This document shows positions 1-64,000 of a stretch of 64,000 nt of DNA, piece after piece; position 1 is the stretch's first letter, and each line of letters opens with the position of its first letter. A model generated the notes under the pieces. It did not search any database. It saw only the letters and a list, made by a program, of their open reading frames with translations, and was not told the DNA's origin. The stretch is from the NCBI RefSeq assembly GCF_018613855.1, contig NZ_JAGGPK010000009.1, positions 1-64,000 of the forward strand, read 5' to 3'. The position numbers and the translations under genes are program-made. The stretch is from Arthrobacter sp. ISL-30. GTDB lineage: Bacteria; Actinomycetota; Actinomycetes; Actinomycetales; Micrococcaceae.

Positions 1-2
1 CC

Positions 3-107
3 CGCCGCGGCGAAGTCGATGAGGGGACGCCGTCGTACGCCATGGATCGCTACAAGCTGCTCGACGTCAATGCTGGAACTACGGGAAGTGCCGGCGGCGA
101 CTCGTAG
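3..107 (+). CDS. C-terminal end of an unidentified protein (partial)
   Basis: An open frame enters from the left edge and ends at a TAG at 105-107, giving 34 residues that end in a Gly/Ser/Ala-rich tail (GTTGSAGGDS). The acidic and aromatic stretch before it (VDEGTPSYAMDRYKLLDV) reads like real protein rather than noise, and no other frame is better here. The family cannot be recognised from so short a tail. It is followed by a dyad at 166-212 that could end its transcript. Confidence 0.45.
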   Translation, partial: RRGEVDEGTPSYAMDRYKLLDVNAGTTGSAGGDS

Positions 108-165
108 CCGCCGGCGGGTGCTGCCGACCCCCAACGCCCCGCAGCGCCCAGCCTGAGAAGTTTGG

Positions 166-212
166 GTCCAGATAATCGCCCTTCACCCCAGTTGTCGGTC
201 GATTATCTGGAC
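166..212. repeat. Inverted repeat, possible transcript end
   Basis: GTCCAGATAATCG (166-178) is followed after 21 nt by its exact reverse complement (200-212). It lies between two convergent genes and has no T tract, so it may be a bidirectional end structure or just a stable hairpin. Confidence 0.5.
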
Positions 213-227
213 TCAGGCTCCCCAGGA

Positions 228-422
228 TTAGTTTGCTGCCACCGTTCGCCGGTCAACCACAAAACCGGTAGCGGCGCTTTCCCTGACCGCGTTGATCCCC
301 GCAACGACGGCCTTGATATCCGGAAACTTTGGGGAGACGGCAACTACGGTGCCGTCGTCGGCCTTCAGCCGGAACCTGAACGACCCTTCCCCCGCCATCG
401 AAATTTCGAAAACGCCCGACAA
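228..422 (-). CDS. DUF1508 (YegP-like) small protein
   Basis: The protein begins SGVFEIS and continues with FRFRLKADDGTVVAVSPKFPDIKAVVAGINAVRESA, the typical pattern of the DUF1508/YegP fold (strand, FRFRL..DG..VA.S, then helix with GI.AVR). A frame opens upstream at 458, but TTG at 420-422 is the better start. It is preceded by a purine-rich GGAAGG a few bases away, and it makes the protein begin just before the domain, as in the second DUF1508 gene at 28861-29172. The family is small and cytoplasmic; its function is not well defined. Length 64 aa, one repeat of the domain. The palindrome at 473-489 lies in the divergent space to mocA. Confidence 0.75.
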   Translation of the reverse strand: MSGVFEISMAGEGSFRFRLKADDGTVVAVSPKFPDIKAVVAGINAVRESAATGFVVDRRTVAAN

Positions 423-472
423 GTGACCTTCCTTCCTCGTGGGCGCGCCTTCGCGCACACTTTTTGAATGAA

Positions 473-489
473 TGAGACTCGGAGTCTCA
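473..489. promoter_or_regulatory. 17-bp palindrome TGAGACTC-G-GAGTCTCA
   Basis: A perfect 8-bp inverted repeat around one central base lies between the divergent DUF1508 and mocA genes. Its form fits a dimeric repressor operator (TetR-like spacing). No gene for such a regulator is next to it. Confidence 0.45.
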
Positions 490-524
490 CTAGACTATGC
501 TCACCCCCTCAACGGGGAATAGTC

Positions 525-538
525 CTACTGACCAGTAG
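525..538. repeat. Short dyad CTACTG-AC-CAGTAG
   Basis: A perfect 6-bp inverted repeat with a 2-bp centre lies 70 bp upstream of the mocA-like start. It may be an operator half of the mocA control region; nothing else supports a role. Confidence 0.3.
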
Positions 539-608
539 CTTCGAGGAAAAGTCGTGTTCGCGCTACCAATTTTCGATGCAAGCGTTTACCTCCCTTTAAG
601 GTGTTTTC

Positions 609-1259
609 ATGACCACCTCAACCATCGGCGTGCTGCTTGCTGCGGGAGCCGGAATCCGCTTGGGACTGGGTCCCAAAGCGCTCCTTCCCTTCCGCGGCCG
701 TACCCTGGTGGAGGTCCTGGCGGATACGCTGCTCGACGGCGGTTGTAAGGAGGTTGAGGTGGTCATTGGAGCGGAGGCGGAGAGGGTTCTGAGCTCCACG
801 GATCTTCACGCCCACCGGGTCATCGAAAACCCGGAGTGGGCCTCCGGAATGGCAAGTTCGTTCAGTGCCGGGGTTGAGGCGGCAGCCGGAAGCGACGTCC
901 TGGTCGCCCTCGTCGACCAGCCTGGCCTCACGGCGGAAGCTGTTCGGAGAATCATCAGCGCCCACAGGCCCGGCCGGATCACCGCAGCAGCCTATTCACG
1001 ACCCGACGGCGCGGTGCGGCGAGGGCACCCAGTACTCTTCGATGGTCGCCTGGCCGCAGAGGCGGCGATGACCGCCGAAGGCGACACAGGCGCACGCCGC
1101 TTCCTTGAAGAGCACCCTGAGCTGATTGACCTCGTGGACTGCCCATCCTTCCCGGGCGCTCTGCCAGGGGACGCCGACGTCGACACGCCCTCTGAACTGC
1201 ACCTCCTCAAGGAGGGGGAACCTGGGCAGGGGGACCTTAGACAGCTGGGCGCTTCTTGA
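609..1259 (+). CDS. mocA: MocA-like molybdenum cofactor cytidylyltransferase / NTP transferase
   Basis: This MobA-like nucleotidyltransferase has the signature LLAAGAGIRLG at residues 9-19, a following Lys23, and a metal-binding VALVDQP at 99-105. Members activate molybdopterin with CTP to form molybdopterin cytosine dinucleotide, the cofactor of xanthine-dehydrogenase-type enzymes. That fits the xanthine dehydrogenase operon a few kb away. The start has AAGGTG five bases upstream. Its last 23 bp overlap convergently with the transporter gene on the other strand. It could instead be another small NTP transferase of the same family; the genomic context favours MocA. Confidence 0.75.
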   Translation: MTTSTIGVLLAAGAGIRLGLGPKALLPFRGRTLVEVLADTLLDGGCKEVEVVIGAEAERVLSSTDLHAHRVIENPEWASGMASSFSAGVEAAAGSDVLVALVDQPGLTAEAVRRIISAHRPGRITAAAYSRPDGAVRRGHPVLFDGRLAAEAAMTAEGDTGARRFLEEHPELIDLVDCPSFPGALPGDADVDTPSELHLLKEGEPGQGDLRQLGAS

Positions 1260-2451
1260 CGAGTCCTATGCAGAGAGCCGCTGCTGCCGCGGAGGCGAAA
1301 GCGATGATGCCAAACGGTACCGGGTTGTCGGCGCCGGCGATGCCGACCAGGGGTGCGGCGAGGCCACCAAAGGCGAACCTGGCCAGCCCGAGAAGTGAAG
1401 AGGCCGTGCCGGCAATGTCTGGATACTCCTTGAGCGCCAAGGACGTTGCCGGCGGACTGGTCACGGCCACACCGCTGACCATGGCGAGCAGGGACAGGAT
1501 GATGGCTACCAGGGGCAGGTGCAGGAGTGCCGTTGCCAGCAGGCCGAGCGCTCCGAAGACGGTCATGGCAAGGCCGACGGCGAGGGCTCCCTTTTGGGAC
1601 CATCGTTCGGACAGGCGCCCTGCGACGAACCCACAGACCATAAAGCCCAGGGAGTTCAGGCCGAAGGCGAACGAGTACCCCTGCGGTGAGAGCCCGTACA
1701 TGCCCTGGAGGATATACGTTGCCCCGCTGAGGTAGGCGAAGATCGCGGAGTACGTGAAGCCGGTGATGAGCATAGCTCCAACAAACACCCGGTCAGCAAG
1801 GAGTCGGCGGAAGTCGTGCAGGGTGTGCGAGAGCCCGCCGGTGATGCGCCGTTGTGCGGGCAGCGTTTCCTTGAAGATCAGCAGGGATGCCACGAGGATG
1901 CCGACTCCGACGGCGGCGAGGAACAGGAAGACTCCGCGCCAGTCGGTGACAGCTGCGAGCTGGCCACCGATGACTGGGCCGATGATTGCGGCAAGTCCGC
2001 CAAGAACAGTCAGGCGGCCGTAATAGCGAAGCAGCTTGCCGCCGGAGTACACGTCCCGCCCTGCAGCCTGCGCAATGACGATGCCGACGGCCCCGGCGAG
2101 CCCTTGGACGAACCTTGCTGCGATGAGCGTTTCGATCGTCGGGCTCACGGCGCACAGGACTGACGTGAGGGTGTAGGCGATGACACCGATGATCAGTGGC
2201 AATCGGCGGCCTAGGCGGTCGGAGAGGGGGCCGGCCACGACTTGGCCTATGGCCAGGCCGAGCAGGCATGCCGTGATCGTCAGTTGCGCCGCAGACGTCG
2301 AGCTTTGAAGCTCTGCTGTCAGGGCAGGCAGGACGGGCAGGTAGAGGTCCATGGAAATGGGACCGAAGATGGTCAGGAGGCCGAGCACAACCGCCAGCGG
2401 GCGGCCGACAGCCTGTTCGCGTGGGGTAATCGGGCTATCGACGGCGGTCAC
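1237..2451 (-). CDS. Bcr/CflA-type drug-efflux MFS transporter
   Basis: This 404-residue protein has about 12 hydrophobic segments. It has the MFS pattern GPLSDRLGRRLPLI after TM2 and the DLYLPVLPAL motif in TM1 typical of the Bcr/CflA drug:H+ antiporter group. The start is GTG, with GGAG five bases upstream. It lies 29 bp after the alcohol dehydrogenase gene on the same strand, so the two may be co-transcribed. Substrate cannot be read from the sequence. Confidence 0.85.
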   Translation of the reverse strand: MTAVDSPITPREQAVGRPLAVVLGLLTIFGPISMDLYLPVLPALTAELQSSTSAAQLTITACLLGLAIGQVVAGPLSDRLGRRLPLIIGVIAYTLTSVLCAVSPTIETLIAARFVQGLAGAVGIVIAQAAGRDVYSGGKLLRYYGRLTVLGGLAAIIGPVIGGQLAAVTDWRGVFLFLAAVGVGILVASLLIFKETLPAQRRITGGLSHTLHDFRRLLADRVFVGAMLITGFTYSAIFAYLSGATYILQGMYGLSPQGYSFAFGLNSLGFMVCGFVAGRLSERWSQKGALAVGLAMTVFGALGLLATALLHLPLVAIILSLLAMVSGVAVTSPPATSLALKEYPDIAGTASSLLGLARFAFGGLAAPLVGIAGADNPVPFGIIAFASAAAAALCIGLVKKRPAV

Positions 2452-2480
2452 GCTGGCTCCGTTCTTAGGCTTCAGGATTC

Positions 2481-3497
2481 TCAGGGCGTCAGGAGGACTT
2501 TGATGGCCCGCCGTTCGTCCATGGCCGCGTAGGCCTTGGCGGCTTCTTCCAGCGGAAGTTCGAGATCGAAGACCTTGCCTGGGTTGATCTTGCGGGTCCA
2601 GATGAGGTCGATGAGTTCGGGCAGGTACTGGCGGACAGGGGCCGGCCCGCCGTGCAGGTGGACGTGGGAGAAGAACATCTCCAGCCCGGGAAGCTCGACG
2701 TCAAGGGCGACGCCGACGTACCCGACGTGTCCGCCGGGGCGGGTAGCGCGGATGGCCTGCATCATCGATTCCTGGGTACCGACAGCCTCAATGACCGAGT
2801 GTGCGCCAAGCCCTCCGGTGAGCTCCTTGACCTTGGCTACGCCGTCATCTCCGCGTTCGGTAATGATGTCGGTGGCGCCGAATTCGAGGGCGAGTTTCTG
2901 GCGGGCGTCGTGGCGGCTCATTGCGATGATTTTCTCGGCACCAAGCTGCTTTGCGGCGAGGACGGCGAGGAGCCCGACGGCGCCGTCCCCGACTACCGCT
3001 ACCGTCTTGCCAGGGCCGGCTTGGGCGGCAATGGCGCCGAACCAGCCGGTGCCGAGCACGTCCGAGGCGGCCAGCAGGCTCGGGATGAGGTCCTCGGGCA
3101 GGGTGCCCGGCGTGGCGACGAGCGTACCGTCTGCGAGTGGAACCCGAAGGAGCTCAGCCTGTGCGCCCTGTGGTCCTTCCCGGTGGATGCAGGAGCTCTG
3201 GTAGCCGGATCGGCAGATCTCGCAGGTGTTGTCGGAGGCGAAGAAGGATCCCACCACAAAGTCGCCCGGTTTGATGGTCTTCACATCGTTGCCGATTTCT
3301 ACGACAGTGCCGGCGTACTCGTGGCCCATCGGCCTTGGGCTGTCCACCGCATCGGCTCCTCGGTATGGCCACAGGTCCGAGCCGCAGACGCAGCTCGCGA
3401 CCAGCCGGATGATCGCATCTGTTGGTTTGAGAATTAGGGGTGCGTCCAGTTCCTGGACTCGGACGTCACCGGGGGCGTGCATGACAACTCCGCGCAT
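2481..3497 (-). CDS. Zinc-dependent alcohol dehydrogenase family protein
   Basis: This is a medium-chain dehydrogenase of usual length (338 aa). Catalytic zinc ligands are visible in CVCGSD (Cys38, Asp41) and GHE (His59, Glu60). A zinc-loop stretch has Cys92, Cys95 and Cys103 but Gly where the third Cys of a full structural site would be. The Rossmann motif VVGDGAVGLL is near residue 170. It probably oxidises an alcohol or polyol with NAD(P)+. It is divergent from an XRE regulator (143 bp between them), which is the likely controller of this gene and the downstream efflux gene. Confidence 0.85.
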   Translation of the reverse strand: MRGVVMHAPGDVRVQELDAPLILKPTDAIIRLVASCVCGSDLWPYRGADAVDSPRPMGHEYAGTVVEIGNDVKTIKPGDFVVGSFFASDNTCEICRSGYQSSCIHREGPQGAQAELLRVPLADGTLVATPGTLPEDLIPSLLAASDVLGTGWFGAIAAQAGPGKTVAVVGDGAVGLLAVLAAKQLGAEKIIAMSRHDARQKLALEFGATDIITERGDDGVAKVKELTGGLGAHSVIEAVGTQESMMQAIRATRPGGHVGYVGVALDVELPGLEMFFSHVHLHGGPAPVRQYLPELIDLIWTRKINPGKVFDLELPLEEAAKAYAAMDERRAIKVLLTP

Positions 3498-3569
3498 CGC
3501 GGGCTCCCTTCAGAGGGTCAGGGGGTTGGTTCGGGTTCACGTTCAATCCAACAGGGAAACGTCTTTGCC

Positions 3570-3610
3570 AGGGAGGGCCCTGCTTATCCGGGTTCTGGCA
3601 GTACCTCCCT
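3570..3610. repeat. Spaced dyad in divergent promoter region
   Basis: AGGGAGG (3570-3576) is matched by its reverse complement CCTCCCT (3604-3610) in the space between the alcohol dehydrogenase and the XRE regulator. It may be a regulator site; the support is only symmetry and place. Confidence 0.3.
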
Positions 3611-3641
3611 AAGGTGAGGCACTGAGATGTAGCGTGAATGG

Positions 3642-4541
3642 ATGGATAACCGGACGGAAGTGCGCGAGTTCCTTGCCTCCAGGCGCGCCAAAATCACCCC
3701 CGAGATGGCCGGACTGGCGCTCTTCGGCGGACGCCGCCGGGTCCCAGGCCTGCGCCGCGAAGAAGTAGCAATGCTCGCCGGCGTCAGCGTGGACTACTAC
3801 ACGAAACTCGAGCGCGGGAACCTTGCCGGAACCTCCGAAAGCGTCCTTGACGCCATTGCCAGGGCGTTGAAGCTCGACGAGGCCGAACGCGACCATCTCT
3901 ACAACCTTGCCCGTGCAGCCAGCCCTTCAAGCAGGACCAGGCGCGGTCCCCTCCAAAGCGGGACTGTCCGCCCGAGCCTGCAGTTCATGCTTGACTCGAT
4001 TACCGGTTCGCCGGCAATTATCGGAAACCACCACATGGACGTCGTTGCGGCCAACCAACTCGGCTATGCCCTTTACTCGGAGTTGTACCGCGGACCGGCT
4101 CGGCCAGCCAACCACTCCCGGTTCATCTTCCTCGATCCCAGGGCCCATGACTTCTATCCCAATTGGGATCTGGCGGCCAACACCAACGTGGCGATCCTGC
4201 GGACCCAGAGCGGGCGCAATCCCTTCGATAAACGCCTGGCCGACCTCGTCGGAGAACTGTCCATGCGCAGCGAGGAATTCCGTACCCGCTGGGCGGCCCA
4301 CAACGTCCGGCGCCACTACACCGGGACCAAAGTCTTCCGTCACCCTGTCGTAGGGGAACTTGAACTCGCCTACGAATCCATGGAGCTCGCCGAAGACCCC
4401 GGCTTCACCCTCACGGTCTACCCGGCCGTCCCCGGCTCGGCATCGGATGAACGCCTGCGCCTGCTCGCCAGCTGGGCCGCCACTGAACGAATCGAAGACC
4501 TGGCCGAGGCAACCCAACAGCAGGACGCCGGCCGGTCCTGA
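3642..4541 (+). CDS. XRE-family regulator with MmyB-like ligand domain
   Basis: The N-terminal helix-turn-helix (about residues 10-80) reads RRVPGLRREEVAMLAGVS followed by YYTKLERG, the hallmark of the MmyB-like XRE regulators common in actinobacteria. The remainder (about 100-285) is the MmyB-type ligand-binding domain with VVAANQLGYALY and the late HPVVGELELAYES motif. Such proteins often repress a divergent oxidoreductase gene, here the zinc alcohol dehydrogenase. Ligand unknown. It ends 30 bp from the convergent xanthine dehydrogenase gene. Confidence 0.88.
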   Translation: MDNRTEVREFLASRRAKITPEMAGLALFGGRRRVPGLRREEVAMLAGVSVDYYTKLERGNLAGTSESVLDAIARALKLDEAERDHLYNLARAASPSSRTRRGPLQSGTVRPSLQFMLDSITGSPAIIGNHHMDVVAANQLGYALYSELYRGPARPANHSRFIFLDPRAHDFYPNWDLAANTNVAILRTQSGRNPFDKRLADLVGELSMRSEEFRTRWAAHNVRRHYTGTKVFRHPVVGELELAYESMELAEDPGFTLTVYPAVPGSASDERLRLLASWAATERIEDLAEATQQQDAGRS

Positions 4542-4571
4542 ACCCTCAGCCCTTAACCAGGGCCGTCAGGT

Positions 4572-7376
4572 TTAGCCCCGCGTTCCTGATCCGCTGCCTG
4601 CCAGGGAATGATCCTTGGCCTGCGTGTTCCGGATGGCCAGGTAGATCTTGTCCCGGGAGATCGGCAGTTCCCCGAACCGTATGCCTGTCGCGTTCCGGAT
4701 GGCATTCGCCAAAGCGGGGGCCACCGGGTTGAAAGGACTTTCGCTCATGGACTTCGCGCCGAGCGGTCCCATGTCGTCGCTGGTTTCGGCGAAGTAAACC
4801 TCGCTGCGCGGAACGTCCGCGAACGTGGGGATGTGGTACTGCCGCAGGATGTCCGTGGTGACCCGCCCGGCGTCGTCCACGTGGACCTCCTCATAGAGGG
4901 CGGCGCCAATAGCCTGGGCGATCCCGCCTTCAATCTGGCCGCGGCACTGCCGCGGATTGACCACAACGCCGGCATCCGCCGCCTGGACGCTTTGCAGGAT
5001 TCGCAGCTCGCCGGTTCCTGTATTGACTGCCACACGGAAGCCGTGGACGTTGAATGCCACGGACCGCGGCGTCCCGCCCCAACGGCCTTCCGCCGCCAGT
5101 TCGATGCCGGCTTCCTGCGCTGCCTCAAATAGTTCCGTCAGGGTCTTGCGGGTGCCCCGTGATTCCACTGCTCCGTCTTCAAGGACGCAGCTCGCCACGT
5201 TGGTCTGGAGGATGCCGGCTGCAAATGACCTGATTCGAATCGCCAACTCTTCGGCCGCCGCCAGCGTGGCCTTGCCCGCCACCACCGTTCCGGAGGAACC
5301 GAACGCCCCGGTGTCGTGTTCCACGAGGTCCGTGTCGGACTGGCGGACCAGCACCTTGGAGGCCGAGGTGGACAACGCCGTCGCCGCGAGCTGGGCGTGC
5401 ACCGTGGTGGTGCCGTTGCCGAATTCGGCCGTTCCGACGTCGACGGCGAACGTACCGTCCGGCAGGACCTCCATGCGGCTGTGTGCGAAGTGTCCGCGGG
5501 GCGGCACCGTATCGATCATGGACAGCGCAGTGCCTTGGCCGACTACCCAGTCCGGGCCGGCGTCGTCAAGACCCGCCTCGCGATACCGTTCGCGGCCGCG
5601 GTCCAGGGCATCAGCGACCAGTTTCACGCACTGGTCCAGGCCATAGCTGCCATAGAACACGTCTTCTTCCGGCACTGGGCTCGTGGACAGCATCTCGTCC
5701 CCTTCACGCACCATGTTCCGGAGCCGGAATTCCATTGGGTCCATCCCGATTCCGACAGCCAGCTCATCCATGCCGGATTCGATGGCAAAGATCATCTGGC
5801 TCAGGCCGTAGCCTCGGAAAGCGCCGGCCGGCACGGTATTGGTGTAGACGGAGTGGGCGTCGACTTTCTTGTTGTCGCACTTGTAGACGGCCAGCGATTC
5901 ACCGCAGCCATGGAACATTACCCCGGGCGCATGGTTGCCGTAGGCCCCCGTGTTGGTGATGACGTCCAGCTGGAGCGCCGTCAGGAACCCGTCCCTGGTG
6001 GCTCCGGCCTTGAGCTTGATAGTGAACGGGTGCCTCGTGGTGGTTGAGGTGAACTGCTCAGTCCGAGTGAATTCGAGCTGGACGGGGCGTCGCAGCTTGA
6101 GGGCCGCGAGCGCCGCGATGTCTTCCGTGAGCACCTCCTGCTTGCTGCCGAAACCTCCGCCGACACGCCCCGCCACTACCCGGACCCGGTCTTCGGGCAG
6201 GTCAAAGAGCCGGCAAAGAGTCCGGCGGACCAGGAAGGGAACCTGGCTGGACGTGCGGACCTGCAGCCGCTCGTCGTCGTCGATCCAGGCGATGGACGCG
6301 TGGGTCTCCAGGGCGACATGCTGCACCCTTTGCGTCCGGTATGTGTGCTCGTGGATGAAGTCCGCCCGGGCAAAGCCGGCCTCGACGTCGCCCAGTTCCG
6401 AATGCAGTTCGGCCACTACGTTCCGGTCAGGTCGTGAGATCCGGGCGGTTTCGGCGTCTTTGTCGCCGTGCAGGGCGGGGGCGCCGGGAAGCATGGCCTC
6501 CTGCGGGGTGAACACTGCCTCAAGCACCTCATACTCGACGGCGATGGCCCGCGTCCCCGCCTCCGCGGCGGCCACGCTTTCGGCAACGACGGCGGCTACC
6601 CGCTGCCCGATAAACCTCACCACATCATCCAGGATGCGGGTGTCGTCGGGGTCGTCCGTATAGAGCTCATGCTGGGCAGTGGAGAACAGCTGCCTGGGGG
6701 CGTCTTTGTGCGTGAAGACGGCGACGACGCCCGGCACCTTGAGTGCCTCGGTGGTGTCGATGGAGAGGATCTTCGCGTGGGCATGCGGCGAGCGCAGTAG
6801 CTTCATGTGCAGCAGCCCGGGCAGCTGTTCCGAGGGGACATCGAGTGTGTAGCGTGCTTTGCCGGTGACGATTGCGCGTCCTGCGGGCGCGGGTACGTCG
6901 TCGCCCAACTGCCCTGGCTGCTGCTTCGCCGGCGGTTGATTCGTCTCACTGTGGTTGCCGCAGACGGCATCCCCGATAGCCCGATACCCCGTGCAGCGGC
7001 ACAGGTTGCCTTTGAGGTTCCGGGGAAGGTTGGCGCGCTGCTCGTCGTCGAAGCTGGCAGCCGTCATGACCATACCCGCGGTGCAGAAGCCGCACTGGAA
7101 CCCCTGATTGTCCAGGAACTGCTGCTGTACGGGATGCAGCACGTCGCCGTCCGCGAGGCCTTCCACAGTGGTGACCGACTTGCCCTCGGCGCGGAAGGCC
7201 GGATAGATGCAGCTGTGCACCGGCTTGCCGTCCACATGTACCGTGCAAGCGCCGCAGTCGCCGCCGTCGCAGCCCTTCTTGACGCCGAGGTTGCCCTGTT
7301 CGCGGAGGAAGGTCCTGAGGCACTGTCCGGGCAGCGGCGCGGCCGAGGCTGGTGTGCCGTTGATTTCGATGGCCAT
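4572..7376 (-). CDS. Xanthine dehydrogenase, fused 2Fe-2S and molybdopterin subunit
   Basis: One continuous 934-residue frame joins two subunits that are often separate. Residues 1-75 are a plant-type 2Fe-2S domain with Cys36, Cys41, Cys44 and Cys56. Residues 80-160 are the second, helical 2Fe-2S domain with Cys95, Cys98, Cys126 and Cys128. After a linker comes the molybdopterin part (about 180-930), with GGGFGSK, GAFRGYG and a C-terminal GAKSMSESPFN containing the expected active-site Glu. The frame stays open to 7517, but ATG at 7374-7376 fits the domain start and leaves only 2 bp to the FAD subunit gene. Together with the FAD subunit and XdhC it should hydroxylate hypoxanthine/xanthine to urate in the cytoplasm. 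The context is purine degradation, but other Mo-hydroxylase substrates are possible. Confidence 0.9.
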   Translation of the reverse strand: MAIEINGTPASAAPLPGQCLRTFLREQGNLGVKKGCDGGDCGACTVHVDGKPVHSCIYPAFRAEGKSVTTVEGLADGDVLHPVQQQFLDNQGFQCGFCTAGMVMTAASFDDEQRANLPRNLKGNLCRCTGYRAIGDAVCGNHSETNQPPAKQQPGQLGDDVPAPAGRAIVTGKARYTLDVPSEQLPGLLHMKLLRSPHAHAKILSIDTTEALKVPGVVAVFTHKDAPRQLFSTAQHELYTDDPDDTRILDDVVRFIGQRVAAVVAESVAAAEAGTRAIAVEYEVLEAVFTPQEAMLPGAPALHGDKDAETARISRPDRNVVAELHSELGDVEAGFARADFIHEHTYRTQRVQHVALETHASIAWIDDDERLQVRTSSQVPFLVRRTLCRLFDLPEDRVRVVAGRVGGGFGSKQEVLTEDIAALAALKLRRPVQLEFTRTEQFTSTTTRHPFTIKLKAGATRDGFLTALQLDVITNTGAYGNHAPGVMFHGCGESLAVYKCDNKKVDAHSVYTNTVPAGAFRGYGLSQMIFAIESGMDELAVGIGMDPMEFRLRNMVREGDEMLSTSPVPEEDVFYGSYGLDQCVKLVADALDRGRERYREAGLDDAGPDWVVGQGTALSMIDTVPPRGHFAHSRMEVLPDGTFAVDVGTAEFGNGTTTVHAQLAATALSTSASKVLVRQSDTDLVEHDTGAFGSSGTVVAGKATLAAAEELAIRIRSFAAGILQTNVASCVLEDGAVESRGTRKTLTELFEAAQEAGIELAAEGRWGGTPRSVAFNVHGFRVAVNTGTGELRILQSVQAADAGVVVNPRQCRGQIEGGIAQAIGAALYEEVHVDDAGRVTTDILRQYHIPTFADVPRSEVYFAETSDDMGPLGAKSMSESPFNPVAPALANAIRNATGIRFGELPISRDKIYLAIRNTQAKDHSLAGSGSGTRG

Positions 7377-7378
7377 GC

Positions 7379-8311
7379 TTAGGCTTCCTTTCGTGCCGGG
7401 CGCTGCGGGGGCCAGAAATCGCCCGATACAGCGGCCTCGGCTCCGCCTTCGTTCGGCGGATCGAGCAGTTCGGCGCGGATCTCCTCCGCGAGGCGGTACG
7501 TCATGTCGCGGCGCCATTCCGGCAGGCCGTGGATGTCGTCGTGGTAGAGGGCTTCGGGGACGGCGTCGTCGATTGCGGCGGCCAGTTGCGACGCGTCCGG
7601 GAGGTCTCCAGCCGTGAATCGGAGTTGGACCGGACGCCGGGTGGCGGCAGTGATGGTGAGCACCAGGGCTTTCTCACCAGCGTTTGGGCCTCCCAGCCTG
7701 CCGATCAGCAGCACGCCGGAGCGTCCGAGGTTGCTCAGTGACAGGCGGCGAAACGCGGCCTTCGAAGCCAGCGCCGAGGCGGGAAGGTGGATGCTCCGCA
7801 GGAGTTCCCCGGGGGCCAGGACGTTGCGTCCGTCCCCGACCACGAACTCGGCTACAGGAACGGTCCGGCTGGAGCCGCCGGGGCCCAGGATGGTTGCGGT
7901 GCCATCCAGTCCAGCGCAGAGCGAAATCATGGGTCCTGCCGGGAGGGAGGTGCAGAGGTTGCCGCCCACGGTGGACATGTTCCAGACTTTGAAGGACGCC
8001 ACGAAGGAGTCGCAGCAGGGCCGGACAAGGTCAAGGCCGGGCCACCCATACTCCTTGACCGCATACTCCCGAACAACCGGCTGGTCCGGCAGGGCGTACA
8101 ACTCGGCAATGGTGGCGGTTGCGGCCAGCTCGATCCCTTCGGGCCCCACTTTGATGGCCGGCCATCCTGCGGAGCCGAGATCCAGCAGCCGTTTGAGCAC
8201 TGCACTGCCGTAGGAAAACAGCATGGTGCCCCCGGCCAGCCACGCGTCCCCCTCGCGCCAGTCTGCGGGATCGGTCGTGGGCACTACGGCCTCAATGGTG
8301 TTCATGTCCAT
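7379..8311 (-). CDS. FAD-binding subunit of xanthine dehydrogenase
   Basis: This 310-residue protein has the CoxM-type FAD domain: the LAGGT motif near residue 26, STVGGNLC at about 112-119 for the FAD diphosphate, and the C-terminal CO-dehydrogenase flavoprotein domain with RFTAGDLP. It passes electrons from the iron-sulfur clusters to NAD+ or another acceptor. Two in-frame ATGs exist. The one at 8311 follows AGGAGG by 4 bases; the one at 8305 would overlap the xdhC stop as ATGA. Either start is possible. It is the middle gene of the operon xdhC - FAD - fused subunit. Confidence 0.88.
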   Translation of the reverse strand: MDMNTIEAVVPTTDPADWREGDAWLAGGTMLFSYGSAVLKRLLDLGSAGWPAIKVGPEGIELAATATIAELYALPDQPVVREYAVKEYGWPGLDLVRPCCDSFVASFKVWNMSTVGGNLCTSLPAGPMISLCAGLDGTATILGPGGSSRTVPVAEFVVGDGRNVLAPGELLRSIHLPASALASKAAFRRLSLSNLGRSGVLLIGRLGGPNAGEKALVLTITAATRRPVQLRFTAGDLPDASQLAAAIDDAVPEALYHDDIHGLPEWRRDMTYRLAEEIRAELLDPPNEGGAEAAVSGDFWPPQRPARKEA

Positions 8312-9546
8312 GGGCCCTCCTGAAGGGACTGGGTGGTCTGAAAGGACGGGCTCGCTTCGGGTTCCGGGCGGTGGATTGGTCCCTTTCCCTCTTTCAACGG
8401 CTTCAGCGACGCTCCACTCCTCGAGGAGATGATTTCGGCGGTGATGGAAACGGCAACCTCCGCAGGCGTGACGGCGCCCAGGTCAAGGCCGATCGGCGAA
8501 TGCAGCCGGGTCAGGGCCTTCGGAGCCATGCCGCCGGCCAGCAGGGATTCGATCCGCTGGCGGTGGCTGCGCCGGGATCCCATCGCGCCCACAAAAGCCA
8601 GGTCCAGGCCAAGGGCAGTTTCCAGCAAAGGAACATCGAACTTGGGGTCATGGGTGAGAATGCAGACGACTGTTCTCGCGTCCAGGCGCCCTTCGGAGGC
8701 CTCGGCTGCCAGGTAACGGTGAGGCCAGGCCATGACGACTTCATCTGCAGTTGTGAAGCGGCCCTGGCCGGCAAAGGCCGGGCGGGCGTCGCACATCGTC
8801 ACCCGGTAGCCCAGAAGCTTACCGGCAGGGATGAGTGCGGCCCCGAAATCGTTGGCACCAAAAACAATCATCCGGGCCGGCGGAAGCCTGCTCTCGACGA
8901 ACAATGAAATGGGTTCCGGGGTTGTCATGGGCTCGATGGCCGGCCCGCTTCCGGGAGCGCATCCCTCGACAGGAGCCAGGCGAATTAGCCCGGCGCGCCC
9001 GCCGCGCAATAGCGATTCGAGCTGCGGCGCAGCTGACCGCAACAGGCGCGGATCGCCGTCGAGGATCGCGGCAAGCTCCGGCGACTCGCTGGCCCGGAAG
9101 CGGGCGGGATCCGCGACGACGATTGCGCCGCCCCGTACGGCGTCCATCCTCCGGATCAGGGCGACAGCATCCGTGGCGCCATGGTTCCGGAGCCGGTCCA
9201 GCATCGCAGGGTTCAGGTGACCGTCGTCGGCACCAATGGGCTGGATGTGGACGTCCAGCTCGCCTCCACACGTAAGTCCGACGGCGAACGCGTCCTCGGC
9301 ACTGTAGCCGAACTGCTCGCGCCGACTCCCGCCATCGCGCAGGGACTGGAGGGCCGCCTCTACCACGGCTCCCTCGACGCAGCCGCCGGAGAGGCTGCCC
9401 AGTACCTCGCCGTACTCGGACACGAGCATGGACGTACCGAGCGGACGCGGCACCGAGCCGCCGGTGGCGACGATGGTAGCCACGGCACAGCGTTGCCCCG
9501 AAACCGCAGGACGCCAGCTGTCCAGCGCAGACATCAAATCCAACAT
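8302..9546 (-). CDS. xdhC: XdhC/CoxI family molybdoenzyme maturation protein
   Basis: The N-terminal XdhC_CoxI domain reads GGSVPRPLGTSMLV followed by GSLSGGCVEGAVV. The C-terminal half has a Rossmann motif (MIVFGANDFGAAL) and the ending HSPIGLDLGAVTPAEVAVSI. XdhC proteins bind the molybdenum cofactor, help its sulfuration and insert it into the apoenzyme. The frame runs to 9762, but ATG at 9544-9546 has a purine-rich AGGGGG nine bases upstream and starts right before the domain (414 aa). First gene of the xanthine dehydrogenase operon. Confidence 0.9.
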   Translation of the reverse strand: MLDLMSALDSWRPAVSGQRCAVATIVATGGSVPRPLGTSMLVSEYGEVLGSLSGGCVEGAVVEAALQSLRDGGSRREQFGYSAEDAFAVGLTCGGELDVHIQPIGADDGHLNPAMLDRLRNHGATDAVALIRRMDAVRGGAIVVADPARFRASESPELAAILDGDPRLLRSAAPQLESLLRGGRAGLIRLAPVEGCAPGSGPAIEPMTTPEPISLFVESRLPPARMIVFGANDFGAALIPAGKLLGYRVTMCDARPAFAGQGRFTTADEVVMAWPHRYLAAEASEGRLDARTVVCILTHDPKFDVPLLETALGLDLAFVGAMGSRRSHRQRIESLLAGGMAPKALTRLHSPIGLDLGAVTPAEVAVSITAEIISSRSGASLKPLKEGKGPIHRPEPEASPSFQTTQSLQEGPWT

Positions 9547-9915
9547 GGCGACAGTCCCCCTGTCCCTGAGGTCCTGGCCGGGATGCCCCGACCGGGGCGA
9601 TGCACGTTCTTGCCCAATATTCTCATTCCTTGGAGGTGCTGGGGTTACGCGATGATTGCAGTTCACCGCGAAGTGGGTTTTGGTGTTGGTGGGACCGGGG
9701 CGGGACTTCACCTTCCCGCCCCAGTCCCTGGGAGACGCTGCTCCCGGTGGCGGCTCCGCCACGCCCCGCCGCCCGCCGTCGTCGGCCGCCGCCGGTCCCC
9801 CAACAGGACCGGCGGGCCGGTGTACAACGGCGAACGCCTATTCAATGCGGTGACTTGGCAGGACCGCCGGCAGAAGGGCCGGTCCGGGAGACCGGCCGCT
9901 GTGGACCGGCCGCGG
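9547..9915. other. Gap between azgA-type gene end and xdhC start
   Basis: No gene is supported in these 369 bases. The part near xdhC should carry its promoter; a palindrome GCCCCG-AC-CGGGGC sits at 9585-9598. The rest, downstream of the AzgA-type permease gene, holds several GC-rich hairpins, the last being the one at 9877-9897. Long open frames across it are antisense artefacts. Confidence 0.5.
9877..9897 (-). terminator. GC hairpin after AzgA-type permease gene
   Basis: GGCCGGTC - CGGGA - GACCGGCC is a perfect 8-bp stem just past the stop of the permease on its strand. No T tract follows, so termination is inferred from place and stability only. Confidence 0.4.
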
Positions 9916-11448
9916 TCAGGCGCCCATGAGCGCGTTGATGGGGCCGCGGGCGAAGTAGATGATGAACCCAACGGTCACCACCCACATGAGCGGGTGCACC
10001 TTCTTTGCCTTGCCGGAGGCGGCGCCGATGATCGCCCAGGTGATGAACCCGACGCCGATGCCGTTGGCGATGGAGTAGGTCAGCGGCATGGTCACGATGG
10101 TCAGGAACGCCGGCAGCGCCACGGAGAACTTGGTGAATTTGATCTCCCGGATCTGCGCCATCATCATGGCACCGACTACCACCAGGGCCGCCGCAGCTAC
10201 TTCAAGCGGAACCACCGAGGTGAGTGGCGTCAGGAACATCGAGCCCAGGAAGAGCACTCCCGTGACCACCGAGGCCAGGCCGGTGCGGGCGCCTTCGCCG
10301 ATACCGGCGGCGGAGTCGATGTACACGGTGTTGGAGGAGCCGGACGTCGCACCGCCGGCCACCGCCCCGAGGCCCTCGACGATGAATGCCGACTTCAGCC
10401 GGGGAAACGTCCCGTCCTTGTGGGCAACTCCCGCGCTCTTGGCCAGTCCGGTCATGGTGCCCATTGCGTCGAAGAAGTTGGTGAACACCAAGGTGAAGAC
10501 CAGCATGGTCGCTGCGAGCCCGCCGATCCTGGCGAAGGAGCCGAAGAGGTCGAACTGGCCCACGAGCCCGAGGTCCGGTGCCGATACCAGTTGGCCGGAG
10601 AGAACCGGGGTGTTCAGGTGCCAGCCGCCGGGGTTGTTCGGCCCGCCTGGTCCTATGTGCAGCACGGCCTCGACGACGGCGGCGAGGACTGTGGTTGCAA
10701 CAATGCCGATCAGCAGGCCACCCTGGACCCTGCGTGCCACGAGGATGCCCATGACCAGCAGTCCGGCGATGAAGACAAGGGTGGGGATGGAGGTAATGGA
10801 ACCGTCGGTGCCGAGCTGCACAGGCGGGCCGCCCTGGGTGCCGCGGACAAATCCAGAGTCGACGAAGCCGATGAAGGCAATGAACAGGCCGATGCCCACC
10901 GTGATGGCAGCCTTGAGCTCCTTGGGGACAGCCCGGAAGATCGCGGTCCGCGCACCGGTGACGCCGAAGAGGACGATCAGGATGCCGTTGATGACCACCA
11001 GGCCCATGGCCTCGGCCCAGGTGACTTCCTGGATCACGGCCACCGCGAGGAAGGAGTTGATGCCCAGCCCTGCGGCCAGCCCGAACGGCAGGTTCGCCAC
11101 CAGGCCGAACAGGATGGTCATGACGCCTGCGGTGAGCCCGGTAACCGCCCCCACCTGGGCCGCGGACAACCATCCACCAGCGACGTCAGTCGGAGCGTTA
11201 TCGGCAGCGAAGCCGCCGAGGATGAGCGGGTTGAGGATCACGATGTAGGCCATCGTGAAGAAGGTGACCAGGCCACCGCGGAACTCGCGGGCCAGCGTCG
11301 ATCCCCGCTTGGTGATCTGGAAGAAATTGTCCAGGAAAGAGCCCGACGCCGGTGGCCGGTTGCCAGGGGCGGTCCGGTTCGCGTTGGCGGTCCGGACGGC
11401 AGTGGGCTGCTGCTCAGCGTTGTTGTCCAGCATTGTCATTTCAGCCAC
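9916..11448 (-). CDS. AzgA-type NCS2 guanine/hypoxanthine permease
   Basis: This 510-residue membrane protein has about 12-14 hydrophobic segments and the AzgA-like opening REFRGGLVTFFTMAYIVILNPLIL. It also has DAMGTMTGLAK and GLGINSFLAV. The AzgA/PbuG/PbuO group takes up hypoxanthine, guanine or adenine by proton symport. It follows the guanine deaminase gene after only 6 bp, so the pair forms a guanine uptake and deamination operon. Three Met codons lie in the first six residues, so the exact start is uncertain. Confidence 0.9.
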   Translation of the reverse strand: MAEMTMLDNNAEQQPTAVRTANANRTAPGNRPPASGSFLDNFFQITKRGSTLAREFRGGLVTFFTMAYIVILNPLILGGFAADNAPTDVAGGWLSAAQVGAVTGLTAGVMTILFGLVANLPFGLAAGLGINSFLAVAVIQEVTWAEAMGLVVINGILIVLFGVTGARTAIFRAVPKELKAAITVGIGLFIAFIGFVDSGFVRGTQGGPPVQLGTDGSITSIPTLVFIAGLLVMGILVARRVQGGLLIGIVATTVLAAVVEAVLHIGPGGPNNPGGWHLNTPVLSGQLVSAPDLGLVGQFDLFGSFARIGGLAATMLVFTLVFTNFFDAMGTMTGLAKSAGVAHKDGTFPRLKSAFIVEGLGAVAGGATSGSSNTVYIDSAAGIGEGARTGLASVVTGVLFLGSMFLTPLTSVVPLEVAAAALVVVGAMMMAQIREIKFTKFSVALPAFLTIVTMPLTYSIANGIGVGFITWAIIGAASGKAKKVHPLMWVVTVGFIIYFARGPINALMGA

Positions 11449-11454
11449 CTGGCC

Positions 11455-11949
11455 CTAGTAGTCGATCCTGGAATCGAGGGTGTTCCATGTGTTGAATGGC
11501 TCGAGGATTCCCGGAGCCCTGGGGTCGCCCAGTTCCAGCTTGGCGACAGGCATGAGCGCGTCCCGCTGGTCATTCTCGAAGTAGTCGTAGAAGACGGCGT
11601 CGTCGAAGCCGACGGAAGCGGCGTCGTGGCGGTCAGCGGCGAAGACAACGCGGTCGATGCGTGCCCACAGGGCCGAAGCCAGGCACATGGGGCAGGGCTC
11701 GCAGCTGGTGTAGAGCGTTGCCCCGCTGAGGTCGAACGTTCCCAGTTCGCTGCATGCGGTGCGGATTGCGGTAACTTCGGCGTGGGCCGTGGGGTCGTTG
11801 CTCGCGGTGACGCGGTTGACGCCCTCGAAAGCCTGCCCGTCGGCGGTGACTACGACGGCGCCAAACGGACCGCCGCTGTTCAGGACGTTTGCTGTTGCCA
11901 GCTGTATGGATCGGGCCAGGAATTGTTCGGCCGTGACGGTGGTACTCAT
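11455..11949 (-). CDS. guaD: Guanine deaminase (cytidine-deaminase fold)
   Basis: This small zinc deaminase (164 aa) has the signatures HAEVTAI (His56, Glu58) and TSCEPCPMC (Cys86 and Cys89 as zinc ligands). FGAVVV at 29-34 and a C-terminal tail resemble Bacillus-type guanine deaminase. It converts guanine to xanthine in the cytoplasm and so feeds xanthine dehydrogenase. The start has AAAGGGAG seven bases upstream. Co-transcribed with the AzgA-type permease. A related nucleoside deaminase function cannot be ruled out, but the neighbours support guanine. Confidence 0.85.
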   Translation of the reverse strand: MSTTVTAEQFLARSIQLATANVLNSGGPFGAVVVTADGQAFEGVNRVTASNDPTAHAEVTAIRTACSELGTFDLSGATLYTSCEPCPMCLASALWARIDRVVFAADRHDAASVGFDDAVFYDYFENDQRDALMPVAKLELGDPRAPGILEPFNTWNTLDSRIDY

Positions 11950-12184
11950 GTTGCGACTCCCTTTGCTGGGAAGCCGAGTGACCTAGGCACAAACGGACGG
12001 GACTGCTCCAGTGCTTGGTTACCAGGCTTCAGCATTTGCGATGAAGGTTAAGTTGCGCCTGGTAGATAGCTTCCCGAAGTCCGGGTGCCCGCCTTTGGCA
12101 GTTAGAGATTAGCACCGGCTTTGTGACCAGCGCCATAGTCTTCCGGAAAAAAGTTTTCATCATGTGAGATTACCAACCAACGCG

Positions 12185-12233
12185 GGGTCATTTGGAGCCC
12201 ATTCGAGGGCCATTTATGGGCCGGAAGTGACCC
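12185..12233. promoter_or_regulatory. Nested dyad upstream of 8-oxoguanine deaminase promoter
   Basis: GGGTCA (12185-12190) pairs with TGACCC (12228-12233), and inside it GCCCAT (12197-12202) pairs with ATGGGC (12216-12221), with equal 6-bp spacers. Placed 19 bp before the -35 box, it looks like a site for an activator or repressor of the divergent purine genes. Confidence 0.45.
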
Positions 12234-12251
12234 GGCGTTGCTTGAGGCGGA

Positions 12252-12280
12252 TTGACGGTGCCCTGGTCGCCCCCTACGCT
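12252..12280 (+). promoter_or_regulatory. Promoter of 8-oxoguanine deaminase gene
   Basis: TTGACG (12252-12257) and TACGCT (12275-12280) are separated by 17 bp, a good vegetative-sigma match. Transcription would begin near 12287, just before the conserved leader element. Confidence 0.65.
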
Positions 12281-12288
12281 GGGGCCAC

Positions 12289-12336
12289 ACCTGGATCAGC
12301 AGACAGGGCCTAACTGAGCTGGCTAGCGAAACTAGC
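12289..12336 (+). ncRNA. Conserved purine-gene leader element, copy 1 (candidate riboswitch)
   Basis: The first 35 nt (12289-12323) match the uricase leader at 17007-17042 at about 31 positions when one-base gaps are allowed. The conserved pieces are ACCTGG, CAGCAG, CAGGG, TAA and TGAGCTGGC. CCUG (12290-12293) can pair with CAGG (12304-12307), and CAGC (12297-12300) with GCUG (12318-12321); the crossed order makes an H-type pseudoknot. A small hairpin GCTAG-CGAAA-CTAGC (12322-12336) follows; there is no T tract. Control here, if any, could act on translation. Structure and ligand are inference. Confidence 0.5.
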
Positions 12337-12362
12337 AAACCGCCAACCAGACAAGGACCCCT

Positions 12363-13736
12363 ATGTCCCGGATACCAAACACATCGCCAGCCTCCCGCCT
12401 TTGGATCAGGAATCCCCTCGCGGTGTTTACTGCCAATGCGCTCGATGCCCGCGGTGGCATCGTGATCAGCGAGGGCAAAATCGTGGAGCTCATTCCTGCG
12501 GGAGGGCAGCCATCAGCGCCATGCAACGAGAACTTCGATGCCTCCGCCCACGTCCTGCTTCCGGGCCTGATCAACACGCACCACCACTTCTACCAGACCC
12601 TCACCCGGGCCTGGGGTCCCGTGGCCAACACACCCCTCTTCCCCTGGCTCGAGCGCCTTTATCCGGTATGGGCGCGCCTGACGCCCTCCAGCCTGGAACT
12701 CGCGGCCAAGGTAGCCCTCGCCGAGCTCTTGCTTTCGGGGTGCACTACAGCAGCCGACCACCACTACGTCTTCCCTGCCGGCATGGACGAGGCCATTGAC
12801 ATCGAGGTGGCCGTCGTGCGGGAGCTGGGGATGAGGGCAACGTTGACGCGTGGGTCCATGACGCTGGGCAAGGACGACGGCGGGCTGCCGCCCCAGTCCA
12901 CGGTCCAGTCGCCCGATGTCATCCTGGCGGACAGCGAACGGCTGATCCGCAAGTACCACGACGCCGGTGAAGGCGCCGTCATCCAGGTCGCCCTGGCCCC
13001 GTGCTCACCATTTTCCGTAACCAAGGAAATCATGGTGGAAAGCGCAGCACTCGCTGAGCGCCTCAACGTCCGGCTGCACACACATCTCGCCGAGACCATG
13101 GACGAGGAGGACTTCTGCCGGGAGATGTTTGGCATGCGCACCGTCGACTATCTCGAGAGCGTCGGCTGGCTTGGCAACCGAACCTGGCTCGGCCATGGCA
13201 TCCACTTCACCAGCGAGGAGATTTCCAGGCTGGGAGCCGCGGGAACCGGCGTCGCGCACTGCCCGACGTCGAACATGCGGCTCGCGTCCGGAACGGCACG
13301 CGTGCTGGAACTTGAGGACTCGGGAGTTCCTGTGGGCCTCGGGGTGGACGGCTCGGCGTCGAACGATGCTTCGAACATGATCCTCGAGGCACGGCAGGCG
13401 CTGTACCTGCAACGGCTGCGCTATGGGGCGGATGTCCCGGTGGAGCGGGCGCTGGGCTGGGCCACGCGAGGCTCAGCGACCGTCCTCGGCAGGCCGGACA
13501 TCGGCCAACTGGCGCCGGGCATGCAGGCGGACCTTGCCATGTTCACGCTGGATGACCTGCGCTTTTCCGGCAGCCACGACCCCCTCGCCGCCCTGCTCCT
13601 ATGCGGGGCCGACCGCGCTGATCGGGTGATGGTCGGTGGCACCTGGCGGGTGATCAACGGCGCCATTCCAGGCCTCGATGTCGCAGGGCTGGTGGCGGAA
13701 CATTCGGCCGCGGCTAGGAAACTGATCAGCGGGTAG
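12363..13736 (+). CDS. 8-oxoguanine deaminase-like amidohydrolase
   Basis: This 457-residue protein of the amidohydrolase superfamily has the metal motif NTHHHFYQTLTRA (His73/His75 pair), HTHLAETMDEE in the middle, WLGHGIHF, and the late GLGVDGSASND with the catalytic Asp. This pattern is shared by 8-oxoguanine deaminases, which turn 8-oxoguanine into urate, and by hydroxy-s-triazine hydrolases of the AtzB type. In a purine degradation island the first is far more likely. It would feed urate straight to uricase. ATG has AAGGA five bases upstream. Its mRNA leader shares a conserved element with the uricase mRNA. Confidence 0.85.
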   Translation: MSRIPNTSPASRLWIRNPLAVFTANALDARGGIVISEGKIVELIPAGGQPSAPCNENFDASAHVLLPGLINTHHHFYQTLTRAWGPVANTPLFPWLERLYPVWARLTPSSLELAAKVALAELLLSGCTTAADHHYVFPAGMDEAIDIEVAVVRELGMRATLTRGSMTLGKDDGGLPPQSTVQSPDVILADSERLIRKYHDAGEGAVIQVALAPCSPFSVTKEIMVESAALAERLNVRLHTHLAETMDEEDFCREMFGMRTVDYLESVGWLGNRTWLGHGIHFTSEEISRLGAAGTGVAHCPTSNMRLASGTARVLELEDSGVPVGLGVDGSASNDASNMILEARQALYLQRLRYGADVPVERALGWATRGSATVLGRPDIGQLAPGMQADLAMFTLDDLRFSGSHDPLAALLLCGADRADRVMVGGTWRVINGAIPGLDVAGLVAEHSAAARKLISG

Positions 13737-13779
13737 TCCCCTCCGCCCGCGATGGTTCCCTGCGACAACCGATCGTTGC

Positions 13780-13785
13780 TAGCGT
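13780..13785 (+). promoter_or_regulatory. -10 box placing the ligD start at the mRNA end
   Basis: TAGCGT lies six bases before the ATG at 13792, and there is no ribosome site between. This spacing would start the RNA at or next to the A of the ATG, as in leaderless actinobacterial mRNAs. No good -35 was seen. Confidence 0.4.
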
Positions 13786-13791
13786 GGCGGA

Positions 13792-15036
13792 ATGAACCCG
13801 TCGAAGACCCCGGCAGAGATCCTCAACATTGGCGGCATCGAGGTTAGTATCTCGAGCCCGGACAAGGTGGTGTTTCCCGAGCCCGGGCTGACGAAGCTCG
13901 ACCTGGTGCGCTACTACCTGGCCGTCGCGGATGGCGCGCTGCGCGGCGCTGGCGGCCGACCCATGGTGCTCAAGCGCTTTCCGAAGGGCATCGACGCGGA
14001 GCCGTTCTTCCAGAAGCGCGTGCCCGAGAACCACCCCGCCTTCATCGACACGACGACGCTGCACTATGCATCCGGGACGTCGGCGGAGGAGGCCGTCATC
14101 CGGGATGCCGCGGGCCTGGCGTGGGTCGTGAATCTTGGATGCCTCGACCTCAACCCGCACCCGGTGCGCGCCGAGGACCTCGAGCACCCCGACGAGCTCC
14201 GCGTCGACCTCGATCCGATGCCGGGGGTCGACTGGTCCCAGATCGTCGACGTCGCGTATGTCGCGCAAGAGGTGCTCGACGACGTGGGACTCGTGGGCTG
14301 GCCGAAGACGAGCGGGTCGCGGGGACTCCACATTCTGGTGCGCATCGCGCCGCAATGGTCGTACCGCGACGTGCGGCTTGCCGCCGAGACCCTCGCCCGG
14401 GAGGTTGAAAACCGTGCTCCCGGTCTCGCCACCGCGCGATGGTGGAAGGAGGAGCGCGGCGAGAGTGTGTTCGTCGACTTCAACCAGAACGCGAAGGACC
14501 GCACTGTGGCGTCGGCGTACTCGGTCCGGCCCCTGCCCGATGCCCGAGTCTCGACGCCGCTCACATGGGATGAGGTCCGCTCCACCCGGCCGGAACAATT
14601 CACGGTGCCCACGGTGCTCGAGCGCTTCGCAGACGTGGGCGACTCCCACGCCGGCATCGATGACGCGGTGGGCACACTTAACGGGCTTCTCGCCCTGGCT
14701 GCCGAGCTCGGCCCAGCCGAGAAGCCGCCACGTGGCGGCGACGGCTCTGGCCGCCGGCAGTCGGTGATGCCGCTCATTGAGGTGGCCCGCACCAAGACCA
14801 AGCCTGAGGCGCTCGCCGCCCTCGACGAGTGGAAGTCCCGGCATGCGGACGTCGTCCCGTCCCTGCACCCAGCCGATGTGCTCGTCGACGGAATGCGGGG
14901 GTCGAGCTCGCTCTGGTACAGGGTGCGGGTGAACCTTCAGCACGTCCCCGAAGCGGAGCGTCCGCCGCAGGAGGAGCTCATCGCAGACTACGACCCATGG
15001 GCCGGCAAGGAGTGGCCGGGGCGCGCTGGGTCCTGA
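13792..15036 (+). CDS. ligD: LigD-type NHEJ polymerase domain protein
   Basis: This stand-alone polymerase/primase domain of bacterial LigD (414 aa) has FPEPGLTKLDLVRYY near residue 28, LKRFPKG at 60, the catalytic DLDP with Asp139 and Asp141, the nucleotide-binding TSGSRGLHILV near 170 and FVDFNQNA near 226. In non-homologous end joining it fills in broken DNA ends, preferring ribonucleotides, together with Ku and a ligase. Neither Ku nor a ligase domain is in this window, so the partners must be elsewhere. Probably leaderless. Its stop lies inside an 18-bp perfect tandem duplication. Confidence 0.88.
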   Translation: MNPSKTPAEILNIGGIEVSISSPDKVVFPEPGLTKLDLVRYYLAVADGALRGAGGRPMVLKRFPKGIDAEPFFQKRVPENHPAFIDTTTLHYASGTSAEEAVIRDAAGLAWVVNLGCLDLNPHPVRAEDLEHPDELRVDLDPMPGVDWSQIVDVAYVAQEVLDDVGLVGWPKTSGSRGLHILVRIAPQWSYRDVRLAAETLAREVENRAPGLATARWWKEERGESVFVDFNQNAKDRTVASAYSVRPLPDARVSTPLTWDEVRSTRPEQFTVPTVLERFADVGDSHAGIDDAVGTLNGLLALAAELGPAEKPPRGGDGSGRRQSVMPLIEVARTKTKPEALAALDEWKSRHADVVPSLHPADVLVDGMRGSSSLWYRVRVNLQHVPEAERPPQEELIADYDPWAGKEWPGRAGS

Positions 15037-15059
15037 GCCTACGCTGGGTCCTGAGCCTA
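15024..15059. repeat. 18-bp perfect tandem duplication at the ligD stop
   Basis: Two identical 18-bp units beginning CGCTGGGTCC (15024-15041 and 15042-15059) abut each other. The first holds the ligD stop TGA, and the second runs into the stop of the opposite small gene. This is a recent slippage or duplication event. Confidence 0.85.
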
Positions 15060-15233
15060 AGGGCGCTGCCGGCCGAAGACCGGGAGCGCGCGCAGCCAGC
15101 GGGAGAACCCGCGGGCCTTGCGGTCACAGTCGGCCGGAATGTAGAAGTCAGGGTCCGTCGCGCCAAACGGCAGGTACAGCTCCTGGCCAGGCGCCGGGAA
15201 TTCCGCGACGTTGTTCTTGTCCTTCGAGTCCAT
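15057..15233 (-). CDS. Small hypothetical protein
   Basis: This 58-residue protein starts MDSKDKNNVAEFPAPGQE and ends with an Arg-rich stretch (RGFSRWLRALPVFGRQRP). A longer open frame exists, but ATG at 15231-15233 has an excellent GGAGGAGG eight bases upstream and is taken as the start. No domain is recognised. It is convergent with ligD and divergent from dctA, and its promoter region contains the proposed IclR-type site at 15274-15290. Confidence 0.6.
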   Translation of the reverse strand: MDSKDKNNVAEFPAPGQELYLPFGATDPDFYIPADCDRKARGFSRWLRALPVFGRQRP

Positions 15234-15273
15234 CTGTTCCTCCTCCGTTTCGGTTATTTTCGCAGTCTGATGG

Positions 15274-15290
15274 TTTCCATAATCCGGAAA
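15274..15290. promoter_or_regulatory. IclR-type operator candidate upstream of dctA
   Basis: TTTCC-ATAATCC-GGAAA is a dyad. Read on the other strand, TTTTCCGGATTATGGAAA matches the site between iclR and the malic enzyme gene at 16 of 18 positions. The shared motif near two dicarboxylate-metabolism genes, next to an IclR gene, suggests one regulator. Confidence 0.5.
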
Positions 15291-15359
15291 ATTCTTTTTG
15301 TTATATGAAAAGTCTAGAACGCAGTCCTTCAACCCGTCAACACTTCCTAGGGCAGGTCT

Positions 15360-15375
15360 TGAAACGCTTGTTTCG
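15360..15375. promoter_or_regulatory. RpiR-type operator candidate (dctA, distal)
   Basis: TGAAAC-GCTT-GTTTCG has the same 6-4-6 geometry as sites at the rpiR gene and at the NCS1 permease. Its centre is 41 bp, about four helix turns, from the second dyad at 15401-15416. Confidence 0.55.
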
Positions 15376-15400
15376 GATGGACAGCAAAAGTAATCCATTT

Positions 15401-15416
15401 GTTTCATCCCTGAAAC
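15401..15416. promoter_or_regulatory. Second GAAAC dyad upstream of dctA
   Basis: GTTTCA-TCCC-TGAAAC is a perfect inverted repeat of the same half-site in reversed orientation. It lies about 75 bp before dctA where a -35 element would be expected. Confidence 0.45.
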
Positions 15417-15491
15417 ATGCCGTGCCTACCGTGGATAGGGTCCCCTCAACGTGCGCCGCGGCCCCTGGGCCGCCCGACGATTGGTTTCCCC

Positions 15492-16874
15492 ATGAAGTTC
15501 GACACGATTGCTGCAGCAGAGCCGGCAGCCGTTCGCAAGCGCCCCTTTTACGCCTCGCTTTTCTTCCAACTCACGCTCGCAGTGATCGCCGGCGTCCTCA
15601 TCGGCCACTTCTGGCCCGCCGTTGGATCCGCCCTCCGCCCGTTTGGTGACGGGTTCATCCAGCTCATCAAGATGATCATCGCGCCCTTGATCTTCCTGGT
15701 TATCGTCACCGGCATCGCCGCGGTCGGCGACGTCAAGGCCGTGGGACGCGTTGGGGTGAAGGCCCTGATCTACTTCACAGCCGCCACTCTCTTCGCCCTG
15801 GCCTTCGGCCTGGTTGTCGGCAACTTCGTCCAGCCGGGCAGCGGCCTGAACATCGACCCCAACTCGCTTAGTCAGGACGCCCTCAATGCCAAGACAAGCA
15901 CCGCTCCGCCCAAGGACGTTGGCCAGTTCCTGCTCGGAGTGATCCCCACCAGTGTCGTCGGGGCGTTTGCCAACAACAGCCTCCTCCAGGTCCTCTGCTT
16001 CTCGGTGTTCTTCGGCTCGGCGATAGTAGTCATCGGCCGCGAACGGTGCGTCCCCGTCCTGAACCTCCTGGACACGGTCCTGGAAGTGTTCTTCAAGATC
16101 ATGGCGTGGGTCATGCGAGTGGCACCCATCGGCGCCTTTGGAGCCATGGCCTTCATCATCGGGCAGTACGGGCTGGGATCACTCGGAACCTACGCCGTGC
16201 TCATCGCGGCCTGCTACGGCGCAGCCATCGTGTTCATCGCACTGCTCTTCCTCGTGGCCTGGAGTATCGCCCGTGTACCCCTATGGCAGTTCATCAAATA
16301 CACCCGCGAAGAATTCCTGCTGGCCCTGGGAACTGCCTCCACGGAATCGGTCATGCCCCGCATCATGACCAAACTGAACAATGCCGGCTGTTCGCGCTCC
16401 ACCACGGGACTCGTCGTTCCCACCGGCTATTCCTTCAACCTTGACGGCGCCGCAATCTACCTGTCCATCTCCCTGCTGTTCCTCGCCCAGGCCTTCGGCC
16501 ACCACCTGGACCTCGGCCAGCAGCTCGCGGCCCTCGGCATCCTCATGCTCACCTCCAAGGGCATGGCAGGGGTTCCGGGCTCGGCGTTCCTTGCACTGTC
16601 CGCCACGTCGGCAGCCCTGGGCATCTTCCCGGTCGCGGGAGTCGCACTCCTGCTGGGCGCCGACCGCATCATGGATTCGATGCGCGTCGTCGTCAATCTC
16701 CTCGGGAACTGCGTGGCCACTTTCGTCGTCGCCAAGTGGGAAGGCCAGTTCGATCGCGAAGCGATGCTCCGGGCGTTCCGCGGCGAGCAGCCCGCCGTCG
16801 ACGATCCTTCAGCTGACGTTGTCGATGACGCAGACAAGGCGGATGCCCTGCCTGCCGGAGCCGCTGTGCGCTAA
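15492..16874 (+). CDS. dctA: C4-dicarboxylate:cation symporter DctA
   Basis: This dicarboxylate/amino acid:cation symporter is 460 aa from ATG 15492. The first TM region FFQLTLAVIAGVLIGHFWP and IKMIIAPLIFLVIVTGIA are family hallmarks. LALGTASTESVMPRIM is the serine-rich re-entrant loop, followed by GYSFNLDGAAIYLSI and SKGMAGVPGSAFLALSAT. It imports malate, succinate or fumarate with Na+/H+. The open frame begins 75 bp earlier, but the residues before this Met do not fit. No clear ribosome site is present. Upstream are GAAAC dyads and an IclR-type site, so control by both nearby regulators is likely. A GCGGCCC/GGGCCGC hairpin lies in the leader (15458-15473). Confidence 0.92.
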   Translation: MKFDTIAAAEPAAVRKRPFYASLFFQLTLAVIAGVLIGHFWPAVGSALRPFGDGFIQLIKMIIAPLIFLVIVTGIAAVGDVKAVGRVGVKALIYFTAATLFALAFGLVVGNFVQPGSGLNIDPNSLSQDALNAKTSTAPPKDVGQFLLGVIPTSVVGAFANNSLLQVLCFSVFFGSAIVVIGRERCVPVLNLLDTVLEVFFKIMAWVMRVAPIGAFGAMAFIIGQYGLGSLGTYAVLIAACYGAAIVFIALLFLVAWSIARVPLWQFIKYTREEFLLALGTASTESVMPRIMTKLNNAGCSRSTTGLVVPTGYSFNLDGAAIYLSISLLFLAQAFGHHLDLGQQLAALGILMLTSKGMAGVPGSAFLALSATSAALGIFPVAGVALLLGADRIMDSMRVVVNLLGNCVATFVVAKWEGQFDREAMLRAFRGEQPAVDDPSADVVDDADKADALPAGAAVR

Positions 16875-16880
16875 CCAGAG

Positions 16881-16910
16881 CCGGCCGGCAGCGTTCCAGC
16901 TGCCGGCCGG
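16881..16910 (+). terminator. Hairpin after dctA
   Basis: CCGGCCGGCAGC and GCTGCCGGCCGG form a perfect 12-bp stem with a 6-nt loop, 6 bp after the dctA stop. No T tract, but place and stability make it a transcript-end structure. Confidence 0.6.
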
Positions 16911-16948
16911 TCACAATCCGTCGGTTCATAACGATCTTCAAAAAGGCG

Positions 16949-16978
16949 TGTACAGCCCCCGGCACTGTGGGCTACTCT
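16949..16978 (+). promoter_or_regulatory. Promoter of the uricase gene
   Basis: TGTACA (16949-16954) and TACTCT (16973-16978) are separated by 18 bp. Transcription would begin about 16985, giving a 120-nt leader that carries the conserved element and a terminator. Confidence 0.5.
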
Positions 16979-17006
16979 TTCATCAATTCGTGGCGCAGGT
17001 CACGTA

Positions 17007-17066
17007 ACCTGGGAGCAGCAGGCAGGGTCGTAATGAGCTGGCATCAATGGATGCCGGCTCTTTTTT
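17007..17066 (+). ncRNA. Conserved purine-gene leader element, copy 2, with attenuator (candidate riboswitch)
   Basis: This is the uricase copy of the element at 12289-12323. CCUG (17008-17011) can pair with CAGG (17023-17026), and CAGC (17016-17019) with GCUG (17037-17040), giving a compact H-type pseudoknot. The same GCUG is part of the 5' arm of the intrinsic terminator that follows (17035-17066). Pseudoknot and terminator therefore exclude each other, which is the layout of a transcriptional riboswitch. A ligand-stabilised pseudoknot would let transcription go on into uricase. Pairing and mutual exclusion are seen; ligand control is inference, perhaps a purine such as urate or xanthine. 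Confidence 0.55.
17035..17066 (+). terminator. Intrinsic terminator inside the uricase leader
   Basis: GAGCTGGCATC and GATGCCGGCTC form an 11-bp stem (one G-U pair) with an AATG loop, followed directly by six T. It lies downstream of the proposed promoter and 41 bp before the uricase ATG, so it is an attenuator rather than the end of dctA. Confidence 0.8.
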
Positions 17067-17106
17067 GTTGGGTCGGCACCACCAGTCCACATCACGGAAG
17101 TTGGGA

Positions 17107-18021
17107 ATGACCATGAGTAACAACATCATTCTGGGCGACAACCAGTACGGCAAGGCGGAAGTTCGCGTCGTCAAAGTCACCAGGGACACCGAACGCCACC
17201 AGATCGAAGACCTGAACGTCACCTCGCAGCTCCGGGGCGACTTTGAAGCAGCCCACCTGCAGGGCGACAACGCGCACGTCGTCGCAACGGACACGCAGAA
17301 GAACACCATCTATGCCTTCGCCCGCGACGGCATCGGCTCCCCCGAAGCGTTCCTGCTCCGCCTCAGCGAACACTTCACCTCCAGCTTCGACTGGGTGACC
17401 GGCGGGCGCTGGGAGGCAGAGTCGTACGCCTGGGACCGCATCCAGGCACACGGCGCCTCGCATGACCACAGCTTCGTCCGCAACGGCCAGGAAGTCCGCA
17501 CCGCCGTCGTCGTCCGTGAGGGCGCCATCACCCATGTGATCTCCGGGCTAAAGGACCTGACCGTCCTGAAGACCACCCAGTCCGGATTCGTCGGATACCC
17601 GAAGGACAAATACACCACGCTCCCCGAGACCACGGATCGCATCCTTGCCACCGATGTCTCGGCCCGCTGGCGCTACACCCCCGGGCTGGACCTCGCGGGA
17701 ACTGATTTCAACAAGGCATATGAGGACATCAAGGGCCTCCTGCTCGAGGGCTTCACGGAGAACTACTCCCACGCCCTGCAGCAGACCCTGTTCGACATGG
17801 GCAAGAAGGTCCTGGCGGCTCACGCCGAAGTGGACGAGATCAAATTCTCCATGCCCAACAAGCACCACTTCCTGGTGGACCTCACGCCATTCGGCCTGGA
17901 CAACCCCAACGAGGTCTTCTACGCGGCGGACCGCCCCTACGGCCTGATCGAGGCCACGGTCCAGCGGGAGAAGACGACGGCGGCCCCGGCAGCCTGGAGC
18001 GGCATCGCCGGCTTCTGCTAA
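17107..18021 (+). CDS. pucL: Urate oxidase (uricase), cofactor-independent
   Basis: This 304-residue uricase has two tunnelling-fold halves. Recognised stretches are LGDNQYGKAEVRVVKV near the start, the DNAHVVATDTQKNTIYAFA region with the catalytic Thr, SGLKDLTVLKTTQSGFVGYP in the middle, and VDEIKFSMPNKHHFLVDL near the end with the Asn/His of the active site. It oxidises urate to 5-hydroxyisourate without metal or cofactor. ATG at 17107 follows GGAAG by six bases; another ATG at 17113 is possible. No hydroxyisourate hydrolase or OHCU decarboxylase gene is adjacent. Expression is probably controlled by the leader attenuator. Confidence 0.95.
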   Translation: MTMSNNIILGDNQYGKAEVRVVKVTRDTERHQIEDLNVTSQLRGDFEAAHLQGDNAHVVATDTQKNTIYAFARDGIGSPEAFLLRLSEHFTSSFDWVTGGRWEAESYAWDRIQAHGASHDHSFVRNGQEVRTAVVVREGAITHVISGLKDLTVLKTTQSGFVGYPKDKYTTLPETTDRILATDVSARWRYTPGLDLAGTDFNKAYEDIKGLLLEGFTENYSHALQQTLFDMGKKVLAAHAEVDEIKFSMPNKHHFLVDLTPFGLDNPNEVFYAADRPYGLIEATVQREKTTAAPAAWSGIAGFC

Positions 18022-18046
18022 GCCCTCACGGTTCCCGCCCATTCCC

Positions 18047-18114
18047 GCCCAACTGACTCGCAGTAAACGTCGTTATGGAGCGTCATAACGACAACAACTG
18101 GGAGTCAGTTGGGC
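18047..18114. repeat. 68-bp nested palindrome
   Basis: GCCCAACTGACTC (18047-18059) pairs with GAGTCAGTTGGGC (18102-18114), CAGT with ACTG, and GTCGTTATG (18069-18077) with CATAACGAC (18084-18092), around a GAGCGT loop with balanced internal mismatches. This long cruciform-like element after uricase looks like a dispersed intergenic repeat rather than a terminator. Confidence 0.8.
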
Positions 18115-18124
18115 CGGATTCCCC

Positions 18125-18193
18125 ACATTGTTAGCCAGACATTGTTAGCCAGACGAAGGCGTCTGCCATGAACCAGGAAAGTCTGCCATGAAC
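18125..18193. repeat. Two small tandem duplications before the NCS2 gene
   Basis: ACATTGTTAGCCAG is repeated in tandem (18125-18138, 18139-18152). GTCTGCCATGAAC occurs at 18161-18173 and 18181-18193, duplicating the start-codon region. The upstream ATG (18168) opens a 7-codon frame, MNQESLP, whose TGA overlaps the real start as ATGA, so translational coupling is possible. Confidence 0.7.
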
Positions 18194-19690
18194 AGCAAGA
18201 AGAATTCCCGCATCGCGCCTGCCCGCACTGTACAGGCCCGCCCGGAGGACCAGCGCCTCTCCATCGGAAGCACGTTCGCCTACGGTTTCCAACACGTGCT
18301 CACCATGTACGGCGGCATCATTGCGCCGCCGCTCATCATCGGCGCGGCCGCCGGGATGTCGTCACAGGACATCGGCCTGCTGATCGCAGCCTGTTTGTTC
18401 GTCGGCGGCCTCGCCACGATTTTGCAGACGGTCGGCATTCCGTTCTTCGGCTCCCAACTGCCCCTGGTCCAGGGCGTCTCCTTTGCCGGCGTCTCCACCA
18501 TGGTTGCGATCGTCAATGGCGGCGGAGGCATCCGGGCCGTGTTCGGCTCGGTGATCGTAGCCTCACTGATTGGCCTGGCAATCACCCCGCTCTTCTCCAA
18601 GATCATCAAGTTCTTTCCACCGGTAGTTACCGGGACCGTCATCACCACCATCGGCCTGACGCTCATGCCGGTGGCCGCCAACTGGGCCATGGGCGGCAAC
18701 AGCAAAGCCCCCAACTACGGCAGCATCGCCAACATTGGCCTGGCCGCCGCCACCATGGCTGTGGTCCTGCTCCTGAGCAAGCTCGGCAACGCCGCCATCT
18801 CGAGGCTGTCCATCCTCCTGGCCATGGTCATCGGCACCCTCATCGCTGTGTTCACGGGCATGGCCGACTTCTCCAAGGTGGGCCAGGGCGAAATTGTCGC
18901 CTTCCCCACCCCCTTCGCTTTCGGCGCACCCACCTTTGAGGTCGCAGCCATCATTTCCATGTTGATCGTCATCATCGTGACGCTGACAGAGACGTCAGCG
19001 GACATCATTGCTGTGGGCGAGATCGTAGGCACCAAGGTTGACTCCAAGCGCATCGGCAATGGCCTGCGCGCCGACATGCTCTCCAGCGCGGTATCTCCCC
19101 TGTTCAACTCCTTCACCCAGAGCGCCTTCGCCCAGAACGTCGGCCTCGTGGCCATCACGGGCGTCAAGAGCCGCTTCGTGGTCAGTGCCGGCGGCCTGAT
19201 CCTGGTGATCCTGGGTCTCCTGCCGATCCTAGGCCGTGTTGTCGCTGCCGTTCCCACCCCCGTACTGGGCGGTGCCGGCGTCGTACTCTTTGGAACTGTT
19301 GCCGCCAGCGGCATCAGGACGCTGGCCAAAGTGGAGTATCGCAACAACATGAACCTCATCATCGTGGCCGCCTCGATCGGCTTCGGCATGATCCCTATTG
19401 CAGCCCCGAAGTTCTATGACCAGTTCCCGTCCTGGTTCTCCACCATTTTCCACTCGGGAATCAGCTCGGCGGCGGTCATGGCGATCGTGCTCAACCTGCT
19501 GTTCAACCATTTGAAGGCCGGAAACTCCGACAATCAATCGGTGTTCGTCGCCGGAACCGGACGCGTGGTCCGAGAGGAGGACATCGCCTGCCTGGCCAAT
19601 GGCGACCGCTTCGAGGATGGAAAGCTCATCGACGCCGACGGCAAGGAAGTCGCTGTCCAGGCGTCGGACAAACCGGCAGGGCACCACTAA
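18188..19690 (+). CDS. NCS2 uracil-xanthine/urate permease
   Basis: This 500-residue NCS2 permease has about 14 TM segments. The N-terminal FAYGFQHVLTMYGGIIAPPLIIG contains the QH motif of TM1, GTVITTIGLTLMPVA lies in the middle, and ETSADIIAVGEIVG is the TM8 substrate motif. Bacterial relatives (PucJ/PucK, UacT) import xanthine or urate by cation symport. The position after uricase supports urate or xanthine. Ribosome site AGGAAAG lies six bases before the start. It ends with a strong terminator at 19703-19736. Confidence 0.92.
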   Translation: MNSKKNSRIAPARTVQARPEDQRLSIGSTFAYGFQHVLTMYGGIIAPPLIIGAAAGMSSQDIGLLIAACLFVGGLATILQTVGIPFFGSQLPLVQGVSFAGVSTMVAIVNGGGGIRAVFGSVIVASLIGLAITPLFSKIIKFFPPVVTGTVITTIGLTLMPVAANWAMGGNSKAPNYGSIANIGLAAATMAVVLLLSKLGNAAISRLSILLAMVIGTLIAVFTGMADFSKVGQGEIVAFPTPFAFGAPTFEVAAIISMLIVIIVTLTETSADIIAVGEIVGTKVDSKRIGNGLRADMLSSAVSPLFNSFTQSAFAQNVGLVAITGVKSRFVVSAGGLILVILGLLPILGRVVAAVPTPVLGGAGVVLFGTVAASGIRTLAKVEYRNNMNLIIVAASIGFGMIPIAAPKFYDQFPSWFSTIFHSGISSAAVMAIVLNLLFNHLKAGNSDNQSVFVAGTGRVVREEDIACLANGDRFEDGKLIDADGKEVAVQASDKPAGHH

Positions 19691-19702
19691 GCCCTGAGTT
19701 GC

Positions 19703-19736
19703 AAGAACCCCGGCACCAAAAGGTGCCGGGGTTCTT
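19703..19736. terminator. Bidirectional terminator after the NCS2 gene
   Basis: AAGAACCCCGGCACC - AAAA - GGTGCCGGGGTTCTT is a perfect 15-bp stem with T-rich and A-rich flanks, between convergent genes. Confidence 0.9.
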
Positions 19737-19751
19737 ATGCAGGCGGCTGTT

Positions 19752-20000
19752 TTAGACAATCAGCGGAACCGGATGGATTTCGTCGGCGGGATGGCCGGCC
19801 CGTTCGTGAATGCGCAGTACCGCGTCCGCCGACGGAGCCTCCGACAGGCAGTAGACCAAGCCGGATTCCGGATCCGCCCAGGCATTCTTGAAATCAACCT
19901 TTTCATCGTCCTGGATGTCCAGGTCGGCCTTGTGGGCGGCCCGTAGATCCTCGGCTGTAATACCTTTCATGTGGTGATGAACGTCCATAAAAGTAGCCAT
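19752..20000 (-). CDS. DUF4242 / SCO4226-like nickel-binding protein
   Basis: This 82-residue ferredoxin-like protein starts MATFMDVHHHMKGITAEDL and has CLSEAPSADAVLRIHERAGHPADEIHPV. That matches the actinobacterial SCO4226 family, reported to bind nickel. The frame is open to 20147, but ATG at 19998-20000 has GGGGG seven bases upstream and begins with the domain. The many His residues (8, 9, 10, 23, 65, 70, 76) fit metal binding. Its role in this purine region is unclear. Confidence 0.75.
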   Translation of the reverse strand: MATFMDVHHHMKGITAEDLRAAHKADLDIQDDEKVDFKNAWADPESGLVYCLSEAPSADAVLRIHERAGHPADEIHPVPLIV

Positions 20001-20130
20001 GATGGCACCCCCGATGGGATATCTTCCTGTGGATGCGCTGATGGTACGCCCGCCCCAGTCGTGGGTCAATGAGTCGGGGTGAGTCTCACTATCCATCAGA
20101 TCCCTGGCAAGGCATCCGGTCAGCGCCATG

Positions 20131-20146
20131 TGAGACGGTTGTTTCA
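20131..20146. promoter_or_regulatory. RpiR-type operator candidate at the rpiR start
   Basis: TGAGAC-GGTT-GTTTCA overlaps the first base of the rpiR ATG (20146). Binding of RpiR here would block its own expression. Confidence 0.55.
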
Positions 20147-20970
20147 TGAGGATCGACGAGCGGATCGAACAGCACTACTCGCAGCTTGGCCCACAGGAGC
20201 AGAAGGCCGCCGATACCCTGCTTGACCATCTCGGGGATCTCGCCGTCTATAACGCCGCGGAACTCGCCGAACTCAGTGGCGTGTCCAAAGCGACAATGAG
20301 CAGGCTCTTCCGCAGGCTCGGCTTTTCGGATTTCCAGGAGGTCAAGGAACACACTCGCGCCCTGCGCTCCAGCGGCGTGCCCCTGGGCACCAGCGAGGCC
20401 ACCGGCGGCCTGGCGCTCCACGCCGCCGTCGAACAGCAGAACCTGAACCGGCTCTTCGAAAACCTCGACGACGAACAGCTGGCAGCAATTGCTCGTACCG
20501 TCGCCGGGGCGCGCACCGTAGCCCTGATCGGCTTTCGCAACAGCTTTCCGGTGGCGCTTCACCTGCGGCAACAACTCCTACAGTGCCGCGGCGCTGTCAC
20601 CCTGGCCCCGCAGCCGGGCCAAAGCGTAGGCGAGGAACTCGCAGGGATTGGCCGCGGCGACGTCATCGTGCTGCTCGGCTTCCGCCGTCGGCCGGAGGGC
20701 TTCCGGCAGGTGTTGAAGGCAGCCGCGAAGACCGGCGCGCACACCATCCTGATTGGTGATTCAAGCGCCCGCTGGCTTGCTGGAGAAGCGGCCACCTGGA
20801 TCGAATGCCCCGTTGATGGCAGCGGGGCATTCGACAGTTATGCGGCCGCAATGAGCCTTGCGAGCGCCTTGGCGAACGGAGTGATTATGGAGCGGGGCCG
20901 GGATGGCCGGAAGCGTGTCAGCGAAGTGACCGGGCTCTACGACGACATCGGAGAAATAGAGAAGCGCTGA
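20146..20970 (+). CDS. MurR/RpiR-family transcriptional regulator
   Basis: Residues 1-77 are the RpiR helix-turn-helix (YNAAELAELSGVSKATMSRLFRRLGFSDFQEVKE). Residues about 115-250 form a SIS sugar-isomerase-like sensor domain with a short GFRNSFPVALHLRQQL and DVIVLLGFRRRP. Such regulators answer to phosphosugars, and in several bacteria other members control purine or allantoin genes. The operator-like dyad overlaps its own start, and the same dyad lies before the NCS1 permease next door and before dctA. These are therefore its proposed targets. Confidence 0.88.
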   Translation: MRIDERIEQHYSQLGPQEQKAADTLLDHLGDLAVYNAAELAELSGVSKATMSRLFRRLGFSDFQEVKEHTRALRSSGVPLGTSEATGGLALHAAVEQQNLNRLFENLDDEQLAAIARTVAGARTVALIGFRNSFPVALHLRQQLLQCRGAVTLAPQPGQSVGEELAGIGRGDVIVLLGFRRRPEGFRQVLKAAAKTGAHTILIGDSSARWLAGEAATWIECPVDGSGAFDSYAAAMSLASALANGVIMERGRDGRKRVSEVTGLYDDIGEIEKR

Positions 20971-21025
20971 CAAGTGGCGCAGCCTCGCGAACCGTAAAGG
21001 AACCTTAGCGTCGGCGAAACGGTGT

Positions 21026-21041
21026 TGAAACATCTGTTCCA
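21026..21041. promoter_or_regulatory. RpiR-type operator candidate before the NCS1 permease
   Basis: TGAAAC-ATCT-GTTCCA shares the 6-4-6 dyad with 15360-15375 and 20131-20146. It is 63 bp before the permease ATG, in the expected promoter zone. Confidence 0.5.
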
Positions 21042-21104
21042 TGTAATGGGTGATATGAAACGGCAGGGTTCTGCCGCGGACCCCACCTACACCGAGGAAC
21101 ACGC

Positions 21105-22652
21105 ATGGAAGAAACCCAGGCCGTACAAGTCGTAGAGGCCGCCGGCCTCCACGACGCTGCCGAGGCCGCCGGCCTCCCAGTCGGCGCCGGCGTCGTCAAG
21201 CCCGGACACGATCACCGGCTCTCGAACGAGGACCTTGCTCCGCTGAAGAAGCAGGGCTGGAGTTCCTACAACATCTTCGCCTTCTGGATGTCGGACGTTC
21301 ATAGCGTGGGCGGCTACGTCACAGCCGGCAGCCTCTTCGCACTGGGAATCGCCAGCTGGCAAGTGCTCCTCTCGCTACTCATCGGTATCGTGATCGTCCA
21401 GGTCTTCACGAACCTGGTGGCCAAGCCCAGCCAGAAGACCGGTGTCCCCTATCCCGTCATCAACCGCGCAATTTTCGGCATCAAGGGCGCCAACATCCCT
21501 GCCATCATCCGCGGACTCATCGCTATTGCCTGGTACGGCGTGCAGACCTTCCTCGCAGCGGAATCGCTCAACATCATCTTCCTGAAATTCATCCCAGGCA
21601 CCGAAGTCCTGGTGACGGACTACTCCTTCCTGGGGCTCTCCGCCCTTGGCTGGATCTCCTACGCGATCCTCTGGGTTGCCCAGGCCGCGTTGTTCTGGAA
21701 CGGCATGGAGACCATCCGGAAGTTCATCGACTTCGCCGGGCCCGCCGTCTATGTCGTCATGATCGTCTTGGCCATCTACCTGGTCTCCCAAGCGGGCTGG
21801 GAAAACATCAGCCTGGATCTCTCGGCCGGCGAACCTCTCGGCTTCTGGGCATCCATCCCGGTCATGCTGTCCGCCATCGCAATCGTGGTGTCGTACTTCT
21901 CCGGCCCGATGCTCAACTTCGGCGACTTTGCCCGTTACGGCAAGTCGTTCAAGGCGGTAAAGAAGGGCAACCTCCTGGGGCTTCCGGTCAACTTCCTCTT
22001 CTTCTCCGTGCTGACTGTGATTACTGCGTCGGCAACAGTTCCGGTCTTCGGGGAACTCATCACCGATCCCATCCACACTGTGGAGCGCATCGACACTCCG
22101 TTCGCCATCCTGCTGGGCGGCCTGACGTTCGTCACGGCGACTGTGGGCATCAACATCGTGGCCAACTTCATCTCCCCCGCCTTCGACTTCTCGAACGTCG
22201 CACCGCACAAGATCAGCTGGCGCGCGGGAGGCATGATTGCCGCCGTCGGTTCCGTGATCCTGCTGCCGTGGAACTGGTACAGCAACGCCACCGCCATCCA
22301 CTACACGCTGGGCGTGCTCGGAGCACTCATCGGCCCCTTGTTCGGTGTCCTGATCGCCGGCTACTACCTGGTGAGCCGTCAAAAGGTCTGGGTGGATGAC
22401 ATGTACACCATGGATCCCAAGGGCAGGTACTGGTTCAAGAACGGCTACAACCCGAACGCCGTGAAGGCCGTAGCGATCAGTGGCGGCGTTTCAATCGCCT
22501 CGGTCATCCTGCCGAAGCTGCTGCTGGACACCGGAGCCACCGCCATCGATGCCACGTGGATCGGGAACTACAGCTGGTTCCTTGGCTGCGCGCTGGGCCT
22601 GGTGATTTTTCGGAACCTCGAAAAGCGCAACCCAATGATCCGAATGGATTAG
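21105..22652 (+). CDS. NCS1 nucleobase/allantoin permease
   Basis: This 515-residue nucleobase:cation symporter-1 protein has about 12 TM segments. GWSSYNIFAFWMSDVHSVGGY in TM1 and PVINRAIFGIKGANIPAI followed by WYGVQTFLAAESL are classic for the cytosine-purine / uracil / allantoin branch. By context it imports allantoin or a purine base. Its 3' end overlaps the iclR 3' end by 4 bp (TTAG shared by TAG and TAA). Probably controlled by the RpiR protein encoded just upstream. Confidence 0.92.
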   Translation: MEETQAVQVVEAAGLHDAAEAAGLPVGAGVVKPGHDHRLSNEDLAPLKKQGWSSYNIFAFWMSDVHSVGGYVTAGSLFALGIASWQVLLSLLIGIVIVQVFTNLVAKPSQKTGVPYPVINRAIFGIKGANIPAIIRGLIAIAWYGVQTFLAAESLNIIFLKFIPGTEVLVTDYSFLGLSALGWISYAILWVAQAALFWNGMETIRKFIDFAGPAVYVVMIVLAIYLVSQAGWENISLDLSAGEPLGFWASIPVMLSAIAIVVSYFSGPMLNFGDFARYGKSFKAVKKGNLLGLPVNFLFFSVLTVITASATVPVFGELITDPIHTVERIDTPFAILLGGLTFVTATVGINIVANFISPAFDFSNVAPHKISWRAGGMIAAVGSVILLPWNWYSNATAIHYTLGVLGALIGPLFGVLIAGYYLVSRQKVWVDDMYTMDPKGRYWFKNGYNPNAVKAVAISGGVSIASVILPKLLLDTGATAIDATWIGNYSWFLGCALGLVIFRNLEKRNPMIRMD

Positions 22653-23404
22653 TTCCGGTTGAGCTCCGAAGAGATCGTCTGGGCCGCTTCGCGCAGGAGC
22701 GGCACGGCCCGGTCCGCGAACGGCTGGTCCACGCGGGAGACGGGGCCGGAGACGGAGATCGCCGTCGGCGTCGGGGCGTTGGGGACAGCCATGGCGAAGC
22801 AGCGGACGCCGATTTCCTGCTCCTCCTCGTCAATGGAGTAGCCCCGTTCGCGGATGAGCTTGAGGTCGGCGAGGAGGTCGTCGATGTCGCCAATGCTCTT
22901 GGCCGTGGGCGTCGGCATCCCGGCGCGGGAGATGATGCCACGAACCACGTCATCGTCCAGCTGGGCCAGGATGGCTTTCCCGACGCCGGTTGCGTGGGTA
23001 TGGGCGCGACGGCCCACCTCGGTGAACATCCGCATGGAATGCAGGGACGGCACCTGGGCCACGTAGATCACCATGTCCGAATCGAGGACGGCCATATTGG
23101 ACGTCTCGCCCAGGCGGTCCACGAGCGACTTCAGTTGCGGGCGCGCCAGGGCACCGAGCTGCTGGTTGGCGCCTTCGCCCAGGCGGATCAGCCGCGGCCC
23201 CAAGGCGTAGCGCCGGTTGGGCAGCTGTCGGATGTAGCCGAGGGACACCAGGGTACGCAGCAGCCGGTGGATCGTGGGAAGCGGCAGGTCGGTGGACGAG
23301 GAGAGCTCGCTAAGCGTGACGTCCCCGCCGGCGTCGGTGATCAGCTCCAGCAGTTCGAAGACGCGCTCTACTGACTGCACGCCACCCGAGGCTTTTTCTG
23401 CCAT
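22649..23404 (-). CDS. IclR-family transcriptional regulator
   Basis: This IclR protein of usual length (251 aa) has a winged helix at residues 5-70 (VTLSELSSSTDLPLPTIHRLLRTLVSLGYIRQ) and an effector domain with VPSLHSMRMFTEVGRRAHTHATGVGKAIL and DEEEQEIGVRCFAM. The frame is open to 23617, but ATG at 23402-23404 has AGGAG seven bases upstream. AllR-type members sense glyoxylate or allantoate and control ureide genes. This gene is divergent from the malic enzyme - malate synthase - ureidoglycine operon, its most likely target. Confidence 0.9.
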   Translation of the reverse strand: MAEKASGGVQSVERVFELLELITDAGGDVTLSELSSSTDLPLPTIHRLLRTLVSLGYIRQLPNRRYALGPRLIRLGEGANQQLGALARPQLKSLVDRLGETSNMAVLDSDMVIYVAQVPSLHSMRMFTEVGRRAHTHATGVGKAILAQLDDDVVRGIISRAGMPTPTAKSIGDIDDLLADLKLIRERGYSIDEEEQEIGVRCFAMAVPNAPTPTAISVSGPVSRVDQPFADRAVPLLREAAQTISSELNRN

Positions 23405-23495
23405 TCCGTTGTCTCCTATGGCTCGGAATCCGACAACTCTTATCCGCATCGTGAAAAGAGTGCTTAGAACACCAAGATACAGCACCCAGGCGGGA

Positions 23496-23525
23496 TTGGG
23501 CTTGTATTTCCATGCTGCAGATAAT
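23496..23525 (+). promoter_or_regulatory. Promoter of malic enzyme operon
   Basis: TTGGGC (23496-23501) and GATAAT (23520-23525) are 18 bp apart. The IclR-type site lies just downstream, over the expected transcription start, which fits repression. Confidence 0.5.
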
Positions 23526-23526
23526 A

Positions 23527-23545
23527 ATATCCATAATACGAAAAG
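23527..23545. promoter_or_regulatory. IclR-type operator candidate before the malic enzyme gene
   Basis: Read on the minus strand the core is TTTTCGTATTATGGATA, which matches the dctA-upstream site TTTTCCGGATTATGGAAA after a one-base gap. A further weakly matching CTGC / GGAAATA part lies beside both sites. Confidence 0.5.
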
Positions 23546-23616
23546 ATCACATGAACCGGCGGCCCGGGAACGGGTTCTCGAACGGTTCCGCAAGGCCTGT
23601 ACCAGGAGGAAATTCA

Positions 23617-25014
23617 ATGGCGAACCCGAGCCCCGGAAATTCGATCACCCTGCGCGTCGCGGCGCCGTCGAGCTTCACCGCGACCAGTGAGCTCGCAGCC
23701 GCCGTAGCAGCCGAAGGCGCGGCCGTCACAGCCCTCGACGTCAGCGAATCCCACCACGACACCCTCGTTGTGGACGTCACCTGCAACACGACGGACGAAG
23801 CCCACGCAGAACGCATCAAGGATGCCCTCAACGCCCTCGACGGCGTCACCGTCCAGCACGTCTCGGACCGCACCTTCCTCATGCACCTGGGCGGCAAGCT
23901 CGAGGTGGTCCCCAAGGTTGCCCTGCGCAACCGCGACGATCTCTCCCGCGCCTACACCCCCGGCGTCGCGCGTGTCTGCCTCGCCATCGCAGAGGACCCG
24001 GCCGCTGCCCGCAACCTGACCGTAAAGCGCAACACGATCGCCGTCGTCACGGACGGCTCCGCCGTGCTCGGCCTTGGCAACATCGGCCCCGCCGCCGCCC
24101 TTCCCGTCATGGAAGGCAAGGCCGCCCTGTTCAAGCAGTTCGCCAACGTTGACGCCTGGCCCGTCTGCCTGGATACGCAGGACACCGAGGAGATCATCAG
24201 CATCGTCAAGGCCCTCGCCCCGGTCTATGGCGGCGTAAACCTTGAGGACATCGCCGCTCCGCGCTGCTTTGAGATCGAAAACCGCCTTCGCGAAGAACTG
24301 GACATCCCCGTCTTCCATGACGACCAGCACGGCACAGCCATCGTCACCCTCGCCGCCCTGGTCAACGCCCTGCGCGTCGTGGACAAGAAGCTCTCCGAGG
24401 TCAGGATCGTGGTGTCCGGCGTCGGCGCCGCAGGTTCGGCCATCATCCAACTGCTCAAGGCCCAGGGCGCGCGGCACATCATCGCCGCCGGCCGTTCAGG
24501 CGCTATCCACTCGGGCGAAAAGTACGACGACGAACACCGCTCCTGGATCGCCGCGAACACCAACGAGGCCGGCTTCTCCGGCACGCTCCACGAGGCCCTG
24601 GCCGGTGCCGACGTCTTCATCGGCGTCAGCGCCCCGCACGTGATCGGCGAGGAGCAGGTGGCTTCCATGGCAGAGAAGGCGATCGTCTTCGCCATGGCAA
24701 ACCCCACCCCGGAAATCGACCCGGTGGTAGCGTCGAAGCATGCGGCAGTGGTGGCTACGGGGCGCAGCGACTTCCCCAACCAGATCAACAATGTCCTGGC
24801 CTTCCCTGGATTCTTCCGCGGCCTGCTGGACGCCGGTGCCTCGGACATCACCCCGGACATGCTGGTGGCCGCGGCAGAGGCCATTGCCAAGCGCGTGGCA
24901 GACGATGAGCTTAATGCCAGCTACATCATCCCCAGCGTCTTCGATCCCCACGTTGCCGCCGACGTAGCCACCGCGGTGGCAAACGCAGCAAACGCAGCCC
25001 GTAACGCCCTTTAA
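23617..25014 (+). CDS. NAD(P)-dependent malic enzyme
   Basis: This 465-residue protein has an ACT-like N-terminal domain (residues about 8-85) before the malic domain. Malic signatures are [13 protein letters not shown] (catalytic Tyr), [18 protein letters not shown] and [11 protein letters not shown] (metal-binding Asp pair). The NAD domain starts [14 protein letters not shown]. It converts malate to pyruvate and CO2 and can recycle malate made by malate synthase. The start was placed at 23617 because AGGAGG lies seven bases upstream, although the frame opens earlier. First gene of a four-gene operon. Confidence 0.93.
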
Positions 25015-25041
25015 CACCAGCGCCCCTAGGAAAGGACCACC

Positions 25042-26640
25042 ATGGCTCTTACAGTCACAGACCACCGGCCGATCGAACGGGCGGAAGAGATCCTGACCCC
25101 CAAGGCGCTGGCCTTCGTGGAGGAACTGCACAATCGCTTCGCCGGCACCCGGAACGAGCTGCTCAAGGCGAGAGTCGCCAAGCGTGAGGAGGTGGCCCGC
25201 ACCGGACGCCTGGACTTCCTTCCGGAGACCAAGGACATCCGGGACGGCGACTGGAAGGTCGCGGAGGCTCCCCCGGCCCTGCGGGATCGCCGCGTTGAGA
25301 TGACCGGCCCTGCTTCCCCTGCCAAGATGGCCATCAATGCCCTGAACTCGGGTGCCAAGGTCTGGCTGGCCGACCTTGAGGATGCCAGTACCCCCACGTG
25401 GGCCAATGTCATCGACGCTATCCTCAACCTGCGCGACGCCGCCCAGGGCACCCTCTCCTACACCTCGCCCGAAGGTAAGGAGTACCGGCTCCGCACGGAC
25501 GCCCCGCTCGCCGTCGTCGTAGCCCGCCCCCGCGGCTGGCACATGACCGAACGGCACCTGCTGCTCGACGGCGAACCCACCGTCGGCGCGCTGGTGGACT
25601 TCGGGCTGCACTTCTTCCACATCGCCAAGCAGTTGCTGCTCAACGGGCACGGCCCCTACTACTACCTGCCGAAGATGGAGAGCCACCTCGAGGCACGCCT
25701 CTGGAACGACGTCTTCGTCTTCGCTCAGGACTACCTCGGCATCCCGCAGGGCAGCATCCGTGCCACGATGCTCATAGAGACCATCCCGGCCGCATTCGAA
25801 ATGGACGAGTTCCTCTACGAACTGCGCGACCACGCCTCCGGCCTGAACGCCGGCCGCTGGGACTACCTCTTCAGCATCATCAAGTACTTCCGTGATGCCG
25901 GCGAGGAATTCGTCCTGCCGGACCGGGCTTCTGTGGCCATGACCGCTCCGTTCATGCGCGCCTACACCGAGCTGCTCGTGAAGACCTGCCACAAGCGCGG
26001 CGCCTTCGCCATGGGCGGCATGGCAGCCGTCATCCCCAACCGCAGGCACCCCGAAGTCACTGCCGCAGCATTCGAAAAGGTCCGCGCGGACAAGACCCGC
26101 GAGGCGAACGACGGCTTCGACGGTTCCTGGGTGGCCCACCCGGACCTCGTCTCCACGTGCCAGGAGGTCTTCGATTCAGTGCTCGGAGACCGTCCGAACC
26201 AGCTGGACAAGCAGCGGCCCGAGGTGAACGTCACGGCCGAGCAGCTGATCGACGTTGCCTCCGCGGATGGGCAGGTCACCGAGGGTGGGCTGCGCCTGAA
26301 CCTGTACGTCGCCGTCGCCTATACCGCCGTCTGGCTGTCCGGGAACGGTGCCGTGGCAATCCACAACCTCATGGAGGACGCCGCGACGGCGGAAATCTCC
26401 CGTTCGCAGGTCTGGCAGCAGATCCGCAACAAGGTGGTCCTGGCCGACACCGGCAACACGGTCACCCCGGAACTCGTAGAGCGAATCCTGCGCGAGGAGA
26501 CAGAGCGCCTGCGTACCGAAGTGGGCGACGAAGCCTTCGCCAAGTACTACGATCCGGCCAGCAGGCTGATCGCGGACATCTGCCTCTCCGAGGACTACAC
26601 GGACTTCCTCACCACCCCCGCCTACGAACTGGTGGGCTGA
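25042..26640 (+). CDS. aceB: Malate synthase A
   Basis: This 532-residue malate synthase of the A type has RPRGWHMTERHLLLDG, LPKMESHLEARLWNDVF, IRATMLIETIPAAFEMDEFLYEL and the late ADTGNTVTPELVERIL. It condenses glyoxylate with acetyl-CoA to malate. No isocitrate lyase is next to it. In this operon the glyoxylate probably comes from ureides (ureidoglycolate breakdown) instead of the glyoxylate shunt. Ribosome site GGAAAGGA lies five bases before ATG; the stop is 3 bp before the next gene's GTG. Confidence 0.95.
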   Translation: MALTVTDHRPIERAEEILTPKALAFVEELHNRFAGTRNELLKARVAKREEVARTGRLDFLPETKDIRDGDWKVAEAPPALRDRRVEMTGPASPAKMAINALNSGAKVWLADLEDASTPTWANVIDAILNLRDAAQGTLSYTSPEGKEYRLRTDAPLAVVVARPRGWHMTERHLLLDGEPTVGALVDFGLHFFHIAKQLLLNGHGPYYYLPKMESHLEARLWNDVFVFAQDYLGIPQGSIRATMLIETIPAAFEMDEFLYELRDHASGLNAGRWDYLFSIIKYFRDAGEEFVLPDRASVAMTAPFMRAYTELLVKTCHKRGAFAMGGMAAVIPNRRHPEVTAAAFEKVRADKTREANDGFDGSWVAHPDLVSTCQEVFDSVLGDRPNQLDKQRPEVNVTAEQLIDVASADGQVTEGGLRLNLYVAVAYTAVWLSGNGAVAIHNLMEDAATAEISRSQVWQQIRNKVVLADTGNTVTPELVERILREETERLRTEVGDEAFAKYYDPASRLIADICLSEDYTDFLTTPAYELVG

Positions 26641-26643
26641 GCC

Positions 26644-27930
26644 GTGGCAGTACCCGGGCAGGCATTGAATGCGGCCGACTTTGACCGGATCGACAGGCAA
26701 CTGGCCGACACAGACCGCCTGCTCGAACTGCACTACCCCGGCGACGACGGCTCCCGCCAGCCCATTCACACCGTCTACGTGCCGGCGGACCGCTTCACGC
26801 CGTCGTTGGCGGCGGAGTGGGGCGCCCAGGCTGTCGCGACGGCGGAGGCCCACGGCGGTTTCGAACGGCTCGGTGCGTTGCTGGGCCAGTCCCTGGCCCT
26901 CCGGGCAGCCGTCGCCACCCGGGTGGCCGCGAAGCTGGTGAACGAACCCATTGAGGACTTGCGACTGGACTTCGAGGACGGCTATGGCGACCGCGGGGAC
27001 GAGGCAGAAGACGCCGACGCCGTGGCTGCCGCCCGCCTTGTAACCGAGGCCGTCGCCGCCGGGACGGCACCCCCGTATATCGGCATCCGCTTCAAGTGTT
27101 TCGAGGCCCCCACGCGGGTACGCGGCCTGAAGACGCTGGACCTGTTTATTTCCACCCTGGCCTCGGCGGGGGAACTGCCCGCCGGACTGGTGCTTACGCT
27201 GCCCAAAGTCAGCACGGTGGCGCAGGTCCAGGCCATGGACTATGCAGTATCACGGCTGGAGGAAGTCCACGGCCTGCCGCATGGACGCCTGCGCTTCGAG
27301 GTGCAGGTGGAAACACCACAGCTGATCCTCGGACCGGAGGGAACGTCCCCCGTGGCCAGGCTTGCGCACGTTGTGCCCGGGCGCATCAGCGCCCTGCACT
27401 ATGGCACCTACGACTACAGCGCTTCGCTGCAGATCTCGGCCGAGTACCAGTCCATGGAACATCCCGTGGCCGACTTCGCCAAGGAGGTCATGCAGTTGGC
27501 CGTTGCCGGTACCGGCATCCGCCTTTCAGACGGCTCCACGAATATCATCCCAGTGGGTGAAAATGTGGAAAACGCCTGGAAGCTTCATGGCCGGCTGGTT
27601 CGGCGCTCCCTGGAACGCGGCTACTACCAGGGCTGGGACCTGCATCCGGCGCAGCTGGCTAGCCGCTTCGCCGCCAGCTACGCGTTTTATCGCGAAGGCC
27701 TTCCCGCCGCCGCTTCCAGGCTGCGCGACTATGTGGAGAAGACCGAGGGCGGGGTGATGGACGAGCCTGCTACAGCACGGGCCCTGGCAGGCTTCATACT
27801 GCGCGGCGTCCAGTGTGGAGCAGTCGGCGACGAAGAAGTGCGGGCCCTCGCCGGCGTCGGACTCCCCCAACTCACCGCGCTGGCGCACCCGCGGCTGGCA
27901 CATGCACATACCACCGATTCACAAGGCTAA
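26644..27930 (+). CDS. DUF6986 protein, HpcH/HpaI (CitE-like) aldolase fold
   Basis: This 428-residue protein with a GTG start lies 3 bp after aceB. Conserved pieces are RLDFEDGYGDRGDEAEDAD (near 108), TLPKVSTVAQVQAMDYAV, RFEVQVETPQLIL with a likely metal Glu, ALHYGTYDYSASLQI and QGWDLHPAQLASRF. The last resembles the end motif of CitE-type lyases. The fold is related to malate synthase and citrate lyase beta, which suggests C-C chemistry on a 2-oxoacid or CoA ester. The precise reaction is not known to me. Its place between malate synthase and ureidoglycine aminohydrolase suggests a role in glyoxylate or ureidoglycolate use. Confidence 0.75.
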   Translation: MAVPGQALNAADFDRIDRQLADTDRLLELHYPGDDGSRQPIHTVYVPADRFTPSLAAEWGAQAVATAEAHGGFERLGALLGQSLALRAAVATRVAAKLVNEPIEDLRLDFEDGYGDRGDEAEDADAVAAARLVTEAVAAGTAPPYIGIRFKCFEAPTRVRGLKTLDLFISTLASAGELPAGLVLTLPKVSTVAQVQAMDYAVSRLEEVHGLPHGRLRFEVQVETPQLILGPEGTSPVARLAHVVPGRISALHYGTYDYSASLQISAEYQSMEHPVADFAKEVMQLAVAGTGIRLSDGSTNIIPVGENVENAWKLHGRLVRRSLERGYYQGWDLHPAQLASRFAASYAFYREGLPAAASRLRDYVEKTEGGVMDEPATARALAGFILRGVQCGAVGDEEVRALAGVGLPQLTALAHPRLAHAHTTDSQG

Positions 27931-27940
27931 GGAGCAACCC

Positions 27941-28753
27941 ATGAGCAACTATTTCTACCCGGAGGGCGGGCTCCCGCCGCAGACCCAGCTCCTCACGGAC
28001 CGCGCCGTGGTCAAGGAGGCTTACACGGTCATTCCCAAGGGCGTGCTGCGGGACATCGTCACGTCCAAACTGCCAGGCTGGGACAACACCCGCTCCTGGA
28101 TCATCGCCCGGCCCATCGCCGGTTTCGCCACCACGTTCTCCCAGCTCATCGTCGAGGTAGGTCCCGGCGGCGGCTCCAGGAAGCCCGAGCCTGAGGCCGG
28201 CGTCGAAGGCGTCATCTTCCTGACCAAGGGATCCCTGGACCTGGCCCTCGACGGCGAGCTCCACCACCTGGAGGAAGGCGGCTACGCCTACCTCGCGGCT
28301 GGTGCCGACTGGTCCGTGAAGAACGACTCCAGCGATATCGCGAGCTTCCAGTGGATCCGCAAGGCCTATGAACCGCTGCAGGGACACGAGGCCAAGTCCT
28401 TCGTGACCCGGGACCAGGACGTGGAGCCGCGCCCGATGCCGGGAACCAACGGCGCCTGGGCCACCACCCGCTTCGTGGACCCGGACGACCTCGCCCACGA
28501 CATGCACGTAAACATCGTGACGTTCCAGCCCGGGGCTTCGATCCCGTTCGCCGAGACGCACGTCATGGAGCACGGGCTCTTTGTGCTCGAAGGCAAGGCC
28601 GTCTACCGGCTCAATGACGATTGGGTGGAGGTGGAAGCCGGCGACTTCATGTGGCTTCGTGCCTTCTGCCCGCAGGCCTGCTACGCCGGCGGACCGGGCA
28701 AGTTCCGCTACCTGCTGTACAAGGACGTCAACCGGCAGATCCGCCTGACCTAA
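27941..28753 (+). CDS. allE: (S)-ureidoglycine aminohydrolase, bicupin
   Basis: This 270-residue double-cupin protein has FSQLIVEVGPGGGSRKPEPE in the first cupin and VNIVTFQPGASIPFAETHVMEHGLFVLEGKAVYRLND in the second. The second holds the His/Glu ligands for Mn2+. Length and the closing WLRAFCPQACYAGGPGKFRYLLYKDVNR match the (S)-ureidoglycine aminohydrolase family (YlbA/AllE), which releases ammonia from ureidoglycine to give ureidoglycolate. The frame begins upstream inside DUF6986, but ATG 27941, with AAGGAG seven bases before, is clear. Last gene of the operon. Confidence 0.92.
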   Translation: MSNYFYPEGGLPPQTQLLTDRAVVKEAYTVIPKGVLRDIVTSKLPGWDNTRSWIIARPIAGFATTFSQLIVEVGPGGGSRKPEPEAGVEGVIFLTKGSLDLALDGELHHLEEGGYAYLAAGADWSVKNDSSDIASFQWIRKAYEPLQGHEAKSFVTRDQDVEPRPMPGTNGAWATTRFVDPDDLAHDMHVNIVTFQPGASIPFAETHVMEHGLFVLEGKAVYRLNDDWVEVEAGDFMWLRAFCPQACYAGGPGKFRYLLYKDVNRQIRLT

Positions 28754-28767
28754 GTCGTAAATCGCCG

Positions 28768-28813
28768 AAATCGCCGGAAGCGCTTCCAGCTCGCTGGAAA
28801 CTTCCGGCGATTT
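28768..28813. repeat. 46-bp nested palindrome after allE
   Basis: AAATCGCCGGAAG (28768-28780) pairs perfectly with CTTCCGGCGATTT (28801-28813). Inside, TTCCAGC pairs with GCTGGAA around a TC loop. It can end transcripts from the left, and the flanking repeated TTTCCGGCGA pieces suggest a dispersed repeat family. Confidence 0.75.
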
Positions 28814-28860
28814 CGTGCGTTTCCGGCGAGTTCGTGTTCGCGCCTTCCCCCGCAGTACGG

Positions 28861-29172
28861 CTAGGCACTCTGCGGCGTCGGCGCATGAAGATGCTTGTGC
28901 TGGCGCATCGCGGTACCCCTCACCGAGGTGCTCCAGGCATGTCCGTGGGGAACAGCAAAGGTGGTCTGCCGAAGAGGTTCGTCGCGCCGGTCGTGGCTAA
29001 CGTCGCGGATCAATCCGGTTCCGGCGATTTCGCGAGCCATTGCCACCCCTTGGACGGCCGCCCTTTTGGTCGGGAAGGTCACGGATACCGCCATCAGGTT
29101 CCCGGTGCCATCCAACATCCTCACCCTGTAGCCACCCTCAGGGGCATCAACGAGCTCGAAGGTTCCAGCCAT
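28861..29172 (-). CDS. DUF1508 (YegP-like) protein with long C-terminal tail
   Basis: This 103-residue protein begins MAGTFELVDAPEGGYRVRMLDGTGNLMAVS and continues with KRAAVQGVAMAREIAG, a divergent single DUF1508 domain. A polar, His-rich tail (HDRRDEPLRQ ... HKHLHAPTPQSA) follows. GAGGAG lies eight bases upstream of ATG. It is the second member of this family in the window (the first is at 228-422). Function unknown. Confidence 0.7.
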   Translation of the reverse strand: MAGTFELVDAPEGGYRVRMLDGTGNLMAVSVTFPTKRAAVQGVAMAREIAGTGLIRDVSHDRRDEPLRQTTFAVPHGHAWSTSVRGTAMRQHKHLHAPTPQSA

Positions 29173-29214
29173 TTCGGTGTCTCCTCACTCCCGCACCTCC
29201 GCGGGTGTAGATAA

Positions 29215-29226
29215 TAAGTATACTTA
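29215..29226. promoter_or_regulatory. 12-bp perfect palindrome TAAGTATACTTA
   Basis: AT-rich palindrome in the divergent space between DUF1508 and the CHAD gene. It stands out in a GC-rich region and could be an operator or part of a -10 region. Confidence 0.35.
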
Positions 29227-29338
29227 CTTATCGATTCAGGGAAACCCGTGGCGGTTTGCGGCAGTACCGGAGATAGTCCGTTAGTCCAGCGCTTTCCACC
29301 TCTTTCACAAGCCCCAAAAACGGACGTAAAGTTTGACC

Positions 29339-30331
29339 ATGGTCTCCATAGCGGAAACTTCACCCCCGCAGAGCACTTCGCAGGAAATTTCGCTGGACGG
29401 AACGGCCGCCGGCCTGGTACTGAGGTATCTGACCGGGCAATTGGCCACGTTGCGAGAGCACGCAACGATTGTCCTGGCGGAAGATCCCGAAGCCGTCCAC
29501 CAGATGAGGCTCGCAGCACGCCGGCTGCGCTCCGCGCTGGCGACTTCAAAGAAATACTTCGACGCCGACACAGTGGCCCTTTTGCGTGAGGAACTGAAGT
29601 GGCTCGGGAGCACCCTGGGCGAATTCAGGGACGTCCAGGTGGCTCATGAGCGCGTTAGGACCCTGCTCGAATCCGAACCCATGGGATTGGTGATGGGCCA
29701 CGCATCCCAGCGGCTTAATGAAGGCTTTGAAGAGAGGTATTCCTCGGGTCGCCGTTCCATCGAGGAGGCGCTCCACAGCGAGCGGTACCCGGCACTCCTG
29801 GCCGATTTGGAAGAGTTCCTTGCCAGTCCCCCTGCCGACGGGAACGCTTCACAGCCGGCGCCCAAGGGAACAGGGAAACTCCTGCGCAAGGAAAGCAGGC
29901 GGCTGCAGCGCAAGTTTGAAGAATGGGAGCGACTGGCGAACGGCGAGGACATGCCCGAGACACAGTCCGAACACGCGCACAGCCGGGCCAAGGATGTGGC
30001 CCTTCATGAGATCCGGAAGGCAGCAAAGCGCCTGCGCTACGCAGCTGAAATTGTGGGGCAAGCTCCGGGCAACAAAGCTGGGCGCAAGAAAGCAAAACGC
30101 CTCGAGAAGGGCGCGCACCGCCTGCAGAAGATCCTGGGCATGCATCAGGACTCGGTGGTGGTCCGCCAACTCCTTGTCAACCAGGGGTCAACGGCATCCC
30201 GCAGTGGCGAGAACGGCTTCAGCTATGGCCGGCTGCATGCCAGGGAAGAAGCAGCGGCACAGGAGACCGAGGCCGATTTCCTAAAGGCCTGGAAGAAGTT
30301 CCGCGCCAAGGAATTGTCGCCGCATCTTTAG
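29339..30331 (+). CDS. CHAD domain protein
   Basis: This 330-residue, strongly basic helical protein has the CHAD pattern: VHQMRLAARRLRSALATSKKYF near the start, EFRDVQVAHERVRTLLE, then ALHEIRKAAKRLRYAAEIVG and a closing KILGMHQDSVVVRQLL. The conserved His and Arg/Lys residues bind polyphosphate; CHAD proteins associate with polyphosphate granules. There is no CYTH domain, so it is not the triphosphatase itself. ATG at 29339 is chosen; a TTG two codons earlier is possible. No strong ribosome site. Confidence 0.88.
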   Translation: MVSIAETSPPQSTSQEISLDGTAAGLVLRYLTGQLATLREHATIVLAEDPEAVHQMRLAARRLRSALATSKKYFDADTVALLREELKWLGSTLGEFRDVQVAHERVRTLLESEPMGLVMGHASQRLNEGFEERYSSGRRSIEEALHSERYPALLADLEEFLASPPADGNASQPAPKGTGKLLRKESRRLQRKFEEWERLANGEDMPETQSEHAHSRAKDVALHEIRKAAKRLRYAAEIVGQAPGNKAGRKKAKRLEKGAHRLQKILGMHQDSVVVRQLLVNQGSTASRSGENGFSYGRLHAREEAAAQETEADFLKAWKKFRAKELSPHL

Positions 30332-30376
30332 GGACAGGTTTAGGACAGGCAAAAGTAAGTGACCTGACTAAATCCC

Positions 30377-30406
30377 TTGCGCGCCGCCACGGATGACTCC
30401 TAGCGT
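30377..30406 (+). promoter_or_regulatory. Promoter of the 30.4-33.3 kb operon
   Basis: TTGCGC (30377-30382) and TAGCGT (30401-30406) are separated by 18 bp. The first ATG lies 35 bp further, with AAAGGA as ribosome site. Confidence 0.5.
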
Positions 30407-30441
30407 GGACTTGTGTTCCGGCCCCTATCAAAGGAATTGCC

Positions 30442-30681
30442 ATGACCCTGTACCAGCCTGAGCCCGTTGAGATCTCCACGAGGATGAGGCCGGACGAGTG
30501 GACGGAGGCCAGTCTCTCCGAACTCGTTACTAGCTACCAAAACCAACTCCGCGAGATGGGCGCGCCCGAGTCCGAGATTGTCACGGAAGTCGACCGCGAC
30601 GACGACGGCGGAGTCAGTGTAACTGTCACCTGGGCCAAGGGGGACATCGCGGACGCTCCGGGAATGGAGCAGACACTATGA
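30442..30681 (+). CDS. Small acidic hypothetical protein
   Basis: This 79-residue acidic protein (VDRDDDGGVSVTVTWAKGDIADAPG near its end) shows no recognised domain. Ribosome site AAAGGA lies seven bases upstream. Its stop overlaps the ATG of the SDR gene by 4 bp, so the two are translationally coupled. It resembles the hypothetical protein at 33326-33556 in the C-terminal VVSVTW type strand; relation is unproven. Confidence 0.6.
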   Translation: MTLYQPEPVEISTRMRPDEWTEASLSELVTSYQNQLREMGAPESEIVTEVDRDDDGGVSVTVTWAKGDIADAPGMEQTL

Positions 30682-31487
30682 GCGCCCTGAACGATTTCTC
30701 TCCCAGGACTGCGATTGTCACAGGTTCCGATTCCGGCATCGGCCGCGCCACCGCCGTCGAACTGGCTAAATCCGGGCTGGATATCGGCATAACGTGGCAC
30801 TCGGACAAGGAAGGTGCTGAGGCGACGGCCGAGGAAGTCCGCAGTGTTGGCCGCAACGCCGTCGTCCGCCAACTGGACACAACGGACATCCCAGGCTGCG
30901 CCACTGCGATTGATTCCCTGGCCGAAGAACTGGGAGGCGTGGACGTTTTCGTCAATAACGCCGGCACGGGCGAGTCGACGAAGTTCCTTGACCTCGATCT
31001 TGCGACCTGGAACCAGACTCTGGACACGAACCTCAACGGGGCATTCGTGTGCATCCAGGCAGCCGCCAAGCGGATGGTCGAAGCAGGTCGAGGAGGCCGA
31101 ATCATTGCCGTAACCAGCGTCCACGAAACGCAGCCGCGAGTGGGGTCGTCGGCGTACGACGCGTCCAAGCACGGCCTCGGCGGGCTCATCAAGACCCTCG
31201 CCCTGGAGCTTGCTGAGTACGGAATTACCTCCAATTCCGTGGCTCCGGGAGAAATCGCCACTCCCATGACGGGCCAAACGGACGAGGACCCGCGAACCAA
31301 GGACCGGCCAGGGATCCCGCTCGGCAGGCCGGGTGATGCACGCGAGATCGCCGCGGTGATTTCGTTCCTCGCCTCACCGGCTGCAAGCTACGTCAATGGT
31401 GCTTCCTGGGCAGTGGACGGGGGCATGCTTCAGATGGGACCCCAGGCAGGTTCGCACATTACCGGACATGAGTGGCGCGAAGGCTGA
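30678..31487 (+). CDS. SDR-family oxidoreductase
   Basis: This classical short-chain dehydrogenase (269 aa) has the cofactor motif TGSDSGIGRA at about 14-23, NNAG near 95, catalytic Ser followed by YDASKHG (Tyr and Lys) near 157-163, and EIATPM after the beta-6 strand. It resembles glucose 1-dehydrogenase / YgfF-type enzymes; the substrate is not evident. It overlaps both neighbours (4 bp before, 16 bp after), a tight operon with the DUF72 gene. Confidence 0.88.
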   Translation: MSALNDFSPRTAIVTGSDSGIGRATAVELAKSGLDIGITWHSDKEGAEATAEEVRSVGRNAVVRQLDTTDIPGCATAIDSLAEELGGVDVFVNNAGTGESTKFLDLDLATWNQTLDTNLNGAFVCIQAAAKRMVEAGRGGRIIAVTSVHETQPRVGSSAYDASKHGLGGLIKTLALELAEYGITSNSVAPGEIATPMTGQTDEDPRTKDRPGIPLGRPGDAREIAAVISFLASPAASYVNGASWAVDGGMLQMGPQAGSHITGHEWREG

Positions 31488-32215
31488 ATACCTACATCGG
31501 GACGTCAGGCTGGAGTTATGACCACTGGGAGGGAGTTCTCTACGAACCGGGGCTTCCCTCCCAGCGGCGGCTCGACGTGTATGCCTCGCGGTTCCACACG
31601 GTTGAGCTGAACGCCAGCTTCTACCGCTGGCCGCGGGACACAGCTTTCGCGCGCTGGCGGGAACGCCTGCCGATTGGTTTCGCCATGAGCGTCAAGGCGC
31701 CGAGGGGCCTGACCCATGGAAAGAAGCTGTACGATCCGGACGTCTGGATCGACAGGATTTCCCGTTGCTGGCATGAGTTGGGGGACAAAAGGGCCGTCCT
31801 CCTCGCTCAGCTTCCGCCTGACCTCGCACGGGACGACGCGAGGCTCGACTACTTCCTGGCGCAACTGCCCGACTGGATCCGGGTTGCCGTGGAGTTCCGC
31901 CATGAGAGCTGGGACCATGCGGATGTCTATTCACTCCTCGAGCGGCATGAAGCGGCGTACTGCATCATGAGCGGGGCAAACCTGCCATGCATCCTTCGGG
32001 CCACGGCATCCTTTGTGTATGTACGGATGCACGGGCCGGATCACCAGCACCTCTATGCTGGCTCCTACTCTGATCGCGACCTCGGATGGTGGGCGGAGCG
32101 GATCCGGGAATGGCAGGTGGACGGCAAGGACGTCTACGTCTATTTCAACAACGACGGCGGCGGGAACGCCGTGCGGAACGCCGCCACGCTTCGACGATTC
32201 CTGGGGGACGAATGA
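31472..32215 (+). CDS. DUF72 protein
   Basis: This 247-residue TIM-barrel-like DUF72 protein has IGTSGWSYDHW at the start, VELNASFYRWP, FAMSVKAPRGLTH, VAVEFRHESW and the late YVYFNNDGGGNAVRNA. Highly conserved across bacteria, its biochemical role is unsettled. It overlaps the SDR gene by 16 bp, and its stop overlaps the ATGATG before the App1 gene. Confidence 0.88.
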   Translation: MARRLNTYIGTSGWSYDHWEGVLYEPGLPSQRRLDVYASRFHTVELNASFYRWPRDTAFARWRERLPIGFAMSVKAPRGLTHGKKLYDPDVWIDRISRCWHELGDKRAVLLAQLPPDLARDDARLDYFLAQLPDWIRVAVEFRHESWDHADVYSLLERHEAAYCIMSGANLPCILRATASFVYVRMHGPDHQHLYAGSYSDRDLGWWAERIREWQVDGKDVYVYFNNDGGGNAVRNAATLRRFLGDE

Positions 32216-32253
32216 TGCGGCGGGCCTTCCCGGCCTTATGGCAGAGTGGAGTC

Positions 32254-33312
32254 ATGGATACGCAGCCGAGAGCATCGTCGTTGCCGGACAACCCCCTGTT
32301 TCAGGCTGCGCACCGGCTGTCAGATGCCGTGACCAAAGTGCGCTCCAAACTTGCGCGGAGATGGCACTTCCAGCCACAGACTGTCGCCTACCAGGGCTAC
32401 GGCTCAACTGAGTGGGTCAGGGTCCTGGGCCGCATTGTGCTGGCCAAGAAACCGGCCCCGGGAAGCCATGCCGAACGCGTAGCGTTGACCGGGAACCAGA
32501 ATGTCCGCGGGTGGCGGGCGTTCACGAGCGTCCCTATCCAGCACGTTGAGGTGGAGCTCGAGGTGGATGGCGTCATTAGCCACGTCAGGGCTGATCGCGG
32601 CGGACTAATCGATGCAGTGGTGGAAGTCCGGCTCTCCCCGGGCTGGCACACGGCCAAAATCCGTGCACAGGGAACCGAGCCTGCAGAAGCCTCAATCTTC
32701 GTGGTGGCGCCCGGGACCGACTTCGGAATTGTCTCCGATATTGACGACACCGTCATGGTGACCGCGCTCCCGCGTCCCTTCCTGGCCCTGTGGAACACCT
32801 TCGTCCTCAACGAGCGCGCGCGCATGGCCACGCCCGGCATGGCAGTGCTGCTTGATCGGCTCAAAGTGCGGCACCCGGATGCCCCCATCATCTACTTGTC
32901 CACGGGGCCGTGGAATGCAGCACCCACCCTGGCCCGCTTCCTCAACCGCAACATGTACCCCTCGGGAACGCTGCTGCTGACGGACTGGGGCCTGACGCAT
33001 GACCGCTGGTTCCGCAGCGGCCGCGAACACAAGCACCGGAACCTGGAACGCCTCGCGAAGGAATTTCCGGACATGCGCTGGCTCCTTATCGGAGACAACG
33101 GGCAGCACGATGAAGAAATCTACTCAGGGTTCGCCCAGGAGTACGCGGACCATGTGAAGGCCATCGCGATCCGCCAACTATCGGTGGGAGAGGCGGTACT
33201 GGCTGGAGGGCATTCCGAAAATGCGGATCACACGGGGTCCGCAGTGCCGTGGATTTACTCTCCTGACGGCGCCGGCATCGCCAAAAGACTAACTGAACTC
33301 CAAGTTCTCTAG
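32254..33312 (+). CDS. App1-family (DUF2183) phosphatase
   Basis: This 352-residue protein has the App1 catalytic part: SDIDDTVMVTALPRPF (the DxDxT nucleophile motif) near 158, then IIYLSTGPWNAAPTLARFL and WLLIGDNGQHDEEIY. Yeast App1 is a Mg-dependent phosphatidate phosphatase; bacterial members are little studied. Two other in-frame starts exist at 32212 and 32215, coupled to the DUF72 stop. The ATG at 32254 was preferred because the residues before it look unconserved, with GGAG very close upstream; this is uncertain. Confidence 0.82.
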   Translation: MDTQPRASSLPDNPLFQAAHRLSDAVTKVRSKLARRWHFQPQTVAYQGYGSTEWVRVLGRIVLAKKPAPGSHAERVALTGNQNVRGWRAFTSVPIQHVEVELEVDGVISHVRADRGGLIDAVVEVRLSPGWHTAKIRAQGTEPAEASIFVVAPGTDFGIVSDIDDTVMVTALPRPFLALWNTFVLNERARMATPGMAVLLDRLKVRHPDAPIIYLSTGPWNAAPTLARFLNRNMYPSGTLLLTDWGLTHDRWFRSGREHKHRNLERLAKEFPDMRWLLIGDNGQHDEEIYSGFAQEYADHVKAIAIRQLSVGEAVLAGGHSENADHTGSAVPWIYSPDGAGIAKRLTELQVL

Positions 33313-33325
33313 AACTTCAAGTGCT

Positions 33326-33556
33326 CTAAGGCGCGAAACCCTGCGATTCAGGATGCCAGGTGACGCTCACGACGGCGCCGTCGCCGTTCTCTTCGATGCG
33401 CATGTGGAGGTCCTCCCCAAAGAGGAACTCGTGTTCGAAATGCTGTCCGTCAAGTCGCGCGGCATCGAGCAGCCTGGTCATCGCTTTCGCCATGGCCCTG
33501 CCCCAGTCGTGCGGATCTTTACTGGACGCCCGTTCAACCGCTGAATAGCTGACCAT
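33326..33556 (-). CDS. Small hypothetical protein
   Basis: This 76-residue protein (MVSYSAVERASSKDPHDWGR ... ISFE-type acidic centre ... VVSVTWHPESQGFAP) has no recognised domain. It is convergent with the App1 gene (13 bp apart) and divergent from the GAF-ANTAR gene. Coding is supported by its regular codon use and ATG; the ribosome site is weak. Confidence 0.5.
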   Translation of the reverse strand: MVSYSAVERASSKDPHDWGRAMAKAMTRLLDAARLDGQHFEHEFLFGEDLHMRIEENGDGAVVSVTWHPESQGFAP

Positions 33557-33630
33557 GCCTTAATTGTTACCGTCCGGCTCCCTTTCGGCTAGTAGCGCTC
33601 GGTGGCACTAATCCTCGCTCACAGGATGTA

Positions 33631-33636
33631 TATAAT
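33631..33636 (+). promoter_or_regulatory. TATAAT -10 box before GAF-ANTAR gene
   Basis: Exact consensus -10 with a TG dinucleotide shortly before it; no clear -35. It would start the RNA near 33643, so the strong hairpin at 33651-33694 would be in the leader. Confidence 0.45.
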
Positions 33637-33650
33637 TTCCCGGTACGGTT

Positions 33651-33694
33651 TAGCAGAAGGCCGTTGGATAGTTTTTCGACCCGGCTTTCTGCTA
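33651..33694 (+). repeat. Stable leader hairpin of the GAF-ANTAR gene
   Basis: TAGCAGAAGGCCG (33651-33663) pairs with CGGCTTTCTGCTA (33682-33694) over 13 positions with one G-U pair; the loop is 18 nt. No T tract follows. It may be an RNA target or stability structure. Confidence 0.6.
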
Positions 33695-33769
33695 CCCACA
33701 CCCTGCCCTTGGGCGCGGGTGTTGCGTTGGTCGGTTCGATTTGACCCAAACGAAACGGCATCAACAATC

Positions 33770-34513
33770 GTGGCCAGCGAGTCGACCGCACCCCCTGCAG
33801 CGTCAATCAGCGAGTACCTCCAGGAACTGGTACTGAACAGCTCCGACGTCGAGCAATTCCTTCATGAGCTCGCCAGCGTGTCCGCACGCAGCCTCTCCGA
33901 ACCCCGCGACGAAGTCCTGTGCGGAGTTACGCTTCTGAGGCGTCGGAAAGCAGCCACTGTTGCCAGCAGCAGCGCCGAGGCGCAGGCAATGGACGAGATC
34001 CAGTACACCTTCGGTGACGGCCCCTGCATGACAGCTTGCCGGGAGCAGAGCACTATCCACATCCCCGATCTGGCGGACCATGACAGGTGGCCGAAGTTCA
34101 CCGAGTCGGTCCTTGGGCGTGGGGTAAGGTCCATCCTCGCCGTTCCCCTGAAGCTCGAGGGGGACACCCGGGCCGCCCTGAATTTCTACTCCCACCGTCC
34201 GGGCAGGTTCGAACCACGAGTGATCGAACTGGCCGAGGACTTCGTGCGGCAGACCTCAATGGCGCTGCGCCTCGCGGTGCGATTCGCGCACTTCAGCGAC
34301 GCGGCCGAGGACCTGAGGGCAACCCTGGAATCGCGAACGGTGATCGACGTGGCGGTGGGAATCATCATGGCGCAGAACCGCTGCACCCAAAGCGAAGCGT
34401 TCGAGATCCTGAAGGCCGCCTCCAGTTCCCGCAACATCAAACTGCACGGTGTGGCGACGGCGATTGTTGAGTCTCTTGGACAAGGGCCCCTGAAGACGCA
34501 CTTCGAAATGTAA
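33770..34513 (+). CDS. GAF-ANTAR antitermination regulator
   Basis: This 247-residue protein has a GAF domain (about 40-165, with YTFGDGPCMTACREQ and VRSILAVPLKLEGDTRAALNFYS) followed by an ANTAR RNA-binding domain (about 185-240, AVGIIMAQNRCTQSEAFEILKAAS). ANTAR proteins bind paired hairpins in mRNA leaders to prevent termination. The frame is open from 33602, but GTG at 33770-33772 begins the first sensible residues (MASESTAPP). Its own leader has a striking hairpin, so autoregulation is conceivable. Confidence 0.87.
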   Translation: MASESTAPPAASISEYLQELVLNSSDVEQFLHELASVSARSLSEPRDEVLCGVTLLRRRKAATVASSSAEAQAMDEIQYTFGDGPCMTACREQSTIHIPDLADHDRWPKFTESVLGRGVRSILAVPLKLEGDTRAALNFYSHRPGRFEPRVIELAEDFVRQTSMALRLAVRFAHFSDAAEDLRATLESRTVIDVAVGIIMAQNRCTQSEAFEILKAASSSRNIKLHGVATAIVESLGQGPLKTHFEM

Positions 34514-34539
34514 AGCGCAGTCGGAGGGGCCAGAGTCGC

Positions 34540-34574
34540 GGGCGGGTAGCCCGGGCGGGCGGGTAGCCCGGGCG
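34540..34574. repeat. GC-rich tandem duplication
   Basis: The unit GGGCGGGTAGCCCGGGCG occurs twice in tandem between the GAF-ANTAR gene and the convergent epimerase. It can form GGGCTACCCGCCC-type hairpins in either copy. Confidence 0.6.
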
Positions 34575-34580
34575 CGAGCC

Positions 34581-35453
34581 TCAGTCCTCAGTCGGCGTCG
34601 TCCGGTTCGAATGGTAGTTTCGCCAGCTGTGTTCCGGGGCGAAGCCGAGGAGCCTTTTCGCCTTGTCGATGGAGAGCATGGTTTCGTGCTCTCCCAGCTC
34701 CTTGGTCACGCGCACGTTCGGGAAGACTTCCGCGGCAAGGCTCGCGCTGGAGCGGCTCATCACGGTGTCGTCATTGGCGATGATGAAGGCCTCGAACCCC
34801 GGTATTCCCTTCTCCAATGCCAAAGCCACCGCCTTGGCGCCGTCCCGGCCGTCGATGTAGCTCCAGAGGTTCCATTTCCGCAGCCGGGCATCGGCGTCGA
34901 AGGACGGAAAGGCCTCATAGTCCTCCGGGTCCATCACATTGGAGAAGCGCAATCCCACAATGCTCAAATCCGGATCCCAGCGTGTCAGCTCACGGGCCAT
35001 CTGTTCCTCGAGGTGCTTCACCAGCGAGTAGGTGCTTTCCGGCCGGGCCGGATACTCCTCGTCGACGGGGATGTAGGGAGGGTCGACGTCGAACGGCAGC
35101 CCCAGCACCGTCTCACTGGAGGCGTAAACCACCCTCTTGATGCCCGCCTTCCGGGCGGACTGGAACACGTTGTAGGTGGAAAGCATGTTGTTTTCGAACG
35201 TAGCGGCATCCGGCGCCAGACCGGGAGCGGGAATCGCCCCGAGGTGCACGATCGCGTCGAAGCCCTGGTGCCGGTCGTCCAGTCCCAGGATCACGTCCAG
35301 CACCTGGCCATAGTTCCGCAGATCTACCTGTACAAAGCCGCGGGTGCGCTCCCCCGCCCTGTCCAGATTAAGGACGTCATGGCCATCAGCGGCCAGCCGC
35401 CGCAACACGTTCCTTCCGAGCTTTCCACTTCCACCGGTGACTGCGATCCTCAT
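34581..35453 (-). CDS. NAD-dependent epimerase/dehydratase-like protein
   Basis: This extended SDR of 290 residues has GGSGKLGRNVLRRL (GxxGxxG at 7-13), the acidic residue in LNLDR, VHLGAIPAPG, and YSLVKHLEEQ with Tyr and Lys of the active site near 143-147. Relatives act on nucleotide sugars or as uronate dehydrogenases. Its 5' end lies 37 bp from the left end of the IS982 element, so its native promoter may have been altered by the insertion. Confidence 0.85.
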   Translation of the reverse strand: MRIAVTGGSGKLGRNVLRRLAADGHDVLNLDRAGERTRGFVQVDLRNYGQVLDVILGLDDRHQGFDAIVHLGAIPAPGLAPDAATFENNMLSTYNVFQSARKAGIKRVVYASSETVLGLPFDVDPPYIPVDEEYPARPESTYSLVKHLEEQMARELTRWDPDLSIVGLRFSNVMDPEDYEAFPSFDADARLRKWNLWSYIDGRDGAKAVALALEKGIPGFEAFIIANDDTVMSRSSASLAAEVFPNVRVTKELGEHETMLSIDKAKRLLGFAPEHSWRNYHSNRTTPTED

Positions 35454-35489
35454 TCAGGGCTCCTCTGCTCCATCGGGCGTTGCCTCCAC

Positions 35490-36514
35490 CCTAGATGATT
35501 AATTCCCATTGATTCTGGGGTTGTTAGTGGTCGTAGGCGATCAGTGAGCGTTTGCGGGGTGCGTTGGTGTGCCAGTTGTGCCATATGTCGGAGGCGAGGG
35601 CGAGCAGGCGGGCTCCGACGCGGGCGTAGACTCCGGGCAGTGTCCTGCCGCCGTGTTGTTCCAGGGATAGCTGGCCTTTGAGGCTGTCGAAGACGGATTC
35701 GATCCATTGCCGGATCCGTCCGAGTTTCCCGAAACGCGGTTTCTCGTCTTTCCGGTCCGGGCGTAGCAAGGTAGCGCCCAGGTCCTCGGTGATGAACGCT
35801 TCAAAGTCCTGGCCGGCGAAGCCTTTGTCGCCGAGGATGACCTGTCCTGCCCGCACCAGATGGTGGTCGTTCGTGAGCAGGGCCTGGGTGACTTCGCGTT
35901 CGCCGATCTTCGGGTTGGCAAGGCCCCAGATGATGGGCATGCCCTCGGGCGTGCTGAGCAGATACAGCCGGAAGCCCCAGAAGTAGCGTGAGTGTGAAGC
36001 GCAGTAGCCGTAGCCGGCGTGCCCGGCCAGGTCGGAGCGGTTCACGGTTTCCCGCGACGTGCCGCAGGGCACCGGGGTGGAGTCGACCAGACGCAGAACT
36101 TCGTGCCATGACGGGGTGTCGCGGGCCAGCGCGGTGATCACGGCGGCGATGAGTGGCCCGGCCGCCCGGATACGTTTGTTATAGCCTGACTGGCCCGGGA
36201 TTCCGGGGAACATAGGGCGCAGATGGGCGCGTGCGTAGCGGATCCACCGGGTTTCCGAAGAGAATCCGAGCAATTGCTGGGCGACGAGCAAACAAAGCAG
36301 CTCTGCATCCGTCAGGACCGGCTTGCGTCCCGGCCTCCGATCCCGGGACACGCCCAGATCGGGCAGGACATGGTCGGTGAGAAAGACATAAAGTGTGGTC
36401 AGGAGAGTGTTTAGTTGAGTGTTCACAAACCCGGCTTAACACTCTCCGACCTACTTTAAAACCTACTTTAAAAGCACCCACGCCGCGCAGAGCAATAGGA
36501 CTTACTCATCTAGG
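35490..36514. mobile_element. IS982-family insertion sequence
   Basis: A single DDE transposase gene is bordered by imperfect terminal inverted repeats. The left end starts CCTAGATGA at 35490 and the right end, read inward from 36514, starts with the same nine bases; about 18 of the first 21 match. Total length 1025 bp. No convincing target-site duplication is seen in the flanks (GCCTCCAC left, CGCGCATG right), so the insertion may be old or the border rearranged. A small direct repeat CCTACTTTAAAA lies just inside the right end. Confidence 0.85.
35524..36426 (-). CDS. IS982 transposase
   Basis: This full-length DDE transposase (300 aa) starts with GTG. The catalytic triad is visible as LVDSTP (first Asp), ILGDKGF (second Asp) and RQWIESVFDSLKG (Glu). 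No frameshift, so it could still be active. The N-terminal helical part (about 25-90, GRKPVLTDAELLCLLVAQQLL) binds the ends. Confidence 0.92.
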   Translation of the reverse strand: MNTQLNTLLTTLYVFLTDHVLPDLGVSRDRRPGRKPVLTDAELLCLLVAQQLLGFSSETRWIRYARAHLRPMFPGIPGQSGYNKRIRAAGPLIAAVITALARDTPSWHEVLRLVDSTPVPCGTSRETVNRSDLAGHAGYGYCASHSRYFWGFRLYLLSTPEGMPIIWGLANPKIGEREVTQALLTNDHHLVRAGQVILGDKGFAGQDFEAFITEDLGATLLRPDRKDEKPRFGKLGRIRQWIESVFDSLKGQLSLEQHGGRTLPGVYARVGARLLALASDIWHNWHTNAPRKRSLIAYDH

Positions 36515-36528
36515 CGCGCATGAGGAGG

Positions 36529-36918
36529 TTAGGTAAGCGGACGGTCGGGGCCGAAGAGAAAGTCTTTGGCGTGGGCCACTGCCTTCTTGAATGCGTCGTT
36601 GCGCAAGGCGAGCAAGGGATCGGAGTCGCCGTCAGTCGGTTCGAGGTAACCTGTGTAGCCGGGACGGAGTACCCAGATGTCCCCGCCCGGCGGGAGATAG
36701 AACACCCCGAAGGATCTGTGCTGCTGGTCATCCTCACTCCAGATTGGAACCACTGCCAGGGCGGCGCCGGTCACAGGGTTGACCCACTGGGCGCGCGGGA
36801 GGGGTTGTTCATGGGCCTCGGGGTCAAGGAAAGGGGCCGTGCCTTCGCCCCAGCGCTCCTCGAACCGTTCATGGAATGCGGGGAAAAGGTGGGAATCGTA
36901 ACGGCGCCAATCGTTCAT
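36529..36918 (-). CDS. Hypothetical protein, J-protein partner gene
   Basis: This 129-residue protein starts MNDWRRYDSHLFPAFHERFEERWGEG and has GAALAVVPIWSEDDQQHRSFGVFYLPPGGDIWVLRPGYTGY. No domain recognised. ATG at 36916-36918 overlaps the J-domain gene stop as ATGA, so it is translationally coupled to it. AAAGG lies eight bases before. It ends 15 bp from the IS982 right end. Confidence 0.65.
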   Translation of the reverse strand: MNDWRRYDSHLFPAFHERFEERWGEGTAPFLDPEAHEQPLPRAQWVNPVTGAALAVVPIWSEDDQQHRSFGVFYLPPGGDIWVLRPGYTGYLEPTDGDSDPLLALRNDAFKKAVAHAKDFLFGPDRPLT

Positions 36919-37337
36919 GGATTTGGCCTTTCTTTCCGGCGGTTGTTGTATCCGGCCCACGGTCCGCTTTCCCAGTGAACCGGGGAGACGCGCAGTGGGG
37001 GATCTTCGGAGCGCACGCGGCGGACAGGAACATTCCGCGGAACCTGCTGAGTCCGAGGCGCAGGCCGGGGCGCAGCCCGTGGAGCGGGGACATCCTGCCG
37101 TGGGCGCACCTTGGTGAGGAGCAGCGAATCGTCGTAGGCCGCCCTGGATGTCGGGTCCCGAAGGACCGCGAAGGCCTGCATGATGCGGAGCAGCTCACCC
37201 GTGTCCACTGTGGCTCCGGTGTCGACGTCGGGGTGGTGGGTGCGCATGAGTGCCCTGTACGCCTTGGCGATGTCTCGCTGGCTGGCGGATTGCGACACAT
37301 TTAGCGTTTCGTAGTGGTCCGGGTTGGTGCTGCTCAT
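36915..37337 (-). CDS. J-domain (DnaJ-like) protein
   Basis: This 140-residue protein has an N-terminal J-domain (about 6-75: HYETLNVSQSASQRDIAKAYRALMRTHHPDV) with the HPD tripeptide needed to stimulate DnaK. A Pro/Arg-rich, probably disordered tail (APRAAPRPAPRTQQVPRNVPVRRVR) follows. There is no zinc-finger or substrate domain, so it is a type III J-protein. ATG at 37335-37337 is taken over an earlier start for its GGGAG eight bases upstream. It lies after the Hsp20 gene on the same strand. Confidence 0.85.
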   Translation of the reverse strand: MSSTNPDHYETLNVSQSASQRDIAKAYRALMRTHHPDVDTGATVDTGELLRIMQAFAVLRDPTSRAAYDDSLLLTKVRPRQDVPAPRAAPRPAPRTQQVPRNVPVRRVRSEDPPLRVSPVHWESGPWAGYNNRRKERPNP

Positions 37338-37430
37338 CTCCAATACTCCCGGCTGTTGCTGTTGTATCCCGAAGGATGGCGGCACTAGGCGGTTTCCGGC
37401 TGTCCGCCGGAACCGCCCAGGTCGTGGAGC

Positions 37431-37859
37431 CTAGCTTGAAATCTCGTGGAGCTGGCTCTGCTTGTTCTCGATTTCGATCTTGCGCGGCTTCGCCTGTTCG
37501 GCAACTGGAATACGGAGCGTCAGGACGCCAAGGTCATAGCTTGCCTTGACGTTATCCGTATCCAGGGTGTCGCCCAGGATCAGCTGGCGGCTGAAGACCC
37601 CGCGCGGCCTCTCGGACGCGATGTACTCGACGTCGCCGCCGGTCGGGTCCTTCCGTTCGGCACGGACTGTGAGGACGTTACGCTCAACGTTGAGGTCGAC
37701 GGAGTCGATATCGACACCGGGGAGGTCGAAAGCGACTACGAACTGACCGTCCTCCTGCCAGGCATCCATCGGCATGGCCGCGGGACGGGCAGTGGTTCCG
37801 AAGACCTGCTGGGTGAGCCGGTCAAGTTCCCGGAACGGGTCCGTACGCATCAACATCAT
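37431..37859 (-). CDS. Hsp20/alpha-crystallin small heat-shock protein
   Basis: This 142-residue protein starts near [17 protein letters not shown], followed by the alpha-crystallin core ([30 protein letters not shown] to [10 protein letters not shown]). A C-terminal tail KPRKIEI carries the I-x-I motif. It holds unfolding proteins during stress. ATG at 37857-37859 follows AAGGAG by six bases. No CIRCE- or HAIR-type operator was found upstream. Forms a chaperone group with the J-domain gene. Confidence 0.93.
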
Positions 37860-38006
37860 TTCCCACTCCTTCAGCATGTGATTTAGCTATACCTTATGGC
37901 GCCCCGCTCTACTTATCTGTCTTGGCGGGTACAGATTTTTTATAACACCCGCGCTAGGTGTGTGCAAGATCCAAGGCGAAAATTTTTTGGAAGATACTCT
38001 TGCAGC

Positions 38007-39131
38007 ATGGGTGCCATGAACGAACTGATCGACAAGGCCGCCGTCGTCCGCCTTCGGGATGCGCTTGCAGCCGCAAGTCCGGGCTCCTCATGGACTAGGC
38101 TGGAAGCGAGCATTGAAGGACTGGATTCCCTTAACCTCCGGGGCCGAACGGACCTGGTCAGCGATGCCCTGCTCGAAGACCTCCTGGCGGCCCAGGCGGC
38201 TGAATATCCGACGGCGGCACGCATCTTCCGCGCCGCCCTCGGGCAGGAGGCCTTCACGGGTTGGATGCTGTGGCCGGTGTCGGAAGCGGCAGTAACCCTT
38301 GCACTCAAAGCTGGCAACATCAAGGCCAGCAACATGGATGACTTCGACGATTGCCTGCGACTCCTGTCCGAGCTGACTCCGCGACTGACCGGCGAGTTCG
38401 CCATACGGCGGCTCCTGTCAGTTGATCCGGACCGGGCTTTGGCACGGATCCTGGAATGGACCACCCATCCCAATGAACATGTAAGAAGACTGGCCAGCGA
38501 AGGCACCCGGCCTTACCTTCCCTGGGCAGTGCGCGTTCCGAAGCTGCTCAAGCAGCCCGAGGCCACACTGCCCATCCTGCATGCCTTGTATCGGGACTCC
38601 CATGAATACGTCCGGCGTTGCGTGGCCAACCATCTCAATGACATCGCCCGCCACGCCCCGGACCTGGTGGTTGCAACAGCGGCGGCCTGGCTGGCCGAAC
38701 CGGACGCGAACACACCTTGGGTCGTTCGGCAGGGATTACGAACCCTCATCAAGAAGGCGCATCCCGGTGCCCTCGCGGTACTGGGGTTCGCCCCCGCGGC
38801 CGTAGCAGTCAGCGCACCGCGCCTGGACCGGGACGTGGTGATGATGCCCTCTGACCTTGCCTTCGAGTTCGAGATTTCCAACAGCAGCGCGGCGCCGGCG
38901 CGACTCGCCGTCGACTACGTCATCCACTACGTCAAGGCCAGCGGGCTCCATGCGGAGAAGGTCTTCAAGCTCGCGGCCTTGACCCTGGAACCCGGCGAAA
39001 CCCGGCTACTCGCCAAGCGGCATGCCTTCCGGCCTATGACCACGCGCGTCCACTACCCCGGCGTCCATGCGCTGGAACTGCAGGTTAACGGGGAGCGGCA
39101 TGCCTGGACCGAATTTACCGTGGAAGCCTGA
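38007..39131 (+). CDS. AlkD-like HEAT-repeat DNA alkylation repair protein
   Basis: This 374-residue all-helical protein has HEAT-like repeats (RILEWTTHPNEHVRRLASEGTRPYLPWA, ILHALYRDSHEYVRRCVANHLNDIAR) and a WVVRQGLRTLIKK turn. This is the pattern of AlkC/AlkD-type DNA glycosylases that remove alkylated bases. A beta-rich C-terminal part (about 270-374, FEFEISNSSAAPARLAVDYVIHYVK) follows, as in AlkC-like members. TACTCT at 37995-38000 lies six bases before ATG 38007, so the mRNA may be leaderless. Another ATG is at 38016. Confidence 0.85.
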   Translation: MGAMNELIDKAAVVRLRDALAAASPGSSWTRLEASIEGLDSLNLRGRTDLVSDALLEDLLAAQAAEYPTAARIFRAALGQEAFTGWMLWPVSEAAVTLALKAGNIKASNMDDFDDCLRLLSELTPRLTGEFAIRRLLSVDPDRALARILEWTTHPNEHVRRLASEGTRPYLPWAVRVPKLLKQPEATLPILHALYRDSHEYVRRCVANHLNDIARHAPDLVVATAAAWLAEPDANTPWVVRQGLRTLIKKAHPGALAVLGFAPAAVAVSAPRLDRDVVMMPSDLAFEFEISNSSAAPARLAVDYVIHYVKASGLHAEKVFKLAALTLEPGETRLLAKRHAFRPMTTRVHYPGVHALELQVNGERHAWTEFTVEA

Positions 39132-39222
39132 ACGGCCTCGAACTCAAGACGTGACCAGCAGTTAAGCGGACATTCATGAGGGTTTCCATCGTTGTCAAAA
39201 CCCGCCGCATAGCTTGTTGGGC

Positions 39223-40800
39223 ATGAACATTTCACGCAGGTCCCTGCTCACTGCCGGCCTCGGTGCCGGACTGGTCGCCGCAGTTCCGGCCACCGCCGTC
39301 GCTGCTACCGCTACTACCCAGGACGCCCTCCGCGCCGACCCTTTTACCCCTGGCATTGCTTCGGGCGAGCCGTGGCCGGATGGCTTTGTCATTTGGACGC
39401 GACTCGCCGTTGACCCCCTGGCGGACAACGGACTGGGCGGCATGCCGTCGCGAAGTGTTCCGGTTGAGTGGGAGGTGGCCGAGGACGCGCTCATGACCAG
39501 GGTGGTGGCCCGCGGGGTCGAGCAGGCACAGCTCGAGAACGCCCACTCCGTCCACGTGGAACTGCGTGGCCTCAAGGCTGGACGTGAATACTTCTACCGC
39601 TTCCGCAGCGGACGCCACATCAGCCCGGTCGGCCGTACCCTCACAAGCCCCGCCCTCCACGAGATCCCCTCAGCCCTGGCCATGTCCTTCGCCAGCTGCG
39701 CCCAGTACGAGCACGGTTTCTTCACTGCCTACAAGCGGCTCGCCGAGGATCATCCGGACCTGGTCCTTCACCTTGGTGACTACCAATACGAATATAAGAA
39801 GGACTCCTACGTCATCGGCGGCGGCAACGTCCGCGACCACGACGGCCCCGAGACCGTGACGCTGGAAAACTACCGGCAGCGCCACGCCCAGTACAAGTCC
39901 GACGTCGATCTCCAGGCCGCGCACGCGATCGCGCCGTGGCTGGTGGTCTGGGACGACCACGAAGTGGACAACAACTGGGCGGACGAGATCCCGGAGAACA
40001 GCGACCCCGCGCAGATGAACGACACCGCCGTGCGTTTCCGCCAGCGCCGTGCTGCCGCCTTCAAGGCCTACTACGAGAACATGCCCCTCCGCCCGTCGTC
40101 GCTGCCCAGCGGCTCGGACATGAAGATCTACCGCAGGCTGCAGTGGGGCCAGCTGGCCAACTTCCACATGATGGACACGCGCCAGTACCGGGATGACCAG
40201 CTGGCGGGCGACGGCTGGCGGAAGAACGTCACCGAACGACTGGCCGAGAACCGCACGATTACCGGCGTGGAACAGGAGCAGTGGCTCCTGGACGGCTTCG
40301 GGAACTCCAGCGCACGCTGGGACATCCTGGGCCAGCAGGTCTTCTTCGCCGAGCGCGACCGTGCCCAGGCCCTCGACGTCGACGATGTGTCGATGGATGG
40401 CTGGGACGGCTACGCATCGTCCCGTCGCCGTATCACGCAGGGTTGGGTTGACGCCAAGGTTCGCAACGCCGTCGTCCTCACCGGTGATGTCCACAGGCAC
40501 TGGGCCAGCGACGTCAAGGTGGACTACAAGAACCCGGACGCCCCCGTAGTCGGTTCGGAGTTGGTCTGCAGCTCCATCACCTCCAACGGCAACGGCACAG
40601 GTTCGACGTCGGACCCCACCATGGCCTGGAACCCGCACCTGAAGTTCTACAACGACCAGCGCGGCTATGTTCGAACCACGATCACCAAGGACGCCATGAA
40701 GGCGGACTTCCGGGTCCTGGACTACGTCACCACAGAAGGTTCGCCCGTCAGCACCAAGGCGACCTTCCACATCCAGGACAGTGTTCCGGGGCTGGTTTAG
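39223..40800 (+). CDS. phoD: PhoD-type alkaline phosphatase, Tat-exported
   Basis: This 525-residue protein has a twin-arginine signal (SRRSLLTAGLGAGLVAAVPA with Arg5-Arg6). It carries PhoD motifs: SFASCAQYEHG, LVLHLGDYQYEY, VWDDHEVDNNWAD, and LTGDVHRHWASDV with metal ligands. It releases phosphate from organic esters outside the cell, using Fe3+/Ca2+ in the family. Its TAG stop shares four bases (TTAG) with the TAA of the convergent AhpD-like gene. Confidence 0.93.
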   Translation: MNISRRSLLTAGLGAGLVAAVPATAVAATATTQDALRADPFTPGIASGEPWPDGFVIWTRLAVDPLADNGLGGMPSRSVPVEWEVAEDALMTRVVARGVEQAQLENAHSVHVELRGLKAGREYFYRFRSGRHISPVGRTLTSPALHEIPSALAMSFASCAQYEHGFFTAYKRLAEDHPDLVLHLGDYQYEYKKDSYVIGGGNVRDHDGPETVTLENYRQRHAQYKSDVDLQAAHAIAPWLVVWDDHEVDNNWADEIPENSDPAQMNDTAVRFRQRRAAAFKAYYENMPLRPSSLPSGSDMKIYRRLQWGQLANFHMMDTRQYRDDQLAGDGWRKNVTERLAENRTITGVEQEQWLLDGFGNSSARWDILGQQVFFAERDRAQALDVDDVSMDGWDGYASSRRRITQGWVDAKVRNAVVLTGDVHRHWASDVKVDYKNPDAPVVGSELVCSSITSNGNGTGSTSDPTMAWNPHLKFYNDQRGYVRTTITKDAMKADFRVLDYVTTEGSPVSTKATFHIQDSVPGLV

Positions 40801-41270
40801 TCCTCGTCCCGGACGGGGTGGCCGCTGATGATGGAGATTCGGTTGAAGGCGTTCATCACAGCCGCCGACCAGCACAGGGCGGAGTACTGCTCCTCGGTCA
40901 GGATGTTGCGGGCTCCCATAAGGGCTGCCTGGCGTTCGTCCTCGTCCGGGAGGTTTGTAACGGCTTCGGCCACCACGAGGGCGGCCTGCTCAAGTTCCGA
41001 GTAGATCTCCGCTTCCCGCCAGGCGGCGAGCACGTGGAGCTTCCGGGCGGAGACCCCAGCCTCAACCGCTAGTCGGCCATGGAGGTCAAGGCAGTAGGCG
41101 CAACCGTTGAGTTGGGAAATCCGGACCTTGGCCAACTCCAGGACGTCCTTGCTGAGGCCTGCGGCATCCGTCGCTTCACGCACTTTTAGCTGGACCGCGT
41201 TGAGGGCCTTCCAAATGTCCGGGTTCGCCTTGTCGAGATAGAGGGACTGGCTGGCCAGGTTGGCGTTCAT
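40797..41270 (-). CDS. Carboxymuconolactone decarboxylase / AhpD-like protein
   Basis: This 157-residue helical protein has the redox motif LNGCAYCLDLHGRLAVEAG (CxxC with the following His), the hallmark of AhpD-like peroxidase helpers. The rest (WREAEIYSELEQAALVVAEAVT) is the usual family pattern. It probably reduces peroxides or supports a peroxiredoxin. ATG at 41268-41270 was chosen; the open frame extends further but does not fit. Confidence 0.88.
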   Translation of the reverse strand: MNANLASQSLYLDKANPDIWKALNAVQLKVREATDAAGLSKDVLELAKVRISQLNGCAYCLDLHGRLAVEAGVSARKLHVLAAWREAEIYSELEQAALVVAEAVTNLPDEDERQAALMGARNILTEEQYSALCWSAAVMNAFNRISIISGHPVRDED

Positions 41271-41612
41271 TTCGGTCCTTTCCCGGAGGGACGGCGGCCC
41301 CCTTCTCCAACAGATTCTGTCCCAACATACGGATGGAGCGAAATTGAGCAGAGCTTGACCGAATATGCAGGGGAATCCTGATCGCGGGGGCGCATCCTTA
41401 TCCCGAGGCGCAACCCAATGGGAGGCAGGGAACTGATGCGACTCCGCGAAAAGGCACCACACTGCTGGCACTGGCGCCCAAACCTGATCCACCTGGAAGG
41501 CATCTGCCCCAGTGGGTCTCCCGCCGACGTCGCCGGCTGCCGACGTCGGCGAATCCGCCGCCGCTTCGTTTGACCGGTAGTTGACCCCATCTCCGATGGT
41601 TGAGCTGGTCCC
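41271..41612. other. Intergenic stretch with one strong hairpin
   Basis: These 342 bases hold no supported gene. A perfect 11-bp stem (41522-41551) lies after the dehydratase gene on its strand. The rest should include the AhpD-like gene's promoter; no clear boxes are seen. Confidence 0.5.
41522..41551 (-). terminator. Hairpin after dehydratase gene
   Basis: CGCCGACGTCG and CGACGTCGGCG form an 11-bp stem with an 8-nt loop, about 60 bp after the stop. No T tract. Confidence 0.45.
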
Positions 41613-42545
41613 CTAAAGCGTTGCAGGATCCGTGTTCGCCCCGCAGAGGATGACCGCGACGCGCTCGTCAGCGGCCGGGACATAGGCTCCCGAAAGCAGG
41701 GCCGCATAAGCGGCGGCCGCGCCGTGCTCCACCACCATGCGGTACTCCTGCCACAGCTGCGAGCGCGCGGCGACAATATCGTCGTCGGACACCAGGAGGC
41801 TTTCGACGCCGGTCCTCACAGCGACGTCGAAACCTATCCTGCCGATCCGCCTCGCACCGAGGGAGTCCGCCGCCACGCCTGCCACTCCGACGTCGACCGG
41901 CTCACCGGCGGCCAGTGCGGCGTGGAGGGTGGGTGCCAGGATCGGCTCGACGCCCACCACCTGTGCCGCGCCTTCGACGGCGGCCGCAATTCCGCCCATC
42001 AGGCCGCCTCCGCCAACTGCCACAAGGATCGTGTCCACCGAGCCCAGTTGCTCCAGTAGTTCCGATCCCACCGTTCCTGCCCCGGCGGCAATCTCAGGCT
42101 GGTCGTAGGCGTGGCAGACCACGGCCCCTGTGTCGGCCGCGTAGGCAAGGGCGGCGTCGTAGGCCTCGGCGTATTCGATGCCGCGCTGGACCACGGTGGC
42201 GCCCACAGCCCACAGTTTCTTGACCTTCACTGCCGGCGCCGACTCGGGCACGAACACAGTCGCGGGGACGCCAAGGTGCGCTGCAGCGTAGGCGTTCGCC
42301 AGGCCGGCGTTTCCTCCGGACGCGACTACGATGCCGACGTCGTTCCTCAGTTCACCGCGTTCGCGGCATGCCAACAGCCGGTTGAACGCGCCGCGGGCCT
42401 TGAAGGTCCCGGTGCGCTGCATGAACTCGCATTTGAGCCGGACGTCCCCTGGGAAGGATTCGGCATCGGCGCGGATCAGTGGCGTACGGCGGATTCGCCC
42501 TCCGATCCGGGCGCAAGCTTCGTCGACGTCGGTACGAGTAATCAT
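41613..42545 (-). CDS. PLP-dependent threonine/serine dehydratase-like enzyme
   Basis: This fold-type II PLP enzyme (310 aa) has FMQRTGTFKARGAFNRL with the Schiff-base Lys, VASGGNAGLANAYAA as the substrate loop, VAVGGGGLMGGIA binding the PLP phosphate, and a C-terminal VAVILCGANTDPATL. There is no regulatory ACT domain. It deaminates serine or threonine to a keto acid, or acts as a racemase. Divergent from the chloroperoxidase-type gene. Confidence 0.9.
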   Translation of the reverse strand: MITRTDVDEACARIGGRIRRTPLIRADAESFPGDVRLKCEFMQRTGTFKARGAFNRLLACRERGELRNDVGIVVASGGNAGLANAYAAAHLGVPATVFVPESAPAVKVKKLWAVGATVVQRGIEYAEAYDAALAYAADTGAVVCHAYDQPEIAAGAGTVGSELLEQLGSVDTILVAVGGGGLMGGIAAAVEGAAQVVGVEPILAPTLHAALAAGEPVDVGVAGVAADSLGARRIGRIGFDVAVRTGVESLLVSDDDIVAARSQLWQEYRMVVEHGAAAAYAALLSGAYVPAADERVAVILCGANTDPATL

Positions 42546-42580
42546 CTGCCCATCCTTCCTTATAGTGTTGGCAGCGTTAA

Positions 42581-43456
<876 letters not shown>

Positions 43457-43474
43457 CCGTTCGTTTAGGCAAGC

Positions 43475-43520
43475 AAAAGCCACCCGGCGCTCCCCCCAAT
43501 GAGGGCGCCGGGTGGCTTTT
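43475..43520. terminator. Bidirectional terminator
   Basis: AAAAGCCACCCGGCGC and GCGCCGGGTGGCTTTT form a perfect 16-bp stem with a 14-nt loop. A and T ends serve both the hydrolase and the convergent subtilase. Confidence 0.92.
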
Positions 43521-43538
43521 GGCCCTTTCCCGTCGAAC

Positions 43539-45080
43539 CTAGAACGCGCCCGTCGTGAAGCTCCAGCTCGTGGTAGCCAGGCTGTTCCCGGCCAGGTCAC
43601 GTATGCCCGCGGCGCCGCCTGTGAGGATGGCCGTGTACTTGGTCTTGCTCGACAGGCTGTACTTCGGGTTGAGGATCCACTGATTAGTGGTGCCGTTGCG
43701 GGTAACAGTGGCAGTTACGGTGGCTCCGGTTGCGGTGTTCTTCAGGGTGAAGGTTCCTGAACCGACGCCCTGGACGGCCTCGCTGAAAGTGGCGGTGATG
43801 TTGGAGCCACGCCGGACTCCCGTTGCCCCGTCGCTGGGGGTCCGGGTGGTCACCACTGGTGCCGCATCCGCCGGTGGCGTAGGAGCGGGAGCCGGAGCAG
43901 AGGCGGGATCGGAGAACAGCAGCTTGTTCGGCGTGCTGGCGCTCGTAGCCGTGACGGCTCCTGCGGTTGCGGCGGACGTAAGAGTCGACGCAACTTGCGC
44001 CGGGGTCAGGCCGGGACTCTTGGAGAGGAGGACCGCCGCCGCACCCGCGGCATGCGGGGAGGCCATGGACGTTCCGCTCATGGAGGCGCTGGCCGTCGTC
44101 GAGGTGTACCAGGTAGAGGTGATGGCGACACCGGGGGCGTAGAGGTCCACGCAACTGCCGAAGTTCGAGAAGGAAGCCTGCCGGTCCGCCGAGTCGCTTG
44201 CCGCAATGGTCAGGGCTTGCGGAACCCTGGCAGGTGACGTGCCGCAAGCATCGACGGCGGAGTTGCCGGCGGCAACCACCGCAGTCACGCCGTCGTTGAT
44301 GACGCCCTGCAGCGCCGAGTCCACCATCGAGCTGGCCGAGCCGCCGAGGCTCATATTCACGACGGCGGGAGCTCCGGCAGCGTGGTTTGAAGCGATCCAG
44401 TCCAGCCCTGCGATGACGTCGGAGTTGTAACCGGAGCCGTTGCAGTTCAGGACGCGGACGGGAATGACCGTGGCGGCCTTGGCTACGCCGTAGGTCTTGC
44501 CGGCGACGGTCCCGGCCACATGCGTTCCATGGCCGTTGCAGTCGCCGGAACCACGCCCGTCGGCGACGGCGGTCCAACCGGCCGCCACGCGTCCGCCGAA
44601 GTCGGTGTGGGAAGCCAGAACACCGGTGTCCACGATGTAGGTGCTGACGCCGGCCCCGTAGGAGGCCGAGGTGTATGTGCCGGACAGCGGCAGCGAACGC
44701 TGGTCGATCCGGTCCAGTCCCCAGGGCGCCTGCTGCTGGGTTTCGGAAATGGTTACAGGTGCGTCAGGTTCGACGGCGGTTACTCGCGCCGAGCGCTTCA
44801 GCGCAGCGGCCTGGGCGGGAGTGGCGTTCACGACCGCACCCTTCACGGCCGCAGCGAAAGTCCGTCCAACGCCGATTCCCTGGGAGCGGAGAGCTTTCGC
44901 CTCTGCGGCAACATCAGTTCCCGGAGCGTACTGGACGAGGTAGCGGCCGTTTGCTGATGCAGGATCCTGTGAGGGGCCGACGGCGGGAGGGGCCGCGTTG
45001 GCGGCAACCGAGGTGGAGGTGAGGACAACCGCGGACATCAGGGTGATCAACGCGGGGCGGAGAAGCTGGGAGTTGCGAAT
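43539..45080 (-). CDS. Secreted S8 subtilisin-like protease with Ig-like C-terminal domain, probable ATT start
   Basis: This subtilase has an inhibitor I9-like propeptide (RYLVQYAPGTD to ARVTAVEPD) and a catalytic triad of Asp151 (IVDTGV), His184 (NGHGTHVAGT) and Ser338 (SGTSMASPHAAG), with Asn273 for the oxyanion. A Big-type beta domain (about 410-513) ends it. Conventional starts give only TTG at 45050, which cuts off the charged signal region. ATT at 45078-45080, with AAGGAA six bases before it, gives MRNSQLLRPALITLMSAV, a proper secretion signal ending AANA-APP. Between the upstream in-frame stop and that ATT there is no ATG, GTG or TTG. Numbering uses the ATT start. Confidence 0.85.
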   Translation of the reverse strand: MRNSQLLRPALITLMSAVVLTSTSVAANAAPPAVGPSQDPASANGRYLVQYAPGTDVAAEAKALRSQGIGVGRTFAAAVKGAVVNATPAQAAALKRSARVTAVEPDAPVTISETQQQAPWGLDRIDQRSLPLSGTYTSASYGAGVSTYIVDTGVLASHTDFGGRVAAGWTAVADGRGSGDCNGHGTHVAGTVAGKTYGVAKAATVIPVRVLNCNGSGYNSDVIAGLDWIASNHAAGAPAVVNMSLGGSASSMVDSALQGVINDGVTAVVAAGNSAVDACGTSPARVPQALTIAASDSADRQASFSNFGSCVDLYAPGVAITSTWYTSTTASASMSGTSMASPHAAGAAAVLLSKSPGLTPAQVASTLTSAATAGAVTATSASTPNKLLFSDPASAPAPAPTPPADAAPVVTTRTPSDGATGVRRGSNITATFSEAVQGVGSGTFTLKNTATGATVTATVTRNGTTNQWILNPKYSLSSKTKYTAILTGGAAGIRDLAGNSLATTSWSFTTGAF

Positions 45081-45214
45081 TTCAGGTTCCTTAGTCGATG
45101 CCGGTCAAGGGCCGGCGGGCGAAATCGAGCTACTCAAAGAGTAGGTTCGCAGGCAGACCAACGGCGGAACTTTCCCTGATCCTTGGCTAAAACTGCGCGT
45201 TCCTTGAGGTTGCC

Positions 45215-45255
45215 GGTGGTCGAGCCTGTCCCTGGTTCAGACAGTCTCGACCACC
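45215..45255. repeat. REP-like dyad GGTGGTCGAG ... CTCGACCACC
   Basis: GGTGGTCGAG (45215-45224) pairs with CTCGACCACC (45246-45255), and inside CTGTC pairs with GACAG. Half copies (GGCTCAACCACC) follow. A related dyad is at 61169-61214. Confidence 0.7.
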
Positions 45256-45280
45256 GCGCAGGCTCAACCACCAGGCGGGC

Positions 45281-45517
45281 TCAACCCGCTGTTTGCATTG
45301 ACCACTCGCGGCGTTCGCGGGTTTCTCCGTAGGGGACTTCTCCGGTGACGGCGACGGTGTACGAGGTGTAGTGGTTCTGCGTGACGAGGACGCCGTGGCG
45401 GCGCTGCTTCATGGCAAAAGTAAGGGCAATATCGACGGCGGCGTTCAGGTCGGTCTCGATCGTACGGACATCTTGTCCTGTGACTTCCAGCAGGAAATCG
45501 GAATGGCGCTTAATCAT
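45281..45517 (-). CDS. Small hypothetical protein
   Basis: This 78-residue protein starts MIKRHSDFLLEVTGQDVRTIETDLNAAVDIAL and ends GETRERREWSMQTAG. No domain recognised. It has regular amino-acid composition and a purine-rich GAGAGAG before ATG. Little can be said on its role. Confidence 0.5.
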   Translation of the reverse strand: MIKRHSDFLLEVTGQDVRTIETDLNAAVDIALTFAMKQRRHGVLVTQNHYTSYTVAVTGEVPYGETRERREWSMQTAG

Positions 45518-45942
45518 GGTGCTCTCTCTTTTCTCGATGCGAAGGAGGTTGGAGATCTGGCGGGTTGGAAACTTGGAGGAGGAGAAATTTGCGTCCCGGG
45601 TGCGGCGCCTTGGCGGCCGAGAGGGCTCGCTGCCAGGAACGTCTTTGACGCGGGGAGGGTGTTTCGTGGTGGCCCGGCATTCTCTGGCTGGGCGGGGGTC
45701 GGCGCATTATGTCCGACGGGGTGGACCGGGAAGCTGATCGTTATTCGATGTTCCGGCGGATCCATCACCAGTGTGGCCCATGGGAGGCGGGCGCGCAAGC
45801 AAAATGGTGGTGTGTCGTCCGTCTCATCGCGGAGACTTGCTTCTCTGAGTGGCCCACCCTGCTCGATGCCCATGCCGAGAACGTGGCTATTTTGTCGGAC
45901 CCTCCCCGTAGGCTGAAAGCGTCCGGGGAAGGGGGATGAGAG
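45518..45942. other. Untranslated stretch before the DUF222-HNH gene
   Basis: I see no supported gene in these 425 bases. Frames on both strands (for example 45514-45873 on the minus strand) are rich in Arg/Pro and lack ribosome sites or a family. A short tandem GATGAGAGATG repeat lies at the HNH start. Confidence 0.5.
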
Positions 45943-47535
45943 ATGGATGAGAGATGGGCTGTCGAGGCGTTCGTGGCCGATGACGATGCGTGGGTTCCGG
46001 CTGTGAACTTCGCGGACCAGGCCGGTTCGCTGCTGGTCGGTACCGTGAGCTTTCCGCTGGTGTCTTTCCTCACCGGCGATGGCGCGCTTGAGATAGTCGA
46101 GGCGGCGGAGCGCCTGATCGGATGGGCGACCGCCATGAAACTGCGTGCCCTGGCCCGGGTCGAAGAAACGATGGGCGAGGAGACCCTGAAGCGGCGCGAG
46201 GCCCAGCCGTTACGGTTCGGCGGAGACGAGGCCCATGCGCTTGCCGTGACCGAAGTCGCCACCGCCTGTGCCCTTTCGGAAGCCACGGCCGCTCGATCGC
46301 TGCACGACGCCGCGGACCTGGCCGGGTCCCAGTGGGAGGTCCTCGATGCCCTTGAGGAAGGCCAGATCTCCCACGCACACGCCCGGGTCATGCTCGATCA
46401 GGCCCGTACCCTCCCGGCCGGACACGCCGAAAGATTCTCCCGCATGGCCCTGCAACGTGCCCGGACCCGGGAAGGTCGACGCCGCACGCCCGCCGAGTTT
46501 CGCAGCTGCCTGCGCCGGATGCGCGAGTGCCTCCATCCCGATAGCCTCCAGGCCCGCAAGGCTGCCGCCGGGCGCGAGCGTGGTGTGTGGTTCACCCCGG
46601 AACCGGACGGCATGTGCACGCTTAGCGCCTTCCTTCCCGCCGAGGCCGGGCTGGCCATCTTCAACGGACTGGATCGCGATGCGCGAACGGCTAAGGCACG
46701 GGCAGCGCAGCTCAAACTTCTACCCGAACTCCACCCGGCCCCCGACCCCCACCCGACCCCCGACCCCCACCCGACCCCCGACCCCCACCCGGCTCCCGAC
46801 CCCCACCCGGCTCCCGAGCCCCACCCGGCTCCCGAGCCACTCACGCTGTCCGAGCTCCGCGCCGATGCGCTGGTGCAGCGCCTCCTGGGCGGTTCTGACG
46901 AGCCTGGAGCGGAACCATTTCTCGCCGAGGTCGTGGTAACCATTCCAGTCAGGCTCGCCCTCGATGCCGCCGAAGGCACCCGAGCTTTCGCCGGGGAAGG
47001 CACCCAAACGCCAAGCATGGCGGAACTCGAAGGCTACGGCCCCATCGATGCCAGCACGGCCCGGCGCCTGGCAGCCCTCGCGCCTACATGGCATCGGCTC
47101 TTCACGGACCACACAACCGGCCAGGCCCTCGGCGTCGGCCGCAGTGCCTACCGACCATCGAAAGCCCTGCGCCTGTACTTGTCCCACCGCGACCGGACCT
47201 GCCGCTTCCCCGGCTGCACCCACCCGTCCATGGGGTGCGAAACCGATCACACCACCGAGTGGCAGGACGGCGGACCAACGGACCCCGGCAACCTGGCACT
47301 GCTCTGCCGCAAGCATCACGCGCTCAAATCCATCGGGGCCTGGACCTACACCCATGCGACCCCCACCGGTGACCTCACCTGGCAATCACCCCTTGGCCGC
47401 ACATACACCACCGAACCAGCGGACCTAGGCAATCACCCACACACACTGCCGCACCTCTCACCCAGGCCACCGGACCTCTCACCCAAGCCACCCGACCTCT
47501 CACCCAGGCCAGCGCCCAAGCCTCCCCCGTTCTGA
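45943..47535 (+). CDS. DUF222 - HNH endonuclease family protein
   Basis: This 530-residue protein has an N-terminal DUF222 part (about 20-260, EAAERLIGWATAMKLRALARVEE, GQISHAHARVMLDQARTLP) and a C-terminal HNH nuclease domain (LYLSHRDRTCRFPGC, CETDHTTEWQDGGPTDPGNLALLCRKHH). Between them lies a proline-rich repeat of HPTPDP/HPAPEP units (residues 264-299) and at the end a PPDLSPKPPDLSPRP tail. Such genes are multi-copy in Arthrobacter and relatives; some lie in 13E12-type repeat elements. Function unproven. GGGGGA lies six bases before ATG. Confidence 0.88.
   Translation: MDERWAVEAFVADDDAWVPAVNFADQAGSLLVGTVSFPLVSFLTGDGALEIVEAAERLIGWATAMKLRALARVEETMGEETLKRREAQPLRFGGDEAHALAVTEVATACALSEATAARSLHDAADLAGSQWEVLDALEEGQISHAHARVMLDQARTLPAGHAERFSRMALQRARTREGRRRTPAEFRSCLRRMRECLHPDSLQARKAAAGRERGVWFTPEPDGMCTLSAFLPAEAGLAIFNGLDRDARTAKARAAQLKLLPELHPAPDPHPTPDPHPTPDPHPAPDPHPAPEPHPAPEPLTLSELRADALVQRLLGGSDEPGAEPFLAEVVVTIPVRLALDAAEGTRAFAGEGTQTPSMAELEGYGPIDASTARRLAALAPTWHRLFTDHTTGQALGVGRSAYRPSKALRLYLSHRDRTCRFPGCTHPSMGCETDHTTEWQDGGPTDPGNLALLCRKHHALKSIGAWTYTHATPTGDLTWQSPLGRTYTTEPADLGNHPHTLPHLSPRPPDLSPKPPDLSPRPAPKPPPF
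46732..46839. repeat. 18-bp tandem coding repeat
   Basis: Six copies of an 18-bp unit of the CACCCGACCCCCGACCCC type encode the HPTPDP linker in the HNH protein. Slippage could vary the copy number. Confidence 0.85.
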
Positions 47536-47725
47536 CCTCAGCTACTTCGAAAGGAACCACGACGGGTACGTCGGCACACTGGCGAGGCCAGCAGGCTGGC
47601 GATGCGCGGGGACTTGTTCGCTTCGAATCAAGGCCTGTTCGCGAAGACACAAGACTCTCCCTCTCTTCCGGGAACACACTGAAGGTGAAACTGCGAGGCT
47701 CCGGCCCGCCCTGCCTACTCGAAGT

Positions 47726-48226
47726 GGGGGCGCGTTCATCAACACCGGCCAGACCTGCGCCGCCCTCAAACGCCTCGACGTGCACGACGACATGTACGAC
47801 GCCGGCTTGGTCGACGCCGCGAAGGACTCCGGCGCTCGCGTCCTGCTCGGCGGCAACCCCGAATCACAACAGCCCGGCAACTTCTACCCCACCACCCTCA
47901 TTGCGGACATCGACAACGACAATCCGCTCGTCACGGAAGAGCAGTTCGGCCCGGCCCTGCCCATCATCCGTTACAGCACCATCGACGACGCCATCAGCAT
48001 GGCCAACGGTCTCGACGTCGGACTCGGCGCTTCAGTCTGGTCCCCCGACCTCAGCGCCGCGCGCGAAGTCGCCGCCCGTCTCCAGGCCGGCACCGTCTGG
48101 ATCAACAAACACGGCGCGGTCGATCCCCGCATCCCCTTCGGCGGCAACAAGCAATCCGGCTACGGCCTCGGGTTCGGCGTCGAAGGCATCAAACACCTTG
48201 GCGTCCCGCTGATCGTCAACGGCTAG
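47726..48226 (+). pseudogene. Aldehyde dehydrogenase remnant
   Basis: The frame starts without a start codon at GGAFINTGQTCAALKRLDV, the catalytic-Cys segment of an aldehyde dehydrogenase. It continues HDDMYD and then jumps to AGLVDAAKDSGARVLLGG, missing about 40 residues that normally lie between these motifs. After that it is intact to the end: EEQFGPALPIIRY, GLDVGLGASVWSPD, WINKHG, PFGGNKQSGYG. The whole N-terminal two-thirds (NAD domain) is absent. It is therefore a 5'-truncated and internally deleted relic; translation from ATG 47780 would give no active enzyme. Confidence 0.85.
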
Positions 48227-48264
48227 CTTCGCCAGCCAGGTTCACTCGTCCAGGCAGCCGGACA

Positions 48265-48288
48265 TTACTTAGCCATTGCGCTAAGTAA
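48265..48288. promoter_or_regulatory. ArsR-type operator
   Basis: TTACTTAGC - CATTGC - GCTAAGTAA is a perfect 9-bp inverted repeat, 22 bp before the ATG of the ArsR gene. It is most likely the autoregulatory operator. Confidence 0.65.
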
Positions 48289-48309
48289 CTGGGAGTGATA
48301 CTTTGCCTT

Positions 48310-48660
48310 ATGGCTCAGTATCCACCACTCGACGGCGTCTTCCACGCCCTCGCAGACCCCACCCGCCGGGCCGTCCTAGAGAGGCTGGGACACGGGCCGG
48401 CAAGCATCAGCGAACTGGCTGAACCTTTCGACATGGCGCTGCCCTCCTTTATGAAGCACATCCACCTGCTGGAAAACACAGGCTGGATTCGGACGCGCAA
48501 AACTGGCCGCGTCCGCACATGTGTGCGGGAGAAGCAGGCGTTCACGGCGATGGAAGCCTGGCTTGAGCAACAACGTGCCGTCTGGGAAGAACGCACGGAC
48601 AGGCTAGAGCAGTTCGTCACGGCCCATCAGGAAAAGGAGAATTCCAATGAACCAGCATGA
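48310..48660 (+). CDS. ArsR-family transcriptional regulator
   Basis: This 116-residue winged-helix protein has FHALADPTRRAVLERLGHGPASISELAEPFDMALPSFMKHIHLLENTGWIRTRK, the pattern of the SdpR-like ArsR group that pairs with AHSA1 proteins. No metal-binding Cys cluster. ATG 48310 is chosen over 48295. Overlaps the SRPBCC gene by 14 bp. The dyad at 48265-48288 is its likely site. Confidence 0.9.
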   Translation: MAQYPPLDGVFHALADPTRRAVLERLGHGPASISELAEPFDMALPSFMKHIHLLENTGWIRTRKTGRVRTCVREKQAFTAMEAWLEQQRAVWEERTDRLEQFVTAHQEKENSNEPA

Positions 48661-49123
48661 GCAGTCCGATCTTGACCTTACGATCTCGCGCATCATCAAA
48701 GCCCCCAGAAGCGAGGTGTGGAGCGCCTGGACCGATCCCGCCAAGTTCGAGCAGTGGTTTGTCCCGGCGCCGGCGCGCTGCAAAGTCGTAGACATGGAGC
48801 TTCGCCCCGGAGGCTCCTTTGTGACCATCCTCAGCGAGGATGGAGGCGATTTCGTTCCCCACATCAACGGCTGCATCCTTGCTTGCGATGAACAGGAACG
48901 CATTGCCTACACCACTGCCTTGGTGGGCGGCTGGCGGCCGGCGGAAAATCCCTTCATAACCGCCGTCATCACTTTCAAGGACCACCCGCAAGGCACGGAG
49001 TATTCCGCGCAGGTAATGCACCGGAACGTGGCAGACCGGAAGCTTCATGAGGAGATGGGCTTCTATGACGGCTGGGGCACCGTCATAGAACAGCTCGCCC
49101 GATTGGCCGAACAGGCTGGCTGA
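48647..49123 (+). CDS. SRPBCC/AHSA1-type protein
   Basis: This 158-residue START-like protein has LTISRIIKAPRSEVWSAWTDPAKFEQWFVP and the ending EMGFYDGWGTVIEQLARLAE of the AHSA1 domain. It binds hydrophobic ligands in a deep cavity; the specific role is not evident. Paired with ArsR in an overlapping operon, an arrangement frequent in actinobacteria. Confidence 0.88.
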   Translation: MNQHEQSDLDLTISRIIKAPRSEVWSAWTDPAKFEQWFVPAPARCKVVDMELRPGGSFVTILSEDGGDFVPHINGCILACDEQERIAYTTALVGGWRPAENPFITAVITFKDHPQGTEYSAQVMHRNVADRKLHEEMGFYDGWGTVIEQLARLAEQAG

Positions 49124-49167
49124 TCAGGGCTGGCTGACCAGGCTGTGACTGTCCGCACCCGCCCGCC

Positions 49168-49416
49168 CTAGTCGGTATCCGGTCCTGGGGTGAACAGGGC
49201 CGCGGCTACGTCTTCACGAAGGTAGTAGTTGCGAAGCTCCCGGGGCTCGAGGCTCCCCTTCACCACGTAGTAGCCACGGCCCTCCCCGGGACCTCCGGCC
49301 GCCCGATCTATGGCCTCCACCATGGCCAGATCCAGCACTTGGTCCGGACCCTGCTGCTGTAGCCGGTCGAGGTCCTGGGGAAGCAGTGAATTGATGAGCC
49401 CCGGAATGTTTACCAT
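49168..49416 (-). CDS. Small hypothetical protein
   Basis: This 82-residue protein starts MVNIPGLINSLLPQDLDRLQQQGPDQVLDL and has RGYYVVKGSLEPRELRNYYLREDVAAAL. No domain recognised. ATG 49416, with AAGGA seven bases upstream, is better than the earlier in-frame ATG at 49431. Confidence 0.55.
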   Translation of the reverse strand: MVNIPGLINSLLPQDLDRLQQQGPDQVLDLAMVEAIDRAAGGPGEGRGYYVVKGSLEPRELRNYYLREDVAAALFTPGPDTD

Positions 49417-49557
49417 CGTCGCGTCCTTCATGGCACCACTGACTTTGTCAGGGCCCCAATACGACGTATCCGGGGGTGCCTCGTCCGGCCGCGTCCAAAG
49501 GTGATTCTAGGACCGGCTGATGGTTTTTCGCCATAGCTGGCTTCCCTCCCCCGAAGC

Positions 49558-50916
49558 TCAGCCGCCGAAGATCACCCGCTCCAGGTAGGCGTTCCGGAAC
49601 TTACCTTGCGGATCGTGCTTTTCCACGAGGGAGCGGAAGTCCGCGAAGCTCGGGTACAGCTGCTCCAGGGAGCCTGCATCGGCGTCGAACAGCTTGCCCC
49701 AGTGCGGCCGGGCCCCGAACGGAGCCAGGCGCTCCTCGATTTCGGGCAGCACCGCTTCCACCTCCGGCTGGCGCGGTTTCCACGTCAGGTGGATCGCTAC
49801 GCTGTCCTGCCGGTAGCTGGGGCTCAGCCAGAAGTCGTCGGCGGCCACTGTACGGATTTCGGAGACGTACAGAAGCGGCACCAGCTTGTCCGCCATGCTC
49901 CGCATCTCAGCCAGGGCGGCCGCCGCATGCTCCCTAGGAAGCAGGTATTCGCTCTGCAGCTCGTCGCCGTTGCTCGGCGTGAACTCGTGGCGGAAGTGCG
50001 GAAGCCGGTCCAGCCAAGGTCCAGGAACATCCAGCTGCTCAGTGCAGTTCTCCCCCGACATTTCCGGCAGTGGGTGCCGGGGCCGGGTGGCAGCAGGCGC
50101 GCCGAAAAACTCCTCGGCCACTGGCTTCGGAAGGTACCGGCCTTCGGAAGCCAGGGCCTTTCGCCAGACCTGTCCGATCGTGTCCCCGTAGTAGTCCGTG
50201 AAGAAACTGACGCTATAGGCGCTGGAGGCGGCGGCGTCGAAGTTTTCCAGGAGGGTATCCCAGGGCAGTCCTTCGAAGACCTGTTGCCGGATGTCGAAGG
50301 TCGGCTGGACGGCGAGGTCCAGGCTGGTGACGATGCCCAGGGCACCGAGCCCCACCACGGAGCCGAGGAATTCGTCCCCGCCGGCGCCGTCCCCCGCTTC
50401 GAGCCGCTCGATTTCTCCGGAGGCGCGCACCAGCTCGATCGCCTTCACTGCCGAGGACAGCGCCGGATTCCCGACGCCGGACCCGTGCGTTCCGGTCTGC
50501 ACGGCACCGGCCACGGAGATGTGCGGAAGGGACGCCATGTTGTGTAGCGCATACCCGTTCGACTGCAGGTAGACCGCGAGCTCGCCGTAGCTGTTTCCGC
50601 CGGGAACCCGCACGATTCCGCGGTCGACGTCGAGCTCGGGTTTGCCGTCGAGACCCGAAACAACGATGTGCGTACCTTGGGTGTCGGCGATGCGGTTGAA
50701 GCAATGCCGTGAACCCAGAGCCTTCACCTCGTCGGAAGAGGCCACGATTTCTGCGAGTTCCTCTACCGTTGAAGGGCTGTGGACCGAGGACGCCGCATAA
50801 TCCAGGTTGCCTGCCCAGTTCTTCATCGCCTGGCTCTTCATCGCCTGAATCTTCGTCGCCTGGCTCGTGGCCGTGTCATTAGTCATGGCTCGATTCTCCA
50901 TGATCCTGTCCTTCAT
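49558..50916 (-). CDS. Alditol (xylitol) oxidase-like FAD enzyme
   Basis: This 452-residue VAO-type flavoprotein has the FAD domain signature EVKALGSRHCFNRIADTQG, where His71 is the likely covalent FAD site as in AldO. It also has NSYGELAVYLQSNGYALHNMASLPHISVAGAVQTGTHGSG, and its C-terminal ALO domain ends with FGARPHWGKLF. It oxidises polyols such as xylitol or sorbitol with O2. The first 37 residues are odd, with the near-repeats IQAMKSQAMK. ATG overlaps the upstream gene's stop as ATGA. Last gene of the sugar/polyol operon. Confidence 0.88.
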   Translation of the reverse strand: MKDRIMENRAMTNDTATSQATKIQAMKSQAMKNWAGNLDYAASSVHSPSTVEELAEIVASSDEVKALGSRHCFNRIADTQGTHIVVSGLDGKPELDVDRGIVRVPGGNSYGELAVYLQSNGYALHNMASLPHISVAGAVQTGTHGSGVGNPALSSAVKAIELVRASGEIERLEAGDGAGGDEFLGSVVGLGALGIVTSLDLAVQPTFDIRQQVFEGLPWDTLLENFDAAASSAYSVSFFTDYYGDTIGQVWRKALASEGRYLPKPVAEEFFGAPAATRPRHPLPEMSGENCTEQLDVPGPWLDRLPHFRHEFTPSNGDELQSEYLLPREHAAAALAEMRSMADKLVPLLYVSEIRTVAADDFWLSPSYRQDSVAIHLTWKPRQPEVEAVLPEIEERLAPFGARPHWGKLFDADAGSLEQLYPSFADFRSLVEKHDPQGKFRNAYLERVIFGG

Positions 50917-52043
50917 GCCGTGGCTCCCACTTCCTGTGCCGAAATAGCCGTCAGTTCTACTGGGCCGGGCCGCTCCGCGCTGCTGGTAATAGCGACGGCG
51001 GTCCCGCTCGCGGCGGACTCCAGCACTGATTCCATGACGTCCAGCACGTGGAAGGCAAGCGCTCCGCCGGCACGGGGTTCACTCCCCTCGGGGGTTCGGG
51101 CAAGGTCCGCGATGCCGAATCCCCGGCCTGACTCGATGTACCCTGCGGAGACCGGAAGCGTTTCCCAGGCGTCGCCGTCAAGCCTGAACAGCTCCACGTC
51201 GCCGTCGAAATGGTTCGGGTCCGGAACTGCCAGGGACCCCAGCTCACCGTGGATCTCGATGTTGGCGCTCTTTGTCCTCACGGCGTCGAAACTCATCACC
51301 AGCGTCGACAGCGCCCCGGAAGCGTGCACCAGCACCCCCGTGACGTGTGTGTCGATGGCGACCGGGACCGACTCCCCCGCGCGCGGCCCCGAGCCGATAG
51401 TCCGCTCCGGGCGAGTGTGGCTTGCCGCCCCCACCACGGAGACGACTGGACCCAGCAGCGTCACCAGCGCCGAAACGTAGTACGGTCCCATGTCCAGCAG
51501 GGGACCGCCGCCGGGCTGGTAATAGAAGTCCGGGTTGGGGTGCCAGCGCTCGTGCCCGGGCGTCACCATAGTGGCCGTGGCCGAGACGGGCACGCCGATC
51601 AGGCCGTCGTCGATCGCCTTCCGGGCCGTCTGGATGCCCGTACCCAGCACGGTGTCCGGGGCACAGCCCACTACGACGCCGGCCTCCCGCGCCGCGTCGA
51701 GAACCTGTCGTGCTTCAGCGGTGGTTGCCGCGAACGGCTTCTCCCCATAAACGGCCTTGCCGGCGGCGATGGCCTTGAGGGCGATCTCGGCGTGCGCCGC
51801 GGGAATGGTCAGGTTCAGGACGAGGTCGACGTCGTTCGCGGCCAGGAGGTCGTCGACGGCGAGCGCCCGCGCGCCGTCGTAGGCGTCTGCGACGGCCTGT
51901 GCCCGTGCGGGATCGAGGTCAGCGACGGCTACGAGATTGATTTCCTCCAGGCGCCGGAAGTTCGCCAGGTACTGGGCGATAATGGCGCCGCAGCCAACGA
52001 TTCCTACTCTTATTGGCTTGGCTGCGTCTAACGGCTTGCCCAC
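50913..52043 (-). CDS. Gfo/Idh/MocA oxidoreductase (1)
   Basis: This 376-residue dehydrogenase has a Rossmann domain (VGIVGCGAIIAQYLANFRRL), VLNLTIPAAHAEIALKAIAAGKAVYGEKPFAAT with the EKP catalytic Lys, and GGGPLLDMGPYYVSALVTLLG in the sugar-binding domain. It probably oxidises or reduces a sugar or keto-sugar with NAD(H). It overlaps the ThuA gene by 16 bp and the alditol oxidase gene by 4 bp. Confidence 0.9.
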   Translation of the reverse strand: MGKPLDAAKPIRVGIVGCGAIIAQYLANFRRLEEINLVAVADLDPARAQAVADAYDGARALAVDDLLAANDVDLVLNLTIPAAHAEIALKAIAAGKAVYGEKPFAATTAEARQVLDAAREAGVVVGCAPDTVLGTGIQTARKAIDDGLIGVPVSATATMVTPGHERWHPNPDFYYQPGGGPLLDMGPYYVSALVTLLGPVVSVVGAASHTRPERTIGSGPRAGESVPVAIDTHVTGVLVHASGALSTLVMSFDAVRTKSANIEIHGELGSLAVPDPNHFDGDVELFRLDGDAWETLPVSAGYIESGRGFGIADLARTPEGSEPRAGGALAFHVLDVMESVLESAASGTAVAITSSAERPGPVELTAISAQEVGATA

Positions 52044-52729
52044 AGCAGGCCCCTTTCAATGATTGTGCGGACATTCGCGTCCTGCAGGATTTCCACCCGA
52101 TGTCCCGGCGTGCAGACGAAGATCTTTCCTTTGCCCCATTGCCGCGTCCAGATTGCCGGTGACGTCACTTCGCGGTGCCACGGATCCCATTCACGGACCT
52201 TCTGCCTGGTGGTGGCCAGGACGTCGATGTAGTCGTCGGCGAGGACCCAGTACTGCTCCGTGACCAGGTCGAAGTCGCTGATTCCCGCCGTGATCGGGTG
52301 TTCGGCCGCGGCAGGGAGCGTGTTCACGGTGTAGGGCACATAGTTGTCCGACTGCTCGCCCGTGCGCTCGTCCGGGTGCTTGCCGGGATGGCAAGCGAAC
52401 TGGCCGCCAATAAGGTGCAGGTAGTCCGAGGTGTTGCGGTAGGAGTCCGCAATGCCGCCGTGCCAGCCGGCAAGGCCGGTGCCGTTCTCGACGGCGGTGC
52501 GGAGCCCCTCGAACTCGTCCCCCTCGATGGTGGACATGGTCATGCATTGCACGATCAGGTCGACGCCGGCCATGTAGTCCACATCGGCGTAGATCTTGGG
52601 TGATTCCTCCACCCGGACGTCGTAGCCGTTGCCCTTCAGATAAGGAATGAACAGATCGGTGGCTTCAACGGGCTGGTGTCCGTCCCAGCCGCCACGCACC
52701 ACCAGGGCTGTCTTGTTTTCGCTTGCCAT
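52028..52729 (-). CDS. ThuA-domain protein
   Basis: This 233-residue ThuA-like protein with a glutamine-amidotransferase-like fold has ALVVRGGWDGHQPVEATDLFIPYL, YMAGVDLIVQCMTMSTI, GTGLAGWHGGIADSY and GKIFVCTPGHRVEIL. ThuA homologues occur with Gfo/Idh enzymes in trehalose and other disaccharide pathways using 3-keto sugars. AAGGA lies five bases before ATG 52727-52729. Confidence 0.88.
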   Translation of the reverse strand: MASENKTALVVRGGWDGHQPVEATDLFIPYLKGNGYDVRVEESPKIYADVDYMAGVDLIVQCMTMSTIEGDEFEGLRTAVENGTGLAGWHGGIADSYRNTSDYLHLIGGQFACHPGKHPDERTGEQSDNYVPYTVNTLPAAAEHPITAGISDFDLVTEQYWVLADDYIDVLATTRQKVREWDPWHREVTSPAIWTRQWGKGKIFVCTPGHRVEILQDANVRTIIERGLLWASR

Positions 52730-52745
52730 TGGGTTCCTTCCCCCT

Positions 52746-53966
52746 CTATGAAACTTTTTGCCAGCGGCTGTCGTCTGCGTCGCTGGCCTCCACTGCGGCC
52801 AGGACCTTTTGGACCTGGAGCGCATCCGCGAAGGACGGCGACGGCGGCCTCCCCTCGGCGATGGCGTTGACGAGATCCACTACCTGGTGCGTAAAGAGGT
52901 GCTCATAGCCCAGGCCGTGGCCCGTGGGCCACCAGTTCCCCGTGTAGGGGTGCTCCGGTTCGGTGACGAAGATGCGGCGGAATCCGGCGTCGGGCTCGTC
53001 CGAAGCCTCATAAAGGGACAGCGAGTTCATGTCCTCGAAGTCGAAAGCCAGTGAGCCCTTGGTGCCGTTGAGCTCGAGTCGCATCGCGTTCTTGCGGCCC
53101 AGCGCGAAGCGCGTGGCTTCCAAGACGCCGATCGGGCCGGAGGCACCGCCGTCCGACGTGCTTCCCTCGAAGCGGGCGCTGAAGATCGCGGCGTCGTCCA
53201 CGGTGACGGGACCCTTTTGGACGTCCTCGCCGGTTGCACCGTGTCCGCCGAGACCCACGAAGTCCCCGCCTACGGGGCGTTCCTTGACGAACGTCTCAAG
53301 GAGTGCCGAGACTCCGGTGATGTTCCGTCCCAAGATCCATTGCGCTGCGTCGATACTGTGCGCGCCAATGTCGCCAAGGGAACCTGAGCCGGACTTCTCC
53401 TTCTCCAGCCGCCAGGTGAGCGGTGCGTTCGCGTCGCTCAACCAGTCCTGCAGATACTGGGCCCGGACGTGGCGGATCTCCCCGAGCCGTCCGTCGTCGA
53501 CCATCCGCTTAGCCAGGGCCAGCGCAGGGGTGCGCCGGTAACTGAAGCCGCACAGGGAGAAGACGCCCCGGGCTGCCGCGGCATCCGCGGCCGCGGTCAT
53601 CCGCTCGGCTTCTTCCACGGAATTCGCCAGCGGTTTCTCGCACAGCACGTGCTTTCCGGCTTCGAGGGCGGCGACGGCGATCTCGGCGTGGGTGTTTCCG
53701 GGAGTGCAGATATCGATCAGGTCGACGTCATCACGCTCGATCAGCCGGCGCCAGTCGGTCTCGGCGGATTGCCAGCCCAGCTTGTCCGCTGCCGCCGCCA
53801 CGCCTTCGGGGTTCCGGCCGGCGACGGCGGCAAGCTGCGGCTGCAGCGGAAGGTCGAAGAAGCGCGGCGCGGTCCGCCACGCGTGGGAGTGGGCGGCGCC
53901 CATGAAGGCGTAGCCCACCATGCCCACGCGGAGTGGCCTTGATCGGAGCGCGTTGGGTTCAGTCAT
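52746..53966 (-). CDS. Gfo/Idh/MocA oxidoreductase (2), levoglucosan-dehydrogenase-like
   Basis: This 406-residue dehydrogenase has RVGMVGYAFMGAAHSHAWRTAP, IDICTPGNTHAEIAVAALEAGKHVLCEKPLAN, GFSYRRTPALALAKRMV and YLQDWLSDANAPLTWRLEKEKSGSGSLGDIGAHSIDAAQWILG. The YRRTPA and YLQDW features recall levoglucosan dehydrogenase of Pseudarthrobacter, so a C3-oxidation of an anhydrosugar or glycoside is a fair guess. AAAGGA lies five bases before ATG. Confidence 0.87.
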   Translation of the reverse strand: MTEPNALRSRPLRVGMVGYAFMGAAHSHAWRTAPRFFDLPLQPQLAAVAGRNPEGVAAAADKLGWQSAETDWRRLIERDDVDLIDICTPGNTHAEIAVAALEAGKHVLCEKPLANSVEEAERMTAAADAAAARGVFSLCGFSYRRTPALALAKRMVDDGRLGEIRHVRAQYLQDWLSDANAPLTWRLEKEKSGSGSLGDIGAHSIDAAQWILGRNITGVSALLETFVKERPVGGDFVGLGGHGATGEDVQKGPVTVDDAAIFSARFEGSTSDGGASGPIGVLEATRFALGRKNAMRLELNGTKGSLAFDFEDMNSLSLYEASDEPDAGFRRIFVTEPEHPYTGNWWPTGHGLGYEHLFTHQVVDLVNAIAEGRPPSPSFADALQVQKVLAAVEASDADDSRWQKVS

Positions 53967-53992
53967 CGGGGTCCTTTCGGTTGGTTGGAGCT

Positions 53993-54892
53993 CTATTTGC
54001 TGAAGCCGGCGGTGAGGCCGCTGAGCAGCTGGCGGCGTGCGACGACGTAGATCACCAGGAGCGGCAAGGTGGCCAGGACAACGGAGGCCAGCACTGCCGG
54101 GATGTTGACGCTGAACTCGCCCTGGAAGGTCCACAGCGAGAGCGGCAGGACCCGCGTGGCCGGGCTCTGCGTCAGGATCAGCGGGAACAGGAAGCCGTTC
54201 CAGACGTGCAGCTCGTTGTAGATGCCTACTGTGACCACCGCGGGCTTGGTCATCGGCAGCGCCAGGCGCCACATCATGGCCCAGTCGGAGCACCCGTCCA
54301 GGCGCATGGATTCGAAGAGTTCGTTGGGAACGTCACGCAGGAAGTTGGAGAGGATCAGCACCGAGATCGGGATCGAGAACGCGATCGACGGCAGGATCAG
54401 CGCCAGAAGTGTGTCGTACATATGTGCCCGGGTGATCATCCAGTAGATCGGGATGATGGTGGCGTGCAGCGGGATCGCCAGCCCCAGCAGGAAGAGATTG
54501 TTCGTCCAGCTGAGGAAACGGCCCTTGCCGCGGACGATCGCATAGGCGGCCATGAAGGACACCAGGAGTCCGGGCACCACACTTCCCACCGTCACAACCA
54601 GGCTGTTGATGAAGTACCTGGCGAAGTCGTTCTGCAGCACCAGCTGGTAGTTATCCAGCGTGGGCTCGGTGGGCGGCAGCATGGGATTGCTGGTGAAGAA
54701 GCCCGCCTGGTTCTTCAGGCTGGTGATCACCACGTAGTAAACGGGCAGGATGATGATGGCCAGCCAGAGCCAGCCGCCCAGGCCTCCCAGGAGGTTGGGC
54801 CGCCGTCGTCCGCTGCTCCTGGAGCGCAAACGGGGCTGCGGCTCACGCGCCTGGGCCGGGGCCGGTACCGGGAGCTGTGTTGTGGAGGCCAT
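53993..54892 (-). CDS. Sugar ABC transporter permease, MalG type
   Basis: This 299-residue membrane protein has six TM segments and the EAA loop near NELFESMRLDGCSDWAMMWRLALPMTKPAVVTVGI that contacts the ATPase. Start and stop of the two permease genes share one base. No ATPase gene is in the cluster, so a shared MsiK-type ATPase elsewhere probably drives it. Confidence 0.92.
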   Translation of the reverse strand: MASTTQLPVPAPAQAREPQPRLRSRSSGRRRPNLLGGLGGWLWLAIIILPVYYVVITSLKNQAGFFTSNPMLPPTEPTLDNYQLVLQNDFARYFINSLVVTVGSVVPGLLVSFMAAYAIVRGKGRFLSWTNNLFLLGLAIPLHATIIPIYWMITRAHMYDTLLALILPSIAFSIPISVLILSNFLRDVPNELFESMRLDGCSDWAMMWRLALPMTKPAVVTVGIYNELHVWNGFLFPLILTQSPATRVLPLSLWTFQGEFSVNIPAVLASVVLATLPLLVIYVVARRQLLSGLTAGFSK

Positions 54893-55809
54893 CAGGCACC
54901 TTCCAATTGGCTGGCATTCCGGTTCTTGCCGCCCAACCGCTGCAGGAGCAGCGCCAGACCGAGGCCGATCACCACGAGGATCACGCCCAGGGCGCTGGCG
55001 GCACCCATGTCGTTGGCCTTGAAACCGGTGAGGTACATGTGCAGCGGGAGCAGTCGGGTGGCATAGCCCGGGCCGCCCGCGGTGAGCACGAAGATCAGGT
55101 CGAAGTACGCCAGGGAACCCACCACCATGAGCGTGGACGACGTGATGACGGTGTACTTCAGCTGCGGCAGGGTGATGTTGACGAACTGCTGGATCCGGCC
55201 AGCGCCGTCGATCTGCGCCGCTTCATAGAACGACGCCGGAATCTGGCGCACGCCGCCCTGGTAAATGAGCGTGTGGAACGGCACGAACTGCCAGGCGATC
55301 ACGAACACCACGACGAACAGCACCAGGTCCGAATTGCCCAGCCAGTCCTGCGCAAGTGCCGGCAGTCCCAGCCCCGGGCCCAAGCCGAAGTTCGGGTCCA
55401 AAAGGGCCTTGAAGGCAATAGCGACGGCGGCCGAAGAGAGCAGGAGCGGGACGAAGTACAGCACAGCCAGCGCCGCGCGGTACTTCTGGCCGGCCGCAGT
55501 GAAGACGCCCAGCAGCAGGCTTATCGGGGCCTGCACAATGAACGAGAAGAACATGATCTTCGCCGTCACCACCAGGGCGTTGCCGGTTACCGGGTCAGTC
55601 AAGACCCTGGCCCAGCTGGAAACGGCGTCGAACCTGATCTCGCCCAAGCCGTCCCAGGAGGTAAAGCTGAGGACCACAACGCCGATCAGCGGGATGACGG
55701 CGAAGAGCAGGAAGAAGGCCAGGGCCGGAGCGGCAAGCCAGGCGGACGGGCCGCTTCCAACAAGCTGCCTGCTGCGGACACGTCGGGAAGTGCTTGTTGT
55801 CAGAGCCAC
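54892..55809 (-). CDS. Sugar ABC transporter permease, MalF type
   Basis: This 305-residue membrane protein has LAFFLLFAVIPLIGVVVLSFTSW at TM1 and the EAA loop PASFYEAAQIDGAGRIQQFVNITLPQLKYTV. It partners the MalG-type permease. It directly abuts the binding-protein gene. Confidence 0.92.
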   Translation of the reverse strand: MALTTSTSRRVRSRQLVGSGPSAWLAAPALAFFLLFAVIPLIGVVVLSFTSWDGLGEIRFDAVSSWARVLTDPVTGNALVVTAKIMFFSFIVQAPISLLLGVFTAAGQKYRAALAVLYFVPLLLSSAAVAIAFKALLDPNFGLGPGLGLPALAQDWLGNSDLVLFVVVFVIAWQFVPFHTLIYQGGVRQIPASFYEAAQIDGAGRIQQFVNITLPQLKYTVITSSTLMVVGSLAYFDLIFVLTAGGPGYATRLLPLHMYLTGFKANDMGAASALGVILVVIGLGLALLLQRLGGKNRNASQLEGA

Positions 55810-57129
55810 TTACTTGCCGATCGTGGCGTTCATGGTGCTGATGAATTGCTCAGGCGTCATCTTCTTCAGGAAGATCTGGTCCAGGTTGGCCAGCATGGCG
55901 TCTCCCTGCGCAGGGCTCAGTGCCTGGTCCCAGGAGAGGGTGAAGCTGGGGGCATCCTTGGCCATGCCGTAGACGAAGCTGAGGAAGTCCTTGTCCGGGG
56001 AGGCGGCCAGCTTGGACTCGATGCCGTTGACCACGGGCACGGCACCTGAGTCAATCAGGGCCTGGGTGTTTTCCTCAGTGAACATACCGGACTTGACGTA
56101 GTCCAGGGCCGCCTTCTTCTGCCCCTCAGTGGCCTTGGAGGAAATTGACCAGAAGTTCGAGGGGTTGCCCACGACGTTGGCGGGGTCACCCTTGCCACCC
56201 TCGACCGTCGGGAAGTTGGTGTAGCCAAGCTTGCCGTTCTTGACGAAGTCGGGGGCGTCCTTCTTCATTCCCTGATAGATCCAGCCACCTTGGAGGACCA
56301 TCGCGGCCTTGCCCGTGTAGAGCAGTGCCTGGTCGGCGTTGCTGTCGGCGGCGATTGACGAGAATCCGTTGATAAAGCCACCGGCGTCCACGAGCTCCTG
56401 GATCCTGGCCAAGGCTTCCGCCACGGCGGGATCGGACCAGGCGTTGGGCTTGTTCGCCGCGATGTTGGCGAAAACGTCCGGGCCGCCAATACGTTCCACC
56501 AGGTACTCAAGCCACATCAGGTCCGGCCATTTGGACTGCCCGCCCAGTGAGAAGGGAGCGATTCCCGCTGCCTTGAATTTAGGCACCAGGGCCATGAGTT
56601 CGTCCCACGTCTTGGGCGGCCGGGCTCCGACCTTGTCGAAGACGTCTTTGTTGTAATAGAGCACTACGGGCTGGACGTTGTTGTTAGGAAGCGCGTAAGT
56701 CTTGCCGTCAAGTTCGCCGCTCTTCAGCACCGACGGCAGGTAGCGATCCTTAACCTCGGGGTTTTCCTTCAGGAAGCCGGACAGGTCCTCGACCTGTCCC
56801 GCGTCCACATAGGACTTCAGGACACCTCCACCCCAGCCGTAAATGAAGGTGGGACCCTGCCCGGCACCGACGGCGGTGCGGACCTTGGTCTTGTAGGCGT
56901 CGTTAGCGAAGAAATCCAGTTTGATCGCCTCGTCCGGGTGGGCCTTGTTCCAGCTGTCGACTGTTTGCTGCAGGACCTGCTGTCCGCCTCCGGTAAGGCC
57001 CCACATAGTAGGGGAATCTCCGGTGGTTGCCGAACCAGCGGGACCGGCCGATCCACAAGCCGAAAGGCTGACGCTGAGGGCAGCCGCCGTGACTGCAAAC
57101 GCAGCCGCCCGCAATTTTCCTATCTTCAT
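55810..57129 (-). CDS. Extracellular sugar-binding lipoprotein of ABC transporter
   Basis: This 439-residue solute-binding protein has a lipoprotein signal (AALSVSLSACGSAG, lipidated Cys in LSAC near residue 26). The fold is that of family 1 sugar-binding proteins (KLDFFANDAYKTKVRTAVGAGQGPTFIYGWGG, PKTWDELMALVPKFKAAGI). First gene of the operon. The promoter and operator lie in the 250 bp upstream. Confidence 0.92.
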   Translation of the reverse strand: MKIGKLRAAAFAVTAAALSVSLSACGSAGPAGSATTGDSPTMWGLTGGGQQVLQQTVDSWNKAHPDEAIKLDFFANDAYKTKVRTAVGAGQGPTFIYGWGGGVLKSYVDAGQVEDLSGFLKENPEVKDRYLPSVLKSGELDGKTYALPNNNVQPVVLYYNKDVFDKVGARPPKTWDELMALVPKFKAAGIAPFSLGGQSKWPDLMWLEYLVERIGGPDVFANIAANKPNAWSDPAVAEALARIQELVDAGGFINGFSSIAADSNADQALLYTGKAAMVLQGGWIYQGMKKDAPDFVKNGKLGYTNFPTVEGGKGDPANVVGNPSNFWSISSKATEGQKKAALDYVKSGMFTEENTQALIDSGAVPVVNGIESKLAASPDKDFLSFVYGMAKDAPSFTLSWDQALSPAQGDAMLANLDQIFLKKMTPEQFISTMNATIGK

Positions 57130-57202
57130 GTAACTTCCGTTCGTCCACTGGGATCACCATTGGGTCCGGCTGCTGGGATGGGATCGCGATCGCGTTCCCA
57201 GT

Positions 57203-57220
57203 CTTCGAAACATTTCGAAG
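57203..57220. promoter_or_regulatory. LacI operator of the sugar operon
   Basis: CTTCGAAACATTTCGAAG is a palindrome apart from its two central bases. It lies just downstream of the proposed start of transcription of the ABC operon. A half-site, AAGTTTCGA, follows. Confidence 0.7.
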
Positions 57221-57240
57221 AAGTTTCGATGCCTGTAGCA

Positions 57241-57269
57241 AACGTATCGGTGAGCTACATCACGGTCAA
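57241..57269 (-). promoter_or_regulatory. Promoter of the sugar ABC operon
   Basis: On the minus strand TTGACC (57269-57264) and TACGTT (57246-57241) are separated by 17 bp; RNA would start about 57234, just before the operator. Confidence 0.65.
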
Positions 57270-57354
57270 GGGGTTTGAGGTAAAAAGTTCAGGACGTTTA
57301 CTATGTGGCTCTTGACCAGAGTCTGCAACAAAGGCACGATAGCCGTAACGAAAA

Positions 57355-57364
57355 CTTTCGAAAG
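57355..57364. promoter_or_regulatory. Second LacI operator, at lacI gene
   Basis: CTTTCGAAAG is a perfect 10-bp palindrome with the same TTCGAA core as 57203-57220, 13 bp before the lacI TTG start. This indicates autoregulation. Confidence 0.6.
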
Positions 57365-57377
57365 ATCAGGGGAAACT

Positions 57378-58418
57378 TTGTCCAGCTCATCGCTGCCTGC
57401 CAAGCCCACGCTCGCCGTAGTGGCAGAACGGGCAGGCGTCTCCCCGCCCACTGTGTCCAAAGTGATCAATGGTCGGGCCGACGTTTCCGCCGACACCCGG
57501 GCACGGGTCCTCGCGGTACTGGAGGACGCGGGCTACCGCTCGCCGCTCCAACGGAGGACGACGGCGGACGGAACTACCGTCGTCGAGGTTGTCTTTGACG
57601 CGCTTGACTCGACCTACTCTGTGGAAATCCTCAATGGCATACTCCACGCGGCTGGCGACTTGGGCGTGGAGGTGATGGTCAGCATCACTGCGGTGATGCC
57701 ATTGAACCAGTCGACCCCCGAACAGCGCGCACAGCGGATGGTAGACGAGGGCCGCGGGGGCATGATCGTCGTGACCTCCGCATTCGGCGGGGCCCAACTG
57801 AGCGCCTTCCGCCGTCGCCGGATTCCCGTCGTCGTAATCGACCCCTTCAACCCGCCGCCGGCCGACGTCGTGAGCGTTGGGGCAACCAACTGGGCGGGGG
57901 GAAAAGCCGCCGCCGAACATCTCATAGAGCTGGGTCATCGGCGGATCGCCTTCCTGGGCGGACCCGAGACGGCCGAATGCAACCAGGCGCGACTCCATGG
58001 CTACATGGCGGCGCTCATGGCACGCGGACTGGAGGTGGAGCCGGGCTACGTCCGCATGGGTCATTTCCGCACCGAGGATGGCGTCTCCGGGTTGAAGGAG
58101 CTCCTGGCCCTGAAGGAGCCGCCCACCGCGATCTTCGCCGGGAATGACAGCATTGCCCTGGGCGTCATGGCGGAGGCCCGCAGGAACGGGCTTCGAATTC
58201 CGGATGACCTCAGCCTCGTGGGGTTCGACGGTACGTACCAGGCTGCGGAAGCCATCCCGCCCCTGACCTCCGTGGCACAGCCGCTTCAGGAGATGGGACG
58301 TGCCGCCCTGCGGACGCTGCTGCGCCAGGTACGCGGAGAGCAATTGGATTCCCAACGCGTGGAACTCGCAACGCAACTCGTAGTCAGGGAATCAACTACG
58401 ATTCCCAAAGCAAACTAA
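57378..58418 (+). CDS. LacI-family repressor of the sugar cluster
   Basis: This 346-residue protein has a LacI HTH (LAVVAERAGVSPPTVSKVINGRADVSADTRARVLAVL) and a periplasmic-binding-like sensor ending with GFDGTYQAAEAIPPLTSVAQP. A TTG at 57378, with AGGGGA four to five bases upstream, starts it at MSSSSLPAKP, as usual before the HTH. An ATG at 57303 in the same frame would add 25 unusual residues. It is divergent from the ABC operon and 15 bp before the aldo/keto reductase gene. Confidence 0.9.
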   Translation: MSSSSLPAKPTLAVVAERAGVSPPTVSKVINGRADVSADTRARVLAVLEDAGYRSPLQRRTTADGTTVVEVVFDALDSTYSVEILNGILHAAGDLGVEVMVSITAVMPLNQSTPEQRAQRMVDEGRGGMIVVTSAFGGAQLSAFRRRRIPVVVIDPFNPPPADVVSVGATNWAGGKAAAEHLIELGHRRIAFLGGPETAECNQARLHGYMAALMARGLEVEPGYVRMGHFRTEDGVSGLKELLALKEPPTAIFAGNDSIALGVMAEARRNGLRIPDDLSLVGFDGTYQAAEAIPPLTSVAQPLQEMGRAALRTLLRQVRGEQLDSQRVELATQLVVRESTTIPKAN

Positions 58419-58433
58419 CGGTTTAGGAGAAGT

Positions 58434-59420
58434 ATGGAACAGCGAATACTTGGCAAGACCGGGCGGAGTGTGTCTGTGGTCGGGCTGGGAACGTGGCAGC
58501 TTGGCGCGGACTGGGGCAACGTGGACCTTGCGGAAGCAACGGCTATCCTGGCTGCTTCCGTAGAGGCCGGAGTGAACTTCTTCGATACAGCAGACGTCTA
58601 TGGCGACGGCCGCAGTGAGCAGGTCATCGGCTCCTTCCTCGCGGACAACCCCGGGGTGGACGTCACCGTGGCCACCAAAATGGGCCGCAGGCTGGAACAG
58701 CGGCCGGAACACTACAACCTGGCCAACTTCCGCCAGTGGGTAGACCGGTCGCGACGGAACCTGCGCATCGACTGCCTGGATCTCGTGCAGCTTCATTGCC
58801 CTCCGTCGGAGGTGTACAGCAGGGCAGAGGTCTATGACGCACTGGACACGCTGGTGAGTGAGGGTGCTATCAAGAACTATGGCGTGAGCGTGGAGCGTAC
58901 GGATGAAGCACTGGAAGCCATGAAGCACCAAGGAACGGCGTCGGTGCAGATCATCCTGAACGCCTTCCGGCTCAAGCCGCTGGATGAAGTATTGCCGTCG
59001 GCGAAGGAGGCGGGGGTAGGCATCATCGCCAGGGTGCCGCTCGCCTCGGGCCTCCTGTCCGGAAAGTACTCAACCCATACCCGGTTCGCGGAGAACGACC
59101 ATCGCAACTACAACCGCTCCGGTGAGTCATTCGACGTCGGCGAAACCTTCTCCGGAGTGGACTTCGAAGAGGGGCTGAAGGCGGTCCAGGACTTCGAACA
59201 ACTGATTCCCGACGCCGTGACGCCGTCCCAGGCGGCTATCGCCTGGATTGCGGCACAGGACGGTGTGGGTACAGTGATCCCCGGCGCCCGGAATGTGGAG
59301 CAGGCGAAGTCCAATGCTGCCGCGGCTGATGTAGTGCCCCACATCGACGACCGCTTCAACGAGGGCGTTTCGGCGCTCTACGACCGGTATTTCAGAGAGG
59401 CGATCCACCCGCGCTGGTAG
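58434..59420 (+). CDS. Aldo/keto reductase
   Basis: This TIM-barrel NADPH reductase (328 aa) has GVNFFDTADVYGDGRSEQVIG (Asp and Tyr), VATKMG (Lys), DLVQLHCP (His) and a C-terminal VGTVIPGARNVEQAKSN cofactor site. It probably interconverts a sugar aldehyde/ketone and alcohol in the same pathway as the operon across the divergent promoter. Its end overlaps the next convergent gene by 29 bp. Confidence 0.92.
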   Translation: MEQRILGKTGRSVSVVGLGTWQLGADWGNVDLAEATAILAASVEAGVNFFDTADVYGDGRSEQVIGSFLADNPGVDVTVATKMGRRLEQRPEHYNLANFRQWVDRSRRNLRIDCLDLVQLHCPPSEVYSRAEVYDALDTLVSEGAIKNYGVSVERTDEALEAMKHQGTASVQIILNAFRLKPLDEVLPSAKEAGVGIIARVPLASGLLSGKYSTHTRFAENDHRNYNRSGESFDVGETFSGVDFEEGLKAVQDFEQLIPDAVTPSQAAIAWIAAQDGVGTVIPGARNVEQAKSNAAAADVVPHIDDRFNEGVSALYDRYFREAIHPRW

Positions 59421-60369
59421 GGAAAGAGGGCCTTCGGCGGAGCCAGTGAATCACCGCCTCGCCTTGTCGCTGTTGGAACTCCCGGAGAGTGGGCAGGCCC
59501 GGCGGAGGCGGCTGCCTGGCGGCGTCGATGAAATATGCTGCGAGTCCCGCCAGTACGGCATCGACGCCTGGGGCAGTGGCTGAAGCGAAGACGTCGTGCG
59601 ACTGGAGGATCGAGTCCACATCGAAATGGGGGTCGAACACGCGCACGTTGATCAGGACCGTCAGGCCATCGATCCATCCCGAACCGATGGATGCCCACGG
59701 CCAGTCCACCAGCACGGCCCCATTGTCGCGCGTGATGAGGATGTTGTCGGCCCGGACATCGGTGTGCACCAGCGACTCACCGGACAGCTCCTTCAGCCCG
59801 GAATCCGCAAGTTGTTCCAGGACGCCGAGATTCCTGAGCACCCATGGATCGCATTCCGGTGGCAGATGCCCCCTGATGCGTGTCCAGCCTTGGAAGGCAT
59901 CGACCAGCTCGTCTTCAAGTCTGGGCAAGTGCCTGAGGCCGGGAGGGATGGGGGTCTGTGACAGGTTGAGCAGGGCGTCCAGTACCAAGGTGATTTCCTC
60001 GAGCCGCCACGGAATATGCGGGTGCCGCCCCTCCACGTCGCTGAGGACCAGAGCCACCCAGGCCCCGTCGTCGAAAACCCCCAGCAATGACGGCGCCGGC
60101 ACTGTAAGGGGCAACGAAGCTGAGATCGCTGCTTCTTTCCGATGTATGCCTGGAGCGTGACCGTTAAGGGCAGGACTCACTGCCTTGACGAAGGCTGCGC
60201 GGCCGGTGGACGTGCGGACGCGGTCCGCTGTGCCCGGCGAAAATCCGCCTGGTTGACCTATCGCCTCGGTTACCGGTCCGCCAAGAATTTGCTCAATCCC
60301 GGTCCTCACATTCGCGGGCAAGTCACACCAGGTGATCCGCGGGCTCCACTCAGGTTGCATGCGGACCAT
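59392..60369 (-). CDS. Aminoglycoside-phosphotransferase-fold kinase
   Basis: This 325-residue kinase-like protein has the catalytic loop SLVHTDVRADNILI (HxDxxxxN), the metal-binding AVLVDWPWAS, and the nucleotide-lobe FVKAVSP. The family phosphorylates small molecules; aminoglycoside resistance is only one possible role and there is no evidence for it here. Convergent overlap with the aldo/keto reductase. Confidence 0.82.
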   Translation of the reverse strand: MVRMQPEWSPRITWCDLPANVRTGIEQILGGPVTEAIGQPGGFSPGTADRVRTSTGRAAFVKAVSPALNGHAPGIHRKEAAISASLPLTVPAPSLLGVFDDGAWVALVLSDVEGRHPHIPWRLEEITLVLDALLNLSQTPIPPGLRHLPRLEDELVDAFQGWTRIRGHLPPECDPWVLRNLGVLEQLADSGLKELSGESLVHTDVRADNILITRDNGAVLVDWPWASIGSGWIDGLTVLINVRVFDPHFDVDSILQSHDVFASATAPGVDAVLAGLAAYFIDAARQPPPPGLPTLREFQQRQGEAVIHWLRRRPSFPTSAGGSPL

Positions 60370-60558
60370 TATCCATCTACATCGATAGACAAACGGTTGG
60401 CACGCTCCGGCAGACTCCTTCCCAAAGAGTCAGGGGCCCCTAGACACATATAATCAGCAGGCTTAGTGTTTCATGTGGGGGCACCAATCAAGAGAAGGCC
60501 CACAGCCCAAATCCAAATCCATGGGGAGTGCCCCCGGCTTACTGATTGGAGGAAGCAA

Positions 60559-61143
60559 ATGGAGACCGTCGAAGAAACCATCGATGTTGACGTACCCGTG
60601 CACACTGCCTATGACCAATGGACGCAGTTCGAGACGTTTCCGGAGTTCATGTCCGGCGTTGATTCAGTCAGACAACTGACCGACACCACCAACCACTGGA
60701 AGACCCATATCGGCGGAGTGGAGCGCGAATTCGACACGGAGATCGTCGAGCAGAGGCCCGATGAGCGAATTGCCTGGCGCAGCGTCGACGGCAAGTCCCA
60801 TGCAGGCGTGGTCACGTTCACACCTTTGGATATGAACCACACCAAGGTGGCAGTCCATTTCGAATGGGCGCCGGAGACGTTCGCCGAAAAAGCGGGCGCG
60901 GCCCTGAACATCGACAACATGCAAGTGAAGTCCGACATGCGCAAGTTCAAGCACTTCATCGAGTCCCGGGGAACCGAGACCGGTGCATGGCGCGGCACAG
61001 TAACTGACACTGGCGCAACCGGATCGACGTTGGGCGGCACAAGCGGCACAACCGGCACAACAGGCACAACAGGGACGACGGGCACAACCGGCCCTATGGG
61101 CGGCACGACCGGACCTACGGGCGGCCCGAACGAACCGATGTAG
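60559..61143 (+). CDS. SRPBCC polyketide-cyclase-like protein with Gly-Thr tail
   Basis: This 194-residue protein has an SRPBCC domain in residues 1-145 (VDVPVHTAYDQWTQFETFPEFMSGVDSVRQLT, ERIAWRSVDGKSHAGVVTFTPLD). It then has a low-complexity tail of GTT units ending PMGGTTGPTGGPNEPM (about 160-194). GGAGGAA lies before ATG 60559. A TATAAT at 60449-60454 and a dyad GGGGGCAC/GTGCCCCC (60477-60484, 60528-60535) lie in the leader. The fold binds lipids or hydrophobic ligands; the tail may be surface-exposed or linker-like. Function unknown. Confidence 0.8.
   Translation: METVEETIDVDVPVHTAYDQWTQFETFPEFMSGVDSVRQLTDTTNHWKTHIGGVEREFDTEIVEQRPDERIAWRSVDGKSHAGVVTFTPLDMNHTKVAVHFEWAPETFAEKAGAALNIDNMQVKSDMRKFKHFIESRGTETGAWRGTVTDTGATGSTLGGTSGTTGTTGTTGTTGTTGPMGGTTGPTGGPNEPM
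61036..61092. repeat. 9-bp coding repeat (Gly-Thr-Thr)
   Basis: About six tandem copies of GGCACAACN encode the GTT tail of the SRPBCC protein. Confidence 0.8.
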
Positions 61144-61168
61144 GCAAGGCCGGAAATCGGATAAGTTT

Positions 61169-61214
61169 CGGTGGTTGATCCTTGTTGAAACAGGCTCCGC
61201 AAGATCAACCACCG
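61169..61214. repeat. REP-like dyad CGGTGGTTGATC ... GATCAACCACCG
   Basis: A perfect 12-bp inverted repeat with a 22-bp loop after the SRPBCC gene. Related to the dyad at 45215-45255 by the GGTGGTTGA half. Confidence 0.7.
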
Positions 61215-61330
61215 GATCCCCGGCCATTTTCCATTTATCTCTCCATTCATCGGAATGTATACCGCTTCCAAAGCGTTAATCCTCATAGCGGGTCTTCATC
61301 CAGCAATCGAGACCCCGCGAGGACAGGACT

Positions 61331-61786
61331 ATGCGGACAGGAAGTATGAGCAGGAAGATTGAATTTGTTGAAGACGACGCCGGAAAGGTCACCAAGTACC
61401 TCCGGCATCCCAACGGTGGCGGCCTGATTGGTCCGGGCGCCGAAGTGGACGAGACTTCATTCATTGGTTCAACCACGTATGTGGAGGCCGGCGCACATGT
61501 CGGCCCAGGCTGCAAGATTGGCGCTGGCGGCTGGATCGATCGCAAGGCGCGCATTGGCGACCACGCCTTTATCGGCAACGGAGTGTATGTGGGCCAGGAT
61601 GCCATAGTGGGCAGGCGGGCTCATATCGGCAGCCATTCACGAATCGGAGCGGGCGCACGTGTAGGGGAAGGCATCCGCTTGCGCGGTGACACCGTGGTTC
61701 CCGATGGCGAACTGGTAGAGGCTGTCGGCCCCAAGGCAGCGCAAAAGGCTTCGCCACGTGGTGAGCGGTCACGGCTGGCCGCCTAA
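61331..61786 (+). CDS. Hexapeptide-repeat (left-handed beta-helix) protein
   Basis: This 151-residue protein has about ten turns of [I/V]G-x4 repeats (LIGPGAEVDETSFIGSTTYVEAGAHVGPGCKIGAG ... AHIGSHSRIGAGARVGEG). It is shaped like the beta-helix part of acyltransferases. No acyl-CoA or catalytic His loop can be identified, so it may be structural or an unusual transferase. GAGG lies eight bases before ATG 61331; another ATG is at 61346. Confidence 0.75.
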   Translation: MRTGSMSRKIEFVEDDAGKVTKYLRHPNGGGLIGPGAEVDETSFIGSTTYVEAGAHVGPGCKIGAGGWIDRKARIGDHAFIGNGVYVGQDAIVGRRAHIGSHSRIGAGARVGEGIRLRGDTVVPDGELVEAVGPKAAQKASPRGERSRLAA

Positions 61787-61827
61787 TACTCCAAGCCGCC
61801 TAATACTCCAGTCAGGCAGGGGCATTT

Positions 61828-62592
61828 TTATGCGCTTTTCCCGGTTGACGGGCTTTCCCTGTTGCCCGGGACGGCCCTCATGGAACCGGCAGAAACGAAC
61901 TCCCTGGCCGCCTGCTGAAGACCCAGCGAACTGCTCCTTGCGGTGTTCCGAAGGTATTGAAGCGCATCGGCGTGGCTGAGCCCGTATTCGCGCATCAGCG
62001 TGCGCAAGGCCAGTCCCAGAAGGGCGCGGGATCGACGGGCCAAGACGAGCCCGGTCTTGGCTTCCCTCTTGCGGGACAGCTGTATGGCGAGGCGAAGGGC
62101 CCGCACGATCTGACGTGCGTAGTCCTGCGCCTTCAGGATGTCGTCGCTGGTAAAGGCGTGAGGCTGCGGCGCGTACAGGGTAATGGCGGCGTTGATAGGG
62201 CCCGCCGGATCCAGCGGAACGGCGAGCAACGAAGACACTCCGTGTCCCACAATGGCGCTCGCGTAACCAGGCCAGCGTCGTTCCAGCCTTGTGTCGGCCA
62301 CCTGAACGAATTCATGCTGGCGAATAGCTGCGAGGGCGGGACCATCTTCGAAAGAATGCTGCAGTCCATCGACTTCAGCCGTTTCATGGCCTGATGCCGT
62401 CCACGTGCTGACGTTGTCCCCCCAAAGCACGGAAATCGCCCAGCTCAGTCCCGTGCTTTCGCCCACGATGTCCTGCATCAGCTCGTCCATGGCAGCCTTG
62501 AAAAAGGCATCGACTTCCGTGCCATCCAAGCCGAAGGCCGGGATGGCGGAAGTCAGCTCATGCCGAAGATTTGGTGCCATACTCTCGGCCAT
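61828..62592 (-). CDS. GAF-ANTAR regulator (second)
   Basis: This 254-residue protein has a GAF domain (about 25-170, with QHSFEDGPALAAIRQ and SSLLAVPLDPAGPINAAITLYAP) and a C-terminal ANTAR domain (ALLGLALRTLMREYGLSHADALQYLRNTA). Same architecture as the protein at 33770-34513. Targets are not visible. Confidence 0.85.
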   Translation of the reverse strand: MAESMAPNLRHELTSAIPAFGLDGTEVDAFFKAAMDELMQDIVGESTGLSWAISVLWGDNVSTWTASGHETAEVDGLQHSFEDGPALAAIRQHEFVQVADTRLERRWPGYASAIVGHGVSSLLAVPLDPAGPINAAITLYAPQPHAFTSDDILKAQDYARQIVRALRLAIQLSRKREAKTGLVLARRSRALLGLALRTLMREYGLSHADALQYLRNTARSSSLGLQQAAREFVSAGSMRAVPGNRESPSTGKSA

Positions 62593-62753
62593 GCCCCACG
62601 CCTAAATTTCGTGACGTGCCGGCTCACTGCAGAACCTATGGGAAAAGCCTACGTCCCTCTTGAGGGCATCGGCCAGAAGAGTGCACGGATCGCCGCCGTA
62701 TTGCAATCGGAATGCGGGCCAAAAGTACTGCACGGAGTGTGAAGGCCAGGCGC

Positions 62754-63158
62754 CTAGGCTTCCTGGTTGATTCGCACCATGTTGCCGGAGGGGTCGCGGA
62801 AAGCACAGTCCCTCGGCCCCCAAGGCTGAACCATGGGTTCCTGCAGCACTTCCGCTCCGGAGGCCCGCACTTTCTCAAAAAGCGCGTCGAGGTCATCCGT
62901 GCGGAACACGATGATCGGCAGAACACCTTTAGTGAGCAATTGCTGGAGGGAGTCGCCGTCGGCCTGGGAACGGCCGGCGTGCGGCTCTGACAATACGATC
63001 TCAAGGCCCGGCTGATCCGGGCTGCCAAGGGTGACCCACCGGAAGCCGCCTTGGGCGACATCATTGTGGACTTCGAGTCCAAGGGCGTCGCGGTAGAACG
63101 CGAGCGACTCCTCGAGATCGTTGACGGTGATGTTGCAGTACTGGAGTGAGATTGTCAT
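62754..63158 (-). CDS. VOC (glyoxalase/bleomycin-resistance fold) protein
   Basis: This 134-residue vicinal-oxygen-chelate protein has ITVNDLEESLAFYRDALGLEVHND, LGSPDQPGLEIVL and RDCAFRDPSGNMVRINQ. Metal ligands are not all obvious. It follows the AraC gene's start region on the same strand (10 bp after its stop); the two may form an operon, a common arrangement. Confidence 0.87.
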   Translation of the reverse strand: MTISLQYCNITVNDLEESLAFYRDALGLEVHNDVAQGGFRWVTLGSPDQPGLEIVLSEPHAGRSQADGDSLQQLLTKGVLPIIVFRTDDLDALFEKVRASGAEVLQEPMVQPWGPRDCAFRDPSGNMVRINQEA

Positions 63159-63168
63159 GGGAAATACG

Positions 63169-63609
63169 CTAGTCCGCTGTGGTTAAAACGGCTTCTTCAA
63201 TCCTGCTTATCACGTAGCGCGTTGGCCGCGTGCGGACTTTGGCCACACAAGCGGGCATGGCCGCCACGGCACTATGCTCCCGGGAACGATACGCGCTGGG
63301 GGTCTCCCCCACGAGTTCTGTGAACCGCGTACTGAACGAGCCGAGCGACGTTGCGCCCACTTCCATGCAGGCGTCCGTCACACTCATGCCCGCCCGGAGC
63401 AATGCCATCGCCCGCTCGATCCTGCGAGTCATCAGGTAGCTGTAGGGCGTCTCACCATAGGCTGCCCGGAACTGCCGCGAGAAATGTGCCGGTGACATGA
63501 GGGCATGCCGTGCCATGGCAGGAACATTCAACGGACGGGCATATTCCCTGTCGATCAGGTCCCGGGCCCTGCGCAGATGGGCGAGGTTCGCAAGCTCTTC
63601 CGGGGTCAT
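63169..63609 (-). CDS. AraC-family regulator (short)
   Basis: This 146-residue protein is mainly the two helix-turn-helix units (LNVPAMARHALMSPAHFSRQFRAAYGETPYSYLMTRRIERAMALLRAGMSVTDACMEVG) with a short C-terminal tail and no sensor domain. It begins MTPEELANL; an upstream open part (to 63747) looks noncoding. It probably controls the VOC gene that follows it. Confidence 0.87.
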   Translation of the reverse strand: MTPEELANLAHLRRARDLIDREYARPLNVPAMARHALMSPAHFSRQFRAAYGETPYSYLMTRRIERAMALLRAGMSVTDACMEVGATSLGSFSTRFTELVGETPSAYRSREHSAVAAMPACVAKVRTRPTRYVISRIEEAVLTTAD

Positions 63610-63788
63610 GGCACGAGGGTACCACCGGCCCAAAAAATCCTGACGGAAAACTGATCGGAACTTGAGGAAAATCAGGCTGGAGCCTTGATACGGCAGGATC
63701 ACGATTGTTGCAAGCGAACGTGGGCCGGGACCCCCAGCCACCCCCACAGACCAGCAACAACTGCAGCTTTAAGGAAGCAGGAAAGGCC

Positions 63789-64000
63789 ATGAAAGAAGCA
63801 CCAGCGCTGGACGAAGTCGCCCCCATCCACGGCGTCATCACCGATAAGCACCCCGTTGATTTCTACGCCTTGGGGCTCGCCGGCTGCATTGACAGACTGA
63901 CCGCCCCCCTGCGTCGCGAGGGAACCATCGTCCACTGGGAAACTCCACATCATGGCATCGAAATTCCTGCCCGGTGCGCCGCCCTGCTCTACCAGGCCGC
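63789..64000 (+). CDS. Start of a probable histidine-kinase-like ATPase gene (partial)
   Basis: The frame opens with ATG 63789 after AGGAAAGG and runs off the window after 70 codons. The last visible part (VHWETPHHGIEIPARCAALLYQA) resembles the region just before the N-box in NarL-type sensor kinases, where a conserved ALLYRxAQEAL motif follows. Only this similarity supports the call, so the family is a guess. Confidence 0.4.
   Translation, partial: MKEAPALDEVAPIHGVITDKHPVDFYALGLAGCIDRLTAPLRREGTIVHWETPHHGIEIPARCAALLYQA

Follow-up and report, generated by a model that had tools for sequence, protein, structure and literature searches.

The 64,000-nt stretch of Arthrobacter sp. ISL-30 DNA analysed here (the window) belongs to a Micrococcaceae genome and contains a purine-breakdown region, and two of its leaders contain a small H-type pseudoknot that is probably the aptamer of an undescribed riboswitch class. 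We infer that it would bind an oxidised purine (8-oxoguanine and/or urate) and act as an ON switch. The initial annotation had named a candidate new riboswitch ahead of uricase; comparison of homologous leaders supports this with amendments i.e. many lineages carry an additional upstream hairpin, the element also occurs in Gammaproteobacteria, it comes in two subtypes, and the double change in its second helix amounts to a single event. By sequence comparison the pseudoknot is conserved and linked to purine genes, and in one subtype the 3' strand of the second helix (P2) doubles as the 5' strand of a terminator. The candidate would be new in its sequence and the details of its fold, and perhaps in its ligand, and of a known kind in being a riboswitch.

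We refer to the elements ahead of uricase/permease and deaminase genes as the U type and the D type. The U-type element of the window (17008-17042, plus strand) can be read directly from the sequence: CCTG (17008-17011) pairs with CAGG (17023-17026) to form P1, and CAGC (17016-17019) pairs with GCTG (17037-17040) to form P2, in crossed order relative to P1 and within about 35 nt, as had been described initially. Its core recurs before uricase or pbuX in other Micrococcaceae. The second copy that had been claimed before another purine enzyme is the D-type element at 12290-12323 (plus strand), ahead of 8-oxoguanine deaminase, where CCTG (12290-12293) and CAGG (12304-12307) form P1 and CAGC (12297-12300) and GCTG (12318-12321) form P2, also crossed; loop 1 is one base longer in the uricase copy than in the deaminase copy. 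A gapped pattern run over the 4.36-Mb assembly (96% complete) matched at exactly these two places, with zero exact matches on the opposite strand and zero for a reversed control pattern. A third, weak match in this genome, to a search model (27.2 bits, L219), was read and judged to be due to chance.

The uricase copy overlaps an intrinsic terminator (17035-17066, plus strand), i.e. a G+C-rich stem followed by a T run. The 11-bp stem (17035-17045 with 17050-17060) closes a 4-nt loop and is followed by six T (17061-17066), and its fold (-20.7 kcal/mol, z -5.63) was equalled by none of 200 shuffles. Because P2 and the terminator both use the GCUG at 17037-17040 they are mutually exclusive, which bears out the annotated pair of alternative folds. 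Folding also placed a hairpin, P0 (CGUGGC/GUCACG), at 16989-17004 on the plus strand, upstream of the U-type element. The D leader of the window, by itself, folds no better than shuffles (z -0.89).

The two genes predicted to be controlled are the 8-oxoguanine deaminase (12363-13736, plus strand; NF006055, 682.6 bits against a cut-off of 532) and the uricase, or factor-independent urate hydroxylase (17107-18021, plus strand; TIGR03383, 378.5 bits against a cut-off of 168.4, with 17116-18021 used in the profile search and the start codon being ATG at 17107 or 17113). Uricase is probably co-transcribed with a pbuX-type xanthine/purine permease (18188-19690, plus strand; TIGR03173). An NCS2 permease (Pfam Xan_ur_permease) is encoded on the minus strand at 9916-11448, and a plus-strand ORF over the same region (9181-12051), which has no Pfam or NCBIfam match, is probably spurious; it had served as a neighbour gene in the gene-order comparison. 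The window also contains xanthine-dehydrogenase-like genes and an XdhC-like gene (all under the curated cut-offs), a DctA-like transporter, an allantoin-permease-like gene, malate synthase and ureidoglycine aminohydrolase. The region between the deaminase and uricase genes includes a LigD-type primase-polymerase gene (13792-15036), and a LigD-type gene likewise lies between the deaminase and the U element in L033, L068, L093, L111, L117 and L118. The gap between the terminator and the uricase start (17066-17107) is about 47 nt shorter in the window than in several relatives; the uricase match starts 109 nt after the start of the element in the window, against 155-158 nt in L014, L023, L093, L115, L118 and L220.

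Promoters were predicted by consensus match alone, within upstream sequence. The predicted promoter of the uricase-permease operon lies at 16949-16978 (plus strand; TGTACA at 16949-16954, 18 nt, TACTCT at 16973-16978; 7 of 12 consensus letters) and that of the deaminase gene at 12252-12280 (plus strand; TTGACG, 17 nt, TACGCT; 8 of 12). A similar pair of promoter motifs stands 29-30 nt ahead of eight of the nine U-type elements shown, and 43 nt ahead in L019; the best match is weak (fewer than 8 of 12 letters) in 72 of 156 leaders. With the start taken from the consensus match alone, the mRNA is predicted to begin at the element, which would lie near its 5' end; for the deaminase gene, the start would be a few nucleotides 5' of the D element. 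Since the predicted promoter of the window's deaminase leader leaves no room for P0, this hairpin may not be obligatory.

The order of parts in the element is an optional P0, CCUG (P1 5' strand), loop 1, CAGC (P2 5' strand), loop 2, CAGG (P1 3' strand), a linker, CUGA or AUGA, and GCUG (P2 3' strand), the last mostly followed by GC or GA; P1 has 4-5 bp and P2 has 4 bp in an element of ~35 nt. In the D type, loop 1 is GAU, loop 2 is AGA and CUGA(G) precedes the P2 3' strand; in the U type the corresponding letters are GGAG or AGAG, AGG and AUGA(G). These differences are consistent and are all in the loops and linker. The common D form is CCTGGATCAGCAGACAGG, 3-6 nt, then (A)CTGAGCTGGC; CCTGGATCAGCAGACAGG and CTGAGCTG are nearly invariant in the D type, and the linker from CAGG to CUGAG measures 4-7 nt over 92 non-redundant sites. 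The search patterns and models favoured the core, and the helix letters fixed by the first pattern are therefore weaker evidence of conservation than the loop letters that it left free (AU, A and ACU). Three loci stand apart in other ways. L081, from a Zhihengliuella metagenome-assembled genome (MAG), has a second, partial copy (CCTGGATCAGCAG) within 30 nt 5' of the full D element at ~528. The element-bearing deaminase loci L245 (G1267, 89% complete), which breaks one P1 pair, and L030 (a Paucimonas MAG), which looks Pseudomonas-like and may be contamination, are from low-confidence assemblies.

A deaminase match lies at most 900 nt downstream on the same strand at 155 of the 180 collected sites, and a uricase match at 20. 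Of the other five sites, three are cut short by the end of a contig no more than 91 nt away; two are U-type elements, in Kocuria (L120) and Zhihengliuella (L081), that run directly into a pbuX-family permease. In Arthrobacter-type loci that are long enough, the gene after the U element is mostly uricase, with pbuX following it. Wherever the downstream gene was readable (177 of 177 sites) it was a purine gene in the sense orientation, which was the linkage that the initial annotation had proposed as a check. The element is, as is looked for in a riboswitch, a conserved structured leader linked to the genes of one pathway.

Covariation in homologous leaders had been named as a second check, and it supports the helices modestly. 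A fifth P1 pair, which flanks CCUG/CAGG on the outside, is formed in 53 of the 92 non-redundant D sites, as C-G, U-A, G-C, U-G or G-U, and 72 of 20,000 permutations reached as high a count. It is unpaired in the other 39 sites and, because A-G mismatches form most of this remainder, we regard the pair as optional. P2 is CAGC/GCUG in 84 of the 92 sites and CGGC/GCCG in 8, with no mixed form even though the search expression permitted mixed forms. Reading of the sequences showed the G-C form in 19 genomes from a single family and in one genome from another (L213), and as the five proteins sampled fall into one clade of the protein tree, the change from A-U to G-C is counted as one event. In an alignment of 31 rows, which were our choice from 46 distinct D forms, three of the four P2 pairs and three of the five P1 pairs are invariant, and the 9-pair pseudoknot model has 97.1% of its cells paired compared with 19-54% for slid controls. 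The percentage paired, the number of double-changed cells and the covariation score were all above those of 500 shuffles; the stricter measures fell within the shuffle range, with two double-changed pairs (reached by 57 of 500) and five further pair types (112 of 500). An alternative register for P2, UCAG/CUGA, is 100% paired in the D rows, has no double changes and is broken in the U type; it was set aside, and kept only as a possible extra contact.

The hairpin upstream of the element provides pairing of a different kind, as the P0 stems are of unrelated sequence among leaders. Of 94 representatives, 53 have a stem of 5 bp or more that ends no further than 4 nt upstream of the element; shuffles gave a mean of 14.2 and a maximum of 24, and shifting the same test upstream gave 12, 19 and 15 of 94. 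A stem of at least 4 bp next to the element is present in 130 of 152, against 42% in shuffles. The counts for the 5-bp stem pool D and U types, and sites within 45 nt of the end of a locus (e.g. L046 and L112) were dropped from them, as they were from the 92-site D counts. In the U type P0 is paired in all 16 aligned rows, with GU, AU and GC at one position; the 16 rows derive from 21 distinct leaders, three of the five omitted being identical to others after trimming. A DNA operator for a transcription factor, pseudoknot-like by accident, would likewise be short, highly conserved and near predicted promoters, a position that does not decide the matter. However, the AU to GC swap in P2, the adjoining stems of unrelated sequence, the uniform sense orientation and the overlap with a terminator at 22 of 22 sites all run counter to an operator. 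This reading, already disfavoured, was rejected on covariation and sense orientation, and we hold it to be highly improbable.

In the U type, the terminator of the window has counterparts at every one of the 22 sites long enough to show it: the P2 3' strand opens a hairpin which is followed, after GGCTC, by at least five T, so that at each site the platform and the aptamer helix are exclusive. The terminator stem is 100% paired over 16 rows, with two pairs that vary, one of them doubly (A-U to G-C in two rows). For the terminator stem and P0 jointly, the covariation score was reached by 6 of 500 shuffles, and the number of double-changed pairs (one) by 213 of 500. In the D type such a platform depends on lineage. 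A partner for the P2 strand near the ribosome-binding site is found in 43 of 74 non-redundant leaders, as GCC(A/G)GC in 24, GCTCAG in 7, CCAG only in 9 (a partner short enough to occur by chance) and a shorter form in 3 (one, L028, with a terminator), leaving 31 with none of these simple partners. Many Gammaproteobacteria have GCCGGC or GCCAGC, complementary to GCUGGC, directly after the Shine-Dalgarno letters; Arthrobacter types have GCTCAG or CCAG just ahead of them. The probability of GCYG pairing downstream was 0.87, compared with 0.74 for dinucleotide shuffles (83 representatives, three of them U type; Wilcoxon p 3e-9, with rows that are not independent). Taken singly, only 38.6% of the 83 reached a shuffle p of 0.1, all ten with a G-C type P2 falling short of it, and a duplex test of the D leaders gave a median p of 0.083. 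Support for the D-type platform is good in some lineages only.

We propose that a cis-acting RNA near the mRNA 5' end would fold into the compact H-type pseudoknot, often with a small hairpin ahead of it. In the absence of ligand, the P2 strand would join the terminator or the blocking hairpin and the gene would be off; the ligand would keep P2 within the pseudoknot, so that transcription or translation could go on, and the breakdown and uptake of oxidised purines would be induced. Both platforms are predicted to have the same sign i.e. the gene is on when the pseudoknot is formed. The same RNA structure could be read by a protein that binds the leader and governs termination or translation, as in control of the HutP or PyrR type, and the very high conservation of so short an element could mark a protein-binding site. 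Such control would require one and the same RNA-binding protein to be present in two phyla and would have to work through different expression platforms on one strand, an arrangement that is usual for riboswitch aptamers. We consider a protein-binding leader unlikely.

Pattern and covariance searches gave at least 180 distinct sites, in Actinomycetota and Gammaproteobacteria, and an exact scan that took one genome for each species (84,980 genomes) gave at least 118 stretches. Among the matches listed are the genera Pseudomonas, Stutzerimonas, Alteromonas, Marinomonas, Serratia and Rouxiella and, in the Actinomycetota, Arthrobacter, Pseudarthrobacter, Paenarthrobacter, Microbacterium, Kocuria, Zhihengliuella and a few others. 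With covariance model R1 at E 0.05, matches were obtained in 22 of the 297 genomes from the order to which the window belongs (17 clear on reading) and in 9 of 369 gammaproteobacterial genomes (2 clear); at E 0.01, three further samples gave 5 of 186 (4 clear), 4 of 148 (2 clear) and 5 of 24 (all clear). With model R2, also at E 0.01, the counts were 2 of 249, 19 of 150 and 13 of 264 (11 clear). The samples for R1 and R2 overlap, with some genomes in more than one search, and the covariance models cover the D type, R1 being weak for the U type. The R1 rows left out are G478:C33 and ten rows with E above 0.2, including G301:C33:18899, a position that fits the Kocuria U-type site. Weak model matches at L196, L214-L219, L228-L234, L237, L239, L240, L278 and L279 were read and judged to be chance.

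The distribution of the element is patchy, not universal. In the Actinomycetota sample, 68 deaminase places above the cut-off lay in 66 of 296 genomes, and 67 of these plus one below it were examined (L121-L188, of which L168 comprises only 106 bases); among them, by regular expression and by R1 on 67 loci, the element was found only in the window's genome and one other of the same genus. Four of 68 plasmid records with a deaminase were examined. The Pantoea plasmid deaminase carries the element, and the Vibrio, Methylobacterium and Rhizobium loci (L242-L244) have none at the deaminase start; a 14.4-bit match in L242 away from the deaminase start was taken as chance. Besides Pantoea, a search of plasmids with the letters of the element returned two 18-letter Sulfitobacter matches (E 3), also taken as chance, and the exact pattern had zero matches in IMG/VR. 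The conserved letters (~30 nt) are near-identical across phyla, and the gammaproteobacterial deaminases are 67-74% identical to that of the window (full-length tree rows). In a deaminase tree of 45 chosen rows with a midpoint root, a fully supported branch sets the 32 element-bearing proteins from both phyla, together with three element-less plasmid proteins, apart from ten element-less Actinomycetota deaminases; Pseudarthrobacter and Zhihengliuella are among the named rows nearest to the window. This pattern suggests that the deaminase gene and its leader may have travelled together.

At gathering score no Rfam 15 family matched in the window, or at the element of a further 14 loci, the models searched including those of the purine family (guanine/8-oxoguanine/xanthine-II) and preQ1-I, and at relaxed thresholds (E up to 10) the two leaders gave chance-level matches only. 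No description of the element, or of its conserved letters, was found in the open-access literature, a scope that leaves absence from print unproven. Both results agree with the initial statement that no named riboswitch has this core. PreQ1-I is a ~35-nt H-type pseudoknot which shares its P2 strand with the expression platform and has OFF logic. The element described here is of similar size and H-type shape (crossed P1 and P2 of 4-5 and 4 bp), and might belong, unrecognised or in divergent form, to a known pseudoknot class of this sort, but its gene linkage is different, it is predicted to be ON, and the Rfam searches returned nothing above chance for it. We do not count it as a preQ1-I member, and regard divergent membership of any such class as extremely improbable. 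The U platform is the classical hairpin and T run of intrinsic terminator/attenuator leaders; unlike in plain attenuators, a conserved upstream pseudoknot competes for the 5' arm of the terminator.

The 8-oxoguanine and xanthine-II riboswitches, which are guanine-riboswitch variants, are described as three-stem junctions with a kissing loop (PMC9295807). Their ligands may overlap with that of the present element (8-oxoguanine, xanthine), but the element lacks a match to the three-stem fold. The Xanthine-I (NMT1) RNA, a sensor of xanthine and uric acid that works as an OFF switch, is described as a hairpin with an internal bulge, and controls purine-oxidation genes in Proteobacteria, in some genomes including 8-hydroxyguanine/guanine deaminase-like amidohydrolases (PMC7373994). 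The present element resembles NMT1 in its purine-oxidation genes and its occurrence in Proteobacteria, and differs from it in being an H-type pseudoknot, in being predicted ON and in its presence in Actinomycetota. That NMT1 looks different had been remarked at the outset: no NMT1 RNA (RF03054) was found in the window at gathering score, nor did either leader give an NMT1 hit, and one Pantoea cluster has both side by side. In this cluster, on plasmid pPAT9B01 of Pantoea sp. At-9b (L241), the element precedes the deaminase, and two divergent RF03054 RNAs (7900-7956, minus strand, and 8220-8275, plus strand; 39.0 and 45.6 bits) precede an oxygenase gene and an ABC substrate-binding gene. The layout hints that the D type would answer to something other than the NMT1 ligands, with 8-oxoguanine as the first guess.

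The activities of the controlled genes (deaminase, uricase and permease) would consume, produce or import oxidised purines, and the deaminase product, going by the family name, would be urate, the substrate of uricase. A riboswitch for some other ligand (e.g. guanine, xanthine, a downstream product such as allantoin, or a non-purine) is conceivable, as gene linkage only narrows the ligand and as uricase and permease also serve urate derived from xanthine. Two observations argue for an oxidised purine instead: 8-oxoguanine deaminase is by far the commonest gene, and in Pantoea it is this gene that the element precedes and other genes that the NMT1 RNAs precede. We judge a ligand outside the 8-oxopurines to be unlikely. 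Within the preferred reading, an oxidised-purine riboswitch, differences between D and U types confined to loops and linker are what would be expected if the subtypes differ in specificity. A tentative extension, possible though rather doubtful as a whole, is a single class with two specificities, in which the D type would sense 8-oxoguanine and induce the deaminase, the U type would sense urate and induce uricase and permease by antitermination, and the class would have spread between phyla with the deaminase gene.

8-Oxoguanine is a mark of oxidative damage. If the proposal is true, the element would be a further natural aptamer of very small size, present in many named Pseudomonas and Arthrobacter-type genomes among the matches listed, and an RNA sensor for oxidised purines that would be easy to test; a urate-responsive ON switch working by antitermination would also be useful for urate sensing.
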